DNA from: a bacterium
GTDB lineage: Bacteria > Krumholzibacteriota > Krumholzibacteriia > LZORAL124-64-63
NCBI GenBank assembly: GCA_024231905.1
Contig: JAAEQC010000059.1
Location: 1 to 64,000 of the forward strand
Length of the DNA: 64,000 nt
Direction of reading: 5' to 3'
A model generated the notes under the pieces. That model saw nothing but the letters and a program-made list of their open reading frames with translations. It searched no databases and was not told the origin of the DNA. A program made the translations under genes and the position numbers. Shown piece after piece: positions 1 to 64,000 of the stretch (positions are counted from its first letter, which is position 1; the number at the start of each line of letters is the position of its first letter).

Positions 1-87
1 GGCCTTGTCCATGGCGGCCAGGGAGCGGCGGAGGGAGTGGTCGACAACAGCGGCTGAACGGCGAGGCTGGTAGGGCACGGCACTCAT
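1..87 (-). CDS. N-terminus of an unidentified protein (cut by window edge)
   Basis: An ATG on the minus strand (85-87) opens a frame that stays open for 29 codons to the left edge of the window. It is preceded by a strong ribosome binding site, GGAGGTG (complement of 92-98), at normal spacing, which is the main reason to believe it. The N-terminus is rich in Arg, Ser and Ala and has no signal peptide. There is too little sequence to name a family. It diverges from the XRE regulator at 392, so the 300-bp gap between them is a shared promoter region. Confidence 0.55.
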   Translation of the reverse strand, partial: MSAVPYQPRRSAAVVDHSLRRSLAAMDKA

Positions 88-391
88 GGAGCACCTCCAG
101 GGCTAGACGTCAGTGGGAGGTGCAATCAATATACGAAAACAAAGCGAAAACAGCAACCCAAGACAGCCATAAATTGTTTAATAGCAGCGATAACCATATA
201 CAATCGTGGATATACGCACCCACGCCAATGCCCCTGGATTAAGACCGAGATCCCAGCACCCAAGGTCCCCGGGGACCTCGCTACCCTATTGGACGCTAGC
301 AAGCCGCTCCGTCTCACTTATCTGGAATCAATACCGAACAAAAAGTAATTGATACTTTACAAAAAGTGCGCAATAGCGTACATCTAATACC
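88..391. other. Divergent intergenic region, relatively AT-rich
   Basis: About 300 bases without a credible gene separate two divergent genes. The stretch 125-240 and 320-391 is clearly more AT-rich than the surrounding coding DNA. It holds a 16-bp perfect palindrome centred on CCCCGGGG at 263-278 and, next to the XRE gene, a set of alternating AAAGTA/TACTTT half-sites (342-367). I see no RNA gene in it. Confidence 0.5.
342..367. promoter_or_regulatory. Candidate XRE operator made of alternating half-sites
   Basis: AAAGTA (342-347), then TACTTT (353-358) after 5 bases, then AAAGT (363-367) after 4 bases. The first two form a perfect 6-bp inverted repeat. The block lies 25-50 bases before the XRE start codon and overlaps a possible -35 (TTTACA, 356-361), so binding there would repress the gene. 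Autorepression is typical of small XRE regulators; that this protein binds here is inference. Confidence 0.4.
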
Positions 392-607
392 ATGAAGCTC
401 AGCAACCACATCAAGCAGCACCGAGCGCGCCTGGATCTGACCCAGCAGGATCTGGCCGACCGCGTCGGCGTCCGTCGCCAGGCCATCCTGGCCATCGAGA
501 AGGGCAAGTACGTGCCGTCGGCTCTGCTGGCCTTCCAGCTGGCCCGGGCCCTGGACATGCCCGTGGGGGAGCTCTTCGAACTGGATGACGAAGGGGGAGA
601 GGGATGA
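392..607 (+). CDS. Small XRE-family transcriptional regulator
   Basis: 71 residues, essentially one helix-turn-helix domain. Helix 2 and the recognition helix are visible as TQQDLADRVGVRRQAILAIEKG (split at G-V, residues 18-39), followed by the conserved K-Y-x-P-S and an acidic tail. The length is normal for the short YozG/YgzD-like XRE proteins, which bind DNA as dimers. No Shine-Dalgarno sequence precedes the ATG, so the transcript may be leaderless. Its stop overlaps the start of the next membrane protein gene (ATGA at 604-607), so the two are co-translated and probably act together. Confidence 0.85.
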   Translation: MKLSNHIKQHRARLDLTQQDLADRVGVRRQAILAIEKGKYVPSALLAFQLARALDMPVGELFELDDEGGEG

Positions 608-1323
608 ACACGACCGCCGTGCGCCGTCTGCCGTCCGCCGATTGGATCGCCTTCGGGATAGGGGTAGTGGCGCTGTGTCTGCAGTACGTTCACACCGTAG
701 GCATTGGCCTTGTGTCGCTGGCGGTGTTCGCGCCTTCCCTGTTGCGCGAGGTAGGTCTGCTCCGGGACACGGACGAATGGTCGCGCGGCATCATGCACCG
801 GGCGGGATTCCATGGCCTGCTGGCCGTGGCCGGGCTTTACATCCTGGGTTACGCGGTTTCGGCGCTAGGCCTCTTCGTACCGAGCCCGGATTTACCGCAA
901 CCGCTGAACGACGAGATCTTTCGCAAGGCCATGGTCTGGGTCTTCCTCGTGAGCTACCTCATCCAGTACTGGGGAGCCCGCGAGGGGGTATTCCGGATTC
1001 TGCTCGTGTCCGCCCTGGCGTCCGTATTGGGAACTGTGACCGTCCTAACTGTTAATCGTCAGGAATGGGATTTCTGGAACAAAGGTCTTCTCGGCGTGGC
1101 GGTCTTCTCCACACTTTTCGTTGGCGTGGCCTTTCTGACCCGGCGCTACCCACGCACCGGAGGCGGCGTGCTCCTAATCCTGCTCCTAGTGCTCATCGTC
1201 TTTGGCCTGTTCCAGGCACCGGGCATGTCGGTTCTCGAGCGCTGGGGCATGGTCCACATTTGGATGCAAGCCGGCCTCATCTTCGGCATCACCGGCATCG
1301 CCTTGCTGCGAGAGTCTTCCTGA
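604..1323 (+). CDS. Multi-pass membrane protein coupled to XRE regulator
   Basis: 239 residues with about seven hydrophobic segments (near residues 13-45, 72-95, 110-128, 132-152, 160-178, 188-205, 218-235). No catalytic motif is recognisable. The ATG overlaps the stop of the XRE gene. Pairs of a short XRE regulator and a downstream integral membrane protein are common in bacteria and the membrane partner is usually of unknown function. I can only say it is an inner-membrane protein that is likely co-regulated with the regulator. Confidence 0.7.
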   Translation: MNTTAVRRLPSADWIAFGIGVVALCLQYVHTVGIGLVSLAVFAPSLLREVGLLRDTDEWSRGIMHRAGFHGLLAVAGLYILGYAVSALGLFVPSPDLPQPLNDEIFRKAMVWVFLVSYLIQYWGAREGVFRILLVSALASVLGTVTVLTVNRQEWDFWNKGLLGVAVFSTLFVGVAFLTRRYPRTGGGVLLILLLVLIVFGLFQAPGMSVLERWGMVHIWMQAGLIFGITGIALLRESS

Positions 1324-1339
1324 CGAAAGGCGTCCTCCG

Positions 1340-2419
1340 ATGCGCTGTCTGATCATTCTCGCCCTCTTGCTCGTCGCCCTGCCCGCCGTGGCCCAGAAGG
1401 GTCCTGCCGACACTCTTTGGGAACTCTACCAGGAGGGGCGCTTCGACGAGGTTGTCCAGCAGGGCAAGGCCCTCCTGAACACCGGTACCGAGACTGCCCA
1501 GGTGAACCTGGCCGTGGGCCGCGCCCTGGCCGACCAGGACCAATGCGGCGAGGGCATTATCTACCTGGAGCGGGCGGCCGAAATGGATCTGGACAGGAGC
1601 TGGGTCTACGCCTGGGCCCAGAACTACCTGGGCAACTGCGACTGGTTCGCCGGACGGGAGGACGCGGCACGCCGGGCCTGGATGGCCGCCCGCGACGCCG
1701 ACGCCACCCACAACTCCACCCGCCAAGCGGCCATGAACCTGGTGGGCTTCGGCCTGGCGGAGTCGTTCGTCACGTGGACCGACTTCACCACCGACCACTT
1801 CGCCTTCCGGTTCTCCGGCCAACTGACCGACCTTGACCGGGAAGTCTATGCGCGAACGCACGAGGAGGCGTTCACGACGATCAGCACCTTCTTCGGCGGC
1901 GGCGGCGGCAACCCCATCCGCTTCTTCGTATGGGCCGACCAGGAAGAGGCCACGGCCGCGGGCATGCCGCCCCTGGGTATCGCCAAACCCGAGTACGACA
2001 TGGTCCACTGCGTCGCCGCTCAGACCGTGGGCCACGAGATGACCCACGTTATTTCCCACCGTGCGCTGGAGCCCACGGCCCGCACTGGTCTGATCAACGA
2101 GGGCACCGCCGTGCACTTCGACCAGACCGGCCGCGACCAGTTGGCCCGGGCGCGCCGGGCCCTGGCCGAAGCGCGCACCCCGGCGGGCGAGCCGCTGCCG
2201 GTGGTGGCTACGGCAGCCCTTTGGGACGACTGGAGTCTGCTGCCCGGTGATGTGAGCTATCCGGTGGCCGGTGCCTGGGTGGCGAAGCTCATCGAGCAGG
2301 GCGGCAAGGAGAAATTCCTGGAGTTCTACAGCGACCAGACCCTGGCCCACGCGCGCACGGTCTACGGCGACGATCTTCAGGGTTGGCTCGCGGAATTCGA
2401 CGCGGCCTTGGCCGACTGA
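1340..2419 (+). CDS. Secreted gluzincin-like metallopeptidase domain protein
   Basis: 359 residues. The start at 1340 gives a clean signal peptide (residues 1-19, ending A-V-A-Q). Residues 25-130 look like tetratricopeptide-type helices. The C-terminal half contains HEMTH (232-236), an HExxH zinc motif, and a following NEGTA with Glu254 as a likely third ligand, as in peptidase MA-type (gluzincin) domains. The protein should be exported to the periplasm or beyond. The start lies 16 bases after the membrane protein gene, so it may share its transcript. Substrate unknown. Confidence 0.7.
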   Translation: MRCLIILALLLVALPAVAQKGPADTLWELYQEGRFDEVVQQGKALLNTGTETAQVNLAVGRALADQDQCGEGIIYLERAAEMDLDRSWVYAWAQNYLGNCDWFAGREDAARRAWMAARDADATHNSTRQAAMNLVGFGLAESFVTWTDFTTDHFAFRFSGQLTDLDREVYARTHEEAFTTISTFFGGGGGNPIRFFVWADQEEATAAGMPPLGIAKPEYDMVHCVAAQTVGHEMTHVISHRALEPTARTGLINEGTAVHFDQTGRDQLARARRALAEARTPAGEPLPVVATAALWDDWSLLPGDVSYPVAGAWVAKLIEQGGKEKFLEFYSDQTLAHARTVYGDDLQGWLAEFDAALAD

Positions 2420-2438
2420 TTCCTGCCCCGACATGACG

Positions 2439-2470
2439 AAGGCCCGGCCGCCGTGGGGCAGCCGGGCCTT
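2439..2470. terminator. Hairpin terminator between convergent genes
   Basis: A 10-bp perfect stem (AAGGCCCGGC / GCCGGGCCTT) with a 12-base loop, followed on the plus side by TTTC. It lies between the 3' ends of the convergent genes at 1340-2419 and 2495-4174 and could serve both. Confidence 0.65.
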
Positions 2471-2494
2471 TCGCGTGCGTCCTGTCCGAGCAGA

Positions 2495-4174
2495 CTACTT
2501 CATGAGCACCATGCGGCGGCTCTCGTCGTAGCCATTGGCCTGGAGGCGGTAGAAGTAGACGCCCGAGGCCACCTGGCGGCCCCCGTCGTCGCGACCCTGC
2601 CAGGAAACCAGGTGATCGCCGTCGGTCATCTGTCCGCTGACCAGGGTGCGCACCAGGCGTCCGGCCGCGTTGAAGACCCGCAGATCCACCTGGCCGGGTT
2701 GGGCCAGACGGAAAGCGATGGTGGTGGCGGGGTTGAACGGATTCGGATAGTTCGGGCCCAGGGCCGTGGGCGCCGGCACGTCGGGCGTGGCGCTCACCCG
2801 GGGGTCGAACCAGCCGATGTCGTCGAAGTGCTGGAGCGTCAGGTCCACGTCCGTGCTGAGGGCCGAGTTGATGGCCGGCTCCATGAGCACGTCGGGGAAG
2901 GCCGTGATGTCCCAGTGGGAGATGGACGACCCCGGCTCGATGGGATTCGGGGCGTACAGCTTGACCCGGCCCAGGCTGTCGGCGCCCTGCAGGATGGCCG
3001 TGTCGGCGAAGAGGGTCACGTTCACGCCGGGCAGGGCGGCCTTGATGAGGGCCCCGTCGGCGGTGGTCACGCTCACGGTGGGGATGGTCAGGCCGGGATC
3101 GGTCCCGCCCAGACCCGGGGGCGTGGCGCCGCCGGAGTTGTCCACGATGATCACGGCGATGGCACCGGCCGCCTCGGCATTCTGGGCCTTGTCCGTGAAG
3201 GCGCAGGTGCCCCGGTCGATGAGGGCGATGTTGCCGGCGATGGCCGCCGCGTTCACGAAGGGGCCACTGCAGCCGTCGGTGACCACGCCGGTGCCGTCGT
3301 CCACCAGGACCACGTCACCGGTGATGCCGACCGCGTCGAGGGCCGGGCCGAAGGAGGCCGAACCCAGGTCCATGGTCGCCGGCAGGCCGGTGCCCGAGTT
3401 GACCTGGAGCGTGGGCTTGCCGCCCAGCACGTAGGGTGCCGCGCCCGTGACCGCCGAACCGTCCCACACCAGGTTGCCGGTGTTGATGGCCGAGGTCATG
3501 CGCTGGCTGTCATTCATGTCGTGCCAGTGGATGCCGGTGGTCGTGTCCAGGATGTGGCGCTCGAAGGTGTCCGGGTAGCCGGCAAGTTCGGTGCCGTCGG
3601 CCTCGTCCACGAAGGTGCTGAAGCCCAGGCCGTGCCCGAACTCGTGCAGCAGCACCGGCAGGAGCTCCACGTCGGTGCCCTCGTTGCCGTCGAAGCCGTA
3701 GTACCAGTTGGTGCCCGACAGGCAGTTGTTGTTGTTGTCGATGCTGGAGTTGAACTGGGCCCGGATGTCGTCATTCCCGGCGGCCAGATCCGAGCCGTAG
3801 CGTTTGTTGGCCAGCGCCACGTGATACCAGGTGCCCGGCCACTCGGCGCCGGTGAAGTCGCGGTAGACGGTCACGGGTCCCGCAGCGCCCAGCACCGCGC
3901 CGCTGGCGTCGCAGCTGAGGGGGTCGAAGGTCGCAGTCACGCGGATGGTGACGTCGCTGTCGATGAGGCCGCCCCAGATGTCGGCCGCGTGCTGGAAGAG
4001 GTTCAGGCGCTGCTGGCCCACGGTGGTGCCGGTGTTGCCACCCACGGGGGTGGCCGGCGTCGTGTCGTTGAAACCTTCGCCGGCGCCGTCGCTATTGATG
4101 ACGATGAGGGTCGCCGCCGGTGCCGTCGTTGCCGCGAAAGCTACGAGCAACAGGCTGATCAGGATCCGCTTCAT
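2495..4174 (-). CDS. Secreted zinc metalloprotease with PA domain and C-terminal FlgD-like Ig domain
   Basis: 559 residues. A signal peptide (1-20) is followed by a catalytic region with HEFGHGLGF (177-185), the HExxHxxGF zinc motif of metzincin-like proteases. A protease-associated (PA) domain occupies roughly 250-395 and contains the typical G-x-I-A-L-I-D-R-G-x-C stretch. The C-terminus (about 475-559) begins with YPNPFNP and matches the FlgD-like Ig domain found at the ends of many secreted proteins of FCB-type candidate phyla. The start codon immediately follows the stop of the small gene at 4176-4595 (TGATATG), so the two form a coupled operon. Likely an extracellular or surface protease. 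Confidence 0.85.
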   Translation of the reverse strand: MKRILISLLLVAFAATTAPAATLIVINSDGAGEGFNDTTPATPVGGNTGTTVGQQRLNLFQHAADIWGGLIDSDVTIRVTATFDPLSCDASGAVLGAAGPVTVYRDFTGAEWPGTWYHVALANKRYGSDLAAGNDDIRAQFNSSIDNNNNCLSGTNWYYGFDGNEGTDVELLPVLLHEFGHGLGFSTFVDEADGTELAGYPDTFERHILDTTTGIHWHDMNDSQRMTSAINTGNLVWDGSAVTGAAPYVLGGKPTLQVNSGTGLPATMDLGSASFGPALDAVGITGDVVLVDDGTGVVTDGCSGPFVNAAAIAGNIALIDRGTCAFTDKAQNAEAAGAIAVIIVDNSGGATPPGLGGTDPGLTIPTVSVTTADGALIKAALPGVNVTLFADTAILQGADSLGRVKLYAPNPIEPGSSISHWDITAFPDVLMEPAINSALSTDVDLTLQHFDDIGWFDPRVSATPDVPAPTALGPNYPNPFNPATTIAFRLAQPGQVDLRVFNAAGRLVRTLVSGQMTDGDHLVSWQGRDDGGRQVASGVYFYRLQANGYDESRRMVLMK

Positions 4175-4175
4175 A

Positions 4176-4595
4176 TCACTTCACCTCCAGCGTGGTGCCC
4201 TGGCCGGAGAGGAACTCCTGGGCCTGGTGGCTGTCGGTGGTGCAGATGGTCTCCAGCTCGCCGTCTTCTCCGATGCGGGCCACCGAGGCGCTCATGAAGC
4301 GACCTTCGAGATCGATGCTGGCTGAGCCGTCGGGGTGGATGACCTCCACGAGTCCGTCGTCGTCGCGCCGCAGCATCTGTTGCAGCTGCAGGTCCGCAGC
4401 CTTGTCGGTGGCGGTCGCGTGGACCAGTTCCCCGGTCTCCGGGTCGATGGAAACGCGCATGGCTGCCGTTCCCGGAGCGATTCCGTCCGCGGGCTCGTCG
4501 GCCGTCAGGGCCCAGGGCAGGGCCACGGCCAGCACGAGCGAAGCCGTGGCGACCGCAATCCGGCTCCTGTTGCGGGTGAAGTTGATGCGTTTCAT
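4176..4595 (-). CDS. Small secreted protein of unknown function, coupled to metalloprotease
   Basis: 139 residues with an N-terminal signal peptide (Arg/Lys-rich start, hydrophobic core about 13-27). The ATG at 4595 is preceded by AAAGGAC. The mature part is acidic, contains no cysteine pair other than one Cys near the C-terminus, and resembles no family I know. Because it is translated just before the PA-domain metalloprotease, it could be an inhibitor, chaperone or pro-region supplied in trans; that is inference from position only. Confidence 0.6.
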   Translation of the reverse strand: MKRINFTRNRSRIAVATASLVLAVALPWALTADEPADGIAPGTAAMRVSIDPETGELVHATATDKAADLQLQQMLRRDDDGLVEVIHPDGSASIDLEGRFMSASVARIGEDGELETICTTDSHQAQEFLSGQGTTLEVK

Positions 4596-4816
4596 GGAAT
4601 TGTCCTTTCCCCCTCCGTGTGGGCGATGGATGGGCGAAACAGGTAACGAGGCCGGCCGCTGCCTGCGACCGGCCGGATATGTCTCGAGAAGTATACAGCA
4701 ATACGTGCCGGTTGTCCCGTGGCGGCGGCCGGCGGCGGGCCCTGCCATCCGGCAGGCCGGCAGGAAAAGGTGGACCGCACCTTGCGTGACCGCGAGCCGT
4801 GCCCCAAATTTGCGGC

Positions 4817-5386
4817 ATGGAAAACCAGGTCGACAATGAGCGGTTGCTGCGGTTCGCCGCGGACCTCTGCGGGAAATGCGAAATGCAGATCACCGAACTC
4901 ACCGACGATGACCGGAAGTGGGTCCAGGAGCGCACCGAGCTGCTCTTCGGCGGCGATTTCGTGGTGTCCCGGGAGGAAGTCCACGATCCCCACGAGTTGC
5001 CCGGGTTCATAGCTTCGGAGGGACCGGAGCGTGTGGGTCTCGTGACCTACAACATCACCGGCAAGTCCTGTGAGATCGTGACCATCGATGCCCTCTGCCA
5101 GTTCATGGGTATCGGCACCGAACTGCTCGACCGGGTGGAGATCGAGGCCCGTGCCGCCGGCTGCAACCGCCTCTGGGCCATCACCACCAACGACAACCTG
5201 GACGCCCAGCGTTTCTTCCAGAAGCGCGGTTTCGTCGTCAGCGAGGTGCGATTGGGCAGCATGTCCAAGATCCGCCTACTGAAGCCCAACATCCCGCGCG
5301 AGGGCTGCTACGGTATCCCCATCCGCGACGAGATCGAGTTCGAGCGGCCCCTGGTCAACGATCCGGCGGCCCGGCTCGGCACCTGA
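4817..5386 (+). CDS. GNAT-family N-acetyltransferase
   Basis: 189 residues. The acetyl-CoA binding motif A is visible as QFMGIGTELL (about residues 95-104) followed by an amphipathic helix, and the later N-x-x-A-Q-x-F-F-x-K-R-G-F stretch is the typical motif B. The family transfers acetyl groups from acetyl-CoA to small molecules or proteins; the substrate cannot be read. No clear ribosome binding site decides the start: the ATG at 4817 is used here, and an in-frame GTG at 4799 is the alternative. Confidence 0.8.
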   Translation: MENQVDNERLLRFAADLCGKCEMQITELTDDDRKWVQERTELLFGGDFVVSREEVHDPHELPGFIASEGPERVGLVTYNITGKSCEIVTIDALCQFMGIGTELLDRVEIEARAAGCNRLWAITTNDNLDAQRFFQKRGFVVSEVRLGSMSKIRLLKPNIPREGCYGIPIRDEIEFERPLVNDPAARLGT

Positions 5387-5486
5387 TCCAACGGTCATTT
5401 TCCTGTTCGCGACACCGGGCCGTTCACCTATCATGGGCGGGTCAGTCCTCTCGCCTTGCCTTGTCCATCAACCCCCGGAGGAGCCC

Positions 5487-7268
5487 ATGACCGCCCGCCA
5501 GAAGGTCGCAGCCCTGCGCAAGCTCATGCAGAAGAACCGCGTCGACGCCTACTACGTGCCCAGCGCCGACCCGCACCAGAGCGAGTACCTGCCTGAAGCC
5601 TGGAAACTGCGGGCCTGGCTGAGCGGTTTCACCGGTTCGGCCGGCGAGGTGGTCGTCACCGCTCGCAAGGCCGGCCTGTGGACCGACGGCCGCTACTTCC
5701 TGCAGGCCTCCCTGGAATTGCCCGGGTCGAGTATCGACCTCATGCGCATGGGTGAGCCGGAGACGCTGGACATGCCGGCCTGGGTCGCGTCCCAGCTGAA
5801 GCGGGGCCAGACCCTGGGCATGGACCCGAGCGTGGTTTCCCTGGCCGCAGCCAAGAGCTTCGAGGAAGCGCTGGCGCCCCACGGCGTGAAAGTGAAGTAC
5901 GTGACGCCGAACCTGGTAGCCGGCCTGTGGACCGACCGGCCCGAGGAGAGTCTGGCGCCCATGGTCCCCCATTCGGCGCGGATCGCCGGCGAGACCGCCG
6001 CCGCCAAGCTGACCCGGGTGCGCGCGGAGATGAAAGTCGCCGGTTGCAAGGTGCACGTGGTGGTCGCCCTGGACCAGGTGGCCTGGCTGCTGAACGTGCG
6101 GGCCCGGGACATCCAGTACACGCCGGTGGTCAATGCCTACGCCGTGGTCACAGACCGCACAGCCGCCATCTACGTGGACCGGCGCAAGGTGACGCCGGCC
6201 GCGCGTAAGGCCCTCAAGGGCGCCGCGACCATCAAGGATTATGACACGGTCTGGCAGGACCTGGCGGCCCTGGGACAGCGGAAGACCAAGGTATGGCTCG
6301 ATCCCGTGTGCACCAACCGGCGGGTCCTGGACACGCTGAAGGGCGCCACCTTCCACCTGGCGTCCAGTCCCATCACGGCCATGAAAGCGGTCAAGAACGC
6401 GACCCAGATCAAGGGCATCGCCGCCGCCCACGTGCGCGACGGCGTGGCCATGGTGAAGTTCCTCAAGTGGCTGGAGGAGGCCGTGCCCGCCGGGGGAGTC
6501 ACCGAGATCTCGGCGGCAGAGCAGTTGCGCGCCTTCCGGGCCGAGGGCAAGGGCTTCAAGGATCTGAGCTTCGACACCATCAGCGGCTACGCGGGCAACG
6601 GCGCCATCATCCACTACAGCGTGGACGAGCAGAGCAACACGAAGCTGAAGCCCCGTGGCCTGTACCTCATCGACAGCGGCGGCCAGTATCCGGAGGGCAC
6701 CACGGACATCACACGTACGGTGCCTCTGGGTGCGCCGTCCCGGCGCCAGAAGGAGTGCTACACGCGGGTTCTCATGGGCACCATCGACTGCACGCGGATC
6801 CCCTTCCCGGCCGGTACCACGGGCCAGCGCCACGAGATGTTCGCCCGGGCGGCCCTGTGGCAGATCGGCGAGGACTACGCCCACGGCACCGGCCACGGCG
6901 TGGGCCAGTACCTGGGCGTCCACGAAGGGCCCCACAGCCTGAAGAATCTCGTCACGCCGCCCCTGGTGGCGGGCAATCTCCTGTCCATCGAGCCGGGACA
7001 CTACGAGGCCGGAAGCTTCGGCATCCGGCTGGAGAATCTGGCGGTGGTGGTGAAGGATGAGAAGCTGAGCCGGGACGGCCGCACCTGGCTGCGCTTCGAC
7101 ACGGTCACCCTGTGCCCCATCGACACGCGGCCGGTGGACGAGTCGCTCATGACGAAGGACCAGATCGCCTGGCTGAACGCCTACCACGCGCGGGTGCGCA
7201 AGGAGCTGTCGCCGCACCTGGACGCGGCGCACCGGCGCTGGCTGAAGGACTGCACGCAGTCCATCTAG
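5487..7268 (+). CDS. pepP: Xaa-Pro aminopeptidase, M24B family
   Basis: 593 residues, a normal length for the long form of cytosolic aminopeptidase P. It has two creatinase-like N-terminal domains (about 1-310) and a C-terminal pita-bread metallopeptidase domain. The metal ligands are visible: DSGGQY with the later TTDITRT, the GTGHGVG histidine, and the two glutamates in SIEPGHY and GIRLENL. It removes N-terminal residues that precede proline. The ATG at 5487 has a GGAGGAG ribosome binding site. It stands alone and converges on the pilin gene. Confidence 0.93.
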   Translation: MTARQKVAALRKLMQKNRVDAYYVPSADPHQSEYLPEAWKLRAWLSGFTGSAGEVVVTARKAGLWTDGRYFLQASLELPGSSIDLMRMGEPETLDMPAWVASQLKRGQTLGMDPSVVSLAAAKSFEEALAPHGVKVKYVTPNLVAGLWTDRPEESLAPMVPHSARIAGETAAAKLTRVRAEMKVAGCKVHVVVALDQVAWLLNVRARDIQYTPVVNAYAVVTDRTAAIYVDRRKVTPAARKALKGAATIKDYDTVWQDLAALGQRKTKVWLDPVCTNRRVLDTLKGATFHLASSPITAMKAVKNATQIKGIAAAHVRDGVAMVKFLKWLEEAVPAGGVTEISAAEQLRAFRAEGKGFKDLSFDTISGYAGNGAIIHYSVDEQSNTKLKPRGLYLIDSGGQYPEGTTDITRTVPLGAPSRRQKECYTRVLMGTIDCTRIPFPAGTTGQRHEMFARAALWQIGEDYAHGTGHGVGQYLGVHEGPHSLKNLVTPPLVAGNLLSIEPGHYEAGSFGIRLENLAVVVKDEKLSRDGRTWLRFDTVTLCPIDTRPVDESLMTKDQIAWLNAYHARVRKELSPHLDAAHRRWLKDCTQSI

Positions 7269-7288
7269 ACCGTTGGGCACCAAGAGGA

Positions 7289-7320
7289 ACGGCCCGGTCC
7301 CCTTGCGGGGGCCGGGCCGT
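7289..7320. terminator. Hairpin terminator between pepP and pilin gene
   Basis: A 14-bp stem with one G-T pair and a TTGC loop (7303-7306) lies between two convergent genes 70 bases apart. There is no long T-run on either side. It probably ends transcription in both directions. Confidence 0.65.
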
Positions 7321-7337
7321 CCTCGTTCGTGCGTGGG

Positions 7338-7763
7338 TTACTGTCCGCCGCGGTTGGTCTGGATGATGGCGTCCTTGCCGAATCCGGTGATGGTGTAGGC
7401 GGTCATGAAGCCGCCCACCATGAGCGTGACCACGCCGACCTGGCCGGGTTGGGCCGCCACGGCTCCGAACTGGGGTTCGGACGGGACATTGGTGAAGGCG
7501 TTCTTCAGCAGGATCTGCCCGGGCAGCAACGGCGTGAGGTCGCCGGCGGCGGCGGAGTAGATGCCGTCGTTGCGCACGCCATAATCCTCGATGGTCAGCT
7601 GCACCGTGTGGGCGTGGCGCTTGGTCGCCGCTTCCTTGGCCCGCCCCTGCATGCTGATGAAGTTGGGGATGGCGATGGACGCCAGCAGGCCGATGATGAC
7701 GACGACGATCATGAGTTCGATCAACGTGAAACCGCGTCGATGGAAACCTTGGCGATGGTTCAT
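7338..7763 (-). CDS. Type IV pilin-like protein (prepilin)
   Basis: 141 residues. The N-terminus has the prepilin peptidase site: a short basic leader, then G-FTLIELMIVVVIIGLLASIA with cleavage after Gly12 and Glu at mature position 5. The hydrophobic helix (13-33) is followed by a globular domain with the features of PilA/GspG-type pilins. It would be processed by a prepilin peptidase and assembled into a pilus or a type II secretion pseudopilus. It is an orphan here, with no assembly ATPase or platform protein nearby. A sigma-28-like promoter element lies upstream (7848-7874). Confidence 0.88.
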   Translation of the reverse strand: MNHRQGFHRRGFTLIELMIVVVIIGLLASIAIPNFISMQGRAKEAATKRHAHTVQLTIEDYGVRNDGIYSAAAGDLTPLLPGQILLKNAFTNVPSEPQFGAVAAQPGQVGVVTLMVGGFMTAYTITGFGKDAIIQTNRGGQ

Positions 7764-7806
7764 CGTGTTCCTCTCCGTTCGGCGCTGGAGGACGCCGAGC
7801 CCCCAG

Positions 7807-7846
7807 GTAACGACCCGTATGGCGCCTCTTGAGGCGCATCTGTTAC
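7807..7846 (-). other. Structured 5' leader of the pilin mRNA
   Basis: Between the putative promoter and the pilin gene the leader can fold into a 7-bp hairpin GCGCCTC-AA-GAGGCGC (7822-7837) nested inside GTAAC...GTTAC (7807-7811 with 7842-7846). I do not recognise a known riboswitch in it. It may regulate or stabilise the pilin transcript. Confidence 0.3.
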
Positions 7847-7847
7847 G

Positions 7848-7874
7848 TTATCGGCGTTCCCCGGGGGAACTGAA
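7848..7874 (-). promoter_or_regulatory. Sigma-28-like promoter of the pilin gene
   Basis: On the minus strand the sequence reads TTCAGTTC, 11 bases, then GCCGATAA (7848-7855). The sigma-28 (FliA) consensus is TAAAGTTT-N11-GCCGATAA, so the -10 box matches 8 of 8 and the -35 box 5 of 8 with exact spacing. The start codon of the pilin is about 85 bases downstream. Confidence 0.45.
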
Positions 7875-7907
7875 GTAATTCCATCCTGGATTCTGGAAGG
7901 AGTCGGA

Positions 7908-9137
7908 ATGTCCGAGAACGGTGCTACCAGTTGTCCCGTAACGGGTTCGGAGCGACTGACCATTCTGGACACCCTGCGCGGGTTTGCCGTGCTGGGCATC
8001 CTGGTCATGAATATCCGCTCCATGGGTATGCCTTCGGCCGCGTATTTCTTCCCGCGGGTCTGGGGCGACCTGGAGGGATTGAACGGCTGGTTCTGGCGCC
8101 TGGGCGACCTTTTCGCCGACGGCCGCTTCATTTCCATCTTCTCCATGCTCTTCGGAGCGGGGATCGTGCTCATGAACGAAAGGGCGCGGGCCGCGGGCCG
8201 GCGGTGGGCCGGTTTGCACTACCGGCGCATGCTCGTCCTGCTGCTCCTGGGTCTCGCCCACGCCTACTTGCTGTGGGACGGAGATATCCTCGTGCCCTAC
8301 GCGGTGACGGGCATGGTCATGTTCTGGTTCCGCAACGCCCGGCCATCGCGTCTGTTGATCGGTGGGTTGGCCCTGCTGGTCATCGGTTCGTCTCTCATGT
8401 GCCTGGCCGGCTGGAGCCTGGACCAGGCTCCCGAGGATATCCGCCTGGAGCAGGTCCACGACCTGACCCCGCCGCCGGAGGAATTGGCGGCCCAGGCCGA
8501 GGACATGCGGGGTGGCTTTTCGGATCAGATGAAGCACCGGGTCAAGGGGGCCCTGGAGATGCACACGATGATCCTGCCCTGGTTCATGTTCTGGCGCGTG
8601 GGCGGCCTGATGCTCCTGGGCATGGCCCTGTACAAGTGGGGCGTGCTCGTCGGACGCAGCGCCACCCGGTTCTACGTGGGTCTCGTGATTCTGGGTTTCG
8701 GGGTCGGACTGCCGGTCACCCTCTGGAAGCAGTCCCGGGTGGAGGCGGTGGACTGGGAGCCGATTCGCACCTTCTTCGTGCTGGGTAACTACGGCTACTG
8801 GGCGAGCGTCCTCATGGCCCTGGGCTGGATCGGACTGATCGTGCTCGTGGACCGGTACGGCCTGCTGGCCGGGTTGCGGCGGCGGTTGGCCGCCGTGGGA
8901 CGGATGGCCCTCAGCAACTACCTGGCCCACTCGGTGATCGCGTCGTTCGTCTTCCTGGGCCACGGGCTCGGCCTCTATGGCCAGGTGCCGCGGATCGGGT
9001 TGGCGGGCCTGGTGGCGGCCGTCTGGATCCTGCAACTGGTGGTCTCGCCCTGGTGGCTGGCGCGGTTCCGCTTCGGTCCGGTGGAGTGGGCCTGGCGTTC
9101 GGCTTCGTACCTGAGGCGGCAACCTCTGCGCCGCTGA
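7908..9137 (+). CDS. DUF418 (YeiB-like) membrane protein
   Basis: 409 residues with about ten membrane segments. The beginning, with I-L-D-T-L-R-G-F-A-V-L-G-I-L near residues 20-33, and the C-terminal R-x-R-F-x-x-G-P-x-E-W-A-W-R stretch are characteristic of the DUF418 family, which is related to the acyltransferase 3 type of membrane proteins. The function of the family is not established; roles in transport or envelope modification have been suggested. A GGAAGGAG ribosome binding site supports the ATG. It diverges from the pilin gene. Confidence 0.88.
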   Translation: MSENGATSCPVTGSERLTILDTLRGFAVLGILVMNIRSMGMPSAAYFFPRVWGDLEGLNGWFWRLGDLFADGRFISIFSMLFGAGIVLMNERARAAGRRWAGLHYRRMLVLLLLGLAHAYLLWDGDILVPYAVTGMVMFWFRNARPSRLLIGGLALLVIGSSLMCLAGWSLDQAPEDIRLEQVHDLTPPPEELAAQAEDMRGGFSDQMKHRVKGALEMHTMILPWFMFWRVGGLMLLGMALYKWGVLVGRSATRFYVGLVILGFGVGLPVTLWKQSRVEAVDWEPIRTFFVLGNYGYWASVLMALGWIGLIVLVDRYGLLAGLRRRLAAVGRMALSNYLAHSVIASFVFLGHGLGLYGQVPRIGLAGLVAAVWILQLVVSPWWLARFRFGPVEWAWRSASYLRRQPLRR

Positions 9138-9160
9138 GTCCTAGACGATGGATATCAGAA

Positions 9161-9191
9161 AAGACCCCCGGACCGTGGGCCCGGGGGTCTT
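9161..9191. terminator. Hairpin terminator between convergent genes
   Basis: An 11-bp perfect stem (AAGACCCCCGG / CCGGGGGTCTT) with a 9-base loop lies between the DUF418 gene and the convergent epimerase gene. The left side is preceded by AAAA, so the minus-strand transcript ends in a short U-run. Confidence 0.7.
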
Positions 9192-9212
9192 CGAACGCCT
9201 GGGAACGGAGAT

Positions 9213-10361
9213 CTAGCCGTTGGCGGCGTGCCAGGCGGCCAGCAACTCGGCCTCGCGCTCGGGGGTGATACCCGCACGCATGTGCCGCTGCTGCTGTTCC
9301 TCGTCCAGGGTGGCCCACCAGTCGAGGGTGGCGCGCACGGTCTGGCGGATGGGCCGGAAAGTCATGCCGGCGGCCAGGGAACGGTCCACGTTGACGAAGG
9401 GATGGCCCGCGTCGTCGCCCTCCAGGGGCACCCACACGGGCATGTCCATCCAGGCGGACACCTCGTGCTCGGTCAGGAACTCGGTGCTCGCCCAGGTGAA
9501 GGCGGCGTCGGATCCCGAGACCTCCCGGCAGGCGGTCAGCATCTCGCCGATGGTCAGCTCCTCCGGGGGCGTAGTGGCGTTGAACACCCCGGTGATGTTC
9601 TCCTCGGCGCAGCGGACGATGAACTCGCCCAGATCGCGCACGTCGATGATCTGGGTGGGGATCTCCGGACCATCCGGCGCCAGCACCTCGCCGCCCTTCT
9701 GGACCCGCACGGGCCAGTAGGTGAAGCGCCCGCTGCGGTCCCGCGGACCGACGATCAGACCCGGGCGGATGTTGGTGGTGCGTCCCGGATAGGCCTTTTC
9801 GGCCGCCTGCTCGCACAAGGCCTTCAGGGGACCGTAATTCTCACCCGTGATCTGGCGCATGGTCTTGACCTCGGCGACCTCCTCGTCGCTGATGGTGCCG
9901 ACCGGCGAATCCTCCGTGAGGCCCCGCTCGGAAAAGTCAGCGTAGACCGAGATGGACGAGATATTGATGTACTGCTTCACATTCCTGCCCAGGGCCTCGG
10001 CCGCACCCTCGACCACCGAGGGGAAGTAGGCGCTGGTGTCCACGACCACGTCCCACTCGCCGTCCTTCAGGGCGTCGTGTCCCTCGAGACGGTCGCCCAC
10101 CAGTTTCTCCAGATCCGGATAGAGGTGGGGGTTCGTGCGGCCGCGGTTGAAGAGAGTCACGCTGTGGCCGCGCGAGAGGGCGTTGTTCACCACGGCGGGG
10201 CCCAGGAAGGCCGTGCCGCCGAGGACGAGGAAGCGCAGGCGCCTGTCGGCCTTGGTGCGCTGGAAATCGGCCCAGGCCAGGTCGCCCGTGAGGGACGTGG
10301 CACCCACCAGGGCGCCGGCCGCGGCCGTGGTCCGGAGGAAGTCGCGTCGAGTCCAGGTCAT
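9213..10361 (-). CDS. Tat-exported NAD-dependent epimerase/dehydratase family protein
   Basis: 382 residues. The N-terminus MTWTRRDFLRTTAAAGAL is a twin-arginine signal (RRDFLR at 5-10), so the protein should be exported folded. It is followed by a Rossmann fold with FLVLGGTAFLG (about 44-54) and a YxxxK pair (Y-G-P-L-K near 180), as in extended SDR proteins of the CSP41/epimerase type. These enzymes act on nucleotide sugars or similar substrates; export of such a fold is uncommon and implies that cofactor is bound before Tat transport. Stands alone with an AAAGGTG ribosome binding site. Confidence 0.85.
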   Translation of the reverse strand: MTWTRRDFLRTTAAAGALVGATSLTGDLAWADFQRTKADRRLRFLVLGGTAFLGPAVVNNALSRGHSVTLFNRGRTNPHLYPDLEKLVGDRLEGHDALKDGEWDVVVDTSAYFPSVVEGAAEALGRNVKQYINISSISVYADFSERGLTEDSPVGTISDEEVAEVKTMRQITGENYGPLKALCEQAAEKAYPGRTTNIRPGLIVGPRDRSGRFTYWPVRVQKGGEVLAPDGPEIPTQIIDVRDLGEFIVRCAEENITGVFNATTPPEELTIGEMLTACREVSGSDAAFTWASTEFLTEHEVSAWMDMPVWVPLEGDDAGHPFVNVDRSLAAGMTFRPIRQTVRATLDWWATLDEEQQQRHMRAGITPEREAELLAAWHAANG

Positions 10362-10482
10362 CGGGTCACCTTTCGGGAAACGGCGGTGGTGCCGGAGATT
10401 ATGGTAGGGATTATTAGCACGCCTCTACGTGGTTGCGGAGGAAAAGGTGCGTCCGAAACGCGCGCCTGTTGATGACGCGGAC

Positions 10483-12315
10483 TCAGGAATCATCCGGATG
10501 ATCGGGACCGACAGAGTCGGCCGCCGCATCCGTCCCCATCACCCGGCTCCCCGCCGTCACCTCGTCCAGATCCCGTCCGGTGGCCACGCTCAGCAGGTTG
10601 AAAAAGATGTCCTGCAGGCCGCCCACCTCCTGGGCCGAGTGGCCCTGGGCCAGGAGTCCCACCGTCCAGTCCACGAAGCTTTCCTTGCGTTCGAGAACCA
10701 GGGAGAGGGGCACGATCATCTGCCCTTCGTCCCACATGAAGGCGACGTTCTCGTCGGACAGGCCGGCGGCCCGGATGAGGTGGTGACGGGCCCGTGCGTA
10801 CTGGCCGAGGCCCACGTCCGTCAGGGCGGCGTAGAGGACCGCGTTGGTGGTGGGGCCCCAGATGCGGAAGCCCTCACCGTACTCGCACAGCACCAGCGCC
10901 TCGGCCGGCGCAGCGTAAAGGGCGTTGGCCCAACGGACCTCCACGTCCTCGCCCACGGCGAAGCGGGGCCCGCGGTCGCCGCCCACGGTCAGGTGCAGTT
11001 CGGTGGGTTCGACCCGGTTCTCGCCCGCCTCCTCGGCGGCACGGGCTGCTCCGGGATCCACCGGAATCTGCAGGAGCACGAGGGTGCGGTCATGGTCGGT
11101 GCCCGCCGGCCAGGGCAGGTCGCGCATGAGGCGGGTCGATTGCCAGGAGAGACTCGTGGCGCGTACGACCGGGTCGGCGGGGAAGCCCATTTCATTGCGG
11201 TTGTCGAGGCGCACCCGCATACCGCCGAAGGACCAGATCGCCGCAGTCACGGCCAGCAGCAGCACCACCACCGGCCGGGGCGACCAGCGGCGGGGTACGG
11301 CCCGGCCCAGGGCCAGGACCAGGGCGGCCGCCGGCAGCAGTGCCAGGTAGGGTCTGATCTGTTGGCGCAGGGGCAGGGCGGGGCCCAGGGCGAGGACGGC
11401 GGCCAGCAGCAGGGTTGCCGGCACCCGGTCGCCACGCCGCCAGCACCACCCGGCCCAGGCGGCCCAGAGCAGGAAGAGGGCGCCGCCGGCACTGGACATG
11501 GTCCAGGTGATCCGGCTGGCCAGGATCGGTCCCGGGGAGACGAGCCACCAGCCGAAGGTCGTGAGGTTGGCGACCATGAGGGCCGGACCCCCGGTACGGT
11601 AGGTATCGTCCGCACCCGTGGCGAAATGTTGCGCCACCAGCCAGCTCTCGCAGAAGACGACCAGGGTCAGGAAGACGAGCAGGGTCCAGACGGCCGGTCC
11701 GGTGCCCGATCCTCGGCGATGGCGGACGCCGCCGAGGGCCAGGAGGGCCAGGAAGACCGGCAGGCCCAGTCCCGGCTCCTTGGCCAGGATGGAGGCCAGG
11801 GTCCAGAGCCCCGCGGCGAAGGAGTTGCGGGGGCCGGGGGCCAGCCAGCGCTCCACCGCCGCCAGGGCGCAGACTACGGCCAGGAGTTCCTGGACGCCGG
11901 CGGCCCAGTACAGGGGTGTGAAGGCCAGGGGGGTGGCGGCGAAGAGGAGTCCGGCCAGGTAGCGGCCGCCTGAACCCAGTCCCGCCCGAGCCCCGATGCG
12001 CACCACCAATACGGCCGAAGCGCCGTGCAGCAGGAGGCGCAGCACCGCATGAGCTGCGGAGTCGAGTCCGAACACCGGCCAGACCAGGCGCCACCACAGG
12101 TGCTGGCTGAGCCAGCGGGCCGGCCACTCGGTGGTCCCGGCTTCCCAGCCGGCGGCGCGGGCCAGCAGGCCCCAGTCGTCCAGGGTCCACCAGGCACCCA
12201 GGGCCGGTAGGCGGCCCAGGATGGCCACGGCGGCCACGGTGCCGAGCAGCAGGAGGTCGCGGCGCAGGCTCGGGGTGTCGGTTGCTGTCGCGGGCGTGGC
12301 GGTGACGGATTCCAT
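10483..12315 (-). CDS. GT-C-type membrane glycosyltransferase-like protein
   Basis: 610 residues with about eleven membrane segments in the first 400 and a soluble C-terminal region of about 200. The first loop has W-W-T-L-D-D-W (about 42-48); acidic residues at this place are the catalytic mark of GT-C glycosyltransferases of the PMT/ArnT type, which use polyprenyl-phosphate sugars at the outer face of the membrane. The C-terminal part has no family I can name. GGAGGAA precedes the ATG. The gene diverges from the DUF1684 lipoprotein gene. Confidence 0.65.
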   Translation of the reverse strand: MESVTATPATATDTPSLRRDLLLLGTVAAVAILGRLPALGAWWTLDDWGLLARAAGWEAGTTEWPARWLSQHLWWRLVWPVFGLDSAAHAVLRLLLHGASAVLVVRIGARAGLGSGGRYLAGLLFAATPLAFTPLYWAAGVQELLAVVCALAAVERWLAPGPRNSFAAGLWTLASILAKEPGLGLPVFLALLALGGVRHRRGSGTGPAVWTLLVFLTLVVFCESWLVAQHFATGADDTYRTGGPALMVANLTTFGWWLVSPGPILASRITWTMSSAGGALFLLWAAWAGWCWRRGDRVPATLLLAAVLALGPALPLRQQIRPYLALLPAAALVLALGRAVPRRWSPRPVVVLLLAVTAAIWSFGGMRVRLDNRNEMGFPADPVVRATSLSWQSTRLMRDLPWPAGTDHDRTLVLLQIPVDPGAARAAEEAGENRVEPTELHLTVGGDRGPRFAVGEDVEVRWANALYAAPAEALVLCEYGEGFRIWGPTTNAVLYAALTDVGLGQYARARHHLIRAAGLSDENVAFMWDEGQMIVPLSLVLERKESFVDWTVGLLAQGHSAQEVGGLQDIFFNLLSVATGRDLDEVTAGSRVMGTDAAADSVGPDHPDDS

Positions 12316-12370
12316 GGTTCCTCCGGATTGCGGGGCGGGACCGGGCCATGGTAATCAAAGGCGAGAGGAT

Positions 12371-12398
12371 TTGAAACCGGAACGAACGGTGGTATCAT
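12371..12398 (+). promoter_or_regulatory. Sigma-70-type promoter for the DUF1684 operon
   Basis: TTGAAA (12371-12376), a 16-base spacer and TATCAT (12393-12398); each box differs from the consensus at one base. The start codon at 12453 lies about 50 bases after the expected transcription start. Confidence 0.55.
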
Positions 12399-12452
12399 GA
12401 ACGACGCCCGAGACGACCCTGGAAACGCAAACGTCCCGCGAGGTGACCCGCC

Positions 12453-13115
12453 ATGACCGATCGCCGTCCCCACACTCTGCTGCGCCTGTTCGCCTGCCTG
12501 CCCGTGATCCTGCTCGCTGCCTGCGGCGGCGAGGCCGATGCACCAGGGGCGCTGGTCATGGACCAGCACGAGTACGAGCGCTGGGAAATTGCCCTGGTGG
12601 AGATGCGGATCGAGAAGAACGACGCCTTCATGGTGCCGGAATCGACGCCGCTGCCGGATGCTTCCCGCGAGGGCTTCGTGGGCCTGAACTACTACTTCCC
12701 CGAGTCGGCTCTCCGCTTCCGCACCCCCTTCGAGACCGCAGCGAGCGCGGATACGGTGCGCTTGACCAAGCGCAAGGGCAACGTGGTGTCCTACGTGGTG
12801 CGCGGGCACGTGCGATTCCACCATGAGGGGCGGAACCACAGTCTGGCGGTCTTCGGTCCGGTCGAACCCGCGGGCGAGGACTACCTGTGGCTCCCCTTCT
12901 TCGATGCCACCAACCAGGACGAGACCTACCCGGGCGGGCGCTACATCGATGTCGCGCTGGACGCCGACGGCATGGTCGACCTGGACTTCAACTACGCCTA
13001 CAACCCCCTGTGCGACTACAACCCGGACAAGTACAACTGCACTCTGCCGCCGGTGGAGAACACCCTCGGCTTCCCGGTGAAGGCCGGTGAGATGCGCTAC
13101 TCGACCGGGCACTGA
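12453..13115 (+). CDS. DUF1684 domain lipoprotein
   Basis: 220 residues. A lipoprotein signal ends in L-L-A-A-C (Cys24). The body matches the DUF1684 family: a P-x-x-x-R-F region, then GGRYID, D-F-N-Y-A-Y-N-P-x-C and the terminal L-P-P-x-E-N motif. Cysteines in the C-N-P-x-C-x-Y-N region are conserved in the family. The function of DUF1684 proteins is unknown. A GAGGTG ribosome binding site precedes the ATG, and the downstream DUF456 gene begins one base after its stop. Confidence 0.85.
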   Translation: MTDRRPHTLLRLFACLPVILLAACGGEADAPGALVMDQHEYERWEIALVEMRIEKNDAFMVPESTPLPDASREGFVGLNYYFPESALRFRTPFETAASADTVRLTKRKGNVVSYVVRGHVRFHHEGRNHSLAVFGPVEPAGEDYLWLPFFDATNQDETYPGGRYIDVALDADGMVDLDFNYAYNPLCDYNPDKYNCTLPPVENTLGFPVKAGEMRYSTGH

Positions 13116-13116
13116 C

Positions 13117-13641
13117 GTGGAATTTCTCGCCGAACTGGGCCAGTGGTCGTGGTATGTCCTGTGGGCCCTGCTGCTGGTGGCCGCTTCGCTCTTCGTCTAC
13201 CTGGGCCTCGGCGGCAACTTCATTATCCTCGGGCTGGCGCTGATCCACGCCCTGGCCACGGGTTTCGACCCGATCGGCTGGAAACTGCTGGCGATCCTGG
13301 CGGGCATCGCCGCCCTCGGAGAATTCATCGAGTTCGTGGTGGGGACCTTCTACGTGGCCAAGCGGGGGGCCTCCAAGCTGGGGGTGGCGGTGGCCTTTGC
13401 CGGTGGCCTGCTGGGGGCCTTCCTGGGCAACGGCGTGCTGCCGGTGGCGGGAGCAGTGCTCGGCAGCTTCCTCGGGGCTTTCGGCGGCGCGGTACTGGGC
13501 GAATACTGGCACCGGCAACGCCTGGAACCCAGTCTACGCATCGGCGGCCACGCCTTCGTGGGAAGGTTGCTGGCCATCGTCATCAAGCACGCCCTGGGAC
13601 TGGTCATGGTTTTCCTGATCCTGCGGCGAACCCTGCCCTGA
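13117..13641 (+). CDS. DUF456 family membrane protein
   Basis: 174 residues with four or five membrane segments that are very rich in Gly, Ala and Leu. The G-E-F-I-E-F-x-x-G-x-x-x-A-K-R-x-G-A-S stretch followed by glycine-rich helices is typical of DUF456. The function is unknown. The GTG at 13117 directly follows the stop of the DUF1684 gene, so translation is probably coupled; an earlier in-frame GTG at 13087 is possible. Confidence 0.8.
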   Translation: MEFLAELGQWSWYVLWALLLVAASLFVYLGLGGNFIILGLALIHALATGFDPIGWKLLAILAGIAALGEFIEFVVGTFYVAKRGASKLGVAVAFAGGLLGAFLGNGVLPVAGAVLGSFLGAFGGAVLGEYWHRQRLEPSLRIGGHAFVGRLLAIVIKHALGLVMVFLILRRTLP

Positions 13642-13659
13642 TTCCGGCCGGCAGGCGTC

Positions 13660-13688
13660 TTGCCGTCGAACTCCTGCCGTGGTATTAT
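13660..13688 (+). promoter_or_regulatory. Sigma-70-type promoter before kinase stub and phosphatase
   Basis: TTGCCG (13660-13665), a 17-base spacer and TATTAT (13683-13688). The -10 box overlaps the left arm of an inverted repeat (TGAAATT 13688-13694, AATTTCA 13708-13714, 13-base gap) that lies over the expected transcription start and could be an operator or a 5' hairpin. Confidence 0.55.
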
Positions 13689-13732
13689 GAAATTGAATCC
13701 GACAACGAATTTCAATCAGCCTAGGAGAGTCC

Positions 13733-13924
13733 ATGCTCGGAGAGCAGATCGGGCCCTATGTGGTGGAGTCCGAATTGGGCCGCGGCGGTATGGGGGAGGC
13801 GTACCAGGCCCAGGATACGCGCCTCCAACGGGATGCAGCCCTGAAGATCCTGCCGCCGGAATTCGCCGCCGAACCCGAGCGCCTGGCCCGCCCGCTGGCG
13901 CTCGTTGCTGGGATACGGGAATGA
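13733..13924 (+). pseudogene. Truncated Ser/Thr protein kinase (N-terminal stub only)
   Basis: 63 codons that match the very start of a PknB-like kinase: I-G-P-Y-x-V-E, the glycine loop L-G-R-G-G-M-G-E-A-Y, and the ATP-binding lysine in A-A-L-K-I-L-P-P-E-F. After L-A-R the similarity stops where a full kinase continues for about 200 more residues, so the catalytic loop is absent. It keeps a good promoter and a GGAGAG ribosome binding site. Its stop overlaps the ATG of the phosphatase gene (ATGA at 13921). It is best read as a deletion remnant that now works as a translated leader. Confidence 0.75.
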
Positions 13925-15558
13925 CTGGCGAGGCACTCGAACTGGTGGGCGTCGTGGAAGGTGAGGAGATCCGGCAGGGCTTGGCGGAGGGAACGTTGCG
14001 GGTGGGCCGGGGCGCCGACGTGGATCTGCGTCTCGTGGCCGCTGGCGTATCCCGCAGCCACGCCGAGATCGTGGTCTCGGGCGACCGCGTGACCGTCGCG
14101 GACCTGGAGAGCCGCAACGGGACCCGCCTGAACGGGAGCCGTGTGACCGAAGCCGTGCCGGTGTCGGCGGGCGACACCCTGGAGTTCGCCGGCTGCGTGT
14201 TCCGGATCGAGGTCCCGGGCCGCTCCGGGGGAACCCGGTACAACGAGTCGGCCACCCTCATGCCCAAGGAGGAGATCTCCTGGGAGGAGGTCCGCGAACA
14301 GCGCGCGGCCAAACGCGACCGCCAATCCCTGCTCTTCCAGGTGCTGGCCGAGGCCGGCGACCTGCTGACGGTCCAGCGCAGCCCCGAGGAGCTCTACGAG
14401 CCGATCCTGGACCTGGTGCAGACCGCCCTGGATCCCGAGCGCATCATCGTGCTTCTGGTGGAGGAGGGCGCCGAGGAACCGCAGATCGCGGCGTCGCGCA
14501 CCCTGGGCCGCCGCCGCGGCGAGGGGCTGGCCCTGAGCCGCACCATGGTCAACCGGGTGCTCAACCAGAAAACCTCCCTGCTGACCACCGACCCGCTCAA
14601 CGACCCGGATCTCGACGGCGCCATGAGCATGATCAGCCAGCAGATCCGCACGGCGGTGGCGGCGCCCCTGTTCGACAACGAGGACGTGATCGGGCTGCTC
14701 TACGCTGACGACTCCCGTCCCGGCAAGCGTATCTCCCGCGACGAACTGCGGGCCTTCACCCTGCTGGCCAACGGCATCGCCGTGGCCATCACCCACGCGC
14801 GCTACCACGCCCTGGAGGAGGAGAAGCGGCGCCAGGACGCTGAGTTGGCCACGGCCAGCGACATCCTCGAGAACATCCTGCCGACCGCCATGCCCGACGT
14901 GCCTGGCTACGACCTGATCGCCCACCTCGAGCCATGCTTCGAGGTGGGGGGCGATCTCTACGAAGCCCGCTTCCTGCCCGACGGCCGTCTGGCCTTTTGC
15001 GTGGGCGACGTTTCGGGCAAGGGCCTGGGCGCGGCCCTGCTGGTGACCCAGATCCTGTCTCTCTCGCGCTTCATGGTGGGCGAGGGCTGGGAAGCGGCGC
15101 CCCTGGTGACCCGCCTGAACCGCGAGATCTTCCAGACCACGGATCACCTGCGTTTCGCGACATCCTATTGGGGCTACCTGGAACCGGAGACGGGCCACGT
15201 GACCTGCGTGAATGCAGGCCACAACCAGCCCTTCCTGGTGCGGGCCGACGGTCGTTGCGAGATCTGCCCCATCGGTGGCCTGCCCGTCGGTATTCTCGAA
15301 GACTCGGAGTACGCTCCCAACGGAATCGACCTGGATCACGGTGATACCCTGGTCCTGTTCAGCGACGGCATCCCCGAGGCGGTGGACGAAGCCGACGAGG
15401 AATACGGGGAGGACCGTCTGGCCGCCCTGCTCACCTCCCATCGGGATCGCAGCCTGGCCGAAATGGTCGAAGCCGTGCGCGCGGACCTGGAGGTCTTCCG
15501 TGGTGACGCGCCCGTGGGAGACGATGTGACGCTGGTGCTCCTGAAACGCCTTCCGTAG
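13921..15558 (+). CDS. FHA-GAF-SpoIIE (PP2C-type) signalling phosphatase
   Basis: 545 residues. An FHA domain (about 1-95) carries G-R-G, S-R-S-H-A and N-G-T-R-L-N and binds phosphothreonine peptides. A GAF sensor domain follows (about 140-295), then a short coiled coil and a SpoIIE/RsbU phosphatase domain (about 320-540) with GGDLYE, GDVSGKG, NAGHNQP, FSDGI and GDDVT, which supply the acidic metal ligands. Such enzymes dephosphorylate partner-switching proteins or other phospho-Ser/Thr proteins. The start overlaps the kinase stub, which suggests that a kinase once accompanied it. Confidence 0.9.
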   Translation: MTGEALELVGVVEGEEIRQGLAEGTLRVGRGADVDLRLVAAGVSRSHAEIVVSGDRVTVADLESRNGTRLNGSRVTEAVPVSAGDTLEFAGCVFRIEVPGRSGGTRYNESATLMPKEEISWEEVREQRAAKRDRQSLLFQVLAEAGDLLTVQRSPEELYEPILDLVQTALDPERIIVLLVEEGAEEPQIAASRTLGRRRGEGLALSRTMVNRVLNQKTSLLTTDPLNDPDLDGAMSMISQQIRTAVAAPLFDNEDVIGLLYADDSRPGKRISRDELRAFTLLANGIAVAITHARYHALEEEKRRQDAELATASDILENILPTAMPDVPGYDLIAHLEPCFEVGGDLYEARFLPDGRLAFCVGDVSGKGLGAALLVTQILSLSRFMVGEGWEAAPLVTRLNREIFQTTDHLRFATSYWGYLEPETGHVTCVNAGHNQPFLVRADGRCEICPIGGLPVGILEDSEYAPNGIDLDHGDTLVLFSDGIPEAVDEADEEYGEDRLAALLTSHRDRSLAEMVEAVRADLEVFRGDAPVGDDVTLVLLKRLP

Positions 15559-15679
15559 TTTGTGTTAGAATAGTGTGTCGCCAGGTGGCTCCTGATGCCC
15601 GGCGATGTCATCCCGTTTCCCGCGGCTCCCCGCTCCGCGGGTCCGATCCGTCCCCGCAGCGACTGCGAGAGGCCCGGCT

Positions 15680-18600
15680 GTGACCGCCATCCGCTTCCTG
15701 TTCGCGCTCTCGGCCCTGGTGTTGGCCTCCACGGCCGCCGCCGGCGTGCTCAGCCCCGGCCTGGAGCGCTACCTGGAGCGACACGCCGAGGATGACCTGG
15801 TGCGGGTCCTGGTGGTGCTGGAGGAGCAGGTGGACGCCCCTGCCCTGGCCCGCGAACTGTACCTGGCCAAGTCCACCCATCCCGAGATCCATCGCCGGGT
15901 GGTCACCACCCTGCAGGAAACGGCCCTGACCGCCCAGGCCGGGCTGCTGGCCGAGCTGGCTGCCGGCAAGGCGTCCGGCGGCGTGGCTGGATACCGCCCC
16001 CACTGGCTGGTGAACTCGGTGGTGGTCACGGCGCCCGTGCGCACGGTGCGCGCCCTGGCCGACCGGCCGGACGTGGCCCGCATCGAGCCCGATCTGGTGG
16101 TCGAACTGATCGAACCGGTGGCCCAGTCCCCGGCCGCGGCCACGGGCATCGGCACCGCTTCCGGCGTTGCCGCCGTCCATGCCCGCCAGGTGTGGGAGGA
16201 ATTCGGCATCGACGGTACAGGCGTGGTGGTGGGCAGTCTCGACACGGGCGTCGACGGCGCCCATCCCGCTCTCGCCGGCCGCTGGCGCGGGCTCACCGCA
16301 CCGCCATCCGAATGCTGGTTCGACGCCGCGGCCGTGGGCGATACCGATTTCCCGGTGGACCGGCGCGGCCACGGCACCCACATCATGGGCACCCTGGTCG
16401 GCCTCGCCCCGGGCGACACCATCGGCGTGGCCCCGGGTGCCCGGTGGATCGCCGCCAACGTCATCATCCGCGCCGAAGTGGACGAGGTCTTCGACAACGC
16501 CGTCCTGGCCTCCCTCGAGTTCATGGCCGATCCCGACGGCGATCCCGCCACCGTGGACGACGTGCCGGCGGTGGTCCAGAACAGCTGGGGCGTGAGCGAG
16601 GACTGGGACGGCTACTTCGATTGCGACAGCCGCTGGTGGGATGCCATCGACGCCTGCGAGGCGGTCGGCGTGGTGCTGCTGTGGTCCGCCGGCAACGAGG
16701 GATCCTCGGCGGGCACCATCCGTTCGCCCGCGGACCGCGCGACCACACCCCTGAACGCCTTCGCCGTCGGCTCCACTCTGGTCGAGCCCCCCTACCAGGT
16801 GAGCGGCTTCTCGAGCCGCGGGCCTTCCGGCTGCGGCGACGGGACCGCCCTCAAGCCCCAGCTCATGGCCCCGGGCACGAGCATCTACAGCGCCGCCCCC
16901 GGGGGTGGCTACGGTTACCAGAGCGGCACGTCCATGGCCGGACCCCACGTGGCCGGTGTGGTGGCCCTCATGCGCGCGGCCAACCCCACGGCCTCGGTCC
17001 AGACCATCAAGCAGGCCCTGCTCGACTCGGCCGTAGACCTGGGACCCACGGGTCCGGACATGGACTACGGCCACGGATTGGTGGACGCCCACGCGGCGGT
17101 CCTGGCGGTCATGGACGGGGTGGGCCTGGTCACCGGCCGGGTGACCGCCGCGGATACGGGCCTGCCCCTGGCCGGAGCCGTGGTGGAACGGGACACGGGC
17201 TTCTACCGGGCGGTGGCCGCCGCCGACGGGACCTGGCGCCTGACCCTGCCCATGGGCGACGCCACCTTCACGGTGACCGCCTTCGGCCGCGAGCCCCAGT
17301 CCGTGACGGTCACCGTGCCCGATGGCGGCGAGGTGGCAGCCGACGCGGCCCTGGTCGCAATGCCCACGGGACTCGTCAGCGGCCAGGTGACGGGGCCGGG
17401 CGGCGAGGCCATCGCCGGCGCCGAGGTGGCCGCCCTGGACACACCCCTGGCGCCGGTCCTGACGGCCCCGGACGGCACCTACCTATTGCCCCTGCCGGTG
17501 GATGCCACGGACGCCTACCGCCTGCGGGCCCGCGCCGACGGCTACGGCGTGGCCGAACTTGAAGTGACCGTGGCGGGTGCGGTCACCCGAGACTTCGTGT
17601 TGCCGGCCGAGGGCGTAGAGGACTTCGCGTCGGGCGATTTTTCCGCCTTCCCCTGGCGCATGGGCGGCGACGCCCCGTGGATCATCGTGGCCGAGGACCC
17701 CGGCGCCGGCGCCTACAGCGCGCGTTCCGGTTCCGTGGCCGACGGTGGGCGGAGCGAGCTTTCCCTGGTCTACGACGTCTTGCAGGGAGGTGATCTCACC
17801 TTTCTCAGCCGTGTGTCCTGTGAGGAGGCCTACGATCACCTCGTCCTCTACGTGGACGGGGTGCTGCGCCGCTCCTGGACCGGCGAGATGGCCTGGAGTG
17901 CGCAGTCGGTGGCCCTGGACGCAGGCCGCCACGAGTTGCGCTGGGTGTATGTGAAGGACGATCAGGGCTCCGCCGGCGCTGACGCCGCCTGGCTCGACCT
18001 GCTGGCCTTCCCGCCGTCCAATCCCGTGGCGGCGGCGGCGGCCCGAATCACGCCGGCGGCCGTGCACGCGGTCCTGGCCCCGGAAGCGGTCCTGACGGTG
18101 GAACTGCTGTTGGATAACGACGGGAACGCCGACCTGGACTGGGCGGCCCACCTGTCTCGCGGCGCCGCGGCCCCGGCCAACCCGGTGGCCCACCTGGGCG
18201 CGACCAAGGGCCAGGCGGATCCGCGTCCGGGCCAGGGCGTGGCCACCGGCGGCGGCGGTCCCGATCTTCACGGCTACCTGTGGACCGACGACGATCAGCC
18301 CGGCGGACCGGTCTTCGATTGGATCGACACGGGCGCTGGCACGGTCCTGGAGGCCGGCGACGACGAGAGCCTGGGTCCGTTCCCCCTGCTCTTCCCCTTC
18401 GCCTTCCACGGCCAGGACCGCGACTCGGTGCGGGTCTGCACCAATGGCTTCCTCTCCTTCGGCGAGCCCGACGCGTCCCATCAGAACCAGGGCATCCCCG
18501 ACCCGGCCGCACCCAACGGACTCATCGCGCCTTTCTGGGATGATCTCGACCCGGGCCTGGGTGGGGAAATCAAAGTCCTGTCCGCTACCGACCGCTTCGT

Positions 18601-19309
18601 GGTGGAGTTCGACGCCGTGGCCCATTTCGGCCGTGCCGACCTGACCGAGACCTTCCAGATCGAACTGCGTCCCGACGGGTCCATCCTTTTCCGCTACGCC
18701 GAGGTGGGCGACGGCGGAGGCTGCACTGTGGGATTGGAGGGCGACGCAGGCCTGGACGGGCTGTTGGTGCTCTTCAACACGGAAGACTACCTGCGCCCCG
18801 GGCGGGTTGTCCGTTGCGCTCGCCTGGAACCGCCGTCCTGGCTCCAGGTCGTGCCCGCGGCCGGTCTCCTGCCTCCAGGCGAGGGGTTGACGGTGGAGTT
18901 GCAGATCACGGCGCCGGCCGCGCCCGGCGACCACGTGGCCTGGGTCCACCTGGCCACCGGCGATCCCGCGCGTCAGGTCGCCACGGTGCCCGTGACCCTG
19001 GCGGTGGATCCGGCGGTGGGAGCCAGGCCCCGGGACGTGGGCTTCGGCGGTGCGGTGCCGAACCCGTTCAATCCCTTGACCGAGTTCCGCTACGACTTGC
19101 CGCGGACCATGTACGTGGAACTGGGGATCTATGACCTGGCCGGTCGCCATGTGCGCACCCTGGTCTCCGGTCCCCAGGCTGCGGGCCCCGGTTCGGCCAC
19201 CTGGCGCGGCCGGGACGAATCCGGTCGCACGATCGCTTCGGGAACCTATTATGCCCGCCTGCGCGCGGGCGGACGGACCATCACCCGGGCGGTGACTCTG
19301 GTCCGCTGA
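15680..19309 (+). CDS. Large secreted subtilisin-like serine protease (S8)
   Basis: 1209 residues from a GTG with GAGAGG upstream, which gives a clean signal peptide (1-21). A propeptide (about 30-145) precedes the S8 catalytic domain with Asp188 (SLDTGVDG), His231 (RRGHGTH), Asn301 and Ser418 (SGTSMAGPH). Two carboxypeptidase-regulatory-like domains follow (about 490-670), then a beta-sandwich region and a C-terminal FlgD-like Ig domain that begins PNPFNP (about 1130-1209). The architecture is that of bacillopeptidase F-like exoproteases of FCB-type candidate phyla. An in-frame start at 15605 would bury the signal peptide. Confidence 0.9.
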   Translation: MTAIRFLFALSALVLASTAAAGVLSPGLERYLERHAEDDLVRVLVVLEEQVDAPALARELYLAKSTHPEIHRRVVTTLQETALTAQAGLLAELAAGKASGGVAGYRPHWLVNSVVVTAPVRTVRALADRPDVARIEPDLVVELIEPVAQSPAAATGIGTASGVAAVHARQVWEEFGIDGTGVVVGSLDTGVDGAHPALAGRWRGLTAPPSECWFDAAAVGDTDFPVDRRGHGTHIMGTLVGLAPGDTIGVAPGARWIAANVIIRAEVDEVFDNAVLASLEFMADPDGDPATVDDVPAVVQNSWGVSEDWDGYFDCDSRWWDAIDACEAVGVVLLWSAGNEGSSAGTIRSPADRATTPLNAFAVGSTLVEPPYQVSGFSSRGPSGCGDGTALKPQLMAPGTSIYSAAPGGGYGYQSGTSMAGPHVAGVVALMRAANPTASVQTIKQALLDSAVDLGPTGPDMDYGHGLVDAHAAVLAVMDGVGLVTGRVTAADTGLPLAGAVVERDTGFYRAVAAADGTWRLTLPMGDATFTVTAFGREPQSVTVTVPDGGEVAADAALVAMPTGLVSGQVTGPGGEAIAGAEVAALDTPLAPVLTAPDGTYLLPLPVDATDAYRLRARADGYGVAELEVTVAGAVTRDFVLPAEGVEDFASGDFSAFPWRMGGDAPWIIVAEDPGAGAYSARSGSVADGGRSELSLVYDVLQGGDLTFLSRVSCEEAYDHLVLYVDGVLRRSWTGEMAWSAQSVALDAGRHELRWVYVKDDQGSAGADAAWLDLLAFPPSNPVAAAAARITPAAVHAVLAPEAVLTVELLLDNDGNADLDWAAHLSRGAAAPANPVAHLGATKGQADPRPGQGVATGGGGPDLHGYLWTDDDQPGGPVFDWIDTGAGTVLEAGDDESLGPFPLLFPFAFHGQDRDSVRVCTNGFLSFGEPDASHQNQGIPDPAAPNGLIAPFWDDLDPGLGGEIKVLSATDRFVVEFDAVAHFGRADLTETFQIELRPDGSILFRYAEVGDGGGCTVGLEGDAGLDGLLVLFNTEDYLRPGRVVRCARLEPPSWLQVVPAAGLLPPGEGLTVELQITAPAAPGDHVAWVHLATGDPARQVATVPVTLAVDPAVGARPRDVGFGGAVPNPFNPLTEFRYDLPRTMYVELGIYDLAGRHVRTLVSGPQAAGPGSATWRGRDESGRTIASGTYYARLRAGGRTITRAVTLVR

Positions 19310-19331
19310 ACGACCGAACGAGAGGAACACC

Positions 19332-19988
19332 ATGCCGCGCTCGTCGATCTCCGGTTGCCTCCTGTTGAGCTTCGTCATGGCCCTGGCCGCCTCGCCGGCG
19401 GGCGCCTGGTACGTGGTCGCCGGCGCAGGCGAGAGCGACGTGGGGCTCCACGAGAATGGCACTTCTTACACGATCGGCGGGGGCGAGTCCTGGCCGGTGG
19501 GACCGGGCCCCTTCGACATCTCCGCCGAACTGTCCTACCTGCAGCGAGCCGGCAGCCAGCCCCTGATCTTCACCAACGGCGTATTGCCCTATTTCGTGGA
19601 CGAAGCCTCGGTGACGGTCCACATGGTCCGGCCGGCGATCTTCGGCGGTGTGCGCCTGTTGGAGGGGCGAGTGGTGCCTCGTCTCTACGCGGGCTTCTCG
19701 GCCTCGGTGAAGGTGGCCGAGTCCTGGGAGAAACCCGTCGGCGAAACCAACCGGGTCTACGGCTATGAGGACCTGGACGCCGAGCTGCACGCGGGCCTAT
19801 CGGTCGGGGTCGGCCGCTTCGCCGTGGACTTCCGCTACAACCACGGCCTACGCGACCAGCTGGTGGACCGGGACGCGGACAACGCCGGCTCCTGGGACAA
19901 GGCCCAGGACGACCTGGAGGGGATCGCGACGCCGGAGGGCGGCGCCCGGGCCACGTCCTGGCAGGTGGGTCTGTCGGTGGGATTCTAG
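19332..19988 (+). CDS. Outer-membrane beta-barrel-like protein
   Basis: 218 residues with a signal peptide (1-25, ending S-P-A-G-A-W). The rest alternates hydrophobic and polar residues with many Gly and aromatic positions and ends in V-G-L-S-V-G-F with a terminal Phe, as outer-membrane barrels do. It follows the subtilisin gene by 22 bases with a GAGAGGAA ribosome binding site, so it is probably in the same transcript. Specific function unknown. Confidence 0.65.
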   Translation: MPRSSISGCLLLSFVMALAASPAGAWYVVAGAGESDVGLHENGTSYTIGGGESWPVGPGPFDISAELSYLQRAGSQPLIFTNGVLPYFVDEASVTVHMVRPAIFGGVRLLEGRVVPRLYAGFSASVKVAESWEKPVGETNRVYGYEDLDAELHAGLSVGVGRFAVDFRYNHGLRDQLVDRDADNAGSWDKAQDDLEGIATPEGGARATSWQVGLSVGF

Positions 19989-19995
19989 GCCTCGG

Positions 19996-20739
19996 TCAGC
20001 GCAGCAGCAGCACCACGCCCAGCACGGCCAACAGGCCGCTCACCAGGCGCCGGAAGAGGATCTCGCTCACTGCGATGTGCAGCCGGTGCCCCAACCAAGC
20101 CCCCAGCAGCACCGCCGGCATGACCGCCAGGGTCGACCACAGGCGCGGCGCCGTCACCAGCCCACCCACCACGTAGCTGGGCACCCGCACCAGGCTCATG
20201 AGCAGGAAGATGGCCATGAGATTGCCGCGGAAGGCGGCCTTGTCCGTCCCCGCCAGATGGTACCAGACGATGATCGGCGGGCCGCCGGTGCCGAAGAGGC
20301 CGGTCAGGACCCCCGAAAGGAGTCCCGTGGGCCCGGCCAGCCACCCGGGTGGGCGTTGGGGCGCGGAGGGCAACCTGAGGAAGACCAGCCCGGTTGCCAC
20401 CAGGAACCAGCCCAGCACCGTCAGGACCACCGCCGCGTCGAAACCACCGAGGATCCAGGTGCCGACGGGAATGCCCAGGCCGATGCCCACGCCCAGGGTA
20501 GCCATGGGTCGCCAACGGATGAAGTGGCGCGAACGGGAGACCACCAGCAACTCCGCCGGCAGGTTCACCAGCAGCAGAAGGACGACCACGTCCCTGAGGT
20601 CGGGAAATACCAGGGCCAGCGTGCCCACGGCGATGAGTCCGGAGCCGAAGCCGAAGAGCACATAGACGAGCTGGGCCACCACGAGGACCACACAGGTGAG
20701 GGCGTACTGGAGCGGGTCGGCGAAGATGGTGGTCGGCAC
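19996..20739 (-). CDS. TauE/SafE-family membrane permease
   Basis: 247 residues with about eight membrane segments. The two glycine-rich repeats, G-F-G-S-G-L-I near the N-terminus and G-V-L-T-G-L-F-G-T-G-G-P-P in the middle, are the family signature. Members export sulfite, sulfoacetate or related small anions; the substrate here cannot be told. The GTG at 20739 is preferred because a Rho-independent terminator for the upstream operon lies just before it (20760-20777), inside the longer possible frame. It converges with the barrel gene with only 7 bases between stops. Confidence 0.8.
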   Translation of the reverse strand: MPTTIFADPLQYALTCVVLVVAQLVYVLFGFGSGLIAVGTLALVFPDLRDVVVLLLLVNLPAELLVVSRSRHFIRWRPMATLGVGIGLGIPVGTWILGGFDAAVVLTVLGWFLVATGLVFLRLPSAPQRPPGWLAGPTGLLSGVLTGLFGTGGPPIIVWYHLAGTDKAAFRGNLMAIFLLMSLVRVPSYVVGGLVTAPRLWSTLAVMPAVLLGAWLGHRLHIAVSEILFRRLVSGLLAVLGVVLLLR

Positions 20740-20759
20740 GGGCGCTCCCGGGAGGACGG

Positions 20760-20777
20760 AAAAAGGACCGGCGGTCC
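20760..20777 (-). terminator. Rho-independent terminator of the sigma/VWA operon
   Basis: On the minus strand GGACC-GCC-GGTCC is followed at once by TTTTT. It sits about 65 bases after the stop of the VWA protein gene and 20 bases before the start of the permease gene. It is one of the few sites in the window with a clear T-run. Confidence 0.7.
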
Positions 20778-20840
20778 GAAGATGGCACCACCGGTCCCTG
20801 GCCGCAATACCTGTCGGGGTGGTCTGCGGCACGTTTCAGG

Positions 20841-23183
20841 TCAACGCTCACCGGGTTGGGCGCGGGCCTCCTTTTCTGCCTGCAGCCGGGCGGCGGCCCG
20901 CACGAGGCGGGCCACCTGGGCGGCATCGCCGCTCCCGGCTTCGGTGGCGGCCAGTCCTTCCGCCACGGCGAGCAGATCCTCGAGGGTGCTTTCCTTGGCC
21001 CAGAAGCTGCCGCGCAGGATCTCCGCGAACTCGGCCACGGTCGCCTGCAGCCTGAGGCGAGGGGCGGCGTCGCCGAAACGGTCGGCCAGGGCGGTGCGCG
21101 GCAGGGGAGCCGCGATCTCGGTGATCTCACCGGCCCGGACCGTATCGTGCCGGGGCGCCTCCCAGCGCAGCCGCACCAGGCCCAGATCATCGTCCGAATC
21201 GCGACCTGCGGCGGTGAGCTTCACCTCGTACAGGGCGGTGACCCGGTGGCCGGCGCCGATCTCGCCTGCGTCCACGGCGTCGTTGCGGAAATCGCGGTCG
21301 GCCACGTCCCGGTTCTCGTAGCCCAGGAGCCGCCAGCGGGCCACGCGCTCCGGGTCGAACTCCACCTGGATCTTGGCCTCGCGGGCGACGTTCTCGAGCA
21401 TGCCCGTGAGGTTCTCCCGGAAGACCTGCTCGGCCTCTTCGCGCCGGTCCACGTAGGCGTAGCTGCCGTCGCCCTGGTTGGCGAGCTTCTCCATGAGCAC
21501 GTCGTTGTAGTTGCCCATGCCGAAGCCGACGGTCGAGAGGCTGATGCCCTCGTCCTCGGACCGGCGCACCAGGGCCAGCATCTCCTCGGCCACGGTGGTG
21601 GCGCCGTTGTTGGCCACGCCGTCGGAGCAGAGGATGAGGCGGTTGATCTTGTCGGCTTCGTAGTTGCTGCGGGCCATGTCGTAGGCCAGCTTCAAGCCCT
21701 CGTAGGCGTTGGTGCTGCCCGCGGGCACGAGCCGGTCGATGGCGGCCCGGATCTCTTGGCGTCGCTCCACGTCCGTGGGCTGGAGCAGGACCTCGCCGCG
21801 GGAACCATAGACCACGATGCCCACCCGGTCGCCCTCCTGCAACTGGTCCAGGAGCATGGCCAGGGAGTGACGGACGGCGCCGAGACGGTTCTCGCGGCCC
21901 ATGGAACCGGAGACGTCCACCACGAAGACCAGGTTGGCGGCCCGGCGCTCCTCCGGGGCCAGATCGCGTCCGGTCACGCCGATCCGCAGCAGGTGGTAAC
22001 CGGTGCCGAACCGGGACGGAGCGCCGTCCACGTGGATGCGCAAATCGTCGTCCGTGTGGGCGGGGAAGCCCGGGTCGAAGGCGTTGACGAATTCCTCCAC
22101 CCGCACCGAGGCGGCGGGGGGGAGGGCGCCGCGTTCCAGGTAGCTGCGCGTCACGGACCAGGAAGCGTCGTCCACGTCCACGGCGAAGGTCGACAGGGCG
22201 TCCTCCTCGGTGGCGATGAAAGGGTTCACGCCCGCGTGCTCGAAGTACATGAGTTCGGCCGACTCGCCGTTGGGCGGGGTGGTGCCGCCGGTGATGGAGC
22301 CGGGGGCGGGCTGGATGATCTTCGGGGGCGGCGGTGCGCCACCGCCCCGGACCTTGGCCGCGTCGGAGCTCTTGGTACGACCCTCGGGTTCGTAGATCTC
22401 CCCGGCCCGGGTCACGATGCCCGACTGCCTGGAAAGGGCTTCGCCCACCGAGCCGATGGCGTACTTCTCGAAGGTCTCGGCGGTGACGACCTTCTCCATC
22501 ACCGAGGACTTGACCTCGACCATGTACTCGGCGCCCTCCACGTCGAAGGCTTGCAGGGTGGCGACGATCATGGGCTCCAGGGCCACGTCCAGGTCTGCCT
22601 CGGACCGCTCGGCGAATCCGACGGCCAGGGCCACCTGGTCGTATCCCAGGTAGCGGATCTCGAGCCGCACCGAATCGGCCGGGTCGAGGCCCTGGAAAGT
22701 GAACCGTCCGTCCTCGTCCGTGGCGACGCCGCGGTTCGTGCCGGCCAGCAGGACGTTGGCATTGGCCAGGGGTTCGCCAGTGTCGGCGTCGACCACCCGA
22801 CCGCGCACGGTGGCCCGCGGGGGCGGCGGCGGGACGGCTTCGGCGGGCGCCGCACTTTCGGCACCGGCAAGGGTCGTGGACTTCAAGGGAGCGGCCGGCG
22901 TCGACTCGAGGACCGGGTCCAGGGTCGTCGACCAGCTCTCGAAGCGGGCCTGGGGCTCGGGGGCGGTTCGCATCGCCACCGTCTCGTCGCCCACCCGTGA
23001 ACCGGTCCACCAGACCATGACGCAGGCCACGGCGGCCAGGGCCAGGGCTACGCCGGCGGCGGGCCGGGAATAGGTGCGCCGACGGACCTGGGGTTGGGCA
23101 CCGGGCCGGGGCAGGGCCTGCCAGATCGCTTCTTTTTCCGTGTGGTTCAACTGGTGACGATTCTGCTGCAGATGCCGCTTCAT
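20841..23183 (-). CDS. Membrane-anchored von Willebrand A protein (YfbK-like) with TonB-plug-like segment
   Basis: 780 residues. A basic cytoplasmic start (1-40) is followed by one membrane helix (about 43-59). Outside the membrane come a carboxypeptidase-regulatory-like domain (about 124-205), a stretch like the plug of TonB-dependent receptors (about 207-282: two helices, R-Q-S-G-I-V, V-R-G-G), the YfbK N-terminal region, a VWA domain (about 415-600) with the MIDAS motif DVSGSMG at 423-429, and a C-terminal YfbK-type domain. The start overlaps the stop of the ECF sigma gene (ATGA), so it may act as its anti-sigma or sensor partner; that role is inference. Confidence 0.8.
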   Translation of the reverse strand: MKRHLQQNRHQLNHTEKEAIWQALPRPGAQPQVRRRTYSRPAAGVALALAAVACVMVWWTGSRVGDETVAMRTAPEPQARFESWSTTLDPVLESTPAAPLKSTTLAGAESAAPAEAVPPPPPRATVRGRVVDADTGEPLANANVLLAGTNRGVATDEDGRFTFQGLDPADSVRLEIRYLGYDQVALAVGFAERSEADLDVALEPMIVATLQAFDVEGAEYMVEVKSSVMEKVVTAETFEKYAIGSVGEALSRQSGIVTRAGEIYEPEGRTKSSDAAKVRGGGAPPPPKIIQPAPGSITGGTTPPNGESAELMYFEHAGVNPFIATEEDALSTFAVDVDDASWSVTRSYLERGALPPAASVRVEEFVNAFDPGFPAHTDDDLRIHVDGAPSRFGTGYHLLRIGVTGRDLAPEERRAANLVFVVDVSGSMGRENRLGAVRHSLAMLLDQLQEGDRVGIVVYGSRGEVLLQPTDVERRQEIRAAIDRLVPAGSTNAYEGLKLAYDMARSNYEADKINRLILCSDGVANNGATTVAEEMLALVRRSEDEGISLSTVGFGMGNYNDVLMEKLANQGDGSYAYVDRREEAEQVFRENLTGMLENVAREAKIQVEFDPERVARWRLLGYENRDVADRDFRNDAVDAGEIGAGHRVTALYEVKLTAAGRDSDDDLGLVRLRWEAPRHDTVRAGEITEIAAPLPRTALADRFGDAAPRLRLQATVAEFAEILRGSFWAKESTLEDLLAVAEGLAATEAGSGDAAQVARLVRAAARLQAEKEARAQPGER

Positions 23184-23761
23184 GGGGTTCCTCCCGCGTT
23201 GTCGCCGAGTGCGAGTTCGGTCTCACCGCTCAGCCTGAGCCGCATGGCGGCGCGGGCCCGGTGATGATGCACGCGGGCCGTGGCCTCGCTGCACCCGAGG
23301 GCGTCGGCGATCTGGGCGAAGGACTGGTCTTCGAGTTCGCGGAGGAGGAGTGCGGCGCGTTGCCGCGAGGAGAGCTGATCCAGGGCCGACTGGAAACCGT
23401 CACCGATCCCGACCGAGGCCGGTGCGGCGGAGGTCCCGGCGGCCTCGCGGGCGTAGGCGGCCAGCTTGTTCAGCCGGCGCGCCACCCGCCGCCGCCAGTC
23501 CAGGCATTTGCGCAAGGCCACCGCCCGCAGCCACCCCAGGAGGGACCCGTCACCGCGGTAGTCGCCCAGGCGGACGCAGGCGGTGGTGTAGGTCTCCTGG
23601 AGCAGGTCGCGGGCCGCGTCGCGGTCGCCGGTCTGGTAGCACAGGAAATTGAATAGCGGTTGGCACGTGTCGTCGTAGATGCGGCGCCACGCCATGGTGT
23701 CGCCGGCGGCGGCTGCGTGGGCCAGTTCGAGATCCTCGTGACGGTGATGGTCTGGATTCAT
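23180..23761 (-). CDS. ECF-type RNA polymerase sigma factor
   Basis: 193 residues with sigma region 2 (about 20-85, including the D-x-x-Q-E-T-Y-x-x-A helix) and region 4 (about 125-180, L-S-x-R-Q-R-A-A-L-L-L-R-E and the recognition helix C-S-E-A-T-A-R-V-H-H-H-R-A). The region 1.1 and 3 domains are absent, as in the ECF class. It is cotranscribed and overlaps by 4 bases with the downstream VWA protein. It should direct RNA polymerase to a small stress or envelope regulon. I could not identify a matching autoregulatory promoter. Confidence 0.9.
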   Translation of the reverse strand: MNPDHHRHEDLELAHAAAAGDTMAWRRIYDDTCQPLFNFLCYQTGDRDAARDLLQETYTTACVRLGDYRGDGSLLGWLRAVALRKCLDWRRRVARRLNKLAAYAREAAGTSAAPASVGIGDGFQSALDQLSSRQRAALLLRELEDQSFAQIADALGCSEATARVHHHRARAAMRLRLSGETELALGDNAGGTP

Positions 23762-23905
23762 CGCTTCTCCTCCTCGCTGTGAACCTGGAGACGCGGCGAA
23801 GGTTGCATTCGTTTACAACGGAGCGGGGTCGCCGGGGCGAAGAGCGAGGAGGTTGCAGATGGATGAGGATGGGGACGCCGGAGCCCGTCTGTCAAATCGG
23901 CCGCG

Positions 23906-24979
23906 TCAGAAGGCAAGGGAGAGGGCCGCGCTCATCCAGCCCAGGGCGGCGTCGCTGTATCCGGGGCGGCGCCCGGTGGCATCCAGGGGCGGGACCGTGC
24001 CCACGGCCAGATCCAGGTCCCAGTCCAGGGCGTGGACCGCCAGACCGCAACTCAGGGGGGCGATGGACGCGTCGGGATCCAGGCGATCCTCCCAGCCCAC
24101 GGCGGCGCGGAGTGAGAGGAAAGCATTCAGCCGGGCTTCGAGAGCGGCCCGGCATAGCAGGGCACGGCCGATCCAGACGTGGGGGTCGGCGATCTCGCGG
24201 TACTCCACCGAGAACAATGCCAGGCGGTCCGGGTCGGGCAACCAGGTCAGGGCCGTACCCACGCGCAGATGCCGGAACGGTTGGCGGTGGGCCGGTTCGA
24301 CCGTACCCCAGTCGCGATCCTCGGTTTCGGCGGCGGCCACCGTCACCAGCACGAGGGTTTCCGAGAGTCCGACGAACAACCGGCCCCGGTAGGAATGGCC
24401 GACGCCCTTGTCGTTGTCCTCGGACAGGGTGTCGCCGTAGGCGCTGTGGGGCCAGACATTGGAGATCTCGATGACCACGTCCGCGTAGGCGTTGGTATCC
24501 ACGGGAAGACGGAAGCCCAGGCCGACATCGTCTCGGCGTTCACCCCGCAGGCCCGCGGCCGCATCGGAGCGGCGCCAGCTGGCCGTGGCCGTCAAATCCT
24601 CGGCGCGGAGACCGGCGAGAGCGTGGAAGGCGCCGAATTGGCGTTCGCCGTCGAAGCTGCCATTGCCCTGGTCCGCGGAGCGGGACAGGAGGTACAGGGC
24701 TCCGGCGAAGGGCCGCTTCTCGCCGCCGAGGGCGAACTGCACTCCGGCCCAGGGGCCGGACCGCCGTGCGCCGTCCCGCGGGTAGCCATGACCGTCGAAA
24801 GTGCCCGTACCCACGGCGGCGCGACCGGCGTGGTCAGCCAGGGAGCCGGACCACCGCAGCACGTTGCCGGCGTCCTCCAGATAGGCGCCGTCTCCGCCCA
24901 GGGCCTGGACCCGCGGCGTGGCGGCGGTCGCGGCGGCAGCCGTGGCGAAGATGATGCCGATGGTCAGGAATCGTGTCAT
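23906..24979 (-). CDS. Outer-membrane barrel-like protein, function unknown
   Basis: 357 residues with a signal peptide (1-20). The mature part starts P-R-V-Q-A-L-G-G and ends A-A-L-S-L-A-F with a terminal Phe; amphipathic beta strands dominate. Proteins starting with R-x-x-A-L-G-G and a D-x-x-N tract are common outer-membrane proteins in FCB-type lineages. GGAGACG precedes the ATG. It lies upstream of the ECF sigma gene on the same strand, 144 bases apart from it, and has no enzyme motif. Confidence 0.6.
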   Translation of the reverse strand: MTRFLTIGIIFATAAAATAATPRVQALGGDGAYLEDAGNVLRWSGSLADHAGRAAVGTGTFDGHGYPRDGARRSGPWAGVQFALGGEKRPFAGALYLLSRSADQGNGSFDGERQFGAFHALAGLRAEDLTATASWRRSDAAAGLRGERRDDVGLGFRLPVDTNAYADVVIEISNVWPHSAYGDTLSEDNDKGVGHSYRGRLFVGLSETLVLVTVAAAETEDRDWGTVEPAHRQPFRHLRVGTALTWLPDPDRLALFSVEYREIADPHVWIGRALLCRAALEARLNAFLSLRAAVGWEDRLDPDASIAPLSCGLAVHALDWDLDLAVGTVPPLDATGRRPGYSDAALGWMSAALSLAF

Positions 24980-25104
24980 GGGCGTCTCCGGATGATGGAC
25001 GAAATGGAACGGCAGGAGCCTAACCCATCCCGGTCTTGGACGCGACCCGCACTTGCCGTCGGAGCACCCCGGAGCGAAACTGGGGGCCAGCCCAGGAGGC
25101 GAAC

Positions 25105-25386
25105 GTGGACGCGAACCTGAAACCCGAGATCACCTACCCCTGTCCCTGGACCTACAAGGTCATCGGCGGGAACGAGGACGACGTGCGCCGCGCGGTGAAG
25201 GTCATGCTCACCGTGTGCCTGGACCAGGAATCAGGCGACCGGACCTGGGAACTCTCCCGCTCCCGCACCAGCGGCCAGGGAAAATACGTCAGTCTGAATC
25301 TTGCCCTCACCGTGCGCAGCGAAGAGGAGCGCAACGCCCTCTACGCCGGGCTCAAGGAATGCCCCGAGATCGTCATGGTGATCTGA
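25105..25386 (+). CDS. DUF493 (YbeD-like) family protein
   Basis: 93 residues, the usual length. The N-terminal Y-P-C-x-W-x-Y-K-V-I-G, the central S-x-x-G-K-Y-V-S-L-N and the C-terminal pattern ending in V-M-V-I are those of DUF493/YbeD, a small ferredoxin-like (ACT-related) fold with a presumed regulatory role. The GTG at 25105 has GGAGG at the right distance. The peroxidase-like gene follows after 22 bases, so the two are probably cotranscribed. Confidence 0.85.
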   Translation: MDANLKPEITYPCPWTYKVIGGNEDDVRRAVKVMLTVCLDQESGDRTWELSRSRTSGQGKYVSLNLALTVRSEEERNALYAGLKECPEIVMVI

Positions 25387-25408
25387 TCACCCGCCGAAAG
25401 GACCGCCC

Positions 25409-25753
25409 ATGGCCGGACGTCTGGAAGCCTTCCGCACCGAGCGGGAGAAGATGAACGCCCGCATCCTCGAGACGGGCACGACCACCACCAAGCGCTTCTT
25501 CAACCTGGACAACGCCACCTACAAGGACGGCGAGCTCCCGGCCCTGACCAAGGAGTATGCGGGCCTGTCCGCGTCCCTGGTCCTGCGCTGCGACGATTGC
25601 ATTGCCTACCACCTGATCCGTTGCGTGGAACTGGGAGCGTCCGAAGCGCAGATCACCGAGATCCTCGACGTGGGGCTCATCGTGGGTGGGTCCATCGTCA
25701 TCCCGCACCTCAGGCGCGCCCGCGCCCTGCTGGATGAACTGCTGGCGGAATAG
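25409..25753 (+). CDS. Carboxymuconolactone decarboxylase / AhpD-like protein
   Basis: 114 residues with the AhpD-type redox motif C-D-D-C followed by I-A-Y-H (about residues 60-67) in an all-helical fold. Proteins of this group act as thiol-dependent peroxidases or as small decarboxylase-fold proteins; the CxxC-x3-H arrangement favours redox activity. It sits after the DUF493 gene. Its stop codon abuts that of the convergent mltF gene (25753/25754), leaving no room for a terminator. Confidence 0.88.
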   Translation: MAGRLEAFRTEREKMNARILETGTTTTKRFFNLDNATYKDGELPALTKEYAGLSASLVLRCDDCIAYHLIRCVELGASEAQITEILDVGLIVGGSIVIPHLRRARALLDELLAE

Positions 25754-27313
25754 TCAGCGGGGATCGGCCGGGACCACGCGCCGTCCTCCGAACAGGAGCG
25801 GCGCCAAGGGGTCGATGGGGTCCTCCGCCACGGGCTGTGTCTCACGGGGCACCAGACGCTGATAGGCCCGGTACCGGGCCAGGATCTCCTTCACGTACAG
25901 CACTGTCCTGTCGCCGCCGTAGAAACCGTGGCGCGTGCGTCGGTGGTAGCGCTCCTGCGTGAGCAGCGGCAGGGTCTCGGCCAGGGATCCCGACCAGGCG
26001 TTGGGATTGCGGCCCAGGTCCAGGGCGATGCGCCGGGCGTCGGTGAGGTGGCCGGTGCCGGCGTGGTACTCGGCCAGGGTGAAGCGGACCCGCTCGAGAC
26101 TGTCCAGGTAGGCGTGTTTCTGCCAGGAGCCGGTGAGCAGTCGCATGCCCGCCCGCAGGTTGGCCGCCGGCACGTACAGGCTGTCGGCCTGGACCCCGGC
26201 CACCCGGGGCAGGACCTGCATGAGCCCCCGGGCGTCGGCGCGGCTGCGGGCGTCGGGGTTGAAGCGGGACTCCTGGTACACGAGCGACACCACCAGCCGC
26301 CAATCCAGGCCGGCGGCTTCGGCGTGGGCGCGGATCTCCTCGTCCCAGGGGGAGAGGCGGCCGCTCTTGTCCGGGCGGTGGGCCGGCACCCGGAAGTCGC
26401 GCACGGTCACGCGGTCCTGGAAGTAGCGGTTGTAGATGATGCCGTAGACCCGGCTGCGGCGCGTGCGGCCGGAAGCGGCCACCTGCAGGTGGTTCTTGAG
26501 GTAGTGGTTGAGGGCGGTCAGCAGTTCGGGGCAGTCCTCCCTCACCAGCCAGGACGCGGGCCGCACTTCGCCCAGGTTGGCTCCCAGCACGAGCCCTGGG
26601 GCGTGAACAACCGCCGCTCGGGCTACCACGTCGTCCAGGGCGGTGGCTTCCAGCGCGCCGTTGCGCACGCCCTCGAGGAGGTCGTCCACGGTGGCGCCCG
26701 CCGGACCCTGGGCCACCACGAAGGGTACGACCAGGTGGCGGCGGATCCCCATGAGTTCCTTGCGGAAGGGGTCGCCCGCAGGCAGGGTGATCACCAGTCC
26801 CGCCAGGGCCTCCAGGGTGGGTGGCCGGCCGGTGGTGTCGGGCAGGACGACGGTCTTGCGCACGAAATTCGTGGGCCGGGTGGAGCGGGTCCAGCGCAGC
26901 CATTCGGCCTCGGGTGGGCTGCCCGGGCAGAACACGTCGCCGCGGCCGGAGTTGAGCAGGGAGACCACGTCCTCGCCCTCGCCGGGGACGACCACTTCCA
27001 GGGTGAGATTCTGCTCGCGGGCGAACCGCGCCAGGAGTTCGTAGTCAAAGCCGGCCTGGCCTCCCTTGTGGACGAAGTAGCTGCTGGAGTCGTAATAGGT
27101 GATCATGCGCAGGACGCCCACCTGGCGGATGCGCGGCAGGTCGCGTTCCACGATGGGGTGGGGATACTCGTGGACCCGCCCGTCGCCGGCCTGGTAGCGG
27201 TCCACGGCCTCACCGCAACCGCCCGCCAACAGCAGGCAGACTACCGCTATGGCCAGTGCGGGGCGCACTGGGGCTCGACGACGGTCATGTCTCGACGGCG
27301 TCTTCATGCCCAT
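25754..27313 (-). CDS. mltF: MltF-like lytic murein transglycosylase, lipoprotein
   Basis: 519 residues. A lipobox L-L-A-G-G-C (Cys33) follows the signal peptide. A periplasmic solute-binding protein family 3 domain (about 60-300) precedes the SLT catalytic domain (about 335-470) with the catalytic glutamate in Y-Q-E-S-R-F-N-P and the later G-L-M-Q-V and A-E-Y-H-A-G-T-G motifs. It cleaves peptidoglycan with formation of 1,6-anhydro-muramic ends. The C-terminal 50 residues are Pro/Arg-rich. A second ATG lies two codons in. Confidence 0.9.
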   Translation of the reverse strand: MGMKTPSRHDRRRAPVRPALAIAVVCLLLAGGCGEAVDRYQAGDGRVHEYPHPIVERDLPRIRQVGVLRMITYYDSSSYFVHKGGQAGFDYELLARFAREQNLTLEVVVPGEGEDVVSLLNSGRGDVFCPGSPPEAEWLRWTRSTRPTNFVRKTVVLPDTTGRPPTLEALAGLVITLPAGDPFRKELMGIRRHLVVPFVVAQGPAGATVDDLLEGVRNGALEATALDDVVARAAVVHAPGLVLGANLGEVRPASWLVREDCPELLTALNHYLKNHLQVAASGRTRRSRVYGIIYNRYFQDRVTVRDFRVPAHRPDKSGRLSPWDEEIRAHAEAAGLDWRLVVSLVYQESRFNPDARSRADARGLMQVLPRVAGVQADSLYVPAANLRAGMRLLTGSWQKHAYLDSLERVRFTLAEYHAGTGHLTDARRIALDLGRNPNAWSGSLAETLPLLTQERYHRRTRHGFYGGDRTVLYVKEILARYRAYQRLVPRETQPVAEDPIDPLAPLLFGGRRVVPADPR

Positions 27314-27491
27314 CCGGTTTCCGGGCCCCGGGACGCGATGAATCCGCGAGCGGAGGCTCCTCTATCCGTTTTCGGCGCGTTGGCCCGCCCCTTGCGTGAA
27401 ATCCGCACGGCGGCGGCCTCGCCCAAGGGCATTCCGTCATGACAAACGCCTCGTTTTCCGGTAGCTTGGCCGCACGCGGGAGATTGAACCT

Positions 27492-27806
27492 GTGGATGAT
27501 GTGCGCACCTATACCGGGACCCTGGTGGCCGATCTGGTCCTGAGCGGTTCCCGCAGCCTCAAGGACCGCCGGGCGCCCCTGCGGGCCCTGGTGCAGCGTC
27601 TGCGCAACCGGCACGTGGCGGTGGCTCAGGTAGGTCCCGCGGACTTCCACCAGCGGGCTTTCCTGGCCCTGGCGGTGGTGGCCGGCAGCGAGGCCCGGGT
27701 CGGGGAGTTGCTCGACGGGGCAGAGCGGACGCTGTTCGCCTCGGAATTCGAGGTCGGGGACTTGCGCCGCGAGATCCATGTCGACACTTTCTCTTCCGGA
27801 TTCTGA
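27492..27806 (+). CDS. DUF503 family protein
   Basis: 104 residues. The pattern L-x-L-S-G-S-R-S-L-K-D-R-R followed by a helix with L-R-x-R-x-x-V-A-V-A-Q-V and the C-terminal V-G-D-L-R-R-E-I fits DUF503 (YlxP-like), small proteins often found near ribosome maturation genes and of unproven function. The start is uncertain: GTG at 27492 or GTG at 27501, neither with a strong ribosome binding site. Confidence 0.8.
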   Translation: MDDVRTYTGTLVADLVLSGSRSLKDRRAPLRALVQRLRNRHVAVAQVGPADFHQRAFLALAVVAGSEARVGELLDGAERTLFASEFEVGDLRREIHVDTFSSGF

Positions 27807-27848
27807 ACCGCCGCCGAATGCCGCGCCGCCGACCCGACAGGAGACCAT

Positions 27849-28499
27849 GTGCGCCTCGTCGACCTGAGTCACACCATCGCCACCGGCATGCCCCAGTGGC
27901 GTGGCGACGACCAGCCCCTGCGCATCGTCCGGCGCAGCGAGCACGGCCCGGGTTCCCATCAGTCCAGTTCCCTGGAGATCGGCTGCCACGTGGGCACGCA
28001 TATCGATGCTGCCCTTCACTTCCGGCCGGACGAGCAGCCCCTGGATACCCTGTCCCTGGACGACTGCTGGGGGCGGGCCCGGGTCCTGCGCGCCGGGGCG
28101 GAGCCCGGACCCCTGTCCGCTTCCCTGCTGGACGGCGTGGAACTGGCCGGCCTGGACTTCATCCTCTTCGATACGGGCTGGGCCCGGCACTGGGGCGCCC
28201 CGCGCTACTACGACGCATGGCCCTTCTACGAGCCGGAACTGGCGCGCCTCCTGGCCACCGCCGGCCTCAAGGGCACGGGTCTGGATACGCCGAGTCTCGA
28301 TCCCGTCGACGGCAACGTGGCCCACGACCTATGCGCCGCCGCGGGGATGCTGAACGTGGAGAACATGGCGGGGTTGGACCTGCTTCCGGATACCGTGTTC
28401 ACCCTGCTCGTCCTGCCGCTCAAGCTGGCCGGCGCCGAGGCATCACCCGTGCGGGCGGCGGCCCTGGTGCCCGGGACGGACGAGGAGGCCCTGCCGTGA
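27849..28499 (+). CDS. Cyclase family / kynurenine formamidase-like metal hydrolase
   Basis: 216 residues with D-L-S-H-T at the start and the metal motif H-V-G-T-H-I-D-A-A-L-H-F (about 49-60), which is the HxGTHxDxxxH signature of the family. Members hydrolyse N-formylkynurenine, cyclic amides or related substrates. No kynurenine pathway gene lies nearby, so the substrate is open. AGGAGA precedes the GTG start. Its stop overlaps the start of the antiporter gene. Confidence 0.87.
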   Translation: MRLVDLSHTIATGMPQWRGDDQPLRIVRRSEHGPGSHQSSSLEIGCHVGTHIDAALHFRPDEQPLDTLSLDDCWGRARVLRAGAEPGPLSASLLDGVELAGLDFILFDTGWARHWGAPRYYDAWPFYEPELARLLATAGLKGTGLDTPSLDPVDGNVAHDLCAAAGMLNVENMAGLDLLPDTVFTLLVLPLKLAGAEASPVRAAALVPGTDEEALP

Positions 28500-29449
28500 T
28501 CGTCTCGATCCTGGTCTTCCTGCTCGGGGTGGGCTTGCTGGTGGGGGGCGCCTGGCTGCTCATCGGCGGTGGCACCCGGGTGGCGGCGATCCTTGGCGTG
28601 CCCTCGGTGGTCATCGGCCTGACGGTGGTGGCGTTCGGCACCTCCGCGCCGGAACTCTTCGTGTCCGCCGTGGGTGCCTGGAAGGGGTCCACGGCCCTGG
28701 TCCTGGGCAACGTCATCGGATCGAACGTGGCCAACCTCGGGATCATCCTGGCCACGGCCGCCCTGATCCGGCCGGTGATCGTGGAACGAGGCCTGGTCCG
28801 GGGAGAATTCCCGCTGTTGCTGGCGGTCTCGATCCTCTTCGCTGGTCTGACCTGGGACGGGGAACTCAGCCGCGTGGATGCGGCGGTGCTGCTGGTCATC
28901 TTCGTGGGCTTCATGTACTGGACTCTGCGCGACACCGGCCGGGGTGCGCCCCAGGAGGCGCCCGCCTACGATGCCCCCGGCGGGCACATGGTGCGGGCGA
29001 TCGCCGTGGGCCTGGCCATGGTGGCCGGCGGCGTGCTGGGTCTGGCCTTCGGCGGCCATCTCATCATCACGTCGGCTCTGGACCTGGCCCTGCGCCTGGG
29101 CGCCTCGGAAACCCTCATCGGATTGACCCTGGTGGCGGTGGGCACGAGCCTGCCGGAACTGGCCACGACCATCGTGGCGGCCACGCGGCGGGAGGACGAT
29201 CTGGCGGTGGGGAACATCGTGGGGTCGAACCTGTTCAACATCCTCGCCGTGGCCGGACCGGTCGGCCTGTACCGACCCCTGCGGGAGGCCGAGGGTGGGG
29301 TGGCGTTCCAGCTCGTGACCATGGTGATGTTGACGGTCCTGGTCTTCGTCATGATCCTGGTGGGTAGAGGTGCACTCGGCCGTGGGCGCGGCGCGGCGCT
29401 GTTGTCGATCTACGTGGCGATCATGATCGTGTGGACCAGTGCAGCCTGA
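28496..29449 (+). CDS. Calcium/sodium antiporter (CaCA family)
   Basis: 317 residues with ten predicted membrane segments in two repeats. Each repeat has the family's alpha motif: A-F-G-T-S-A-P-E-L with G-N-V-I-G-S-N, and A-V-G-T-S-L-P-E-L with G-N-I-V-G-S-N. The glutamates bind the cation. The protein exchanges Ca2+ for Na+ (possibly with K+) across the inner membrane. A GTG start at 28496 overlaps the cyclase stop and has GAGGAG upstream. Confidence 0.92.
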   Translation: MIVSILVFLLGVGLLVGGAWLLIGGGTRVAAILGVPSVVIGLTVVAFGTSAPELFVSAVGAWKGSTALVLGNVIGSNVANLGIILATAALIRPVIVERGLVRGEFPLLLAVSILFAGLTWDGELSRVDAAVLLVIFVGFMYWTLRDTGRGAPQEAPAYDAPGGHMVRAIAVGLAMVAGGVLGLAFGGHLIITSALDLALRLGASETLIGLTLVAVGTSLPELATTIVAATRREDDLAVGNIVGSNLFNILAVAGPVGLYRPLREAEGGVAFQLVTMVMLTVLVFVMILVGRGALGRGRGAALLSIYVAIMIVWTSAA

Positions 29450-29464
29450 GAGGACGGATAGCCG

Positions 29465-30271
29465 ATGACACGCAGGAAGCGCTTCGAAAAGCAGCCGCCG
29501 CCGGAACCCTGGCGCGCGGTCCGACGCATCGGCCTGGCCCGGGCCCTCCAGAAGGCGGGCTGGGGCACGCGCCGCCGCACGGAGATCCTGGTGGAGTCGG
29601 GTCGAGTGGCCGTGGACGGCAAGCTGGTCGAGGATCCGCGCATCCCCGTGGAGACGAGCAGCGTCATCGAGGTGGACGGCGAGGTCCTCACCAAGGTGCC
29701 GTTCCGGTACTACGCCTTCCACAAACCCTTCCACGTGGTCTGCACGGGCAACGAGGCCTCGGGTAAGCGCATGGTGGAGGAGTTCCTGCCGCGTGACGTA
29801 CCCGGGCTGCGACCGGCCGGCCGGCTGGACTCCCGGACCACCGGCCTGCTGCTGGTCTCCAACGATCCGACCTGGAACAACCGGGCCGCCACCAGCGGCG
29901 GCGGCGACCAGGAGTTCCGCATCCAGGTGGAAGGCGAGCTGAACGAACTGGAGATCGGCGTCATCACCGCCGGGGTGCACTTGCCGAACCTGGGCCTTTT
30001 CCGACCCTTGTCCGTACGGATCATCGAGAAGATGAACAACCGGACCGTCATCGTCATGACGGTGCGCGAGGGCAAGGTCCGCCAGATCCGGCGCATGTTC
30101 ACCACCCTCCGTCACAAGATCACCCTGTTGCGTCGGATCAGGATCGGCGACATCCGGCTGGGGGACCTGGTGGCCGGTAGCCTGCGGCCTCTCAGCCAGC
30201 GGGAGGTCGCCCTGGTGGCCGAAGCGAAAATGCCGATTGCGCCGGCTTCCGGGGAGGGGGTGACGACGTGA
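29465..30271 (+). CDS. RsuA/RluB-type rRNA pseudouridine synthase
   Basis: 268 residues. An S4 RNA-binding domain (about 20-75, with L-A-R-A-L-Q-K-A-G-W-G-T-R-R) is followed by the synthase domain with the catalytic aspartate in P-A-G-R-L-D-S-R-T-T-G-L-L-L and the C-terminal E-G-K-x-R-Q-I-R-R-M. It converts specific uridines of 16S or 23S rRNA to pseudouridine; which site cannot be told. The histidine kinase start overlaps its stop by four bases. Confidence 0.9.
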   Translation: MTRRKRFEKQPPPEPWRAVRRIGLARALQKAGWGTRRRTEILVESGRVAVDGKLVEDPRIPVETSSVIEVDGEVLTKVPFRYYAFHKPFHVVCTGNEASGKRMVEEFLPRDVPGLRPAGRLDSRTTGLLLVSNDPTWNNRAATSGGGDQEFRIQVEGELNELEIGVITAGVHLPNLGLFRPLSVRIIEKMNNRTVIVMTVREGKVRQIRRMFTTLRHKITLLRRIRIGDIRLGDLVAGSLRPLSQREVALVAEAKMPIAPASGEGVTT

Positions 30272-31155
30272 CGATCCTCCTGACGGTCCTGTGCGTGTTC
30301 GTGCTCGTGGGGCTGGTGCTGCAGACCGGTCGTCTGCGCCATCGGGAACGGACCCTCGATTCGGCGGTGAAGGGCCTGGCGAAACAGGAACCCATGGCCC
30401 ACCTGGGCATGCTGCTGGCCGGCGTTGCCCACGAGCTGAGTACGCCGCTGGGCGCTATCCACTGCTGCCTGGACACGCGTCGGCGCGGGCTGGAAAAGCT
30501 GGCGGTCGCATTGGACGATCTGCAGGAGGCGGATCCGGCCGATCCGGACCCGGGGCAGCATCTGGAGAAGGTCCTCTGCCTGCTGGGGGCCGTGCGCGGC
30601 ACCGACCAGGTTCTGGACGTGGCCCTGGAGCGAGCTGGCGTTCTGGTGCGGCACCTGCGCCTGACCGGCCGCGGGCAGGAGGACGACCTCGAGGCGGTCG
30701 ACCTGAACGACGTGGTGGACGGCGCTATGCTGCTGCTCCACAACGCCCTCAAGCAGGGCGTGACCGTCCACGTGGACCGGGCGGACCTGCCGCCGGTTAC
30801 GGGCCATGCAGGCACCCTGGGCAGTATCGTCATCAACCTCCTGGACAACGCACGCCAGGCCCTCGACGGCTCCGGCCAGGTCTTCGTGCGGACTTTCGTC
30901 CGGGACGGTTCCGTGGGGTTGACGGTGGCCGATGACGGCCCCGGACTTCCGGATTGCGGCCACGCGCGCGGTCGCATTTTCGAGGCCGGCTTCACCACCA
31001 AGGGCGAGGATGAGGGCACGGGGCTCGGCTTGTACATCGCCCGCAAGGTGGCCCTTGTCCACGGCGGCTCCCTGGAGGCATCGAACCGTGAGGGTGGCGG
31101 CGCCGAGTTCACCCTGTTGCTGCCGGCTGCGTCCGGAGACGGGGCCGGCGGCTGA
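30268..31155 (+). CDS. Membrane-anchored sensor histidine kinase
   Basis: 295 residues with one N-terminal membrane helix (about 2-20) and no sensor domain. The H-box A-G-V-A-H-E-L-S-T-P-L-G gives His55. All ATP-site motifs are intact: N-box N-L-L-D-N-A, G1 D-D-G-P-G-L and G2 G-T-G-L-G-L. The gene overlaps both neighbours (GTGA before, TGATG after), so it is translated with the transporter fusion downstream. No response regulator is adjacent. It may read the state of the transporter, or supply the orphan regulator at 34417; both are inference. Confidence 0.88.
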   Translation: MTILLTVLCVFVLVGLVLQTGRLRHRERTLDSAVKGLAKQEPMAHLGMLLAGVAHELSTPLGAIHCCLDTRRRGLEKLAVALDDLQEADPADPDPGQHLEKVLCLLGAVRGTDQVLDVALERAGVLVRHLRLTGRGQEDDLEAVDLNDVVDGAMLLLHNALKQGVTVHVDRADLPPVTGHAGTLGSIVINLLDNARQALDGSGQVFVRTFVRDGSVGLTVADDGPGLPDCGHARGRIFEAGFTTKGEDEGTGLGLYIARKVALVHGGSLEASNREGGGAEFTLLLPAASGDGAGG

Positions 31156-34100
31156 TGTCCCGTGGCTTCCGGGCAATTGCGGATCTGCGTCGCGGGGAAC
31201 GGCGGGCGACGGTCCTGCTCGCCCTCAACTACTGCCTCCTGCTGGTCTTCTACTACCTGCTCAAACCCACCCGCGACGCGCTCTTCCTCCAGGAAATGGA
31301 GCCGGCGCGGCTGCCGCTGGCCTACGTGCTGACCGCCCTGGTGGCCGCTCCGGTGACGGCGGCCTACGCCCGGGCGGGACTGCGACGGCGCCTGGACCGC
31401 CTGGTGCCGGCCACGACGCTCATCCTGGCCGCCTGCCTGGTCCTGCTCCAGTGGCTATTGGCCCTGGAGCAGGGGTGGGTGCTCTTTCTCTTCTATGCCT
31501 GGGTGGGCGTGGCGGGTGGGCTGACCACCAGCCAGTTCTGGCTCACGGCCAACGCCGTGTACGACGCCTCCCAGGCCAAACGGATCTTCCCCGTCCTCGG
31601 CATCGCGGGCATCGTGGGCGCCTTCGCCGGCGGCGAGTTGACGGGTCTGCTCGTCCACGAAGCCGGGCTCGCGGCCACGGATCTCCTGCCGGTGGCTGCC
31701 GTGGTTCTGGTGGGAGCGGCCGCTTGCGGGGCCTTGGCCTGGCGCCTGCGCGGCGTGCCGGAGGAACCCAGGGTCACCTTCCAGGAAGACGTGGCCGCGG
31801 CTACGGGCAAGGGCATCGTCCACTCCATTCTCAGCAGCCGCCACCTCATGCTCACCGTGGGCATCATCGCCTTGACGGTCATGTCCGCCTCCTTCATCGA
31901 CTTCGTGTTCAAGTCCGCCAGTTGGAGCCGCTACCCGGACGGCGCGGAACTGACGGTTTTCCTGGGCCGCTTCTACGGTAGGCTGAGCCTGGTGTCGCTT
32001 CTGGTGCAGGTGTTCCTGGCGGGACGTCTGCTGCGGGCCGTGGGGGCAGGGGGCGTGGCGCTGCTGTTGCCGGCGGTTCTGGTCATCGGCGCCGGTGCGC
32101 TGGTGGCGGTGCCGGGCCTCATGGCGGCCATGGTGCTTCGGGGCGGGGACATCACCCTGAAGTACTCCCTGGACAAGACGAGCCGCGAATTGCTCTACCT
32201 GCCCATCCCCCTGGCGCTCAAGAAACGCACCAAGGTCTTCATGGACATGTTCGTGGACCGCTGGGCACGCGGTCTGGCCGGGGTGCTGCTGCTGGTCTGC
32301 ACCTCGCTGCTGGGTTTTGGCCTGCGGGGAGTGGCGATGGTGCTGCTGGTGTTGCTGGCAGGCTGGGCGGTGCTGGCCATCTTCATGCGGCGGGAGTACA
32401 TCGAGTCCTTCCGGCGGGCCCTGTCCCGGCGGGACATCGACCTGGGTGAGCTGCGAGTGCGCATCGACGATCCCGCCACGGTGGAGGTGCTCACCCGCGC
32501 TTTACGCAGCCAGGATCGGCGCGAGGTCCTCTACGCCCTGGACCTGCTACGGGATGTCAAGGCGCCGGAGATCGTGCGGACGGTTGCGCCCCTGCTGGAC
32601 CACGAATCGCCGGAGGTGCGCAGCCGGGCCATCCGCGTGCTGGCCGCGAATCCCATGCCCGGATACGCGGAGGAAGCCGCGGCCTACCTGGACGACCCGG
32701 CCCTGGAGGTCCGAAAGACGGCCCTGGCCTACATCGCCGGTGAGGCGCCGGACGGGGAAGCCCGCCGCGGGATCCTGATCGACAACCTGACGGGCCCGTC
32801 GCTTCATCGCAACGCCGTTCTGGGGTATCTGGCCGGAGACGATCCCGGGGACGACGTGGATCTCGTTACCACCCGGGTGGCGACCACGGTCCTCGAGGAG
32901 ATGGGTCCCTGCGGTGACGAGGGACGCCGTCTGCTGGCGGGCCTGGGCCGTCTGCCCGCCGCTTGCCCGCCGTCCTTGTGGGACGACCTCCTGGCGAACG
33001 AAAACAGCGCCACCGTGGCCGCTGCCATGGACGGCGCGGGACGGCGCGGGGAGGCCGAGCGCTTCCCCTGGCTGCTGGAGAAACTGGTTGATCCCGACCA
33101 CCGCGTGTCCGCCCGGCGGGCCCTGGCGCAACTCGCGGCGCGGGAACCGGCCCTGCTGGTGGAGCTCGAACAGGTCCTGGTCTCGGCCGACCGGCCGGCG
33201 CGATTGCGGGCGGAGATCCCACGGTTGCTGGCCGAGGTGTCCCGCCAGGAGAGTGTGGACGTCCTGCTGCGCCGCCTGGCCACGGGCGAGCCCGAACTGC
33301 GCTATGGAGTGTTGAAGGCTCTGGGCAAGCTGCGCGCGGGGAATCGCGACCTGGGCTTCGACAGCGATCTCGTATCCCGGGAGGTGGGGGTCGAGGCCGG
33401 CCGCTACGTCCAGCTCATGCAACTGGCCATGCTGCTGCCCGAGGGGGGCGAAGCGGCCCACCTGCTGCGACGCACCATGGTCGAGACCCAGCGTCTGCGG
33501 CTGGAGAGCGTCTTCCGGCTGCTCGGCCTGATCTATACGCCTCGCGACGTGCTGGACGCCTACCACGGCGTGGTCAGCGGCCGTCGTGTGCTGCGGGCTA
33601 ATGCCCAGGAGTTCCTGGAGAACCTGCTACGGGGCCAGCACCGGCGCCTGGTGCTGTCGCTCATCGACGAACAGGCGGCCACCGAGGCCTGGCGCGAGGC
33701 GGGCCTCGACACCGCTGCGCCTGCCGGTGACACCGCCGGAGCCCTGGCCTATCTGGGCGCCGACTGCGACCCCTGGCTGGCGGCCTGTGCCATCTTCGCC
33801 GGCGGCCGGGCCGACAATCCCGCCGCCCGTGTCCATCTCGAAGCTGCCGGAGGAGACATGCTTACGCCCATCGAGAAAGTGCTGCTGCTGCAGAACCTGG
33901 AAGTGTTCACCGAGGTGCCCACGGACCAGCTGGCCGCCCTGGCCGGCATCGCACGGGAGGTCTCGGTCCTGGCAGGGGACATCATCTACCGGGAGAACGA
34001 CCGGCCCGACGCCCTGTACCTGGTGCTCGACGGCGACGTGGTCATGGCCCGTAACGGCCAGGAGGTTACGCGGGTCGGACGGGACGGCAGCTTCGGCACC

Positions 34101-34280
34101 TGGTCCCTGTTCGACGACCAGCCGCGGGTCATGACCGCCACGGCCGTCGGCGAGACCCGCCTGCTGCGCCTGGACGCTGCCGACTTCGCGGACCTCCTGT
34201 CGGACGACGTGCGCATCGCCCAGGGGGTGATCCGTACGGTGACCCGCCTGCTGCGGGGCTTGGCCGGCCGGGCCGTGTGA
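31155..34280 (+). CDS. Nucleotide transporter-like (TLC/Npt) protein fused to HEAT repeats and cNMP-binding domain
   Basis: 1041 residues. Residues 1-415 form about twelve membrane segments with the start typical of ATP/ADP translocases: Y-Y-L-L-K-P-T-R-D-A-L-F, and F-W-L-T-A-N and the later D-K-T-S-R-E-L-L-Y-L-P-I-P region. Residues about 430-870 are HEAT-like helical repeats rich in V-R and A-R-R-A-L. Residues about 905-1030 form a cyclic-nucleotide-binding domain (N-D-R-P-D-A-L-Y-L-V-L-D-G-D-V, then G-x-W-S-L-F-D and R). The plain translocases serve intracellular parasites; this fusion form occurs in free-living bacteria and its substrate is unknown. The start overlaps the kinase stop. Confidence 0.85.
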   Translation: MSRGFRAIADLRRGERRATVLLALNYCLLLVFYYLLKPTRDALFLQEMEPARLPLAYVLTALVAAPVTAAYARAGLRRRLDRLVPATTLILAACLVLLQWLLALEQGWVLFLFYAWVGVAGGLTTSQFWLTANAVYDASQAKRIFPVLGIAGIVGAFAGGELTGLLVHEAGLAATDLLPVAAVVLVGAAACGALAWRLRGVPEEPRVTFQEDVAAATGKGIVHSILSSRHLMLTVGIIALTVMSASFIDFVFKSASWSRYPDGAELTVFLGRFYGRLSLVSLLVQVFLAGRLLRAVGAGGVALLLPAVLVIGAGALVAVPGLMAAMVLRGGDITLKYSLDKTSRELLYLPIPLALKKRTKVFMDMFVDRWARGLAGVLLLVCTSLLGFGLRGVAMVLLVLLAGWAVLAIFMRREYIESFRRALSRRDIDLGELRVRIDDPATVEVLTRALRSQDRREVLYALDLLRDVKAPEIVRTVAPLLDHESPEVRSRAIRVLAANPMPGYAEEAAAYLDDPALEVRKTALAYIAGEAPDGEARRGILIDNLTGPSLHRNAVLGYLAGDDPGDDVDLVTTRVATTVLEEMGPCGDEGRRLLAGLGRLPAACPPSLWDDLLANENSATVAAAMDGAGRRGEAERFPWLLEKLVDPDHRVSARRALAQLAAREPALLVELEQVLVSADRPARLRAEIPRLLAEVSRQESVDVLLRRLATGEPELRYGVLKALGKLRAGNRDLGFDSDLVSREVGVEAGRYVQLMQLAMLLPEGGEAAHLLRRTMVETQRLRLESVFRLLGLIYTPRDVLDAYHGVVSGRRVLRANAQEFLENLLRGQHRRLVLSLIDEQAATEAWREAGLDTAAPAGDTAGALAYLGADCDPWLAACAIFAGGRADNPAARVHLEAAGGDMLTPIEKVLLLQNLEVFTEVPTDQLAALAGIAREVSVLAGDIIYRENDRPDALYLVLDGDVVMARNGQEVTRVGRDGSFGTWSLFDDQPRVMTATAVGETRLLRLDAADFADLLSDDVRIAQGVIRTVTRLLRGLAGRAV

Positions 34281-34416
34281 TTTCGGCCGCGGCCGGTCTT
34301 CTGGTGGGCCCTGCGGCCCGGGGGATGTATACTGGCAGGATCAGGGTTGCCCGTTTCGTTTGGCGGTGACCCGATCGAGGCAGCCTTCACGCGCGGCCGA
34401 AGCCGCGGGAGACGAA

Positions 34417-34917
34417 GTGAACGACAGCACCCTCACCTACCGGGAAAGCGACGCCACCGTGGTCCTCGTAGACGACGAGGAGATGGTGCTCTCCAGCCTC
34501 CGGTCCTTCCTCGAACTGGAGACAGAGTACGGCGTCGAGTCATTCACCGAGCCCCGGGCGGCGCTGGACTGGGCGGCCAACGGCGCTGCGCCCGACGTCG
34601 TGGTCTCGGACTTCCTCATGCCGGAGATCGACGGCATCGAGGTGCTGCGCGTCTTCGCCGAGAAGCATCCCCACGCCCCCCGGATCCTCCTGACCGGCTA
34701 TGCCGACAAGGAGAGCGCCATCAAGGCCATCAACGACGTGGGGCTCTTCCAGTACGTGGAGAAGCCCTGGGACAACGAGCACCTGCTCATGGTCCTGCGC
34801 AACGCCCTCGAACGGCGCTTCCTGGTCAAGCAGCTCCAGGACAAGATCGCCGAGATCGACGAGGCCCGCGGCGAGCTGTCGGGGCTGCAGAAGGATATCC
34901 TGCGCACCTTCATCTGA
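34417..34917 (+). CDS. Stand-alone response regulator with coiled-coil tail
   Basis: 166 residues. A receiver domain (about 14-130) has the acidic pair V-D-D-E-E, phosphoacceptor Asp65 in V-S-D-F-L-M-P, the T in L-L-T-G-Y and the K in V-E-K-P-W. The tail (about 133-160) is a coiled coil that ends abruptly, as if an HD-GYP or GGDEF output domain had been lost. The GTG at 34417 has GGAGACGAA upstream. It heads an operon with a porin, a PstS-like protein and a degenerate kinase. A possible -10 (TATACT, 34328-34333) precedes it without a clear -35. Confidence 0.85.
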   Translation: MNDSTLTYRESDATVVLVDDEEMVLSSLRSFLELETEYGVESFTEPRAALDWAANGAAPDVVVSDFLMPEIDGIEVLRVFAEKHPHAPRILLTGYADKESAIKAINDVGLFQYVEKPWDNEHLLMVLRNALERRFLVKQLQDKIAEIDEARGELSGLQKDILRTFI

Positions 34918-34934
34918 ACCGGGACGGGAAATCC

Positions 34935-36242
34935 GTGCTAGTGATCCGACGCCTACTCCTGCCGATTCTCCTGGCGACCACCGTCCTGGCTGTTCCCGCG
35001 ACGGCGGGCGAATTGGGCGAGAGCCTGGACCTGCGGGGATTCGTCAGTCAGGGCTACCTGAACACCACGGGCAACGAATACCTGATCCCGCGCAGCCTGG
35101 AAGGCACGGCCGAGCTGTTCGAGGCCGGGATCGCCCTGACAGCTTCGCCTCGTGACGGCCTGCGGGTGGGCATGCAATTCCTGGCCCGGGATTTTGGCGA
35201 CCAGGGCAACGGCACCGTTGCGTTGGACTGGGCCTACCTGGATTTCCGCTGGTACGACCAGTTGGGCCTGAGGGCCGGCAAGGTGAAACTGCCCTTCGGC
35301 CTGTACAACGAGCAGCGCGACCTGGACATCCTGCGGACGGGGGTCTTCCTGCCCCAATCAGTGTATCCGGAGTATCTGCGCGATTTCGCCCTGGCCTACG
35401 AAGGACTCGGAGCTTACGGCAACCTGGTGAGCGGCGCCGGCAGTCTCGACTACCACGTCTTCGGGGGCACACTGAACGTACCGGACGCCGGAGCAGGCTA
35501 CTGGAAAGACAATTTCGAACAGGGTGCCGTCACCAATCAGCCGGCCATCGCCCGCCAGGTGGAGGCGGAGCGCGGACTGACGCCCGGTTCGGCCACGGCG
35601 ACTTTCGCGAACATCGTCGACCCGACGATCACGTTTCCCTGGATCGCCGGCGGCGCCCTGGTCTGGGAGCCGCCGCTGAACGGCTTGCGATTGGGCGCCA
35701 GCCTCCTGACCGGCCGCTTCCTCTACGAGGCCGAGGCCCGTTACGACGTCGACATCGCCCCGGATATGGCCGGTGATCCCCTCGGTTACGCGTCCCATAC
35801 CTGGACCGTGAACGAGGACGCGAACATGAATCACCTGACGGTGCTCTCGGCAGAGTTCACCTGGCGGGATCTGCTGCTGGCCACCGAGTACTACGACGAG
35901 AGGATCGCCGACAGCACGCCGGCGGGCTGGTACGCCTTGGCCGACTGGCGCGCTCACGACCGCTGGGCCCTGGCCCTGACCTGGTCGGCCTATTGGCACG
36001 ACAGGCACAACCGGGACGGCAGCGATTTTAGGACCGTGGGCCTCCCCGAGTACTATGGATGGCAGAAGGTCCTGACGGGGGCGGTTCGCTGCGATCTCAA
36101 CGAGAACTGGCTGTTGAAGGTCGAGTACCATTTCATCGACGGGGTCGCCCAGGCGCGGCTGGATTCGTGGCAGGAAGAATTTGCCCAGCCCGCTGCGCGT
36201 CATTGGGGGATGCTCACGGCCAGGACCACGGTCTATTTCTGA
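34935..36242 (+). CDS. Porin-like outer-membrane protein
   Basis: 435 residues with a signal peptide (about 1-25, ending A-T-A-G). The mature part begins L-D-L-R-G-F-V-S-Q-G-Y, has the D-W-A-Y-L-D-F-R/L-R-A-G-K-V-K-L-P-F-G-L-Y-N-E pattern of phosphate-selective and related porins, and ends T-T-V-Y-F with a terminal Phe. It should form a passive channel in the outer membrane. It starts 17 bases after the response regulator with GGGACGGGA upstream, and the PstS-like gene follows after 5 bases. Confidence 0.8.
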   Translation: MLVIRRLLLPILLATTVLAVPATAGELGESLDLRGFVSQGYLNTTGNEYLIPRSLEGTAELFEAGIALTASPRDGLRVGMQFLARDFGDQGNGTVALDWAYLDFRWYDQLGLRAGKVKLPFGLYNEQRDLDILRTGVFLPQSVYPEYLRDFALAYEGLGAYGNLVSGAGSLDYHVFGGTLNVPDAGAGYWKDNFEQGAVTNQPAIARQVEAERGLTPGSATATFANIVDPTITFPWIAGGALVWEPPLNGLRLGASLLTGRFLYEAEARYDVDIAPDMAGDPLGYASHTWTVNEDANMNHLTVLSAEFTWRDLLLATEYYDERIADSTPAGWYALADWRAHDRWALALTWSAYWHDRHNRDGSDFRTVGLPEYYGWQKVLTGAVRCDLNENWLLKVEYHFIDGVAQARLDSWQEEFAQPAARHWGMLTARTTVYF

Positions 36243-36247
36243 CGGGA

Positions 36248-36709
36248 ATGAGGATGCGCCGGAGGAACCGACAAGCCTGCAGGTCCATCGTCATCGCCTT
36301 GGTCGCGACGGCCCTGTTGGCCGTGCCTGGGACGCCTGCCCAGGCCTTGGCCGAACTGGTCATCATCGCCCACGCGGACGTGCCCGTCGGTGAGCTGGAA
36401 CAGTCCGATCTGGAGCGCATCTACCTGGGCAAGACCTCCCGCTGGCCGGACGGCACGAGGATCATGCCGGCCATGCTGAAGGCGGGCGACACCCAGGAGG
36501 AGTTCGTGGAGGACTACCTGGACCGTCCGCTCCACCGCTTCGCCACCTACTGGCGCCAGATGGTCTTCACGGGCAAGGGAGTGCCGCCCCGTTCCTTTGT
36601 CAGCGAGACGACGCTCGTGGATTTCGTGACCGCAACGCCGGGCGCCCTGGGATTCGTGACGTCGCGGACTGAGGCGGCCGGCGTGAAGGTCCTACGCATC
36701 GATGATTAG
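36248..36709 (+). CDS. Small periplasmic binding protein of the PstS/PBP type
   Basis: 153 residues with a signal peptide (about 10-33). The pattern L-E-R-I-Y-L-G-K-T-S-R-W-P-D-G, then R-F-A-T-Y-W-R-Q-M-V-F-T-G-K-G and T-P-G-A-L-G-F-V-T is that of short one-lobe relatives of phosphate-binding proteins. No ABC transporter genes are present, so it likely delivers a ligand signal rather than cargo. It lies between a porin and a kinase with a periplasmic domain, and its 3' end overlaps the kinase start by 8 bases. Confidence 0.8.
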   Translation: MRMRRRNRQACRSIVIALVATALLAVPGTPAQALAELVIIAHADVPVGELEQSDLERIYLGKTSRWPDGTRIMPAMLKAGDTQEEFVEDYLDRPLHRFATYWRQMVFTGKGVPPRSFVSETTLVDFVTATPGALGFVTSRTEAAGVKVLRIDD

Positions 36710-38285
36710 CCTGAGATTCCATCACCGGATCCTGGCGCTGCCCCTGCTGACCGCCCTGGCGTTCCTGCTGATCTACGCCATGATGAACCGGGCCACCGAG
36801 GAGGGCAGCCGCATCATCGAACGTGTCCAGAGCGAGTTCTTCCACGCCCTGGAGCTGAGTCACGGCCTGCAGGTGGACGCCATGACCATTCGCCACCTGC
36901 TGACCAATGCCGTGTCATCCGGCAACGCCGACGACGTGGACGAGGCGGCCCGTTTTGCCGGCAGGGTCCAGGTGGTCCTGACCGACTGCCAGGGCGTGCC
37001 CCTGCTGGCCGCCCGGTTGGACAGTCTGAGCATCACCTTCGACGAGTACTGGTTCCTCGCCCACGCCACGACCCTCGATCTCATGGACGCCGAACACCAA
37101 CTCGACGTGGATTTCGATACCGACCTGCTGGACCGGGTGGTCCTCATGAACCGGCGCTACGACGAGTTGCGCACCTTGCTGGACGAGGTGGTGGCGGCCA
37201 GCAATGAGGCCCTGTCCGAGGCCATGCAGGATACGCGGGAGAACATAGCCGGCATGCGGCGGCGCTTGAACTTCATCAGCTTCGTCTTCATCACGGCCCT
37301 GCTGGTCATGGCGGTGGCCGCCATCGGCGGCATCATCCGACCGGTCCATCGCATGAGCAGGGTGGCCCAGGCCATCGCCGGCGGCGATCTTCACAAGGAA
37401 CTGGACTACCGCTCCCACGACGCTTTCGGCGAGCTGGCCGACTCGTTTCGGGACATGCAGGCGGCCCTGGTCGAGGACATCGAGCGCCGCGAGGAGGCCG
37501 AGGCGGACCTCATCGCCGCCCAGGGTCAGATCATCCAGTCGGAGAAGATGGCCGCCCTGGGCAAGATGGTTGCGGGACTGGCTCACGAGATGAACTCGCC
37601 CCTGGGCACCCTGATCTCCGCCGCCGACACCCTGGACCGGGGCCGGCGCCTGGTTGGAGAGAAGTGCGCCACCGCCGGGGATCTCGAGGAATTGCGCCGG
37701 GATCCGCGCTTCGCCAAGGGTCTGCGCGCCCTGGAGCAGGGCGTGGGCAACCTGACCGTCGCCTCCGAACGGGTGGACGAACTTGTTTCCGGGCTGCGCG
37801 CCTTCAGCCTGCTGGACCAGGCCGAGTACCAGCAGATGGACATCAACGAGGGCGTGGCGGCGACCCTCACGGTGGTGGACCACGAAGTGCCCGACGAGGT
37901 CGAGATCGTCGCGCTTGCCGGCGACGTACCGCCCATTCTCGGCTATCCCGCCCAGTTGAACCAGATGCTGCTGGCGGTGGTGCGCCACGCCCTGGGCGAG
38001 GTCACGCCGCCGTCGCGCATCGAAGTCGCCACGGCGGTCGTGGGCGGCCGGGTCCATATCACCGTCAGTCACGACCAGCGGCTCCACGACGCGGCGGCCC
38101 TGGCGGGGCTCTTCGACCCCGGCTTCCGGTCGGACCGCGACCGGGTCCGCATGAACTGGGGACTGGTGGCCTGTGCGGCCGTGGCCCGGCGCCACGGCGG
38201 CGTCATCCGGGCCGAGAGCGGAGTCGGGCGGGGCACGATCTACCGGGTCGAATTGCCTGCGGACGCTACCGGCGCCAGGGCCTGA
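36702..38285 (+). CDS. Histidine kinase homologue with degenerate ATP-binding domain
   Basis: 527 residues: membrane helices about 10-27 and 191-212, a helical periplasmic domain between them, HAMP (about 211-262), a coiled coil, a DHp domain with an intact H-box (G-L-A-H-E-M-N-S-P, His295) and a C-terminal ATPase fold (about 380-520). The ATP motifs are damaged: the N-box reads A-V-V-R-H-A (425-430) without either Asn, the G1 position reads S-H-D-Q-R (456-460) in place of D-x-G-x-G, and G2 reads R-M-N-W-G-L. It probably cannot phosphorylate itself and may be a scaffold, phosphatase or acceptor of phosphate from another kinase. Confidence 0.85.
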   Translation: MISLRFHHRILALPLLTALAFLLIYAMMNRATEEGSRIIERVQSEFFHALELSHGLQVDAMTIRHLLTNAVSSGNADDVDEAARFAGRVQVVLTDCQGVPLLAARLDSLSITFDEYWFLAHATTLDLMDAEHQLDVDFDTDLLDRVVLMNRRYDELRTLLDEVVAASNEALSEAMQDTRENIAGMRRRLNFISFVFITALLVMAVAAIGGIIRPVHRMSRVAQAIAGGDLHKELDYRSHDAFGELADSFRDMQAALVEDIERREEAEADLIAAQGQIIQSEKMAALGKMVAGLAHEMNSPLGTLISAADTLDRGRRLVGEKCATAGDLEELRRDPRFAKGLRALEQGVGNLTVASERVDELVSGLRAFSLLDQAEYQQMDINEGVAATLTVVDHEVPDEVEIVALAGDVPPILGYPAQLNQMLLAVVRHALGEVTPPSRIEVATAVVGGRVHITVSHDQRLHDAAALAGLFDPGFRSDRDRVRMNWGLVACAAVARRHGGVIRAESGVGRGTIYRVELPADATGARA

Positions 38286-38606
38286 ACGCCGCCCCGGGCC
38301 GGGCCCGAGCCTTCCCGCAAAGGAGTGCGCCCTTGGGGTCGTTCCGGATCCGACCTTAAAGAGAGCGACTATCGATTTCGTCGTCTCCAATCTCCTCTCA
38401 GTTTCGTGGGAACAACCATTTGAATATGCGATATTTAAAATAAGTGTAAAAATATCCAGTATAGCTGGGTGTCCTGCCTCGTTTCTGTCGTTCACAAGTT
38501 ATTTGGATTCATCATGATATGGGAATTGCCCGGCGCGGCTCCGTCCCCGATAGTGGGAGACGATTGATTGCTGTAACGCCCCCTGTCCCTTGTGGAGGGT
38601 CCCGAC
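38286..38606. other. Intergenic region with AT-rich block before the multiheme cytochrome gene
   Basis: About 320 bases without a convincing gene. The first 60 are GC-rich and contain a weak small hairpin; 38360-38520 is markedly AT-rich for this genome (TTTGAATATGCGATATTTAA and further runs of A) and is the likely promoter region of the cytochrome gene. I could not pick a pair of -35/-10 boxes with good spacing. Confidence 0.4.
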
Positions 38607-41411
38607 ATGGCATCGGCCGCTGCCAAGAGGATTCTGGTCTTCGTTGTATTGCTGGGGTTTCTGGTCGCCCTGGGCGCCATAACGGCGGCGCCGGCCGGGT
38701 CCCAGACCGCCGAGGATTGCCTCGACTGCCACGACGACGAGGACCTGACCAAGAACCGGGACGACAGGGTTGTCTCCCTCCATGTGGACATCGACCTCTA
38801 CTTGGCTTCGATCCACGGCGTCGAAGGTCTGGAGTGCATCGACTGCCACATGGACCTGGAAGACTTCGACGGCGAGCACGCCGAGGAACTCGAATCCGTG
38901 GACTGCGCCATGTGCCACGACGATGTGGCCGAGGTGTACGGGGAGAGCCTCCACGGCCAGGCTGTGGCCCGCGGCGTGGATCTGGCCCCCCAGTGCTGGT
39001 CCTGCCACGGCGCCCACGAGATCACGCCGCCGGAGGATCCCGCCTCCACCGTGAACCGTTTCAACATCCCCATCATGTGCGGGCGCTGCCACAAGGAGGG
39101 CACACCGGTCAGCGACTTCTCCACCGTGGACCAGGACAGCGTGCTCGAGCACTACGCCATGTCCATCCACGGCGAGGGCCTGTACCGCCGGGGTCTGACC
39201 GGCACCGCCGTCTGTTCGGACTGCCACACGGCCCACGACGTGCGGCCTCACGAGGACCCGGCCTCGTCCATCCACCGGGACAACGTGGCCGCCACCTGCC
39301 AGCAGTGCCACGGACGTATCGAGGACGTGCACCAGAAGGTCATCCAGGGCGAGTTGTGGGAGGCCCAGCCCCACATGGTGCCCGCCTGCATCGAGTGCCA
39401 CGAGCCCCACGAAGTGCGCCGCGTCTATTACGACGAGGGCATGAGCGATCCCGAGTGCCTGGCCTGCCACGGCCGCGACAACCTGACCGCCGCCGACGGC
39501 CGCTCCATGGCTGTGGACCACGATCAGATCATCGGGTCGGCCCATGAAAAAGTGCGCTGCATCCAGTGCCACACGGGCGCCGAGCCCAACCACGAACGAC
39601 CCTGCGACACGGTGCCCAGCCGGGTGGACTGCGCCGTCTGCCACGCCGGCGTGGTGGAGACCTACGAGTCGAGCATCCACGGCCTGCTGGCCGACCAGGG
39701 CGACCCGGACGTGCCCGGCTGCACCGACTGCCACGGCACCCACGGGGCCCTCCTGCACAGCGATCCCGAGTCGCCGACCCACGTGCGCAGCATTCCCGAT
39801 CTGTGCGGCCGTTGCCACGATGCGGGCGGCGTGGTGGAGCAGCGCCAGGGCGAGGGCACCGGCGGTATGGTGGCCAACTACCGCCAGAGCGTCCACGGCC
39901 GGGGCCTGGAGCAGTCGGGCCTGCTGGTCACCGCCACCTGCACCGACTGCCATTCCACTCACGGCGTGTTGCCGGCGGAGGACGTGAACTCCTACATCCA
40001 CCGTTCGCGCATCGCCGACACCTGCGCCCAGTGCCACGAGGGCATCGATCGGGAGTTCCGCCGGTCCATCCACTTCACCGGACACGGCACGGACGAGCAC
40101 CCGCTGCCCATGTGCAACGATTGCCACTCCTCCCACGAGATCGCCCGCACGGACGCCGAAGGCTTCAAGCTGCAGATCGTCAACTCCTGCGGCGCCTGCC
40201 ACGAGGAGGTCACCGAGACCTACTTCGAGACCTACCACGGCAAGGTCTTCGCCCTGGGCTACACCGAGACCGCCAGCTGCGCCGACTGCCACGGCCAGCA
40301 CGACGTGCTGCCGCCGGATGATCCCGGGTCGACCCTCTCGCGGGACAACATCGTGGCCACCTGTGCCGAGTGCCATCCCCAGGCCCACCGCCAGTTCGCG
40401 GGCTACCTGACCCACGCTACCCACCACGACAAGGACAAGTACCCGTTCATATACTGGACGTGGCTGTTCATGACTGCCCTGCTGGTGGGCACGTTCACAG
40501 TTTTCGGCATCCACACCCTGCTGTGGATCCCGCGATCGATCCAGGCCATCAAGCACTCGCGGCAACTCCGGAAGCAGGCGGTTGGCCAGAAGCAGTTCCG
40601 GCGCTTCAACCGGCTGTCGCGCATGCTCCACATCCTGGTCATCGTCAGCTTCCTGACCCTGGCCGTGACGGGCATGGTCCTCAAGTTCAGCTACCTGCCC
40701 TGGGCCCAGTGGCTGGCCCGCGTGCTGGGCGGGTTCCAGTCGGCCGGCACCCTGCACCGCCTGGGGGCTGGGGTGACGTTCTTTTACTTCGCGCGCCACA
40801 TCGCCGATCTTTTCCAGAAGCGTAGCCGGTCGGGCAAGTCCTGGCAGGAGTTCATCTTCGGCTCCGAGGGTATGTTCTTCAACAAGCGCGACGGCGCCGA
40901 GTTCGTGGAGACGCTGAAGTGGTTCGTAGGCAAGGGCGAGCGGCCCCGCTACGGGCGCTGGACCTACTGGGAGAAGTTCGACTACTTCGCCGTCTTCTGG
41001 GGCGTGGGCATGATCGGCTTCAGCGGCCTGATCCTGTGGTTCCCCGAGGTCTTCACCTACGTCCTGCCGGGCTGGTTCATCAACGTGGCGACCATCATCC
41101 ACTCGGACGAGGCGTTGCTGGCCACCGGCTTCATCTTCACGATCCACTTCTTCAACACCCACTTCCGCCCGGACCGGTTCCCCATGGACCCGGTGATCTT
41201 CACGGGCCGGATGACCCTGGAGGAGTTCAAGGAGGACCGGCCCCGCGAGTACGAGCAGCTCGTGGCCGAGGGCCGGCTGGAGGAGCACATGGTCGAACCC
41301 CTGGAGGAGGGTTTCGTCAAGGCGCTCAAGATCTTCGGATTCACTGCCCTGACCGTCGGCATGTCGTTGATCGTCCTGATCATCTGGGCGGTGCTGTTCG
41401 GTTACCAGTAG
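38607..41411 (+). CDS. Multiheme cytochrome c (19 CxxCH) fused to cytochrome b (CbcL-like)
   Basis: 934 residues. A signal anchor (about 8-30) is followed by 19 C-x-x-C-H haem c motifs up to about residue 590, arranged as a repeated unit with a C-x-D-C-H-x-x-H element and a second C-x-x-C-H some 30-40 residues later, often followed by S-I-H-G or S-V-H-G. The last 320 residues have about five membrane helices with histidines (R-M-L-H-I, F-A-R-H-I, T-I-H-F-F-N-T-H-F) suited to two haem b groups. The layout matches CbcL of Geobacter, an inner-membrane quinol oxidase feeding periplasmic cytochromes, which has far fewer haems. GGAGGG precedes the ATG. Confidence 0.9.
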   Translation: MASAAAKRILVFVVLLGFLVALGAITAAPAGSQTAEDCLDCHDDEDLTKNRDDRVVSLHVDIDLYLASIHGVEGLECIDCHMDLEDFDGEHAEELESVDCAMCHDDVAEVYGESLHGQAVARGVDLAPQCWSCHGAHEITPPEDPASTVNRFNIPIMCGRCHKEGTPVSDFSTVDQDSVLEHYAMSIHGEGLYRRGLTGTAVCSDCHTAHDVRPHEDPASSIHRDNVAATCQQCHGRIEDVHQKVIQGELWEAQPHMVPACIECHEPHEVRRVYYDEGMSDPECLACHGRDNLTAADGRSMAVDHDQIIGSAHEKVRCIQCHTGAEPNHERPCDTVPSRVDCAVCHAGVVETYESSIHGLLADQGDPDVPGCTDCHGTHGALLHSDPESPTHVRSIPDLCGRCHDAGGVVEQRQGEGTGGMVANYRQSVHGRGLEQSGLLVTATCTDCHSTHGVLPAEDVNSYIHRSRIADTCAQCHEGIDREFRRSIHFTGHGTDEHPLPMCNDCHSSHEIARTDAEGFKLQIVNSCGACHEEVTETYFETYHGKVFALGYTETASCADCHGQHDVLPPDDPGSTLSRDNIVATCAECHPQAHRQFAGYLTHATHHDKDKYPFIYWTWLFMTALLVGTFTVFGIHTLLWIPRSIQAIKHSRQLRKQAVGQKQFRRFNRLSRMLHILVIVSFLTLAVTGMVLKFSYLPWAQWLARVLGGFQSAGTLHRLGAGVTFFYFARHIADLFQKRSRSGKSWQEFIFGSEGMFFNKRDGAEFVETLKWFVGKGERPRYGRWTYWEKFDYFAVFWGVGMIGFSGLILWFPEVFTYVLPGWFINVATIIHSDEALLATGFIFTIHFFNTHFRPDRFPMDPVIFTGRMTLEEFKEDRPREYEQLVAEGRLEEHMVEPLEEGFVKALKIFGFTALTVGMSLIVLIIWAVLFGYQ

Positions 41412-41445
41412 CGACACGGGAGCATCCGACACGGGAGGCGAAGGG

Positions 41446-42897
41446 ATGGACGGAATGAAGCGCGGAATCGTACTGGTGTGCGGAATGGCCCTGTGGCTGG
41501 CCGTCGGTGCCGCGGGTGCGGAGCAGGGCAGCTACTGGTACGCGGTGGACCATGTGACCACCGTGGACGAGGACGCACGCATGGTGGTCTGGGCCACCCT
41601 GCCGCCGGACTGGCACGGACAGGCGATCACGGTCGGGAACATCGTTCCCGAGCCAGTGGGTGTCTTTAGGGACCCCCGCACGGGCAACCGCGTGGTGGAG
41701 TGGCTGGTGGAGCCCGAAGCGGGCAACCCTGTCCTCAGCACGTTCTTCCACTACGAATTCGATTTCACTGAGCGGCCGGTGCGCATGGCGATCGATCCCG
41801 CGGCGGTGAAGCCCTACGACGAGGACTCCGAATTCTTCCGGACCTACACAGCTCCGGAAACCTGGATCCCCGTGGACGGCCCGGTCCGCCACCGGGCCCT
41901 GGCCATCGTGGGCGGGGAGACGAACCCCTGGTTGCAGGCCGGCCTCATCTACGACTGGATCATCGGCGAGCTGGTCTTCGAGATTCCCGGGCCCGCGGGT
42001 CGCGACGCAGCCTCGGTGCTGGACGCTCGCCGCGGCGAGTGCGAGCAGTTCAGCGTGCTCATGGTGGCCATGTGCCGCTCGCTCGGCATTCCCGCCCGCA
42101 CCGTGACCAACGCCTGGACCACCGGCGGCGACCACGTCTTCGTGGAATTCTGGCTCGAGGGCTACGGCTGGGTGCCGGCCGACCCCTCCCTGGGCCAGAT
42201 GCTCGGTCCCGGCGGCGGCGGTTTCGGGAGCGAGGACGTGACCTCCATCATGGAGTCCCGCAACGTGCCCCTGGGCGATCCCCGCTGGTTGCTGGGCAAT
42301 CTTTTCGACGGCCGCCTGGTCATCAGCGTCGGCAACGACATCGCCTTCGACTCGCCCACCCTCGGCCGCCGGGTCACCCTGCACAGCGCCCGGCCGGGCG
42401 GCGACCGGGCGCGCCCGGACGGCTTCCTCATCGAGGGTCTGAACGACGATCTGGTCCACGGCGGCTTCTTCGTTTTCGGTCGGCGCCTGGCCGACGAGGA
42501 CGAAGCCCACGATCTGACCCATCACCGTCTGGCCGACCGTTTCTTCGACGTGGGCATGGTGGACATCGTCGAGGACGTGTGCCGCGCCTCCATCGAGCAG
42601 GACGCGGCGGGGGTCACGCCCTGGCTGAACATGGGCCGCGTCTACATGCACAAGGGCCAGTACTACAAGGCCGAGGCGGCCTTCAAGCGAGCCCTCATCA
42701 CGCCTTCGGCCAAGCGCACGGAGCGCCTGGCCGGCCTCATCTGGGCCCACAACTACCTGGGCAACCTCTACGACCTCATGGACCGGCGGGACATGGCGCT
42801 GGCCGAGTACCAGGCGGTGGTCGAGCGGGGTAACAATTTCAGGGGGGCTGTTGACTATGCGGGGCGGTTCCTGGAGGAGCCGTTTACCGGGCAGTAG
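41446..42897 (+). CDS. Secreted transglutaminase-like protein with TPR tail
   Basis: 483 residues with a signal peptide (about 4-24). The transglutaminase-like core has the catalytic Cys in R-R-G-E-C-E-Q-F-S-V-L, the His in G-D-H-V-F-V-E-F-W and the Asp in V-P-A-D-P-S (about 195-247). A TPR-like region occupies the C-terminus (about 385-475, with L-N-M-G-R-V-Y and N-Y-L-G-N-L-Y). Such periplasmic proteins are thought to cleave or crosslink peptides. It follows the cytochrome gene by 34 bases with GGAGG upstream and may be cotranscribed. A 32-bp perfect hairpin begins in its stop codon. Confidence 0.83.
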   Translation: MDGMKRGIVLVCGMALWLAVGAAGAEQGSYWYAVDHVTTVDEDARMVVWATLPPDWHGQAITVGNIVPEPVGVFRDPRTGNRVVEWLVEPEAGNPVLSTFFHYEFDFTERPVRMAIDPAAVKPYDEDSEFFRTYTAPETWIPVDGPVRHRALAIVGGETNPWLQAGLIYDWIIGELVFEIPGPAGRDAASVLDARRGECEQFSVLMVAMCRSLGIPARTVTNAWTTGGDHVFVEFWLEGYGWVPADPSLGQMLGPGGGGFGSEDVTSIMESRNVPLGDPRWLLGNLFDGRLVISVGNDIAFDSPTLGRRVTLHSARPGGDRARPDGFLIEGLNDDLVHGGFFVFGRRLADEDEAHDLTHHRLADRFFDVGMVDIVEDVCRASIEQDAAGVTPWLNMGRVYMHKGQYYKAEAAFKRALITPSAKRTERLAGLIWAHNYLGNLYDLMDRRDMALAEYQAVVERGNNFRGAVDYAGRFLEEPFTGQ

Positions 42898-42969
42898 GCA
42901 GACAGACGAAGGCCCCACTCCGAGCGCGTTGCGCAGCCGCGCTCGGAGTGGGGCCTTCGTCTGTCTGCC
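42897..42969. terminator. Perfect 32-bp inverted repeat directly after the transglutaminase-like gene
   Basis: Left arm 42897-42928 and right arm 42938-42969 are exact reverse complements; the loop TTGCGCAGC is 9 bases. The left arm starts at the last base of the stop codon. No T-run follows. It is one of four long hairpins placed right at gene ends in 42.9-51.1 kb and much longer than an ordinary terminator stem. Function as terminator or 3' end stabiliser is inferred. Confidence 0.8.
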
Positions 42970-43033
42970 CGCCACCGGTAGGTGGCTGGGCTCCAGGGCT
43001 TCCGCGGCGGTGGGGGATGGCTGGCGGGTGTGT

Positions 43034-43060
43034 GGGGGGGGCAGTGGTAGGGTGATTGGG
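43034..43060 (+). other. Candidate G-quadruplex in the leader of the DUF1579 gene
   Basis: Eight consecutive G (43034-43041), GGG at 43050-43052 and GGG at 43058-43060 give four G-triplets with loops of 2, 8 and 5 bases on the sense strand, about 37 bases before the start codon. Formation in vivo is unproven. Confidence 0.25.
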
Positions 43061-43096
43061 TTGTTCTGCGTATGGGTTCCCCCGGAGGAGATGGTT

Positions 43097-43621
43097 ATGA
43101 AGCGACTCGTTCTGGTGTGTCTGGTCGTGGGTCTGGCGTCGGTCTTGCCGGCGGCCGCGGAGCAGTCCGAGGCCGATCAGGCCGCCACGATGGAAGCCTG
43201 GATCAAGGCGGCGGAGCCGGGAGAGGTGCACGCCTTCCTGGCCAAACGCGCCGGCAAGTGGGATGTGACCGGCAAGATGTGGCTGCAGCCGGGCGCCGAG
43301 CCCATGGAATCCACCAGCACGGCGGAGGCCGAGAGGGTCCTCGGCGGACGCTTCCTCATGGAGAAGATCGTGGGCACGAGCCTGGCCGGCCCGTTCGAGG
43401 GGCTGAGCATCCTGGGCTGCGACAACACCACCGGCGTCGCGACCAACATCTGGTACGACACCATGGGCACCATGCTGGACGTGGCCTCGGGCCAGGAGAT
43501 GGCCTACCGCACGGTCACCACCTTCAAGGACGACGACCACCTGGTCTTCGAGTACTACATGACGCCTCCCGGCGCCGAGGAGGTCCTGACCATGGTCCGC
43601 GATTACACCCGCGCCGACTAA
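43097..43621 (+). CDS. Secreted DUF1579 family protein
   Basis: 174 residues with a signal peptide (1-18). The mature part has the family pattern G-K-W-D-V-T-G-K-M-W, then G-G-R-F-L-M-E-K, F-E-G-L-S-I-L-G-C-D and W-Y-D-T-M-G-T. DUF1579 proteins are lipocalin-like beta-barrels of unknown function. The ATG at 43097 is chosen because GGAGGAG lies 6 bases before it; the ATG two codons earlier abuts the ribosome binding site. Confidence 0.88.
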   Translation: MKRLVLVCLVVGLASVLPAAAEQSEADQAATMEAWIKAAEPGEVHAFLAKRAGKWDVTGKMWLQPGAEPMESTSTAEAERVLGGRFLMEKIVGTSLAGPFEGLSILGCDNTTGVATNIWYDTMGTMLDVASGQEMAYRTVTTFKDDDHLVFEYYMTPPGAEEVLTMVRDYTRAD

Positions 43622-43690
43622 GCCGAGTCCACGAAGGCGGGACGCCCCCCCCGGCGGCCCTCTTCCACGCACGTGCTGCGAAGTTGGGTT

Positions 43691-43766
43691 CGCTCACGAA
43701 GAGGACGGGACGGCGTTGGCCGATGGTCTCCGACCAAGAACCGCCGTCCCGTCCTCTTCGTGAGCG
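43691..43766. terminator. Long inverted repeat between DUF1579 and YceI genes
   Basis: Arms 43691-43715 and 43742-43766 are perfect 25-bp reverse complements and extend to 29 bp with one G-T pair. The 26-base loop contains TTGG...CCAA that can pair further. It lies between convergent genes, and the right arm ends 4 bases before the YceI stop. No T-run follows on either strand. Confidence 0.75.
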
Positions 43767-43770
43767 GACC

Positions 43771-44370
43771 CTACTTAGCCCGCACCAACTCGATCTCCAA
43801 CTCGATCTCCACGTCGTTTCCCACCACGAGCCCCCCCGCCTCCAGGGCCTTGCTCCAGGTGAGACCGAAGTCGCGCCGGTCGATCTTGCCCTCGGCGCTG
43901 AAGCCCATGCGGGTGTTGCCCCAGGGGTCATTGACCTGGCCCAGGTATTCCAGCTCGAGTTCGACGGTTTTCGTCACGCCGTGCAGGGTGAGTTCGCCCG
44001 TGAGGACGCCGTCCCCGCCGTCCGTGGCGACGCCCGTCGACTTGAACGTCATGGTGGGGAACTTCTCCACGTCGAAGAAGTCGGCGCCCGTGAGATGCTC
44101 ATCCCGCTTCTCATTGCCCGTGTCCACCGAGGCTACCTGAATGGTGATCTCGGCCAGGAAGGTCGCCGGTTTGTCGGCCTCGCCCGTGAGGGTGCCCGTG
44201 ACGTCGCCGAAGCTGCCCGTCACCTTGCTGATGGCCATGTGCTTCACCTTGAAGCCCACGTGGCTATGGCTGGCGTCCAGGTTCCAGTCGGCGGCCGCTG
44301 CGGGCAGGGCCAGGAGCACCGTGGCGCTCAGAACCATGAAGCCCAGCAGGCTCTTGCGGGTCGTTTTCAT
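43771..44370 (-). CDS. YceI-family periplasmic lipid-binding protein
   Basis: 199 residues with a signal peptide (1-27, ending A-A-A-A-D). The body has the YceI pattern W-N-L-D-A-S-H-S-H-V-G-F-x-V-K-H, D-F-F-D-V-E-K-F-P-T-M-T-F-x-S and the late G-F-S-A-E-G-K-I-D-R-R-D-F-G-L-T-W. Family members form a lipocalin-like barrel that holds a polyprenoid. AGGAGGAAC precedes the ATG at 44370. Confidence 0.92.
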   Translation of the reverse strand: MKTTRKSLLGFMVLSATVLLALPAAAADWNLDASHSHVGFKVKHMAISKVTGSFGDVTGTLTGEADKPATFLAEITIQVASVDTGNEKRDEHLTGADFFDVEKFPTMTFKSTGVATDGGDGVLTGELTLHGVTKTVELELEYLGQVNDPWGNTRMGFSAEGKIDRRDFGLTWSKALEAGGLVVGNDVEIELEIELVRAK

Positions 44371-44390
44371 GTCCGTTCCTCCTATGGGAA

Positions 44391-44410
44391 GGCCCCGTCG
44401 GGACGGGGCC
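44391..44410 (-). terminator. Short hairpin terminator
   Basis: GGCCCCGTC (44391-44399) pairs with GACGGGGCC (44402-44410) around a two-base gap. On the minus strand it follows the haem-oxygenase-fold gene and precedes the YceI ribosome binding site, so it likely separates the two genes. Confidence 0.6.
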
Positions 44411-44440
44411 AGAAATATCATCGTCTCTTGTCAATCACGT

Positions 44441-45328
44441 CTACGAAGACCCGTGTCGGGCCGCAATGCGGTGCTCGTCCAGGCCGACCCAGAAGGCCTC
44501 GGTCCCGTGCAGCATCTCGATGCCGCCTTTGATGAACTTCTCCTCATCGAAGCCGTCCTCGAAGTACAGCTCCTCGAGTTCGTCCATGACGTGGTCCGCG
44601 TGCTGTTCCTCGATGCGGTCGTGCCAGGTGAAGAAGGCCAGGGGTAGATCCGGTTGTTCGGCCCGTTTGAAGGCGTCCAGGCCGGCCACGAGCTGCTTCC
44701 AGAAGCCGGCCGCTGCCCAGTTCTCCACGGCGAAGCTGGCGCCTTCGGCGATGTTGGGATCCTTGTTGCCGTAGATGGCGGCGAGCTGGTCGCAGAAGAA
44801 GAGAGTGGCGGGGGTGCCGTGGCGGCGCTTGCCCAGGTCGTTGAATTCCAGGCCGAGCTTGGAGCCCATGCGCACGAGCCACTCGAAGTGGGCCGCCCGG
44901 AAGCGGAAGGTGCCGCCGTCCACGGTGCCCTCGATGGACACGATGTCCGGGTCGCCCTCGCGGTCGGTGTCGTCCACGTCACCCAGGCTGACGCCGGGCT
45001 TGTTGAAGATCACGCCGAGCTCGTTGGCCAGGATCTCCTTGCCGGCGCGCATGCCCTCGAGGGAACCGGCGTTGATGGTCTTCAGGAGCTGGGCGATGAG
45101 GAAGAGGTTCGAGAAGACCGAGAACTGGACCACGAAGTGGCGCACGTCGTCGCGGGCGACATCCCCGCCGGCGAACCAGGCGCAGTAGCGGTTGTCGGTG
45201 ATGACCGGGTGGGTCATGAGTTCGCGGTTGCAGCGGTCGACGAAGGCGGCGAAGCGCTCGGCCTCGGCAGCGCTTATCTCGCTTTTCTCGACCATGGTTT
45301 CGATGCGGTCGGAGACGGTCAACGTCAT
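44441..45328 (-). CDS. Haem-oxygenase-fold protein (possible non-haem diiron enzyme)
   Basis: 295 residues, all helical. The stretch W-H-D-R-I-E-E-Q-H-A-D-H-V-M-D-E-L-E (about 240-257) supplies H, E, H, D and H in helix register, and an earlier helix has H-F-E-W-L (about 148-152). This resembles the iron-containing redox / TENA-THI-4-like group, some members of which are diiron oxidases (HDO type, such as UndA or CADD). I did not verify the full ligand set. The ATG at 45328 has GGAGG 6 bases upstream; another ATG two codons earlier overlaps the ribosome binding site. Confidence 0.7.
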   Translation of the reverse strand: MTLTVSDRIETMVEKSEISAAEAERFAAFVDRCNRELMTHPVITDNRYCAWFAGGDVARDDVRHFVVQFSVFSNLFLIAQLLKTINAGSLEGMRAGKEILANELGVIFNKPGVSLGDVDDTDREGDPDIVSIEGTVDGGTFRFRAAHFEWLVRMGSKLGLEFNDLGKRRHGTPATLFFCDQLAAIYGNKDPNIAEGASFAVENWAAAGFWKQLVAGLDAFKRAEQPDLPLAFFTWHDRIEEQHADHVMDELEELYFEDGFDEEKFIKGGIEMLHGTEAFWVGLDEHRIAARHGSS

Positions 45329-45534
45329 GGGCATCCTCCTGGCGGCGGTGGCAGCGGGTTAGAAATGGCCGGGGCCGGGAAACCGGCGGATCGTCGTATG
45401 GAATCAAGATAAATTCAGTCTTTTGAAACCGCACGCGCGACTCACCGGGACGTTCGACGCAACCGGACGTTGCGCAGATTCGTTTGGAAGGGATAATGGG
45501 TGGAGGGACGAACCAGGCAACCACGGGAGACACG

Positions 45535-46356
45535 ATGGCGGGCACCGGACGCAAATGGCTGGTAGGTTGTGGGGTGGGTTGTGCGGTGACGGCGCTGCTC
45601 GGCATCATCATCACCGTGGGCGGTGGGTTGCTCATGTCGCGGCCCCTGAACCGCGCCGCTTCGACCCAGGAGGAGTTGACCGAGCGCTACGGAGACCGTA
45701 GCGCGTACCGGCCGCCCCTGGAGGGACTGGACCGCCACCAGTTGAAACGTTTCATCGCCGTACGCCGGGACCTGCAGCCCCTGTGTGTCGATTTCCGGGA
45801 AATCGGGGACCGATTCCGGGCCATGGACGAAATGGACAGCGGTAACGATGACCCGGGTGCGGGCGAGGTGATCAAGGCCGTGGGCGGGGTCATGGGCGCC
45901 GCCTTCGGCATGGCCGGCAAGCTGGGCACTTTCAGCGAGACGCGAAACAAGGCCCTGCTGGCCCAGGAGATGAGCCTCGGCGAGTACGCCTGGATCTATG
46001 TCCTGGCCTATAACTCGTGGCTGGCGCACCCGCCCAACGAGAGCTTCGAGGAGGGCGAGACCGGCCTCTATTCGCGAGCCGAGCGGCGCACCTTGCACAC
46101 GTTGCTCGACCAGCACGCCGACGACCTGGCCGAAGCGGGCCGCCTGGCGGAATCGCGGCTCTGGCGGGGCGAGGCGGAATTGGTCATGGAGCGCAGCGCA
46201 GGCGCGCCGTTCACGACGGAGGGTCTGCCCCTGGAGATCCGGGCCGAACTGGAGGCGTTCCGGCATAAACTCGAAGACCTGTACTGCCCCGACACGGCCA
46301 GCTTCGAGTGGTCGCAGGTGAAGAAGAAGGGTGGCTTCGGGTTCGAAGCGAATTGA
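45535..46356 (+). CDS. Hypothetical protein with one membrane anchor
   Basis: 273 residues. One membrane helix near the N-terminus (about 8-33, with C-G-V-G-C and G-I-I-I-T-V-G-G-G-L-L) is followed by a mostly helical domain with aromatic residues and no recognised motif. The topology suggests an inner-membrane protein with its bulk outside the cytoplasm. The start is the ATG at 45535 (GGGAGA upstream); the ATG at 45496 (GGAAGG upstream) is equally possible. The phosphoesterase gene follows after 20 bases, so the two may be cotranscribed. Confidence 0.55.
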   Translation: MAGTGRKWLVGCGVGCAVTALLGIIITVGGGLLMSRPLNRAASTQEELTERYGDRSAYRPPLEGLDRHQLKRFIAVRRDLQPLCVDFREIGDRFRAMDEMDSGNDDPGAGEVIKAVGGVMGAAFGMAGKLGTFSETRNKALLAQEMSLGEYAWIYVLAYNSWLAHPPNESFEEGETGLYSRAERRTLHTLLDQHADDLAEAGRLAESRLWRGEAELVMERSAGAPFTTEGLPLEIRAELEAFRHKLEDLYCPDTASFEWSQVKKKGGFGFEAN

Positions 46357-46376
46357 CCATCCCCGAAGGGAAAAAC

Positions 46377-47108
46377 GTGCAGCGCATCGCCGTCGTCTCG
46401 GACATCCACAGCAATCTACAGGCTCTGGAAGCCGTACTCGCGCGCATCGACGAGCTGGGCTGCGACACCATCTGGTGCCTGGGTGATATCGTCGGCTACG
46501 GAGCCCGGCCCTCGGCGTGCCTGGGCCTGCTTCGCGACCGGGGCACCATCTTCGTCCAGGGCAACCACGACGCGGCCGTGGCCCAGGTCACGGACACCAT
46601 CTGGTTCAACCTCCACTCGCGCCTGGCGGTGGAGCATAACCGCAAGCTCCTGGACACCGCCGAAATCGACTTCCTGGTCGGCCTGCCCACCCGGCGCGAC
46701 CTGGAGGACGGCACGGTCATCTGCCACGGCTCGCCTGGCGACCGGGACCGCTACCTCCTGGACACCAACCTCATGGAGGAGGTGCGCCTGGAGCAGGAGG
46801 CCGCCCAGGGGCCGGGCCTGACCTGGTTCGGGCACACGCACCAGCCGGTGTGGCACCTGGAGAAACCCCTGACGCTGGAGCCGGGCCGCGCCCAGATGGT
46901 GCCGGAGGGACGGCGCCTCCTGATCAACCCCGGCAGCGTGGGACAGCCGCGTGACGGTGACCCCCGCTCCTCCTTCGGCTTCTGGGACCGCACCGCCGGT
47001 GAGATGTCCCTCGAAAGGGTGGAGTACGACCTGGAAGAGGCCCGGCGGGACATCCTGGCCGCGGGTCTTCCCGAACGCCTGGGCGATCGTTTGCGCAGCG
47101 GTCTGTAG
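46377..47108 (+). CDS. YfcE-type metallophosphoesterase
   Basis: 243 residues with all family motifs: S-D-I-H-S-N (8-13), G-D-I-V-G-Y-G, G-N-H-D, C-H-G-S and G-H-T-H. It binds two metal ions and hydrolyses phosphodiesters or phosphomonoesters; the natural substrate cannot be inferred. The GTG at 46377 gives the usual start directly before the first strand and has GAAGGG upstream. Confidence 0.9.
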   Translation: MQRIAVVSDIHSNLQALEAVLARIDELGCDTIWCLGDIVGYGARPSACLGLLRDRGTIFVQGNHDAAVAQVTDTIWFNLHSRLAVEHNRKLLDTAEIDFLVGLPTRRDLEDGTVICHGSPGDRDRYLLDTNLMEEVRLEQEAAQGPGLTWFGHTHQPVWHLEKPLTLEPGRAQMVPEGRRLLINPGSVGQPRDGDPRSSFGFWDRTAGEMSLERVEYDLEEARRDILAAGLPERLGDRLRSGL

Positions 47109-47246
47109 ATCTGCATTTGAGCGCAGTTTTTTCGGCACTTCGCCCGCAGGATCACCTATAGTACCCGGCGATGAAACCGGTCCCGAGGCGACCCGGCCGG
47201 GCGCCGCCCCAACCAACCACGCACCGCGCGGGAGAGGAACCCCAAC

Positions 47247-49511
47247 ATGACCATCGAGACGACCAAGGACCTGGTGAGTGGAGCCTACGCGACCACCCGG
47301 CGCAACCTCGAAGTCGTGCGCGGGCGCCTCGGCCGTCCCCTGACCCTGGCCGAGAAGGTTCTCTACGGGCACCTGGCCGACGCGGCGGGGCAGGAGCTCG
47401 CCCGAGGCGAGGCCACCCTGGCCCTGAGGCCGGACCGGGTCGCCATGCAGGATGCCACTGCCCAGATGGCCATCCTCCAGTTCATGCAGGCCGGCCGTGA
47501 CGAGACCGCCGTCCCGACCACCGTGCACTGCGACCACCTGCTGCTGGCCCACAAGGGCGCCGCCCACGACAAGGCCCACGCCCTGGACGTGAACAAGGAG
47601 GTCTACGGCTTCCTCAGTTCCGCGGCCGACCGTTACAACATGGGTTTCTGGAAGCCAGGCAGCGGCATCATCCATCAGATCGTCCTGGAGAACTACGCTT
47701 TCCCCGGCGGCCTGATCATCGGTACCGACAGCCACACCCCCAACGGCGGCGGCCTGGGCATGGTGGCCTGCGGCGTGGGGGGCGCCGACGCGGTGGACGT
47801 CATGGTGGGCATGAACTGGGAAGTGAAGGACCCGAAGATCATCGGCGTGAAGCTCACCGGCGCGCCCAGCGGCTGGACCGCCCCTAAGGACGTCATCCTC
47901 AAGCTGCTGGGGATCCTCACGGTCAAGGGCGGCACCAACGCCATCATCGAGTACTTCGGACCGGGCACCGCGGCCCTCAGCTGCACGGGCAAGGCCACCA
48001 TCACCAACATGGGGGCCGAGTTGGGCGCCACCACCAGCATCTTCCCCTGGGACGACCGCATGGGCGCCTACCTGAACGCCACCCAGCGGGCGGACCTGGC
48101 CGAACTGGCCGCCGCGAACAACGATCTGTTGACGGCCGATCCGGAAGTGGCGGCGAATCCGGAGGAGTACTACGACCAGGTCATCGAGATCGACCTGTCG
48201 ACCTTGGAGCCCCACCTGGTGGGTCCCCACTCGCCGGACATCGCCCACCCGGTGGGACGCATGGCCGCCGATACGGATGCCGAGGGCTACCCGGAGGCGC
48301 TCACCGCCGCCCTCATCGGCAGCTGCACCAACAGCAGCTACGAGGACATCTGTCGGGCCACCGACGTGGCCGAGCAGGCGGTGGCCAAGGGCCTGAAGAT
48401 GAAGGCTCCCCTGTGGGTCTCCCCGGGCAGCGACCAGATCTACGAGACCATCAAGCGCGACGGCCAGCTGGCCAAGCTCGAGGCCGTGGGGGCCACGGTT
48501 CTGACCAACGCCTGCGGTCCCTGCATCGGCCAGTGGCAGCGGGACGACATTTCCGATGGCGACGCCAACAGCATCGTCACCAGCTTCAATCGCAACTTCA
48601 AGAAGCGCGCGGACGGCAACCCGGAAACCCACGCCTTCATCGGCTCGCCGGAGATCGTCATGGCCTACGGACTGGCCGGCACCCTGAAGTTCAATCCCCT
48701 GACCGACGACCTGACCAGCGAGTCGGGCGCCGCGGTGAAGCTGAGTCCGCCCGCCGTGGCGGACGAACTGCCCCGGGACGGTTTCGTCACCTCCGCCGGT
48801 GGCTACCAGGCCCCGAGCGAGGGCACCGAAGGCGAGGTCGTCGTGAGTCCGGACAGCGAGCGCCTGGCCCTGCTGGAGCCTTTCAGCGCCTGGGACGGCG
48901 GCGACTACGCGGGCCTGCCTTTGCTCATCAAGGCCCTGGGCAAGTGCACCACCGACCACATCTCCATGGCCGGCCCGTGGCTCAAGTTCCGCGGCCATCT
49001 GGACAACATCTCCAACAACATGCTCATCGGCGCCGTGAACGCCTTCACCGAGGAGACCAACAGCGTCAGGAACGTGGAGACGGGTGAGTACGACGCGGTC
49101 CCGGCCACGGCCCGGGACTACAAGGCTCGCGGCCTGCGCTGGGTCGTGGTCGGCGACGAGAACTACGGCGAGGGCTCCAGTCGCGAGCACGCCGCCATGG
49201 AGCCGCGCCACCTGGGCTGCGCCGCGGTCATCGTGCGCAGCTTCGCCCGCATCCACGAGACGAATCTCAAGAAGCAGGGGATCCTACCCCTGACTTTCAG
49301 CGACCCGGCCGACTACGACAAGGTGGCCGAGGGGGATCGGTTCGACCTGGTGGGGCTGGCCGATCTGGCGCCGGGGAAGAGCGTGGGTTGCGTCCTGCAC
49401 CACGCCGACGGGTCCGAGGACCGGTGCGAACTGGGCCATACGATGACCGTCGAACAGATCGAGTGGTTCCGGTTCGGGTCGGCGTTGAACCGAATCAAGG
49501 CCGAGGGGTGA
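47247..49511 (+). CDS. acn: Aconitate hydratase, mitochondrial type
   Basis: 754 residues. The three [4Fe-4S] cysteines are in S-C-T-N-S-S and N-A-C-G-P-C-I-G, and the substrate motifs [11 protein letters not shown] and S-S-R-E-H-A-A are present. The sequence resembles the eukaryotic mitochondrial aconitase ([21 protein letters not shown]) more than the long AcnA of enterobacteria; this type is known in Bacteroidetes and relatives. It interconverts citrate and isocitrate in the TCA cycle. A TATAGT box (47157-47162) may be its -10. A 31-bp hairpin starts 7 bases after the stop. Confidence 0.95.
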
Positions 49512-49517
49512 AAGGAA

Positions 49518-49601
49518 CCGGGGGAGTCGCGGGCGTCGCCGGGATACGCTTGGTCCTGCGGCCCGGCGAACGTATCCCGGCGACGCCCGCGACTCCCCCG
49601 G
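49518..49601. repeat. Perfect 31-bp inverted repeat with conserved apical core (copy 1)
   Basis: Arms 49518-49548 and 49571-49601 are exact reverse complements, with a 22-base loop (49549-49570). The top of the stem (GGATACG / CGTATCC) and the loop are the same as in the hairpin at 51060-51147 except for two bases, while the outer stem is unrelated to that copy. It begins 7 bases after the aconitase stop. No T-run follows. Confidence 0.85.
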
Positions 49602-49690
49602 CCGTGCCTTCTCCCTCGGAACGTGAAGGTGTGGCGAGAACAGGTTGGGCATAGGCGAGGGAGTCCCGACCGGTCGACGGGGGCGGTCGC

Positions 49691-50242
49691 ATGCGGGTGC
49701 ATTTCGAGGATCGTGAGTCCTGGCGCGGATGGCTCGACGAGAACCTCCGTGAGACGCGAGAGGTCTGGTTGGTCTTCGATAAGACGCATACCGGGCGCCG
49801 GTGCATCACCTACGACGCCGCCGTCGAGGAAGCTCTTTGTGTCGGCTGGATCGACAGCATCATCAAGCGTCTCGACGGCGAACGGTACATGCGGAAATTC
49901 ACGCCTCGTACGAACACGGGCAACTGGTCGAAGTCGAACCTCAGGCGGGTCGAGAAGCTCGTGGCCGCCGGCCGGATGACCGCGGCGGGGTTGGCGAAGC
50001 TGAAACCCGATGCCCGGCAGGTGCAGCAGGCTTCGTCCGGGACCGTCGAAGTACCGGATTTCTTCGCGGAGGCGCTGGCGGGAAACAAGCCCGCCCGGGA
50101 GTTCTTCAACGGGCTCGCGCCTTCGTACCGGCGGCATTTCATCGGCTGGGTGGGTTCCGCCAAGGGCGAGGAGACCCGCGAGAGACGCCTCGCGGAAGCA
50201 CTGTCACTTCTTCAGCAGCAAAAGAAGTTGGGCATGAAGTGA
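49691..50242 (+). CDS. YdeI/OmdA-family protein
   Basis: 183 residues. The sequence pattern W-R-G-W-L-D-E-N, then E-E-A-L-C-V-G-W-I-D-S, P-R-T-N-T-G-N-W-S-K-S-N and Y-R-R-H-F-I-G-W-V-G-S-A-K is that of the YdeI / OmpD-associated (OmdA) group. The role is unclear. It lies alone between the aconitase hairpin and the SDR gene. Confidence 0.88.
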   Translation: MRVHFEDRESWRGWLDENLRETREVWLVFDKTHTGRRCITYDAAVEEALCVGWIDSIIKRLDGERYMRKFTPRTNTGNWSKSNLRRVEKLVAAGRMTAAGLAKLKPDARQVQQASSGTVEVPDFFAEALAGNKPAREFFNGLAPSYRRHFIGWVGSAKGEETRERRLAEALSLLQQQKKLGMK

Positions 50243-50297
50243 TGCGGCCCTGCAGAAGTTTTTAGCCGACGAAGCGACTACCCCGGAGGATGGATTC

Positions 50298-51053
50298 GTG
50301 AACGAAACGAGCCTGGCGGGGCGGCGAGCCCTGGTCACCGGCGCCAGCCGCGGCATCGGCCGCGCCATCGCCGAGATACTGGCCGAGGCGGGAGCCTGTG
50401 TGGCCGTCCATTTCCGTTCCGCCGCGGATGAGGCGGCGGCGGTCGTGGCCGGAATGCCGGGGGAGGAGCACGTCACCGTGGGCGCCGATCTGGGGGATTC
50501 CGGACAGGCGCGCGAACTGCCCGACCGGGTCGCCGACGCCTTGGGCGGCCTGGACATCGTGGTCAACAACGCCGGCATCTTCGAGCCCCATGACCCGGCC
50601 GGTTCCGACGACTCGGCCTGGCTCGGGGCCTGGGACCGTACCCTGGCCGTGAACCTCACCGGCCCCGCCCTGGTGATCCGCGGCGCCGTATCCCACCTGG
50701 AAGCCGCCGGCGGCGGTCACGTGGTGAACATCTCCAGCCGCGGCGCCTACCGCGGCGAACCCGGCGCACCCGCCTACGGTGCCGCCAAGGCCGGCCTCAA
50801 CAGCCTCACCCAGTCCCTGGCCCTGGCCCTCGCCTCCAGGAATATCCACGTGGTCGGCGTCGCCCCCGGCTGGGTCGAATCCGACATGACGCGCGAGTAC
50901 CTGGCCGGCCCCCTGGGCGCAGAGATCCGCGCCCAAAGCCCCCACTACCGCGTAGCAACAGCCGACGAGGTCGTTTTGCTGGTGGTCTCGGGAAAGGCAG
51001 ACGCTCTGACAGGCGCCATCATCGACGTCAACATGGCTTCCTATTTACGCTGA
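50298..51053 (+). CDS. Short-chain dehydrogenase/reductase (FabG-like)
   Basis: 251 residues with the Rossmann motif T-G-A-S-R-G-I-G-R-A (about 14-23), N-N-A-G, the catalytic Ser in N-I-S-S and the Y-G-A-A-K pair (about 155-159). It uses NAD(P)H to reduce a carbonyl or the reverse; the R at the end of the second strand region favours NADP but is weak evidence. The substrate is unknown. The GTG start has GGAGGA upstream. A 33-bp hairpin starts 7 bases after the stop. Confidence 0.9.
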   Translation: MNETSLAGRRALVTGASRGIGRAIAEILAEAGACVAVHFRSAADEAAAVVAGMPGEEHVTVGADLGDSGQARELPDRVADALGGLDIVVNNAGIFEPHDPAGSDDSAWLGAWDRTLAVNLTGPALVIRGAVSHLEAAGGGHVVNISSRGAYRGEPGAPAYGAAKAGLNSLTQSLALALASRNIHVVGVAPGWVESDMTREYLAGPLGAEIRAQSPHYRVATADEVVLLVVSGKADALTGAIIDVNMASYLR

Positions 51054-51059
51054 TCCGAC

Positions 51060-51147
51060 AGGCAGAGGAGGTGGTAGGGGGTTCTGGATACGCTTGGGCC
51101 TGCGGCCCTGCGAACGTATCCAGAACCCCCTACCACCTCCTCTGCCT
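51060..51147. repeat. Perfect 33-bp inverted repeat with conserved apical core (copy 2)
   Basis: Arms 51060-51092 and 51115-51147 are exact reverse complements around a 22-base loop (51093-51114). Stem top and loop match the copy at 49518-49601 at all but two positions. The outer 26 bp of the stem are purine-rich on the left arm and unrelated to copy 1. It fills the whole space between the convergent SDR and dgt genes, ending 1 base before the dgt stop. Confidence 0.85.
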
Positions 51148-51148
51148 A

Positions 51149-52408
51149 TCAGACCAGGTCAACTATGGAGCCATAGTCCGGATCGAAGAGGCGCTTGTAG
51201 ATGCGTGACGCGAATCCGTCCGTCATGTTCGCTAGATAGTCGCAGATCACCCGGGCCTTCCGCGCCTCGGTCTCGGCGGCGTCCATCTCCTGGGCCAGGG
51301 CCGCCGAGAGCAGGGCCTGGGGGCGGTCGCTGCCCAGGTAGTTGTCGATCAGGGCGCCGAAGATGCGCTCGAGCATGAAGCCGCCCTTGTGCTCGAGCTG
51401 GCACACCTGGGGCGATTGGAAGACGACTTCCCGGGCCAGGCGGGCGTAGAGTTTCTGCTCCTTGGCCGCGGCCGGGTCGATGGCCAGGCCGAACCGGTAG
51501 CGGTTGGTCAGGTCGGCCAGGAAGTTATCCCGCTCGACCAGGGTGCAGGCCCCGACGAAGGTCCCGATGCGCCGGTTCATGACCCGTTCCAGCTCGTTTC
51601 CCGCCAAGGCGTCGATCAGTCCCTCCACCGCGCGCTCGTCGTCCCTATCCAGATCCCGGGCGGCGGCCCAGCGCTGCAAGGCGTCGATGGTCACGAAGCC
51701 GGCGTTGGCGCTGTCCACCAGGTCGTTCAGTGAATAGGCCGTGTCGTCGGCCCAGTCCATGATCTCGCACTCGAGGCTGCGGAAACCGTTGCGCGGTTTG
51801 CCGGGGGCGAGGTCATCGGGGAAGGGTCTGCCCTCGCAGACGAACTCCAGGTACTGCTGCTGGTCGTCGTAGAGGAAGTGGTTGTGCGGGTCGTCCCACT
51901 CGCGAAAGAGCGTCTTGTACTTGAGGACGCCGTCCATGAAGGCGCGGGTGGGATTCAGTCCGCGGCGGCTGCGGCCGCTGGTGAAGATGATGCGGGTGAT
52001 CAGGCGCAGGGTCTGGGCGTTGCCCTCGAAGCCTCCCCAGGGCTTCATGAGCCGGTGCAGGGTGGCCTCGCCCGCGTGGCCGAAGGGCGGGTGACCGATG
52101 TCGTGGGCCAGGGCGCAGCTCTCGACCAGGGCGGTGTCGATGTGGAAGCCGGGACGCAGGTGCGGTGCCTCGGCGTTGAGGGAGCGGGCGATGGAACCGG
52201 CGATCTGGCTCACTTCGATGGAGTGGGTCAGGCGGGTGCGGTAGAAATCGTACTCGCCAGACAGGAAGACCTGGGTCTTGGCCTGGAGGCGGCGAAAGGC
52301 CGAGTTGTGGATCAGCCGGTCCTTGCCTCGCTGGAAGACCGAGCGGTAGTCCGGGTCATGCGGCTCCAGCTCGGTGCGGTCGAAGTCGTTGTAGAAGGCG
52401 TTGCTCAT
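51149..52408 (-). CDS. dgt: Deoxyguanosinetriphosphate triphosphohydrolase-like protein
   Basis: 419 residues of the HD superfamily. Metal ligands are visible in R-L-T-H-S-I-E-V and A-H-D-I-G-H-P-P-F-G-H-A-G-E; the start, Y-R-S-V-F-Q-R-G-K-D-R-L-I-H-N-S-A-F-R-R-L, is typical (split here for reading). It hydrolyses dNTPs to nucleoside and triphosphate. Its start overlaps the stop of the TrmH-family gene by 4 bases (ATGA), so the two are cotranslated. Confidence 0.92.
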   Translation of the reverse strand: MSNAFYNDFDRTELEPHDPDYRSVFQRGKDRLIHNSAFRRLQAKTQVFLSGEYDFYRTRLTHSIEVSQIAGSIARSLNAEAPHLRPGFHIDTALVESCALAHDIGHPPFGHAGEATLHRLMKPWGGFEGNAQTLRLITRIIFTSGRSRRGLNPTRAFMDGVLKYKTLFREWDDPHNHFLYDDQQQYLEFVCEGRPFPDDLAPGKPRNGFRSLECEIMDWADDTAYSLNDLVDSANAGFVTIDALQRWAAARDLDRDDERAVEGLIDALAGNELERVMNRRIGTFVGACTLVERDNFLADLTNRYRFGLAIDPAAAKEQKLYARLAREVVFQSPQVCQLEHKGGFMLERIFGALIDNYLGSDRPQALLSAALAQEMDAAETEARKARVICDYLANMTDGFASRIYKRLFDPDYGSIVDLV

Positions 52409-53235
52409 GGCGTCGTCTCCGGAGTGGGGCCGCGGCGCTGGCGCACCGCTTCGTAGAGGAGAACGGCGGCCGAGGCGGCCACGTTCAGGGAATCGCCGGT
52501 GCCGGCCATGGGGATGGATACGGCGGACCGAGCGCGGGCCAGCCAGGCCGCGGTCAGGCCCGTATCCTCGGCACCCAGGACCACGGCCACCGGGCCGGCC
52601 AGGTCGCAATCGCACCAGGAGAGGTCCGCGTCGGGGCTGGTGGCCACGGCGACTATTCCGTGCGCAGCGAACCAGGCGGCAGCCTCGTCAACGTCCGCCA
52701 GGGCCGTGGGCAGGCTGAAGCACGCGCCCCGGGAGGCGCGCAGGACGTTGGGGTTGTGCAGGTCCGTGCCCCCGGCGCAGACTACGAGCCCGTGAGCCCC
52801 GGCGCCGTCGGCGATGCGTTGCACGGCACCCAGATTGCCCGGTTTCTCCACCGCCTCCAGGACCACGTACAGGGCGGGTTCCGTCGCGGGCGCTGTCCAG
52901 TCCGCCAGGCTCGCCGCGACTTGCGGGGCCACCACCAGCAGACCCGCTGATCGCTCGCGGTAGGCGACCCGGTCCATGACCGTGGGGGCAACCTCCACCG
53001 CGGGCACGCCGCCGGCGGTGATCCGGCCGCGCAGTTCCGCCGTGGCCGGCGCTTCCTGTTCCGGGCAGAACCAGACTTCAGTGCAGGGGTGGCCGGCGGC
53101 GAGGGCGCGGGCAATGACCAGAGGTTCCTCAACAATGGTTAGACCCAGGCGGTCCCGCTCGCGCCGGTTGCGCAGGCGGACCAGGTCCTTGACCCGGCTG
53201 TTGGCCGTGCTGGTGATGCGGGCGGTACTCGCCAT
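52405..53235 (-). CDS. TrmH/SpoU-family RNA methyltransferase
   Basis: 276 residues. An N-terminal substrate-binding domain (about 1-100, starting I-T-S-T-A-N-S-R-V-K-D-L-V) is followed by a SPOUT domain with L-E-A-V-E-K-P-G-N-L-G, V-V-L-G-A-E-D-T-G-L and S-I-P-M-A-G-T-G-D-S-L-N-V-A-A-S-A, which form the knotted SAM site. It probably 2'-O-methylates a ribose in rRNA. AAAGGA precedes the ATG. It is in an operon with dgt. Confidence 0.92.
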   Translation of the reverse strand: MASTARITSTANSRVKDLVRLRNRRERDRLGLTIVEEPLVIARALAAGHPCTEVWFCPEQEAPATAELRGRITAGGVPAVEVAPTVMDRVAYRERSAGLLVVAPQVAASLADWTAPATEPALYVVLEAVEKPGNLGAVQRIADGAGAHGLVVCAGGTDLHNPNVLRASRGACFSLPTALADVDEAAAWFAAHGIVAVATSPDADLSWCDCDLAGPVAVVLGAEDTGLTAAWLARARSAVSIPMAGTGDSLNVAASAAVLLYEAVRQRRGPTPETTP

Positions 53236-53373
53236 GGGGGTCCTTTCGGGCGCACGGTCGTAGGGATCGTATCGCGGCGCCGATTATCGGGGGGGAAGTC
53301 GGTCAGGTCGAGAGAAATGGCATATGCGGAGGGGGGAGGCGGAGCGCACACCGACGGGCGCGCCCTGCTCTGT

Positions 53374-53787
53374 TCAGTCCCGGACGGCGGTCACGTCCTC
53401 CAGGGCGGCCGTGTATCGATGGTCGGATTGAAGGATGTGTTCGATGAGCCAGTGCCAGAGCATCTCGGCTACGCGGCTGTGATCGAAGTCCGTGTCGGAT
53501 CTGAAGGCATTCATTTGCGCGGCGATGCGCCCTTTCATGGCGTCATGCTCCCGCCGATGATTCTCCAGATCCTCGTACCCTGCCTGTTCCAGCATCCGTT
53601 CCTCGGACCAGAAATGGTAGCGCGAGTAGATCTCCATCTCGTCCAGGATATCGTGGACGATACGGTCATGACAGTCGGCATCGTCCACCTGGTGGAGGCG
53701 CTCGATGAATTCCAGCCATTTCCGGTGCTGACGGTCGAGTTCCTCGTTGCCGACGCTGAATTCTTCCTTCCATTCGATGAGCGGCAT
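53374..53787 (-). CDS. Bacteriohemerythrin
   Basis: 137 residues, the normal length. The diiron ligands are visible: His in R-Q-H, His and Glu in H-F-W-S-E-E, His in H-R-R-E-H, two His in L-W-H-W-L-I-E-H-I, and the final Asp in S-D-H. It binds O2 and can serve oxygen sensing or delivery. Hemerythrins often accompany chemosensory genes, and here it lies next to the cheY-cheX unit, on the opposite strand. AAAGGAC precedes the ATG. Confidence 0.93.
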   Translation of the reverse strand: MPLIEWKEEFSVGNEELDRQHRKWLEFIERLHQVDDADCHDRIVHDILDEMEIYSRYHFWSEERMLEQAGYEDLENHRREHDAMKGRIAAQMNAFRSDTDFDHSRVAEMLWHWLIEHILQSDHRYTAALEDVTAVRD

Positions 53788-53896
53788 GATGGGGTCCTTT
53801 CGGCCGGCTGTGGGTAACGCGACGGTGATATCCTACAGTCCCACCGGGAATCGTCCGCCGCCGAGCAGACTGAAGAGAAAATACGGGATACCCTGA

Positions 53897-53925
53897 TTGC
53901 GAAGTAGATCATATGAGCCTATAAA
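53897..53925 (+). promoter_or_regulatory. Sigma-70-type promoter for the cheY-cheX unit
   Basis: TTGCGA (53897-53902), a 17-base spacer and TATAAA (53920-53925), in an AT-rich gap. The cheY start codon lies about 90 bases after the expected transcription start. Confidence 0.55.
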
Positions 53926-54022
53926 AAGTACGGAAACCGCGAAAGAGTCCTTAATTCCCGGCGCTAAGCGTCGATGAATGGGGTGTAGTCGGTACATTCC
54001 TCGGTAACAGGAGGCATTGGGG

Positions 54023-54388
54023 ATGAAGATCCTCGTCGTCGACGACTCCCGGGCCATGCGGCGCATTGTCCAGCGGACGATCCGCCAGGCCGGACACAAG
54101 GGTCACGACATCATCGAAGCAGAGAATGGGCGCGAAGCCCTGGACCTGGTGGGTACGGAGAATCCCGAACTTATCCTGTCCGACTGGCATATGCCCGAGA
54201 TGGACGGTTTGGAGTTCCTGACCGCGCTCAAGGAGCAGGGTTCGGAGATCCCGTTCGGCTTCGTCACGTCCGAAAGCACGAAGGAAATGCGCGATATCGC
54301 GGCCCAGGCCGGCGCCAATTTCCTGTTGGCCAAGCCGTTCACGCCGGAAGACATGAAGCAGATTCTGGACCACTTCGTGACCAGTTGA
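54023..54388 (+). CDS. cheY: CheY-like response regulator
   Basis: 121 residues, receiver domain only: V-V-D-D-S near the start, phosphoacceptor Asp54 in L-S-D-W-H-M-P, T in F-V-T-S-E-S and K in A-K-P-F. AGGAGG lies 8 bases before the ATG at 54023. It is the first gene of a three-gene unit with two CheX-like proteins that could dephosphorylate it. Confidence 0.92.
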   Translation: MKILVVDDSRAMRRIVQRTIRQAGHKGHDIIEAENGREALDLVGTENPELILSDWHMPEMDGLEFLTALKEQGSEIPFGFVTSESTKEMRDIAAQAGANFLLAKPFTPEDMKQILDHFVTS

Positions 54389-54446
54389 GCAAGGCGCCCC
54401 GCACCCGCCGGCCACGCCGCGGGTCCGACGGAGGGAGTTGGATTCC

Positions 54447-54968
54447 ATGTCCGAGACCGCACCGACCACGACGAGCATTACGAGCGCGTCCGCGCCGCCC
54501 ATTTCGTACCTGGAAGCGGCGGTAAAGGCCCTCGTGGAGTGCTGTAGTGTCCAGATGAGCCTCTCACTCGAGTCCGATTGGCAGCCGTACGGAGCGGGCG
54601 CTATCGACCATATGCACGGTGCGGCCATCGATCTCGGCACGGCCGGCGGCGCGTGGCGCATGTACGTCTTCTGTCCCGACGGCACGGCTGCCAGTCTAGC
54701 GCGGATCATGTTCGACCTGCCGCCCGACGAGGATCCCGAGGCCGAGGACATGGAAGACTGCCTTTGTGAGGTGGTCAACATCTCCGCCGGCTACCTGAAG
54801 TCGCTGAACGACGAACTCGCTTCTTTCGAACTACGACTGCCCGGCTTCCTCGTGCCGGAAGAGCGCCCGAACGACTTGGGCCTCCACACCGAGGAGCGCG
54901 CACGCCGTCTTTGCAGCGGCGAAGACATCGAATTGCTTACCACCTTTGTCTGGCATGAGGAGTCCTGA
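54447..54968 (+). CDS. cheX: CheX-like chemotaxis phosphatase
   Basis: 173 residues. The phosphatase signature of the CheC/CheX/FliY group, D-x-x-x-E-x-x-N, is present as D104, E108 and N111 (E-D-C-L-C-E-V-V-N) with a Pro about 21 residues later. The family removes phosphate from CheY-P. The Ser/Thr-rich first 18 residues are likely disordered. It follows cheY and its stop is one base before the next start. Confidence 0.8.
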   Translation: MSETAPTTTSITSASAPPISYLEAAVKALVECCSVQMSLSLESDWQPYGAGAIDHMHGAAIDLGTAGGAWRMYVFCPDGTAASLARIMFDLPPDEDPEAEDMEDCLCEVVNISAGYLKSLNDELASFELRLPGFLVPEERPNDLGLHTEERARRLCSGEDIELLTTFVWHEES

Positions 54969-54969
54969 C

Positions 54970-55452
54970 ATGAGCATCACCCTCCCCGACGCGATCAACG
55001 TGACCCAACTGCTGGAGATGCTCGTGGGCAAGCCCTCGGGCCTCGTGCGCGGCGGTGGCGAACTGGACGTGACCCAGGCTCCGGCTGGAACCTACGTCTC
55101 CTTCCTCGTCGACAGCGAGGGGAACAAGGTCGGCGCCATCGTGGCCGATCTCACCGCGGCGCTGCATCTTGGCGGTTCCATGATCATGCTCCCGGAGGGC
55201 GCCCTCAAGGAGGAGCAGGCCAGGGGGCAGGCTCCCGAGTCCGTCGTCGATGCCATCGGCGAGATCTTCAACAACCTGCGGGCGCTCGTGAACCGGAACG
55301 ACCGGAATCCCCACGTGACCCCGTCGGACCCAGTGCTGCTGGCCGATACGGCCCCCGGCGACGTCGCGCGACTCGGTGAGGCGGCCAAGTCGCTGACACT
55401 CGGCGGCGCCACGCCGTTCGGCCAGGGCAACGTGGTGCTACTGTCTCTCTGA
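54970..55452 (+). CDS. Divergent CheX/CheC-like protein
   Basis: 160 residues. I do not recognise it by overall similarity, but the segment D-A-I-G-E-I-F-N (D94, E98, N101) has the phosphatase spacing of the CheC/CheX family. The C-terminal part is glycine-rich and ends in V-V-L-L-S-L. GAGGAG and the end of the previous CheX gene supply the ribosome binding site, so translation is coupled. A second CheY-P phosphatase or a CheX partner is likely; confidence is moderate. Confidence 0.55.
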   Translation: MSITLPDAINVTQLLEMLVGKPSGLVRGGGELDVTQAPAGTYVSFLVDSEGNKVGAIVADLTAALHLGGSMIMLPEGALKEEQARGQAPESVVDAIGEIFNNLRALVNRNDRNPHVTPSDPVLLADTAPGDVARLGEAAKSLTLGGATPFGQGNVVLLSL

Positions 55453-55479
55453 TCGGAATTCCCGAACAGGAAGCGCGAG

Positions 55480-55508
55480 AGGCGCTCAACCGGAAGGGTT
55501 GAGCGCCT
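55480..55508. terminator. Hairpin terminator between the two che units
   Basis: A 12-bp perfect stem (55480-55491 with 55497-55508) and a GGAAG loop, followed by TTCTC on the plus side. It overlaps the cheB stop codon and lies between the convergent che units, so it can end both. Confidence 0.75.
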
Positions 55509-56547
55509 TTCTCGTGCGATTCACCGCGCGCATGAGGTGGGATCCGATGGCGTCCAGGGGCACGATCTTCTCGGCGGCGCCTATTTCGGCGGCGGCCTTG
55601 GGCATGCCGTAGACCACGCAGGTCTCCTCGTCCTGGGCGAACGTGGGCGAGCCGGTCTGCCGCATGCGCAGCAGGCCTTCAGCGCCGTCCTTGCCCATGC
55701 CCGTCAGCAGGGCGCCAATGGCGCGGGAGCCGGCGATTCGGGCCACCGAGTCGAACAGCACGTCGACCGAGGGCCGATGGTGGTTGTAAGGCGGATCTTC
55801 GCTGAGGACGACCCGGTAGCCGCCGGCGGCGGACTTGATGCGGAGTTGAAAGTCGCCGGGCGCCACGAGGGCCAATCCCTGTTCCAGCCGGTCACCGTCG
55901 ACGGCCTCACGCACCTGCATGGGCATGGTCTGATCCAGGCGGCCGGCGAAGTGGCGCGTGAAGCCGGGTGGCATATGCTGGACGATGATGATGGGCGGCG
56001 CATCTTCGGGCAGGGTCGCCAGGACGCACTCCAGGGCGGTGGTGCCGCCGGTGGAAGCACCCAGGGCCAGGATGCGGTCGGTGGTGTGGCCGAGCTTCTC
56101 CGCTCGTGCATCAGTGGTCGGTTGCGGGCGGACCTTGACCGCGGGACGTTTGGCCACCCGGACGCCGGCGGCGGTCTTGACCCGGGCCGTCAGCCGGTCG
56201 AGTCTCTCCTTGAGATCCTCGCCCGCCCGCGGCTTGGCGAAGATGTCCACGGCGCCGAGTTCGAGGGCGCGCAGGGCCTGTTCGCTACCCTCGGAGGATG
56301 CGGAGGAGACCACGACCACCGGGAGAGGGTACTGGGCCATGAGTTTGCCCAGGAAGGTCAGGCCGTCCATGCGTGGCATGTTGATGTCCAGGGTCAGGAC
56401 CTGGGGGCGCAGCGAGGCTATCAGTTCGCGGGCCTGGTAGGGGTCCTCGGCGGTGCCCACGACCTCCAGTTCCGGGTCAGCGTTGAAGGCACGGCTGAAG
56501 ATCTTGCGGACGACCGCTGAGTCGTCGATGACGAGAACCTTGATCAT
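55486..56547 (-). CDS. cheB: CheB protein-glutamate methylesterase/deamidase
   Basis: 353 residues. A receiver domain (1-120: V-I-D-D-S, L-D-I-N-M-P-R-M-D-G, K-P in F-A-K-P-R) is joined to a methylesterase domain with the catalytic Ser in L-G-A-S-T-G-G, His in V-Q-H-M-P-P-G-F and Asp in G-M-G-K-D-G-A-E-G. It demethylates receptor glutamates when phosphorylated. It is the last gene of the cheA operon, starting one base after the CheX stop. Confidence 0.94.
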   Translation of the reverse strand: MIKVLVIDDSAVVRKIFSRAFNADPELEVVGTAEDPYQARELIASLRPQVLTLDINMPRMDGLTFLGKLMAQYPLPVVVVSSASSEGSEQALRALELGAVDIFAKPRAGEDLKERLDRLTARVKTAAGVRVAKRPAVKVRPQPTTDARAEKLGHTTDRILALGASTGGTTALECVLATLPEDAPPIIIVQHMPPGFTRHFAGRLDQTMPMQVREAVDGDRLEQGLALVAPGDFQLRIKSAAGGYRVVLSEDPPYNHHRPSVDVLFDSVARIAGSRAIGALLTGMGKDGAEGLLRMRQTGSPTFAQDEETCVVYGMPKAAAEIGAAEKIVPLDAIGSHLMRAVNRTRKALNPSG

Positions 56548-56548
56548 C

Positions 56549-57019
56549 TCAGGTGCCCTCGCTTTCGAACTCGATTCCGAACAGGACCGGTGTCTCGTCG
56601 AGCAGGAAACCGATCCGCGACGGTGACGCCACGAAAGCCGCCCAGGCCTCGGCGCCGAGGTTCTGGATCGCCGGCGGCGTGAGGTCGAAGCGTAGGTCGC
56701 TGCCTCCGATCTCGCGCACGACACGGCCTCCGACCACGTTCAGGGTCTCCTTGAAGGCGTCCAGGACCTGCTCCTGGCTCTCGACCTCGTCCGTGTCGAT
56801 GCCGAGAATATTGGCCGCCAGTTCCGGGCAGGCCTCCTCGGCGATGATCAGGTCCAGGGAACCGGTGGCGTCGCCACTGAATTCCATGGCGGCGCGCAGG
56901 ATGGCGCTGTCGGGCGTCGTCAGTTCGTCCTTGTCCACCTGGTCGCCCAGCATGAAGGTGAGCTGTTCGACGATTTCCACGAATGTCGCGGTAACGATCT
57001 CGCTGACTTCAGACCGCAT
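56549..57019 (-). CDS. cheX: CheX-like chemotaxis phosphatase (second operon)
   Basis: 156 residues with the CheX pattern: an N-terminal helix E-I-V-T-A-T-F-V-E-I-V-E-Q, an A-x-x-x-L-G-I-D region, and the active-site helix with D87, E91 and N94 (D-A-F-K-E-T-L-N) followed by N-V-V-G-G and a Pro 21 residues on. It should dephosphorylate CheY-P. It overlaps the upstream cheY by 11 bases, which suggests that this pair acts together. Confidence 0.85.
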   Translation of the reverse strand: MRSEVSEIVTATFVEIVEQLTFMLGDQVDKDELTTPDSAILRAAMEFSGDATGSLDLIIAEEACPELAANILGIDTDEVESQEQVLDAFKETLNVVGGRVVREIGGSDLRFDLTPPAIQNLGAEAWAAFVASPSRIGFLLDETPVLFGIEFESEGT

Positions 57020-57401
57020 GGCGATCGACCCCCAGGACTTGCTCGATGGTTTCCCGGATCTGTTCCGGCGTGAAGGGCTTGGGCAGGAAGGCCGAGACGC
57101 CGGCGTCCAGCAACGCCTGCACGCGCGGGTCGCTCTGGGTGGAGGAAACGACCACCACGGGCACCTGCTCCAGCAGGCCTTCGGCGCTCATGGTCTCGAT
57201 CATCTCTTGGCCGTCCATCACCGGCATGGTGATGTCGGCGAAGGCCAGGTCGACGCCGCCGCGGCGGATCACCTCGAGGCCTTCGGCGCCGTCGCCCGCC
57301 TCATAGACCTCAGCGACGGGCAGGCCCGTCAACTGCAGCGCCTTGCGCAGCACCGAGCGTACGACGCTGGAATCGTCAATGAGCAGTATTCTGAACGACA
57401 T
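57009..57401 (-). CDS. cheY: CheY-like response regulator (second operon)
   Basis: 130 residues, receiver domain only, with L-I-D-D-S, phosphoacceptor Asp56 in F-A-D-I-T-M-P, the S-S-T position and K in L-P-K-P-F. AGGAGG precedes the ATG at 57401. The start lies inside the end of the HDOD gene (26-base overlap). It is a likely target of CheA. Confidence 0.92.
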   Translation of the reverse strand: MSFRILLIDDSSVVRSVLRKALQLTGLPVAEVYEAGDGAEGLEVIRRGGVDLAFADITMPVMDGQEMIETMSAEGLLEQVPVVVVSSTQSDPRVQALLDAGVSAFLPKPFTPEQIRETIEQVLGVDRHAV

Positions 57402-58266
57402 CGTTCCGATCCTCCTGCTGGGTGCCAAACATGTCTTCCATCTCCTCGATGGCTGCCGCGACTTCGCTCAGGATCAACTCGGCGACACCGGGGGCCAGGT
57501 CCACGCGTCTGACCGCGTCGATGTCGAGACGATAGGACAGCCCGTCGGATCCGAGGCCCAGGCCGGCGTTCATGCACAGCATGTCGGCCACGTGCACGAT
57601 GTCGATCAGGTTCATCGACTCATCCGCCCGGGCGGGCTGATGGTGGTTGCCGACCGCGGCCACGATCTCCGCCGGCAGTTGCCAGCGCTCGAGTACGAGG
57701 GCGGAGATCTCCGCGTGATCGATGCCGAAGAGCCGGCGCTCCGCGGTTTCGAAGGAGAGCTCCTCGCGGCGCACCAGGTCGTGGACCGGGGCGTCGTCCA
57801 GGTCTACGAAGGTCCCGAGGACGATCTTGCCCACGTCGTGGAGCAGCCCGGCGGTGTAGGCCTTGTCCGGTTCGCAGGCCAGGCTGCTGGCCTCGGCCAC
57901 TTTCTCGGCGGCCAGGGCCACGCAGATGGAGTGCCGCCAGAGGGCTGCCGGGCTCATGCCGTAGCCCACCTCGGCGTCGCGCACGATGGGTGCAGCCACC
58001 TGGCTGACCACCATCTGCAGGATGCGGTGAGTGCCTAGCACGGTGACCGCCTGGCGGATGGAATGGATCTCGCGCGAGCGGCCGAAGAACGCCGAATTGG
58101 CCATCTGCAGGACGTTGCCGGTCATGCCCGGCTCCATCTCGATCTCCCGGGCCAGGGCGACGAACTCCACTCCGGGGTCCTGCAGGAGGTTCTGGATGCG
58201 CGCCACCACCGCGGGCAGCTTGGGCACATCGTTCACCAGTTCCAGGATCTCGTCTCGACGACTCAT
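57376..58266 (-). CDS. HDOD domain protein
   Basis: 296 residues. An HDOD domain (about 10-210) has the pattern L-P-A-V-V-A-R-I, A-N-S-A-F-F-G and the HD-like G-L-L-H-D-V-G-K, and a C-terminal helical part (about 215-296) ends in an acidic tail. HDOD proteins are thought to be signalling partners that lack phosphodiesterase activity. Its place between cheD and cheY, with overlaps on both sides, makes it part of this pathway. Confidence 0.88.
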   Translation of the reverse strand: MSRRDEILELVNDVPKLPAVVARIQNLLQDPGVEFVALAREIEMEPGMTGNVLQMANSAFFGRSREIHSIRQAVTVLGTHRILQMVVSQVAAPIVRDAEVGYGMSPAALWRHSICVALAAEKVAEASSLACEPDKAYTAGLLHDVGKIVLGTFVDLDDAPVHDLVRREELSFETAERRLFGIDHAEISALVLERWQLPAEIVAAVGNHHQPARADESMNLIDIVHVADMLCMNAGLGLGSDGLSYRLDIDAVRRVDLAPGVAELILSEVAAAIEEMEDMFGTQQEDRNDVVQNTAH

Positions 58267-58793
58267 AACTCGGACTCCTCGCCCCGCGACTTGATGTGGG
58301 TCCGGCCGGTGGCGACCTCGATGAACAGGGACCGCGGCGCTTGTCCCCCCACCTGCTCGGACTCGATGAGAATGTCGTTTTTCCATAGCAGTTTCCGCAG
58401 GATCGTGTAGTTGCGTTGGCCGATCTTGAAGACCTTCTCGTTACCCAGGGGCGAGCCGGCGCCCGCGACCTTGGCCACGAGGTTCTGCTTGCGGGCCCCC
58501 TGGGAGAGCATTGTTCTCAGCAGGGTCGCGACCCCGGTGTCTACGAACATGCCCGGCTTGGCTTCGGCCTTGGCCGGACTGGTCTTGGACAGGGGCAGCA
58601 TCATGTGCGCCATGCCGGCGATACCGGCCGTCGCGTCGTACAACGTGAGCCCCACGCAGGAGCCCAGAGAATACGTCACGATGACCGCTTCAGGATCGCG
58701 AGCGACCACGATTCCCGAGATATCCACGATCAACAGTTTGCCCTTGGCGGGTCTCCTGATGGTCGGGGCGGGCCTGGTCAGGGTCGGGCTCAC
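58263..58793 (-). CDS. cheD: CheD chemoreceptor glutamine deamidase
   Basis: 176 residues. The catalytic Cys in Y-S-L-G-S-C-V-G and His in G-M-A-H-M-M-L-P are present, and the G-A-G-S-P and N-Y-x-x-L-x-K-L-L-W elements fit CheD. It deamidates receptor glutamines and in other bacteria pairs with CheC. A GTG start overlaps the cheR stop, and its stop overlaps the HDOD start. The first 18 residues are a Pro/Thr-rich extension. Confidence 0.92.
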   Translation of the reverse strand: MSPTLTRPAPTIRRPAKGKLLIVDISGIVVARDPEAVIVTYSLGSCVGLTLYDATAGIAGMAHMMLPLSKTSPAKAEAKPGMFVDTGVATLLRTMLSQGARKQNLVAKVAGAGSPLGNEKVFKIGQRNYTILRKLLWKNDILIESEQVGGQAPRSLFIEVATGRTHIKSRGEESEL

Positions 58794-59659
58794 CTTTTCT
58801 CCCTTTTGTCGAGTCTGCGGTGGACCGAGGGCTGTACGTACTCGTATTCGTCACGGATGCCGATGAGCGTTTCCGCGTGGCCCGTGACGAGATAGCTGTC
58901 GGGAGCGAGGAGCCGGTGGAATTCGAGCGCCAGCTGGTGACGCGTGGGCCGATCGAAATAGATCATGACGTTGCGGCAGAGGATGAAGTCGAACTGCGCC
59001 TGCACCGGCAACGGCCGCTTGATCAGGTTCAGGCGGTGGAACTTGACGAGGTCGCGCAGTTCCTTGCCGACGGTGTAGCTGACCCCGCCGTCCTCCTTGG
59101 TGAAGTAACGGTGGCGCAGGGGCGTCGGCACCGTACGTAGCAGTTCAGCCCGGTAGTTGCCCTTGTCGGCGATGCCGAGCACGCGTGTGGAGATGTCCGT
59201 GGCCAGGATCTTCACGTCCACGCCCGCCATGTCGCATTGGCTCAGGAGGGTCATGGCCAGGCTGTAGGGTTCCTCGCCGGTGGAGCATGCGGCGGACCAG
59301 AAGCGCAGCTTGCGCCGGCCTGCGGCCACCCATTCGTCGACGATGCGTTTGATGAACTTGAAGTGGTCTTCCTCGCGGAAGAAGTGCGTGACGTTGGTCG
59401 AGATGGCATCGATGAGGTGGACCATCTCGCGTCCGCTCTTGTCCTTGTCGAGCTCGCGGAGGTAATCGACGTAGCAGTCCAGTCCCAGGGCCCGCAGGCG
59501 CTTGCGCACCCGTGACTGGACGAGAGCCTTCTTGTTGTCGTTCAGTACGATGCCTACGCGTTCGTACATGAGTCGCTGGTACTCCGCGAAGGTGCGGTCG
59601 TCGAGTTCCGTCATCCCCAGGGGGGGTGCGGCCGCCGTGGTCCGGTTCAAGGTCACCAA
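58790..59659 (-). CDS. cheR: CheR chemoreceptor methyltransferase
   Basis: 289 residues with the N-terminal helical domain (about 15-95) and the SAM-binding domain: F-W-S-A-A-C-S-T-G-E-E-P-Y, T-D-I-S, and C-R-N-V-M-I-Y-F. It methylates receptor glutamates using S-adenosylmethionine. No TPR extension is present. The start is taken as TTG at 59659, which has AGGAG 8 bases upstream; GTG at 59656 and ATG at 59614 are alternatives. Confidence 0.94.
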   Translation of the reverse strand: MVTLNRTTAAAPPLGMTELDDRTFAEYQRLMYERVGIVLNDNKKALVQSRVRKRLRALGLDCYVDYLRELDKDKSGREMVHLIDAISTNVTHFFREEDHFKFIKRIVDEWVAAGRRKLRFWSAACSTGEEPYSLAMTLLSQCDMAGVDVKILATDISTRVLGIADKGNYRAELLRTVPTPLRHRYFTKEDGGVSYTVGKELRDLVKFHRLNLIKRPLPVQAQFDFILCRNVMIYFDRPTRHQLALEFHRLLAPDSYLVTGHAETLIGIRDEYEYVQPSVHRRLDKREKR

Positions 59660-59685
59660 TCCGTTGTCTCCTGTAGGTCCGTTGC

Positions 59686-60186
59686 CTAGACGCTCGCGGC
59701 CGCCACGACCTCGATCTCCTCGGAGCCGAGGACCGCGTCGATATCCAGCAGCAGCACGAAGCCTTGTTCGTCCACCTTGCCTACGCCGATGACGAAATCG
59801 GCGGCCGTGTCCGAGCCGAGGTTCGGGGCCGGTTCGATCTGCTCGTCCACCAGGTTCAGGACCTCGGAGACCTCGTCCACGACGATGCCCATCACGAGGG
59901 TGCGGTCATCGCGCGAGAGCTGCACCACGATGATGCACGTGCGTTCGGTGTCCGGGATGGATTCGAGACCGAACTTCAACCTGAGATCGACCACCGGGAT
60001 CACCCGGCCGCGCAGGTTGATCACCCCGCGCACCCATTCCGGGGTCCGCGGTACGCGTGTGATCGGCATCATGCCGTTGATCTCCTGGACCTTCAGGATT
60101 TCCAGGCCGTATTCCTCTTCGCCGATGCTGAAGGAGAGGAACTTGCCTGCATGAGCCGTCCTGGTCGCGGTGACTTCCGTCGTCAT
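59686..60186 (-). CDS. cheW: CheW adaptor protein
   Basis: 166 residues with the CheW fold pattern F-S-I-G-E-E-E-Y-G-L-E-I-L-K-V, R-V-P-x-x-P-E-W-V-R-G-V-I-N-L-R-G-R-V-I-P-V-V-D-L (given in two halves: R-V-P to G-V-I, and N-L-R to V-D-L) and the final L-L-L-D-I-D. It links CheA to the receptors. The ATG at 60186 has GGGAGG at proper distance. It sits between cheA and cheR. Confidence 0.94.
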   Translation of the reverse strand: MTTEVTATRTAHAGKFLSFSIGEEEYGLEILKVQEINGMMPITRVPRTPEWVRGVINLRGRVIPVVDLRLKFGLESIPDTERTCIIVVQLSRDDRTLVMGIVVDEVSEVLNLVDEQIEPAPNLGSDTAADFVIGVGKVDEQGFVLLLDIDAVLGSEEIEVVAAASV

Positions 60187-60248
60187 GTCCATTGCCTCCC
60201 TTGGCAAGTGTCGCGGGGGCGCGCCGGCGCCTTCCGCGGTGATGCGGA

Positions 60249-62633
60249 TCAGGCGGGCGTCGCCACCTCGCCGGCCTCCGCCCTGTTCTGCGCGATGCGC
60301 ACGATGCCCGAGACGTCCAGGATCAGGGCCACGTTGCCGTCCGAAAGGATGGCTCCGCCCGCCACGCCGACGGTGTCCTGGACCGGTTCGCTCAAGCTCT
60401 TGATGACGATCTGCTGCTGTCCGACCAGTTCGTCGACCAGCAGCGCCGCCCGTCGGTTGTCGTCCTCGATGATCATGAGCACGCCCTCGTGGGGCTCGCG
60501 GGTCTCGCCGTCGGCGGAGAAGAGCCTACCCAGGCGGAAGACCGGCACGAGTTCCTCGTTCACCGAAATCATTTCCCCGTCGCCCAGCACCGTCGTGACC
60601 TCGCCCGGCTGGGGTCGAATCAGGCGTACGATGGACAAGGTGGGGATGATGTAGTTCACCCCGGCGAGGCCCACGATCATGCCCTCGATGATGGCCAGTG
60701 TCAGAGGCAGGGAGATGCAGAAGGTCGAGCCCTGGCCGAGTTCGGACTGGATCTCGACCGTACCGCGCAGGGCTTCGATGAAGCGGCGCACCACGTCCAT
60801 GCCCACGCCGCGCCCGGAGATCTCCGTGACCTGCTCGGCGGTGGAGAATCCGGGCTTGAAGATGAGGTTGTAGATCTCGCGTTCGCTGAGCACCTCGTTG
60901 TCGCGCACGATGCCGCGTTCCCGGGCCTTGGCGAGGATGCGGTTCTTGTCCAGGCCGCGCCCGTCGTCGCTGATCTCGATGTGGATCCGGCCGCCCTTGT
61001 GGTAGGCGTGCAGGTCGACCTGGCCCGCCTCGGGCTTACCCGCATCTATGCGCTCCTGGGGCGTCTTCTCGATGCCGTGGTCCACGGCGTTGCGGACCAT
61101 GTGCACCAGGGGGTCGCCGATCTTGTCGACGACGGCCTTGTCCAGTTCCGTGTCCTCGCCGCTCATGTCGAAGGTGATCTTGCGGCCCGTCTTGGCGGCC
61201 AGATCGCGCACGAGCCGGGCCATCTTCTGGAAGACGGGGCGGATGGGGACCATGCGCAGGGACATGCCGATCTCCTGCAGGTCCCGCGTGATCTTGTCCA
61301 GGTGGTCGATGCAGCTCTGCAGATGGGGCGAGGTCGACGTGTCCAGGTCCGCCGACTGGCTCACCATACTCTCGGCAATGACCAGCTCGCCGATCGTGTC
61401 CACCAGATGATCCAGGCGATCGGCATCGACCCGTACGGCTTCCTTGAGGCGCGTGATCTTGGATGTGGTGCCAGCGGCAGGAGGTGTCGCTGGAGCGGTC
61501 GCCGGTTCCGGCGCAGCCTTTTTGGCCGGCAGGTTCAGGGGTATGAATCCGGAGGCCGGTTCGTCCGACGCCTTCTCCTGTGCTTTCGGGGGCAGGTTCA
61601 AGGGGATGAAGCCGCTGACCCGGTCCGGTTCGTCCGCCGCTTCGGCAGCGGCCGGGGCTTCCACCACTGCCGGTTCCGGGGCGGCCGCCGTGGTAGCCGC
61701 GGGAATCTCGCCTTCGGTCACGGCGATGAGTTGGTCCAGCAGGTCGTCGTAGCCGTCGGCCAGCACGAGGGAACTGCCCTGGGTCATGGCCGTCCCCACG
61801 TCCTCGATCAGCTGCTTGAGCATGTCGACGGCGCCGAAGGTCAGGTCGGCGATGGGGCCCTCGACCCGGATGGCCCCCTTGCGCGCCTGGTCGAGCATGG
61901 TTTCCGAGCGATGGGCGAAGTCCTGGATGTGGCCCAGGTCGAGGAAACCCGCCAGGCCTTTCAGGGTGTGGAAGGCGCGGAAGATGGCGGCCAAGGCTTC
62001 GCTGTCGTCAGGGTTGGATTCGAGGGTGAGCAGATGCTCTTCCGCATCCTCCAGGTGTTCGCCGGCCTCGGAAAGGAACTCGGGCAGCATCTCCGGGTCG
62101 CCGTTGAGCGGTCCGAGATCGGGATTCGTGCGAGGGCGAGCGGGAGACGCGGGAGTCGCCGCCTGGGGCGCCGCCGATTTCGACACGGCGGCGAAGGTCG
62201 CAATGATCTCCTCGACTGCGGCCGGGGCATCGTTCTCGCCGGCCAGATGGCCCACGCGCGCCACGATCCAATCGTGCAGACGCAGCAGGGTCTCCACACA
62301 ATCGGCGGGGTCGCGGTCCTGCAACATGTCCTCGGCCGCGTGGCACACATCCGCCAGGTCGGTGAAGCCCAGCAGGCCGGACTCTCCCTTGAGGGTGTGC
62401 AGGAATCTCAGGACACCCGCCATGCAGTCCTCGCCGCAGGCGTTGTTCTCGAGTTCGAGCAGTTGCTTCTCCGTCTCCAGGAGGCATTCCTTCTGCCGGG
62501 TCAAAAACTCGTTGAGGATATCCTCGTCAAGGAACGGGGAGCCGTCCGTGCCGACGACGGCGCGTTCGAGAATCTTCTCCGCCGTGGCGCCTGAACTGGC
62601 GGGCGTCGCGTCGTCGTGCTTCTTCCTCGGCAT
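60249..62633 (-). CDS. cheA: CheA chemotaxis histidine kinase with two Hpt domains
   Basis: 794 residues. Two phosphotransfer domains carry F-L-H-T-L-K-G (His79) and F-H-T-L-K-G (His222). Between about 304 and 390 lies a Pro/Ala-rich linker with SGFIPLNLP twice (340-348 and 361-369) and no recognisable P2 domain. P3 dimerisation (about 392-465), the ATPase domain (N-box N515 in R-N-A-V-D-H-G, G1 D-D-G-R-G at 556-560, G2 G-R-G-V-G-M) and a CheW-like domain (about 645-790) follow and look intact. GGAG precedes the ATG. First gene of the che operon, divergent from a receptor gene. Confidence 0.95.
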   Translation of the reverse strand: MPRKKHDDATPASSGATAEKILERAVVGTDGSPFLDEDILNEFLTRQKECLLETEKQLLELENNACGEDCMAGVLRFLHTLKGESGLLGFTDLADVCHAAEDMLQDRDPADCVETLLRLHDWIVARVGHLAGENDAPAAVEEIIATFAAVSKSAAPQAATPASPARPRTNPDLGPLNGDPEMLPEFLSEAGEHLEDAEEHLLTLESNPDDSEALAAIFRAFHTLKGLAGFLDLGHIQDFAHRSETMLDQARKGAIRVEGPIADLTFGAVDMLKQLIEDVGTAMTQGSSLVLADGYDDLLDQLIAVTEGEIPAATTAAAPEPAVVEAPAAAEAADEPDRVSGFIPLNLPPKAQEKASDEPASGFIPLNLPAKKAAPEPATAPATPPAAGTTSKITRLKEAVRVDADRLDHLVDTIGELVIAESMVSQSADLDTSTSPHLQSCIDHLDKITRDLQEIGMSLRMVPIRPVFQKMARLVRDLAAKTGRKITFDMSGEDTELDKAVVDKIGDPLVHMVRNAVDHGIEKTPQERIDAGKPEAGQVDLHAYHKGGRIHIEISDDGRGLDKNRILAKARERGIVRDNEVLSEREIYNLIFKPGFSTAEQVTEISGRGVGMDVVRRFIEALRGTVEIQSELGQGSTFCISLPLTLAIIEGMIVGLAGVNYIIPTLSIVRLIRPQPGEVTTVLGDGEMISVNEELVPVFRLGRLFSADGETREPHEGVLMIIEDDNRRAALLVDELVGQQQIVIKSLSEPVQDTVGVAGGAILSDGNVALILDVSGIVRIAQNRAEAGEVATPA

Positions 62634-62792
62634 GGTCTCTCCTGCTGTGCGAGCGCGTTGCTGCCCGCGGATTGGAACCATGTGACTACTCGGGATTCCA
62701 CTTACGTTTCGTCTCGGAACTGGGCGCCTTGAGGCGTAATAAGATTCTTTAAAAACGCACCCCCTGTTCGCCGTGGAGGAAGTAAATATATC

Positions 62793-62819
62793 TTTAATAA
62801 TCACTGATCCAGCCGATAT
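62793..62819 (+). promoter_or_regulatory. Sigma-28-like promoter of the chemoreceptor gene
   Basis: GCCGATAT (62812-62819) matches the sigma-28 -10 box GCCGATAA at 7 of 8 bases. TTTAATAA lies 11 bases upstream where the -35 is expected, with an imperfect match. The receptor start codon follows about 50 bases after the expected transcription start. Confidence 0.35.
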
Positions 62820-62875
62820 TCTTGCCCTCGGCCCGAGATGGGGGCGACTAACTTCACATTTTGGGAGGATGCTAG

Positions 62876-64000
62876 ATGAATTGGTCAAAAACCAAGCTCA
62901 AGACCCGCTTGGTCGTCACGGGAGTAACGTTGACACTGATACCGTTGCTGATTCTTTCCATCCTGGTCGTTAATCAGGAAAAGCGCATGGAGAGAGCCGC
63001 CGCCGACGCCTGCCAAGATCTGGCCGTCGCCGACCTGGACCACACGGCCCAGAGTGTCTACGCCATGTGCCGCAATCTCGACAATCTGCAGCAGGAGTTT
63101 GCGGCCAAGGAACAATCCGTACCCGCAAAGGGGATGGAGGACTTGAGAGAGTCCATCATAGCGACCGAGGTGGGCGAGAGCGGGTACGTTTTCGTCTTGG
63201 ATAGCGACGGAACGTACCTCGTGAGCGACGGCGGGACGCGCGACGGCGATAGCGTCTGGAGCACCAAGGACGACGATGGGAATCTCTTCATCCAGGAGTT
63301 GTGCCGGATGGGCAAGGGCCTGCGGTCCGGAGACGTCGGCGAGCTGCGGTACGCCTGGCGGAATCCCGGCGATACGCAGGCGCGGACGAAGATCGCCCGT
63401 GTTGTGTACTACAAACCCTGGGATTGGATCATCGGCGTCAGTTCGTACATGGACGAGTTCGCGGCGGCCGAGAGAGACGTGGCGGCCATCAGCCGCCAGA
63501 ACATGCTGATGCTGGGAATTATCGGGCTCGTGGCGGCCATCCTGGCCATCGGCGTGTGGTGGTTGCTGGCCAGCGGTATCGCCAAGAAGATCGGTACCAT
63601 AACCATGGGCCTCGACACGGCGGCGGTCCAGGTGGCCTCGGCCTCCGATCAGATCGCTCAGACCAGTCAGCAGACCGCCGAATCGACCAGCGAACAGGCG
63701 GCGGGACTTCAGGAGCTCACCGCCAACCTCCAGGAGATCTCGGGCGTGATCGAACAGGCGGCTTCGAATGCTTCCCGGACCAACGAGATGACCGACGACA
63801 GTGAGGCTTCGGCCAAGCGAGGCGTCGAGTCCTTGTCGCGCATGCAGACAGCCATCGCGGACATCAAGGAATCGAGCAACGAGACGGCCAAGATCCTCAA
63901 GACCATCGACGAGATCGCCTTCCAGACCAACCTGCTGGCCTTGAACGCCGCCGTGGAAGCGGCCCGGGCCGGGGACGCGGGGAAGGGTTTCGCTGTGGTG
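62876..64000 (+). CDS. Methyl-accepting chemotaxis protein, sCache type (cut by window end)
   Basis: 375 codons up to the window end. A membrane helix (about 13-33) precedes a single Cache sensor domain (about 40-205, with [13 protein letters not shown] and D-W-I-I-G-V-S-S-Y). A second membrane helix (about 218-240) leads to the signalling domain, where [20 protein letters not shown] (split: D-E-I to N-L-L, A-L-N to A-A-R) begins the conserved hairpin. GGGAGG is 7 bases before the ATG. It diverges from cheA and is the obvious receptor of this pathway. Ligands of such sCache domains are often small organic acids. Confidence 0.95.

Follow-up and report, generated by a model that had tools for sequence, protein, structure and literature searches.

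Hairpins in the window

The window is a stretch of 64,000 nucleotides from a bacterial genome of the class Krumholzibacteriia (designated G000). Within 8.3 kb it carries four long hairpins (H1 to H4), the first two of which were absent from the first-pass annotation. The hairpins and the neighbouring genes are as follows:

42897..42969, no strand: H1, a 32-bp perfect hairpin with a 9-nt loop and a short variant of the tip; the left arm starts on the final G of the TAG stop codon that ends a transglutaminase/TPR gene
43681..43776, no strand: H2, 35-nt arms with 33 positions paired and 25 bp perfect, between a DUF1579 gene (+) and a YceI gene (-); the YceI stop codon lies within the right arm
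47247..49511, + strand: aconitase gene, with 6 bases between its end and H3
49518..49548, + strand: H3 left arm, 31 nt, separated by 6 bases from the aconitase stop codon
49542..49577, + strand: H3 apical core, GGATACG followed by the 22-nt tip CTTGGTCCTGCGGCCCGGCGAA and CGTATCC
49571..49601, + strand: H3 right arm, the exact reverse complement of the left arm
49691..50242, + strand: YdeI/OmdA-type gene, between H3 and H4
50298..51053, + strand: short-chain dehydrogenase (SDR) gene, ending 6 bases before H4
51060..51092, + strand: H4 left arm, 33 nt, separated by 6 bases from the SDR stop codon
51086..51121, + strand: H4 apical core, matching the H3 core at 34 of 36 positions
51115..51147, + strand: H4 right arm, with the stop codon of the HD gene, which is convergent, 1 base away
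51149..52411, - strand: HD-domain phosphohydrolase gene (dGTPase-like), convergent, ending at H4

H3 (49518-49601) consists of a perfect 31-bp stem and H4 (51060-51147) of a perfect 33-bp stem, each closed by a 22-nt loop. Their 36-nt cores (49542-49577 and 51086-51121) are 94% identical, with two substitutions that both fall in the loop, and the 7 bp at the top of the stem are the same in both. The remaining 24 bp of H3 and 26 bp of H4 have no similarity. The first-pass annotation had described two hairpins with a common tip on unrelated perfect stems, and the description is borne out by the 34 shared tip bases of 36 and by the length of both perfect stems. Each hairpin starts at the seventh base after the upstream stop codon (stops ending at 49511 and 51053), and H4 fits between two stop codons. 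Both are GC-rich hairpins downstream of a stop codon, as terminators are; no T-run follows either stem, and a simple terminator scan calls neither. RNA folding gave z-scores of -11 and -14 for H3 and H4, and of -11 to -14 for all four hairpins of the window.

The same gene ends were compared in relatives. Where another gene directly follows the HD gene, there is no hairpin at that spot. At the end of the aconitase gene, relatives have different hairpins or none, and the spacer against which an empty site would be compared is strongly diverged.

Long hairpins elsewhere in the genome

Perfect stem lengths in about 1.2 Mb of G000 are bimodal, with one group at 11-17 bp and another at 21-33 bp. 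In simulated first-order Markov sequence of the same composition (5 x 1 Mb) the longest perfect stem was 15 bp, as against up to 33 bp in the real sequence. Compared with the four hairpins in 8.3 kb of the window, the rest of the 1.2 Mb has seven perfect stems of at least 21 bp.

The first-pass annotation had suggested searching the rest of the genome and related genomes for GGATACG-N22-CGTATCC. The exact core of H3 and H4 is limited to two copies in G000, is missing from 37 relatives when up to 3 mismatches are allowed, and is missing from GTDB 220. As a genome-wide marker it was rejected, and it is better regarded as a local tip variant. Variants of the tip occur on other long hairpins. The tip at C102:171694, CTTGGCCTGCGGCCTGCGGA, is a variant of the H3/H4 tip, and further variants are carried by C102:221344 and C102:221620, which are reverse complements of each other except for one base, and by the long hairpins at C218:282231 and C218:282440. 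Aligned on the tip, seven G000 hairpins have, with small departures, ACG-CT...CGAA-CG flanking a variable mini-hairpin. A loose pattern for this G000-type tip was tried elsewhere and rejected, as its matches mostly lacked hairpin form. At C33:123065, C218:282231 and C102:171694 the hairpin starts within the stop codon or the last codons of a gene. One G000 hairpin comes after an apparent SRP RNA gene, identified by eye.

Distribution in related genomes and other phyla

A covariance model of the tip and 18-bp arms was used to search related genomes, and identified hairpins in seven genomes from six other genera of the same family. The tip consensus in these relatives is GTCC-TC, a 5-bp mini-hairpin with a 3-nt loop, and TGC-GGAT, of which G014 has a variant. 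A conserved tip on locus-specific, near-perfect stems, first noticed in two hairpins, thus proves to be a family property across genomes. Copy numbers, which are pattern-based lower bounds, amount to at least about 19 in G009 and at least about 28 in G019, with a per-genome maximum of about 30 among the copies listed.

An exact tip scan of GTDB 220 returned 101 stretches, mostly from Krumholzibacteriia. The minority comes from uncultured Coriobacteriaceae/Collinsella, one Patescibacteria genome, and one Polyangiaceae MAG, whose copy is a tip with almost no stem and may be a chance match. In Coriobacteriaceae the tip tops T-tract hairpins after stop codons, and a partial T-run follows the stem. 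In Patescibacteria bin.69 (L282:2531, L287:3151) two 15-bp stems with almost the same sequence carry the tip directly 3' of tRNA genes. In G005 (L132:266-436, L277) it sits on a stem of 4-5 bp and faces an inverted copy with a longer stem about 93 nt away. The exact tip pattern matched no viral contigs, and a viral origin was rejected.

No Rfam family scored over the gathering threshold, and a loose threshold gave microRNA matches below the gathering score; a literature search of open-licence papers found no published description of the hairpins. The lack of an Rfam match supports the suggestion of a possibly undescribed class of repeat, which now concerns a repeated tip in terminator-type hairpins that spans distant phyla.

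The genomes are MAGs, apparently mostly short-read, and perfect fold-backs can arise in assembly or library preparation. An artefact of this kind has some observations on its side: a Collinsella contig (L291, CASFIQ010000118.1) runs back on itself through the tip, carrying the upstream gene a second time in inverted orientation up to the contig end, and is probably itself an assembly or library fold-back, while many contigs of G019 and G009 (L175-L193, L195-L211) end within a few bases of tips. However, MAGs that were assembled independently have hairpins with diverged arms at the same sites, and the window hairpins are bounded on both sides by distinct, intact genes and so are not fold-back artefacts. 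As an account of the family, this one is very improbable. The contig ends indicate that the hairpins break short-read assembly and that copies may be hidden, and many short-read assemblies of the group are probably broken in this way.

Anatomy and position at gene ends

The arms are locus-specific and usually 25-50 bp long. In a gap-free alignment of 28 copies, the tip elements GTCC, TC, TGC and GGAT are invariant and the middle of the mini-hairpin covaries. Standard pairs make up 98.5% of the cells in this alignment, a single arm cell is G.U, and double-changed cells number 260, compared with 75 in shuffles. Over 56 hairpins, 1868 pairs are Watson-Crick, 26 are A.C/C.A, 12 are G.T/T.G, and 21 are other mispairs, the asymmetry between the 12 and the 26 being modest (two-sided p 0.034). 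Selection on RNA would favour G.U, and because the mispairs are not biased towards it, they argue for copying of DNA.

The hairpins are located at the ends of genes. Of 80 complete cases, 62 have a sense open frame whose stop is in the 5' arm or close to it, and in 44 an opposite open frame ends near the 3' arm, both counts being inflated by spurious frames in GC-rich DNA. The stop codon falls within the left arm in 16 of the 62 sense-gene cases, and its start ranges from 74 nt before the left arm to 16 nt inside it. The 7-base distance from stop to hairpin, which had been noted for H3 and H4, is therefore correct for these two and is not a rule of the family (-74 to +16 nt relative to the left arm).

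Composition changes with distance from the tip. Counting from the tip along the 5' arm of the 56 hairpins, positions 1-8 are rich in G, positions 9-19 in A, and those further out in G and C. Read along the gene, this gives a GC-rich hairpin, then a T-rich stretch in the 3' arm opposite the A-rich positions, and then more paired stem. The lower 3' arm is thus paired even though transcription would be expected to stop before it. A role in termination had been set aside in the first-pass annotation; the gene-end position and the T-rich 3' arm of the relatives point to it.

A rival explanation would be ordinary terminators or mRNA 3'-end hairpins, in which selection on RNA keeps the pairing and a protein or RNA polymerase recognises the tip, with no copying involved. 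It accounts for the position and the T-rich 3' arm, for the Coriobacteriaceae tips on T-tract hairpins, and for the ordinary drift in one set of orthologues described below. It is nevertheless considered unlikely, as G.U is nearly missing and rarer than A.C, pairing goes on past the T-rich stretch for another 10-20 bp and reaches into the end of the coding sequence, and concerted changes dominate where sites can be compared.

Exact pairing might also be required of the DNA itself. If a protein bound the cruciform or hairpin, for example in replication, segregation or uptake, selection would act directly on an exact inverted repeat; Watson-Crick pairing that does not tolerate G.U is consistent with this, and the conserved tip would be exposed in a cruciform. 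Such selection, if strong, could also yield concerted arms. In keeping with this, no match to the hairpin nuclease SbcD exceeded the curated cut-off in 22 genomes of the class, where only weak matches were found, and its lack could let long palindromes persist. SbcD is unmatched with or without hairpins, does not discriminate between the genomes, and was rejected as the cause. A DNA-level function leaves the gene-end position and the T-rich 3' arm unexplained, and the copies listed per genome number about 30 or fewer. It is judged improbable.

How arms and tips change

Orthologous sites show 52 concerted and 19 one-arm pair changes, although the pairs are not all independent. One comparison (L196/L302), with an upstream identity of 90.6%, has five concerted changes and no one-arm change. 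In another (L125 and L222), two genomes have hairpins at the same gene end in which the arm is conserved where it meets the stop codon and the stems, each near perfect, are mostly unalike elsewhere. This almost complete difference is what stem replacement at one locus, which the first-pass annotation had suggested looking for in close relatives, would produce. It had also named drift with imperfect pairing as evidence against copying. Drift of this kind, with 2-4 mispairs per stem, is found in one orthologue set (L156/L200/L263/L273), whereas concerted changes dominate overall.

Tips of the same genome are 86-97% identical to one another, whereas arm identity past position 19 falls to 27-31%, the random level (7 and 3 hairpins). 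Neighbours less than 4 kb apart carry the same mini-hairpin variant in 5 of 5 pairs, compared with 113 of 635 other pairs (18%; permutation p 0.00035), and one of the five may be common to G009 and G019 by descent. H3 and H4 fit this rule, as do C102:221344 and C102:221620; H1 and H2, like the C218 pair, do not have identical tips.

Homogeneous, lineage-specific tips and neighbours with the same tip would be expected of a small mobile element, in which a hairpin-acting enzyme (transposase, reverse transcriptase or recombinase) moves the tip and insertion leaves the arms as a by-product. The G005 tips on stems of 4-5 bp and the patchy presence in other phyla also favour such an element. In G000, which is 94.7% complete, there is no match to a RAYT (Y1) transposase or to a reverse transcriptase domain (PF00078) of the kind that drives group II, DGR and retron elements, such a domain being present in some hairpin-bearing relatives, and both were rejected as drivers. 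The lack of the exact pattern in viral contigs likewise speaks against mobility, as does the location at gene ends, where related genomes keep several copies next to the same gene, unlike what free insertion would give. The explanation is accordingly given little credence, slightly less than a DNA-level function.

Proposed origin and maintenance of the stems

Place and composition fit terminators, and exact, concerted arms fit the copying of DNA; rewriting by fold-back at the tip is proposed for this reason. With moderate confidence, the hairpins are interpreted as bidirectional terminator-type hairpins at the ends of transcription units, and DNA template switching is taken to create their arms and keep them perfect. 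Hairpins can be created, maintained and corrected when replication switches template (PMC8794818). Each hairpin combines a lineage-specific tip, an internal loop under the 5-bp mini-hairpin, with a locus-specific, near-perfect stem; this stem starts within the end of the preceding gene, right at it or close to it. The hairpin would act as a putative bidirectional intrinsic-type terminator through its GC-rich upper stem and, in the relatives, its T-rich 3' arm. A nascent strand is envisaged to fold back at the tip and copy one arm from the other, so that a change in one arm would be written into its partner and new local sequence could be turned into a different stem. Neighbouring hairpins probably also swap tips, and such an exchange would account for H3 and H4. 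Because neither a Y1 transposase nor a reverse transcriptase domain was matched in G000, ordinary replication enzymes are the likely agents. The copying mechanism put forward in the first-pass annotation is therefore retained in part: concerted arms, tip-sharing neighbours and mispairs without a G.U bias speak for it, while the dedicated palindrome-making element that it invoked was not found in these searches.

A bolder form of the same idea, which is entertained only tentatively, makes the tip itself the palindrome-maker. A single-stranded tip would fold, prime synthesis back over the new strand, and turn adjacent sequence into a perfect inverted repeat. Tips would spread locally by the same route and be kept at gene ends as working terminators. 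This would amount to a self-spreading sequence with no enzyme of its own, present in at least three bacterial phyla.

How long perfect stems originate and are maintained has yet to be settled in the study of RNA and genome evolution. The family, in which a single tip tops many stems in several related genomes, supplies dozens of natural replicates for telling copying apart from selection.

Comparison with known systems

Several known repeats have features in common with the family. REP sequences are multi-copy extragenic palindromic repeats in which the stem and a GTAG at the 5' end are conserved, and they accompany a RAYT transposase. The family conserves the tip and not the stem, as the random-level arm identity shows, and no Y1 transposase was matched in G000. 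DNA uptake sequences of Neisseria and Pasteurellaceae also place a repeated motif within terminator hairpins at gene ends. There an inverted pair of the motif forms the stem and copies are very many, whereas the motif of the family is the tip and the listed copies are about 30 or fewer. Integron attC sites are hairpins past a stop codon with a variable inner part and conserved boxes at the base. The family has the opposite arrangement, with a conserved apex, a variable base, and unrelated outer arms that lack conserved outer core boxes.

The likeness to intrinsic (Rho-independent) terminators lies in a GC-rich hairpin just past the stop codon, often between convergent genes, with a T-rich 3' arm in the relatives and T residues after the stem in Coriobacteriaceae; the difference is a stem of 25-50 bp that stays near perfect beyond the T-rich stretch. 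Bacterial perfect inverted repeats are reported usually to conserve the arms and to vary in the spacer (PMC13155455), a pattern that is reversed in the family, where the tip is conserved and the arms turn over. Perfect stems, concerted changes in both arms, and apparent stem replacement at a fixed place are shared with template-switch hairpins and quasipalindrome correction (PMC8794818). In contrast to those, the sites described here are marked by a repeated conserved tip, belong to a bacterial lineage, and have stems several times the typical length of an rRNA stem.

Two further hairpins were recorded in relatives. One, a very long member downstream of a relative's aconitase gene (L071:2860-2979, G016), has 49-nt arms with 46 positions paired and a 22-nt loop. 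The other (G018:C3:84447-84573) is an AT-rich hairpin with 31/32 positions paired and a 63-nt loop, without the usual tip.
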